Source of the DNA: an archaeon | Lineage (GTDB): Archaea; Hydrothermarchaeota; Hydrothermarchaeia; JALTZZ01; JALUTC01 | Assembly: GCA_027051265.1 (NCBI GenBank) | Contig: JALTZH010000031.1 | Location: 1-6,046 of the forward strand | Length of the DNA: 6,046 bases | Direction of reading: 5' to 3' | Shown here: positions 1 through 6,046 of the stretch, piece after piece | How positions within the stretch are numbered: the first letter of the stretch is position 1 | Layout of the letters: each line of letters starts with the position of its first letter | Program-made: the position numbers and the translations under genes | The notes under the pieces: generated by a model | The model's database searches: none | The model's input: the letters and a program-made list of their open reading frames with translations, nothing else | What the model was told of the DNA's origin: nothing

Positions 1-1
1 T

Positions 2-58
2 TATGTAGGTGTTATACTTAAGTATTTTAACAATGTTAAATTTTTATTAGTTAAATAG
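2..58 (+). CDS. possible 3' end of an upstream gene (partial)
   Basis: One frame is open from the left edge to a TAG at 56-58 and encodes about 18 residues ending YFNNVKFLLVK. Its composition resembles the neighbouring proteins, and its stop lies 11 bases before the ATG of the tetraheme cytochrome gene, which would suit an operon. Eighteen open codons in AT-rich DNA can occur by chance, so this may instead be the 5' leader or promoter region of the cytochrome gene. No function can be given. Confidence 0.3.
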   Translation, partial: YVGVILKYFNNVKFLLVK

Positions 59-59
59 T

Positions 60-65
60 GGTGAT
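60..65 (+). promoter_or_regulatory. Shine-Dalgarno site that sets the tetraheme cytochrome start
   Basis: GGTGAT matches the archaeal 16S rRNA 3' end (anti-SD core ATCACC). It lies four bases before the ATG at 70. This favours ATG 70 over the in-frame GTG codons at 58 and 61, which overlap the site itself. Confidence 0.6.
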
Positions 66-69
66 AAAT

Positions 70-648
70 ATGGTTAGCTTTAAAATACTGATGTTAATTG
101 GTTTAATGATAGTAAGCATAACAGTTATGCCAAACATACTAGCAAAGTTTCAAGGACAACACTATTTCATAGCTCCCCAAAACGTTCAATGTACCAAATG
201 CCACGCCGATGTTGCTCAAGAGTTAAATCAATCAATGAGTGAGCAACAAATACATACATCTCTAGGTACTACATTAGAAGATGCGTGTAGAGCTTGTCAT
301 ATAACAGCAGCTTCAAACAAGAATATGCAATTCCACGCAGCAGCATTGGTTGAATGTCTAGCATGTCACGATGGATCATGGACAGCACCTGTACCTGCAC
401 CAAATGTACTAACAGGTCCTAGACCAATAAATGGCACTGATGCTGCACATAGACCATTCATAGAAGCGATGAACACATCCTTCACAACACTATCAGGTCC
501 AAATGAAGCATGTATAGCATGCCATACTCATGCAGGAAAAGCTGTATTAACAGAATACAGCAATTACACGGTTCATGCAAACTTCAGTTGTACAGATCCT
601 GCAGATATAAACACGTGTAGTTGGACTTTCTCCATAAGTGTACAATAA
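70..648 (+). CDS. secreted tetraheme c-type cytochrome, candidate extracellular nanowire subunit
   Basis: Predicted 192-residue exported cytochrome. Residues 1-25 form a signal peptide with likely cleavage at ILA|KF, leaving a mature protein of about 167 residues starting near KFQGQHYF. Four CxxCH heme-binding motifs start at C41, C73, C96 and C148. Non-motif His residues H31 (GQHYF), H62 (IHTS), H89 (FHAA) and H127 (AHRPF) each have a counterpart in the leftward nonaheme protein, so they are likely distal ligands giving four bis-His hemes. H154 and H169 are additional. C174 and C183 near the C-terminus are outside any heme motif and may form a disulfide. The protein is Ala/Thr-rich with only five Lys, unlike its Lys/Ile-rich neighbours, and has five N-x-S/T sequons. 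Small tetraheme secreted cytochromes of this kind form extracellular cytochrome filaments in Archaeoglobus and Pyrobaculum; assignment to that family is inference from layout. A soluble periplasm-like electron carrier is the alternative. Start chosen by the GGTGAT site. Confidence 0.85.
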   Translation: MVSFKILMLIGLMIVSITVMPNILAKFQGQHYFIAPQNVQCTKCHADVAQELNQSMSEQQIHTSLGTTLEDACRACHITAASNKNMQFHAAALVECLACHDGSWTAPVPAPNVLTGPRPINGTDAAHRPFIEAMNTSFTTLSGPNEACIACHTHAGKAVLTEYSNYTVHANFSCTDPADINTCSWTFSISVQ

Positions 649-661
649 CTATACTTAATAC

Positions 662-1360
662 ATGATTAAAAAATTTCTTTTTTATTTTTTAACTGTAGCA
701 GGATTTATTTTGATATTATTGTCATTTATTTCTCTCGTTGTTGATATATTTACAAGAAATATCATTTACTCGTTAATTGACCTCCTCTTTTTAATTATTG
801 GTGCTATAATACTTAAGGTAGGTTATGATTTAAAGGAACATAAAGAAGAAAAAAGAAAAGAAACGGGAATAGAACCAATGTTAATCGGTTTAGGTAGATT
901 ATGTATGGAATTAGACTCTCTAAGAAAAACTATCGAAAGATTGGATGAGAAACTAACTACTATGGAAAAGTTTTCTAGAGGAGGTTTTTCAGCACTTTTT
1001 CAAAAAATTTTACTCGCATCAATAGTATCTCTTGGAATATTAATGATTGTTGTGATTTATACTTCGTTAGAGATGATATTCTTTATAAATTTCCTATACT
1101 TTATCTGGTGGTTTATAATATCAGAACACTTTAAACTGTTAAATGATATAAGATCATATATCTGGATTGTTGCAATAATGTTTATATCACCAGTAATAAT
1201 AATGATTCTCGTAGCTATACTAGAATTGGAATTAATATTAGTAGCGTTGTTCCAGTATATACTGTTATCGTTATATACTTTTATATATTATATTTATGCG
1301 TACAGGATAAGATATAAAAGAATACCGTTTTTTGAATCTCATGCCAGTGGTGTAAGATGA
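662..1360 (+). CDS. polytopic membrane protein with cytosolic coiled coil, unknown function
   Basis: 232 residues, not recognised as a known family. Two hydrophobic segments (about 5-28 and 35-55) are followed by a charged stretch (56-112) containing a heptad-like helix at about 77-104 (LCMELDSLRKTIERLDEKL). Four more hydrophobic segments follow (about 114-133, 136-154, 165-187, 190-213) and then a short basic tail. This suggests six membrane helices with the coiled-coil loop inside the cell. The start is 13 bases after the cytochrome stop and has no visible Shine-Dalgarno site, so it may depend on coupling or on a leaderless transcript. The stop overlaps the signal peptidase start by ATGA. 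Position between a filament-type cytochrome and a signal peptidase suggests a role in export, assembly or anchoring (inference). There are no cofactor motifs, and nothing indicates a transporter or an enzyme. Confidence 0.8.
   Translation: MIKKFLFYFLTVAGFILILLSFISLVVDIFTRNIIYSLIDLLFLIIGAIILKVGYDLKEHKEEKRKETGIEPMLIGLGRLCMELDSLRKTIERLDEKLTTMEKFSRGGFSALFQKILLASIVSLGILMIVVIYTSLEMIFFINFLYFIWWFIISEHFKLLNDIRSYIWIVAIMFISPVIIMILVAILELELILVALFQYILLSLYTFIYYIYAYRIRYKRIPFFESHASGVR
674..690 (+). terminator. oligo-T stretch, possible partial terminator after the tetraheme gene
   Basis: The non-template strand reads TTTCTTTTTTATTTTTT, beginning 26 bases after the cytochrome stop codon and lying within codons 5-10 of the next gene. 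Archaeal RNA polymerase terminates at T-rich stretches without needing a hairpin. The run could end a fraction of transcripts after the cytochrome gene. It also encodes part of a hydrophobic helix (FLFYFL), which alone could explain the T content. Confidence 0.4.
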
Positions 1361-2094
1361 AATTAAATGAAATTATTGTTTTATACTATAGCATTCTGCT
1401 AGTAACAATCGCACTAACAATAGTTATTGTTCTAATGAGGAATACGTTATTTAAACGTAAAAAACGTTTCTCAGATAGAGATTATATTATATTCTACAGA
1501 AGAATAATTAGAAGGAGAAAATCTTCTATCAGCATACTTATATCTCTACTCATATATTTCATATTAGGTATTATTATACTAAAGAAATATGTCTTTCTTG
1601 CTGTGGTTACATCGAATAGTATGTCTCCAACCATAAAACTATACGATCTTGTATTAATACAAACCATTGATAGAAATCCGAAAGTTGGAGATATTATCTT
1701 GTTTAAAGGAAAACCAGCTGATATTGAAAGAAGGGAGTTGATATTGCATAGAGTTGTAAAAATTACAGAAGAAGGTATTTACACGAAAGGTGATGCCAAT
1801 CCTACAATTGATCCATGGATCGTTAAAAGAGAAGAAATTGTTGGAAAAGCTGTTCAAATATATAATGTTCCTATAAAAATACCTTATTTAGGTAAATTTC
1901 TATTAGAAACTACAGAGAGTCCAACAGGTAGGACATATTTTCAAAGAATAATCAGTTATGTAAAACTTCATGGTATAGTAATATTCTTTTTAATAGCAAT
2001 AATATATATAGTTATTTCATATTATGAAAATATAAGAGAAAGACATTTGGAAAACAGATTAAAAGAAATAATAAAATCCAGAGGTGTTAAATGA
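1357..2094 (+). CDS. signal peptidase I, S26B (archaeal/Sec11) type
   Basis: 245 residues. It removes signal peptides from Sec-exported proteins at the outer face of the membrane. The catalytic Ser is S88 in TSNSMSPT. The general-base position is H131 in ILHRVV, where bacterial LepB has Lys. GDAN and a second Asp follow (D146, D152), with the six-residue spacing known for the functional Asp pair in archaeal/Sec11 enzymes. The conserved VGDIILF box is at about 110-116. Topology: helix 4-26, a very basic cytosolic loop (about 33-57), helix about 58-80 leading into the catalytic domain, then helix about 205-222 and a basic tail. The first helix is extra compared with minimal archaeal signal peptidases. 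The start overlaps the previous stop (ATGA), with GGTG at 1349-1352 as the ribosome site. A signal peptidase inside a cytochrome/surface-protein operon suggests it may process these neighbours, but a general role is not excluded. Confidence 0.9.
   Translation: MKLNEIIVLYYSILLVTIALTIVIVLMRNTLFKRKKRFSDRDYIIFYRRIIRRRKSSISILISLLIYFILGIIILKKYVFLAVVTSNSMSPTIKLYDLVLIQTIDRNPKVGDIILFKGKPADIERRELILHRVVKITEEGIYTKGDANPTIDPWIVKREEIVGKAVQIYNVPIKIPYLGKFLLETTESPTGRTYFQRIISYVKLHGIVIFFLIAIIYIVISYYENIRERHLENRLKEIIKSRGVK
2081..2086 (+). promoter_or_regulatory. Shine-Dalgarno site for the multiheme cytochrome
   Basis: GAGGTG lies four bases before ATG 2091 and seven before the adjacent ATG 2094, inside the last codons of the signal peptidase gene. 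Either ATG is possible; they differ by one Met. Confidence 0.6.
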
Positions 2095-2777
2095 TGCATA
2101 AGCTTATCTTGCTCTTTATGTTTAATTTTATATTTAGTGTTGTATATGGTATTGTATATGCAGAAAAGAATATAAATACAACCAAAGGTTTTCTTGAAAC
2201 ATATGAGAAATATTTATTAGCATGGAAACATACAGGAAATAAGATATGCTTTGAATGTCATATGTTAACCCTAAGCAAAGACGAATATGAAAGAAAATTT
2301 TCTGGATGTAATTGTCATGAAATAAAAGCTATTAGAGGAGAAAGGAGATATAAGATCGATATGAGTGCTCTTTCAAAATTACATGGAACTAAACCATGTA
2401 TAAGATGTCATTCCGGAGGATATTCTAAAATAAATCTTACCATATTTCATTTCAATATACATAGAATGGTAAACTGTACGACATGCCATGGTTATGGTAT
2501 GGCTATAAAGGTTGAAGATATTAACAACTGTTATAATTGTCATGAAAAAAACATTCATTATATCCATACAAGAGTTCTTAGAGATTTGTGCTCATTTTGT
2601 CATAGTAAAACTTTTGCATTAGAATATACTGAAAGAGAATTAAAGAAAATCGGTTTTAATTTATCTTTAGAGAAAAAACCTAAAGAAAAAAAGAAAGAGG
2701 TGAAGGAATTTGAAGGGCCAACTATTCTTAAGATATTATATACTATTATTAATTTTATTGTTTCTATATTTAAGTAA
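2091..2777 (+). CDS. exported penta/hexaheme c-type cytochrome with C-terminal membrane anchor
   Basis: 228 residues. A signal peptide (about 1-24, VYA|EK) precedes five CxxCH motifs at C53, C103, C129, C147 and C167. A sixth site, CNCH at C73, has only one residue between its cysteines. The mature part has exactly six non-motif His residues (H47, H98, H120, H124, H156, H159), which would match six bis-His hemes if the CNCH site is occupied. A Lys/Glu-rich linker (about 194-208) leads to a final hydrophobic stretch (about 211-227, TILKILYTIINFIVSIF), probably a tail anchor. The heme domain would therefore sit just outside the membrane. It shows no clear similarity to the tetraheme/nonaheme pair beyond heme motifs. 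A role carrying electrons between a membrane donor and an outer cytochrome is inferred. It overlaps the signal peptidase by ATGA and the next gene by 68 bases. Confidence 0.85.
   Translation: MMHKLILLFMFNFIFSVVYGIVYAEKNINTTKGFLETYEKYLLAWKHTGNKICFECHMLTLSKDEYERKFSGCNCHEIKAIRGERRYKIDMSALSKLHGTKPCIRCHSGGYSKINLTIFHFNIHRMVNCTTCHGYGMAIKVEDINNCYNCHEKNIHYIHTRVLRDLCSFCHSKTFALEYTERELKKIGFNLSLEKKPKEKKKEVKEFEGPTILKILYTIINFIVSIFK
2697..2703 (+). promoter_or_regulatory. strong Shine-Dalgarno site inside the cytochrome gene, sets a TTG start
   Basis: GAGGTGA, a seven-base match to the anti-SD, lies six bases before TTG 2710. It sits in the codons for the Lys/Glu linker of the multiheme cytochrome. It is the main evidence that the next gene starts at 2710 and overlaps the cytochrome gene. 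Confidence 0.6.
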
Positions 2778-3132
2778 TTGTATAAAACCAGTGAAAATAT
2801 CTGCATTTGAAATAGAAGCTATTATAGATAAGAATTACAACATAACATATCTTGATTGTAATTATGTTGAAGTTTCACCTGATAAGTTAAATATTGGTGA
2901 AGAATACTATCCATCAGTTGTCTTTAGAGTTTTCGTATCTAGTAAAAATAGGAGTTATGCTACGGAATGGGGAATTATAAAATTCAAAGGTCCAGGAAGA
3001 TATAGTGCTGTATTACCATTAACTGAAAGGTATAAATTACAGAGAAATGATATCATTCTATGCTATGCATCGTTGAGGGATAAGGAGGCAAAAACAGTAG
3101 TATATAAAGTTGTTAAGAAAGCGTATAGATAA
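2710..3132 (+). CDS. small exported or membrane-tethered beta-rich protein, unknown function
   Basis: 140 residues from a TTG start supported by the GAGGTGA site. Residues 5-22 are hydrophobic (signal peptide or anchor), ending LYLSNC. C24 could be a lipobox cysteine, but Asn at -1 is unusual, so lipidation is uncertain. The remaining roughly 115 residues alternate in a beta-strand pattern and include a GPGRYSAVLPL turn similar in style to the Ig-like modules of the next protein. C50 and C118 could form a disulfide. The first 68 bases also encode the C-terminal tail of the preceding cytochrome in another frame. The stop is one base before the ATG of the next gene, indicating co-translation. 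An Ig-like surface accessory protein is the best guess; no family is recognised. Confidence 0.75.
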   Translation: MKGQLFLRYYILLLILLFLYLSNCIKPVKISAFEIEAIIDKNYNITYLDCNYVEVSPDKLNIGEEYYPSVVFRVFVSSKNRSYATEWGIIKFKGPGRYSAVLPLTERYKLQRNDIILCYASLRDKEAKTVVYKVVKKAYR

Positions 3133-3133
3133 C

Positions 3134-4798
3134 ATGAAGAAGAGAGTTAGATTATTAGATTTATATTATAATTATAATATAATTATTAAGTTATATTTAT
3201 TCATAGTATTAATAACTTTTTCTATTTCCTATGCTGAAGTATCTTTCGTAAAAAACGTTTATGGTTATAAAAAGTTTGAAAAACATAATGGAACGTTTTA
3301 TTTGGGAGATGAGATTAAGATTTATATTGATATAGAGGATGTATCTCATGAAGGTTTCACAGCCGTTGATTTTCTATTCTTTATAAGAGATGAAATTACA
3401 AAAGAGGTAATAAAGATAGATAGAGTTAACGTTAGATATAAAAATTTTACGGATAAATTTTATATCGTTTATAAACTTGATACGAGTAAACTTAAGCCCG
3501 GAAGATATTCGATAAAAATTTTAGGATACGATAGAGCAATAGGAGTAGAAAATCGCTTAAGATTGATAAAAAGTGGTGCATTAGATCCAAGTTCTAAGTA
3601 TCATGAACTCTATAAGAAATATCTCAATGCACCTACAGGTTTAAATGTTGATGATAGAATTTACTCTAACTTAAAGTTACTGAGACCTTATAAAGAAAGT
3701 TTATTGAGAATTGATAAGACACTTAAATTTCAGATAATTAAGGGAAAACGAAAAATTGAAAAGATAGAAAAACCAACTATTGCAATAAAGAATTTTTATG
3801 TTAGAGTTAATGATACGTATTATCTTGACGATCTTATAGTTATAGAATATAATTTAGAAGGATTAATTCATAACAAAACTTTAACTGTTGATATATACAC
3901 ACTTTTATATAATAAAAACAACGTTCCTCTTAAATTAAAAATTGATAGAATTAGATTTGTAAATATATCCGAATATAAGTTTATACAAAGAATCGATACG
4001 AAAGGATTAGATCCAGGTATTTATTATTTACGAATTAAAATATTTGATCGATATCAACGATCTCTAATAGAAGCATATAAAGAAATTGTGGAAAGATTTC
4101 CTAAAAGTATTGATCTCATTAAAAACATAAGATATATAGATGAAGGAGTGAATATAAACGATAAAACATACGAAATATTGAAGATAATAAAACCTCTTGA
4201 TAACAGTTTATTAGTACATGATAAAACCTATAGGATAAATTTAATAGAAAAACCTTTGGAAATTAAACCAAAACCAAGATTTATTGTAAATAGAATTGAA
4301 ACCGATAAAATTGAGTATGATATCAAAGATACGATTAAAATTAAAGTGTATATAACAAATTTAAGAGGTGAGGGTAACGTTACATTCTATCTTAGAATAG
4401 AAGGAAAAGAATTTGGTATAAGAGTTCCGAAAACAATTTATCTCAAACCTAAAAAAGAATACATAATAGATTTCAATATCCCCATTGAAAAATATAAACT
4501 CAAAGATGGTTTTTATAGGGTTGGAATAGAAGGTGTTAAAATATTTACGTTAATAAGAATTATTAATAAGACAGCTCTTACAAAAGCAATCGAAGAAAGA
4601 TTAAAACCTGTTACTGAGAAAGAAAAAGAGGTTAAATCTCCTCTAATTATTTATTACCTTTCAGGATTTCTACTCAGTACATTATTCTTAAGAATACTTT
4701 TTAACAGAAATAATGTTTATAAACGATATCTGAATTATTTGATCATATTATTTGTATTACTTCTAATTATCTACTTATTAATATATTTATATATGTAA
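3134..4798 (+). CDS. large surface protein with tandem Ig-like repeats and C-terminal membrane anchor
   Basis: 554 residues from ATG 3134, one base after the preceding stop; an in-frame TTG at 3110 is a weaker alternative without a suitably spaced Shine-Dalgarno site. A signal peptide ends near residue 34 (ISYA|EV). Two long units follow (about 36-213 and 215-374). Each has an Ig-like beta domain containing a LxPGxYxxxI turn (KLKPGRYSIKI, GLDPGIYYLRI), then a linker module G-x-N-x-x-D ... LK ... P ... SLL ... DKT. A third beta domain lies at about 381-477, then a charged helical linker and two hydrophobic segments (about 503-523 and 532-554). Architecture suggests an elongated extracellular stalk held in the membrane. 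There is no catalytic motif, heme motif or cysteine. Last gene of the rightward operon; it may scaffold or anchor the cytochromes (inference). Family not recognised. Confidence 0.8.
   Translation: MKKRVRLLDLYYNYNIIIKLYLFIVLITFSISYAEVSFVKNVYGYKKFEKHNGTFYLGDEIKIYIDIEDVSHEGFTAVDFLFFIRDEITKEVIKIDRVNVRYKNFTDKFYIVYKLDTSKLKPGRYSIKILGYDRAIGVENRLRLIKSGALDPSSKYHELYKKYLNAPTGLNVDDRIYSNLKLLRPYKESLLRIDKTLKFQIIKGKRKIEKIEKPTIAIKNFYVRVNDTYYLDDLIVIEYNLEGLIHNKTLTVDIYTLLYNKNNVPLKLKIDRIRFVNISEYKFIQRIDTKGLDPGIYYLRIKIFDRYQRSLIEAYKEIVERFPKSIDLIKNIRYIDEGVNINDKTYEILKIIKPLDNSLLVHDKTYRINLIEKPLEIKPKPRFIVNRIETDKIEYDIKDTIKIKVYITNLRGEGNVTFYLRIEGKEFGIRVPKTIYLKPKKEYIIDFNIPIEKYKLKDGFYRVGIEGVKIFTLIRIINKTALTKAIEERLKPVTEKEKEVKSPLIIYYLSGFLLSTLFLRILFNRNNVYKRYLNYLIILFVLLLIIYLLIYLYM
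3638..3739 (+). repeat. linker module, copy 1 of an internal protein repeat
   Basis: Encodes 34 residues starting GLNVDDRIYSNLKLLRP. Aligned without gaps to copy 2 (4145-4246), 14 of 34 residues are identical, including G, N, D, Y, LK, P, SLL and DKT, and many others are conservative changes. The DNA has diverged, so this is an old duplication. Confidence 0.7.
4145..4246 (+). repeat. linker module, copy 2 of an internal protein repeat
   Basis: Encodes 34 residues starting GVNINDKTYEILKIIKP, the partner of the copy at 3638-3739. It follows the second Ig-like domain just as copy 1 follows the first, so domain and linker were duplicated as one unit. Confidence 0.7.
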
Positions 4799-4812
4799 AA
4801 AATTATAAAAAA
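4797..4812 (-). terminator. oligo-T terminator of the leftward nonaheme gene
   Basis: Read leftward, the strand has T6, ATAA, T6, starting three bases after the nonaheme stop codon (4817-4815). This fits the hairpin-independent archaeal terminator type. The first bases overlap the stop codon of the rightward operon. No equally clear T-run is seen for the rightward transcript, which may read into the end of the opposite gene. Confidence 0.6.
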
Positions 4813-4814
4813 CT

Positions 4815-6014
4815 TTATCGTAATTCTCTATATATCCATATGTTTGCCTCATATGCATATGGTTCAGTATATACTTTATTTGTTACATATCCCCCTCTAT
4901 TACCATGACATATAGAACATCTTCCTCCTCCCATACCATTTCCACCCATTCCACCTCCTCCTGTTCCAATAGTTACGTCATGATTGTTATAATGATGACA
5001 TCCGGAACAAAAATCGCCATGGAATTGTCTTGGAACCTTTTTCCAAACTTGCTGGTAAAAATATGGTGAGTAATGACCTCCCTGATTAATTTCTTCTATA
5101 CTAGGAGGATACGGTCCTGATTCGTTATGACATGTTAGGCATGAAAGCTTAAGTGCCGCATGTACAGATGAGGAATTATATGTTGGATAAATATTCCATT
5201 GAGGATTTAAATGACAATATTTACAAAAGCTTTCGTTATCGGCGTTTGTTTTACTTATATAAATATCATATATATGCTCAATGAAATTTAGATTTGCATT
5301 ATTTCCTCGATCAGATAAATTTCTATCACCAACATCATCTGTATGTTGCATTCCCTGAAGTGGAGTTGATCCTGGAGACCATTTATCAAGTACTCCTTGT
5401 AATATTCTTTTATGGCAGGCAGTACACTTAATCTTATTAGGATTAATCCAATAGTGGCTGCTCTTTATCTCATAACCATAATCCTTAATTACAGTATAAT
5501 TACGTTTTGGTCCAAGATTAAATGATACGATTGTATAATTATATCTTAAAGGCTCTATTTCAACATTATCGATAAAAACCGTATAGTTAATCCATTCGTA
5601 GTAGTTTAAAACCAGTTTAACAGGAAATGTTGTATGACATGCTATACATGCTTCATTTGGTCCCTTTTTTAATCCATATTTTTCAGCAAACAGTATAAAA
5701 TCTCTATGAGCTTCTAAAGAGTTATTTATGTTATCTGCAATATTAACATGACAACTAAGACATGTAATTGTAGTTGCTGCATGTGCAGTATTGTTTGAGA
5801 ACGAAACATTATGACATGTTCTACATGTAAATCCACTACTCGTATTATGTATCTCTGATATCGTTAAATAATAAGCTTGAGAAGGATGACATTTTGAACA
5901 ATCAATATTACTTCCAGGTATAAAATAATGTTGTCCTGTAAATTTTGATAATACATTAATACCAAAAAATAGTGAGAATATTGCAAATCCTAATATTAAA
6001 ATCAAGTTCCTCAT
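4815..6014 (-). CDS. secreted nonaheme c-type cytochrome with nanowire-type N-terminal domain
   Basis: 399 residues from ATG 6014; ATG 6038 in frame would add eight. ATG 6014 gives a signal peptide matching the tetraheme protein in length, cleaved near VLS|KF. Nine CxxCH motifs start at C39, C64, C85, C123, C197, C264, C292, C336 and C366. The first four, with H29, H56, H78 and H103, align with the tetraheme protein: KFxGQHYF, the IH before heme 2, HAA before heme 3, AHRxF, and an identical GPNEACIACHT around heme 4. A heme-free, beta-rich insert (about 130-190) follows, then a five-heme region. A glycine/methionine-rich loop (about 350-364) separates hemes 8 and 9. Twelve non-motif His residues are available as distal ligands, and about eleven N-x-S/T sequons suggest surface glycosylation. 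The mature protein has no cysteine outside heme motifs. Likely extracellular electron transfer; possible roles are filament cap, base, branch or a separate conductor (inference). Confidence 0.85.
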   Translation of the reverse strand: MRNLILILGFAIFSLFFGINVLSKFTGQHYFIPGSNIDCSKCHPSQAYYLTISEIHNTSSGFTCRTCHNVSFSNNTAHAATTITCLSCHVNIADNINNSLEAHRDFILFAEKYGLKKGPNEACIACHTTFPVKLVLNYYEWINYTVFIDNVEIEPLRYNYTIVSFNLGPKRNYTVIKDYGYEIKSSHYWINPNKIKCTACHKRILQGVLDKWSPGSTPLQGMQHTDDVGDRNLSDRGNNANLNFIEHIYDIYISKTNADNESFCKYCHLNPQWNIYPTYNSSSVHAALKLSCLTCHNESGPYPPSIEEINQGGHYSPYFYQQVWKKVPRQFHGDFCSGCHHYNNHDVTIGTGGGGMGGNGMGGGRCSICHGNRGGYVTNKVYTEPYAYEANIWIYRELR

Positions 6015-6037
6015 AAAAATTATAAAGCATTTTAACA

Positions 6038-6046
6038 TAAATATAG
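6038..6046 (-). promoter_or_regulatory. possible TATA box for a leaderless nonaheme transcript
   Basis: Read leftward, CTATATTTA is centred about 28 bases before ATG 6014, the spacing expected between an archaeal TATA box and the transcription start of a leaderless gene. No Shine-Dalgarno site precedes this ATG. The BRE would lie beyond the window edge, and TATA-like strings are common in such AT-rich DNA, so support is weak. Confidence 0.3.

What the first reader, a model, noticed from the sequence alone, without database searches (positions are those of the whole stretch)
70..648. Candidate archaeal extracellular cytochrome nanowire subunit
Seen: a small exported protein with four CxxCH motifs, four distal His residues conserved in a paralogue, few Lys, many sequons. 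Known: tetraheme cytochromes polymerise into conductive extracellular filaments in Archaeoglobus veneficus and Pyrobaculum calidifontis. Inferred: this protein belongs to that class. Its mature N-terminus would begin within a few residues of GQH, placing a His ligand where it might reach a heme of a neighbouring subunit.
Basis: partly seen in the sequence, partly recalled or inferred. Interest (0 to 1): 0.75.

Follow-up and report, generated by a model that had tools for sequence, protein, structure and literature searches.

The report
Archaeal cytochrome nanowire subunit and operon
This hydrothermal-vent archaeon carries a close family member of the protein that Archaeoglobus veneficus polymerises into electricity-carrying surface filaments, and the gene sits in a conserved six-gene operon that follows this protein family across two archaeal phyla and probably exports, trims and powers the filament.

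Summary
ORF 70-648 is an exported 192-aa tetraheme c-type cytochrome. Its best and only significant match among all solved structures is 8E5G, the A. veneficus nanowire subunit AvECN (single sequence E=4.5e-13; family profile E=1.1e-23). In 31 homologues, including AvECN, exactly eight His are invariant: four in CxxCH and four distal (H31 in GQH, H62, H89, H127). Three of AvECN's four distal ligands are reported to come from another subunit. The second archaeal nanowire, PcECN (8E5F), is not a detectable relative (E=8.2), so 'that class' means AvECN only. Polymerisation itself is untested, and an AlphaFold monomer was too poor to use.

The gene heads an operon: a 6-TM protein, an archaeal signal peptidase, a membrane-anchored multiheme cytochrome, a small lipoprotein and an Ig-like membrane protein. 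The TM gene occurs in 20/22 AvECN-type-positive and 0/21 negative genomes of A. veneficus's family, and in 35/39 versus 0/18 elsewhere in its phylum. The peptidase and TM pair was noted earlier in ANME archaea. Facing the operon, a 407-aa cytochrome fuses the nanowire domain to five more hemes: a candidate filament-end adaptor. Verdict: new member of a known kind, with an informative locus.

The parts
70..648 (+). AvECN-family tetraheme cytochrome, proposed nanowire subunit (ECN); signal peptide ~1-25, invariant P21, F27, GQH31
662..1360 (+). TM232: 6-TM membrane protein with a central coiled-coil-like helix and an invariant WW pair (W149, W150); no Pfam/NCBIfam family, no solved fold matched; tracks ECN across genomes
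1357..2094 (+). Signal peptidase I, archaeal type (S26B; TIGR02228 above cut-off); conserved Ser (SNSM), His (HRV), Asp (GDA..D); proposed ECN-dedicated peptidase
2091..2777 (+). MHC228: exported multiheme cytochrome, five CxxCH plus one CxCH, C-terminal hydrophobic anchor; proposed membrane-side electron feeder
2710..3132 (+). LP140: small lipoprotein-like protein (LSNC; LSGC or LSAC in relatives); true start probably downstream of TTG 2710
3134..4798 (+). IG554: exported Ig-like/CARDB-containing protein with C-terminal TM segments; proposed anchor or assembly factor; tracks ECN across genomes
4815..6038 (-). MHC407: ECN-like N-terminal domain (all eight ligand His) fused to five further CxxCH; proposed filament-end adaptor

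Best explanation
ORF 70-648 encodes a subunit of an AvECN-type extracellular cytochrome nanowire. It is exported as a preprotein, receives four c-type hemes outside the membrane and is cleaved near residue 25. It then polymerises by giving distal His ligands (H31 near the new N-terminus being one candidate) to hemes of the next subunit, making a continuous chain of bis-His hemes that carries electrons away from the cell. The five downstream genes are its biogenesis and feeding set: a dedicated signal peptidase and 6-TM protein for processing or heme handling, a membrane-tethered multiheme cytochrome to load electrons, and a lipoprotein and Ig-like protein to anchor or guide the filament. MHC407 may join one filament end. 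Shown: homology to AvECN, ligand conservation, operon, co-occurrence. Inferred: cleavage, polymerisation, inter-subunit ligation in this species, and the role of each partner.
For: AvECN is the only significant PDB match (E=4.5e-13; profile E=1.1e-23). All eight axial His and eight Cys are invariant in 31 sequences including AvECN. In AvECN three of four hemes are distally ligated from another subunit (PMC12203936). The same gene order occurs in a same-genus genome and, with one or two ECN copies, in the same order and class. The module is rearranged but intact beside ECN in three complete genomes of A. veneficus's family. In A. veneficus itself (G410, 100% AvECN match) TM232-S26-IG554 sit together about 1 Mb from the nearest ECN gene. 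TM232: 20/22 versus 0/21 and 35/39 versus 0/18 in ECN-positive versus negative genomes; at least 30 of 70 TM232 genes lie within 10 kb of an ECN gene. Ten TM232-negative, ECN-negative genomes still have MtrC/F-type multiheme hits, so the gene follows ECN better than multiheme cytochromes at large. P21 and F27 flank the predicted cleavage site and are invariant 31/31 in ECN, but P21 is not kept in MHC407-type fusions.
Against: No filament has been seen from this host or any member of its class. The AF2 monomer was low confidence and matched nothing. Identity to AvECN is only about 30-35%, and the window protein lacks AvECN's C-terminal extension. Co-occurrence counts are not phylogenetically independent, and the query profiles came from ECN-positive genomes. 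The peptidase/TM pair was earlier proposed to mature giant ANME cytochromes (PMC9012536), so it may serve several multiheme proteins.
Confidence: 0.85

Rival explanations
1. An AvECN-family protein that stays a soluble or surface-bound tetraheme carrier and shuttles electrons without polymerising.
For: Polymerisation is untested; the window protein is shorter than AvECN and lacks its C-terminal part; related small multiheme proteins were described in ANME without an assigned filament role (PMC9012536).
Against: All eight ligand His are invariant although in AvECN three hemes get theirs in trans; a monomeric carrier of this fold would leave those hemes under-ligated. No better match to soluble c3-type proteins (1i77 E=0.046 versus 8e5g E=1.1e-23).
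Confidence: 0.1
2. The downstream S26/TM232 genes are general multiheme-cytochrome maturation factors, not nanowire-specific ones.
For: Chadwick et al. proposed this for a signal peptidase plus an unannotated membrane protein next to giant ANME cytochromes, also present in Geoglobus and Ferroglobus (PMC9012536); the operon also holds other cytochromes.
Against: Genomes with MtrC/F-type multiheme hits but no ECN lack TM232 (10 genomes); TM232 lies beside ECN in at least 30 genomes.
Confidence: 0.35
3. MHC407 is a separate surface terminal reductase that merely shares ancestry with ECN, not a filament-end adaptor.
For: It is encoded on the other strand and has its own signal peptide; multiheme domain fusions are common.
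Against: All eight ECN ligand His are invariant in 12 fusion proteins, and the fusions lie directly beside ECN genes in A. veneficus's family.
Confidence: 0.4

Closest known systems
AvECN (F2KMU8, PDB 8E5G), Archaeoglobus veneficus cytochrome nanowire
   Same: Tetraheme, exported, eight invariant axial His, GQH near the N-terminus, aligned from the signal peptide to beyond the fourth heme; S26, TM232, IG554 and an MHC228 homologue also in that genome.
   Different: About 30-35% identity, shorter C-terminus; in A. veneficus TM232-S26-IG554 lie about 1 Mb from the ECN genes rather than in their operon.
MmcX of a Methanocellales archaeon (PMC11176372) and small MHCs of ANME/Syntrophoarchaeum/Archaeoglobales (PMC9012536)
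   Same: Described AvECN-like or small extracellular multiheme cytochromes in archaea.
   Different: Other lineages; the window's class was not among those named in the texts read.
PcECN (A3MW92, PDB 8E5F), Pyrobaculum calidifontis nanowire
   Same: Archaeal tetraheme nanowire with the same heme stacking pattern (literature).
   Different: No detectable sequence relationship (E=8.2).
Signal peptidase + '8x TMH' pair of ANME, Geoglobus, Ferroglobus (Chadwick et al. 2022, PMC9012536)
   Same: Peptidase next to an unannotated integral membrane protein, similar distribution, conserved Trp.
   Different: Described beside giant S-layer cytochromes and not tied to nanowire subunits; identity with TM232 is likely but was not checked by sequence, and 8 TM helices are stated there against 6 predicted here.

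Membership tests
AvECN-type extracellular cytochrome nanowire | Full-length sequence homology to AvECN | tested here: met
   8e5g E=4.5e-13, 1.1e-23 with profile
AvECN-type extracellular cytochrome nanowire | Four CxxCH hemes and eight bis-His axial ligands in register | tested here: met
   exactly eight invariant His in 31 rows
AvECN-type extracellular cytochrome nanowire | Exported, no retained membrane anchor | tested here: inconclusive
   N-terminal hydrophobic segment with A/S at the likely site and no second segment seen in the sequence; no signal-peptide program was available
AvECN-type extracellular cytochrome nanowire | AvECN fold | tested here: inconclusive
   AF2 pLDDT 52, no fold match
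AvECN-type extracellular cytochrome nanowire | Distal His donated between subunits; helical polymer | not testable with these tools
   no heme-loaded oligomer prediction or microscopy
PcECN-type nanowire | Sequence homology to PcECN | tested here: not met
   8e5f E=8.2
OmcS/OmcE/OmcZ nanowires | Sequence homology to their PDB chains | tested here: not met
   none listed at E<=10
Soluble tetraheme c3 / small tetraheme carriers | Closest match is a soluble carrier | tested here: not met
   1i77 E=0.046, partial, against 8e5g E=1.1e-23
Archaeal signal peptidase I (gene 1357-2094) | TIGR02228 above cut-off with Ser/His/Asp conserved | tested here: met
   64.3 bits vs 51.85; S88, H131, D146, D152 invariant

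The most novel reading that the evidence does not exclude
The operon is a dedicated archaeal nanowire assembly system: a signal peptidase and 6-TM protein specific for the ECN precursor release the H31-bearing N-terminus needed for subunit linking, an Ig-like protein anchors the filament, and ECN-fusion cytochromes such as MHC407 cap or base the wire and connect it to surface cytochromes.
Probability: 0.35. Interest if true: 0.75.

Novelty: new member of a known kind. Interest (0 to 1): 0.5.

Why it matters
How archaeal cytochrome nanowires are exported, processed, anchored and fed with electrons is open; the texts read describe structures and conductivity. A module that follows the AvECN family across two phyla, with an invariant cleavage-site signature and an ECN-domain fusion protein, gives concrete genes to test. 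It also extends the family to a vent lineage outside the phylum of the Archaeoglobales.

Tried and rejected
AF2 of the ECN monomer with 13 homologues: unusable; its fold search gave nothing. AF2 of TM232 was fair (pLDDT 80) but neither Foldseek nor VIA-align gave a convincing full-length match, the high-Z rows covering helical hairpins only, so no fold-based function. TM232 sequence profile against PDB: only coiled-coil noise. IG554 profile: CARDB/Ig-like C-terminal domain only. Membership in the PcECN family rejected. Relation to MtrC/MtrF (Pfam PF22113, 25 bits against a cut-off of 30) judged a shared multiheme pattern. The 2023 Cell paper on AvECN/PcECN is not held, so whether it already describes this neighbourhood could not be checked. 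Host phylum could not be named: the contig set matches GenBank WAOB01 (isolate S141_124_esom, labelled 'DPANN group archaeon'), but genome sizes of 0.8-2.4 Mb in its class do not look like typical reduced DPANN genomes.

Full report
Observation. The reading frame 70-648 is open, starts with ATG at 70 (GTG 58 possible), and encodes 192 aa with four CxxCH at residues 41, 73, 96 and 148. In 20,000 shuffles of the protein no more than two CxxCH arose. There are five Lys and five sequons.

What it is. phmmer against all PDB chains returns 8e5g_A at E=4.5e-13 over residues 7-183 and nothing else below 0.01. PMC12954529 lists 8E5G as AvECN, the A. veneficus nanowire. A profile of 13 homologues from the same class raises this to E=1.1e-23, while 8e5f (PcECN) scores E=8.2. 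In an alignment of 31 proteins, including AvECN taken from its genome, the invariant columns are P21, F27, A91, the eight CxxCH Cys, and exactly eight His: 31, 45, 62, 77, 89, 100, 127, 152. H154 and H169 vary. Published work states that three of four AvECN hemes are coordinated distally by His from another subunit (PMC12203936). The window protein therefore keeps every ligand that AvECN needs to polymerise, including those given in trans. A tree puts the window class and the A. veneficus family in two separate fully supported groups, so there is no sign of recent transfer.

Host. The second ECN contig of this genome (G000:C67, 4528 bp) gives the same ORFs as GenBank WAOB01000002.1, isolate S141_124_esom, labelled DPANN group archaeon. 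PMC9793634 associates S141-named MAGs with Brothers volcano vent deposits.

The locus. Six same-strand genes follow each other with gaps of 13 bp or less, or overlaps: ECN, TM232, signal peptidase, MHC228, LP140, IG554. A same-genus genome has the identical order. Genomes of the same order and class have the same set with one or two ECN copies, some with an MHC407 gene or a 34-61-heme cytochrome beside it. Complete genomes of the A. veneficus family (G110, G217, G414; Ferroglobus/Geoglobus by size, inferred) carry MHC228, IG554, S26, TM232 and ECN together in another arrangement.

Co-occurrence. A. veneficus is G410 (100% identity to AvECN); its TM232, S26 and IG554 genes cluster at 1.645-1.649 Mb. 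In its family, TM232 is present in 20 of 22 ECN-positive and 0 of 21 negative genomes, IG554 and the specific S26 in 21 of 22 and 0 of 21. Elsewhere in its phylum TM232 is present in 35 of 39 ECN-positive and 0 of 18 negative genomes. In the window class it is present in 14 of 16 positives; of seven genomes without a strong ECN hit only G014 has it, and G014 has a weak ECN-like hit beside an S26 gene. At least 30 of 70 TM232 genes lie within 10 kb of an ECN gene. Ten ECN- and TM232-negative genomes do have MtrC/F-type multiheme hits. These counts share ancestry and are not independent tests. Weak IG554-profile hits in some ECN-negative genomes are short CARDB-type matches.

Prior art. Chadwick et al. 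2022 noted a signal peptidase and an unannotated integral membrane protein with conserved Trp, found in ANME, Syntrophoarchaeum, Geoglobus and Ferroglobus, and suggested cytochrome maturation (PMC9012536). The same paper noted a widespread group of small multiheme proteins. That pair is very probably S26+TM232, but this was not tested by sequence. What is added here is the link to AvECN-type subunits, the two further partners IG554 and MHC228, and the spread to another phylum.

Mechanism. Inferred: Sec export, heme attachment, and cleavage by the co-encoded peptidase. P21 and F27, at about -5 and +2 of the likely site, are invariant in 31 ECNs; P21 is not kept in the MHC407-type fusions. That is unusual for a signal peptide and fits a dedicated peptidase. 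Cleavage would free a short N-terminal arm carrying H31. MHC407 keeps all eight ligands in its ECN domain and adds five CxxCH, so it could occupy a filament end. The paralogue on C67 lies beside NrfD (PF03916, E=2.6e-44), a 4Fe-4S protein and a hexaheme protein, a plausible quinol-to-cytochrome entry point.

Limits. No filament evidence, no heme-loaded modelling, a poor monomer model, no function from the TM232 fold, and the Cell 2023 paper could not be read.

Noticed in passing
window 2091-2777 (residues 73-76): The second heme site of MHC228 is CxCH (CNCH) here and in most homologues, including A. veneficus (CRCH), but CxxCH (CTPCH) in the Geoglobus/Ferroglobus-like genomes; a possible non-canonical heme motif.
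   Followed up: partly
L044 (G000:C67) 197-4347: A second ECN gene of the same genome lies near NrfD, 4Fe-4S and hexaheme cytochrome genes, suggesting a quinol:cytochrome oxidoreductase feeding the wire.
   Followed up: partly
L091 11816-12634 and 12806-13594 (A. veneficus): The tandem AvECN copies have nearly identical C-terminal parts but divergent N-terminal parts, as if by gene conversion or module swapping.
   Followed up: no
L036 99-7601, L046 9269-14038, L041 3201-8408: Giant cytochromes with 34-61 CxxCH sit directly beside ECN genes in class relatives.
   Followed up: no
G008:C9, G012:C52, G015:C89, G022:C39 (class relatives): Divergent ECN-like proteins with S26 and a weakly matching TM232 nearby, perhaps a second ECN subtype.
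   Followed up: no
G407:C61:4209-4964, G416:C15: ECN genes with in-frame stops, apparently decaying; G407 also lacks TM232 and IG554.
   Followed up: no
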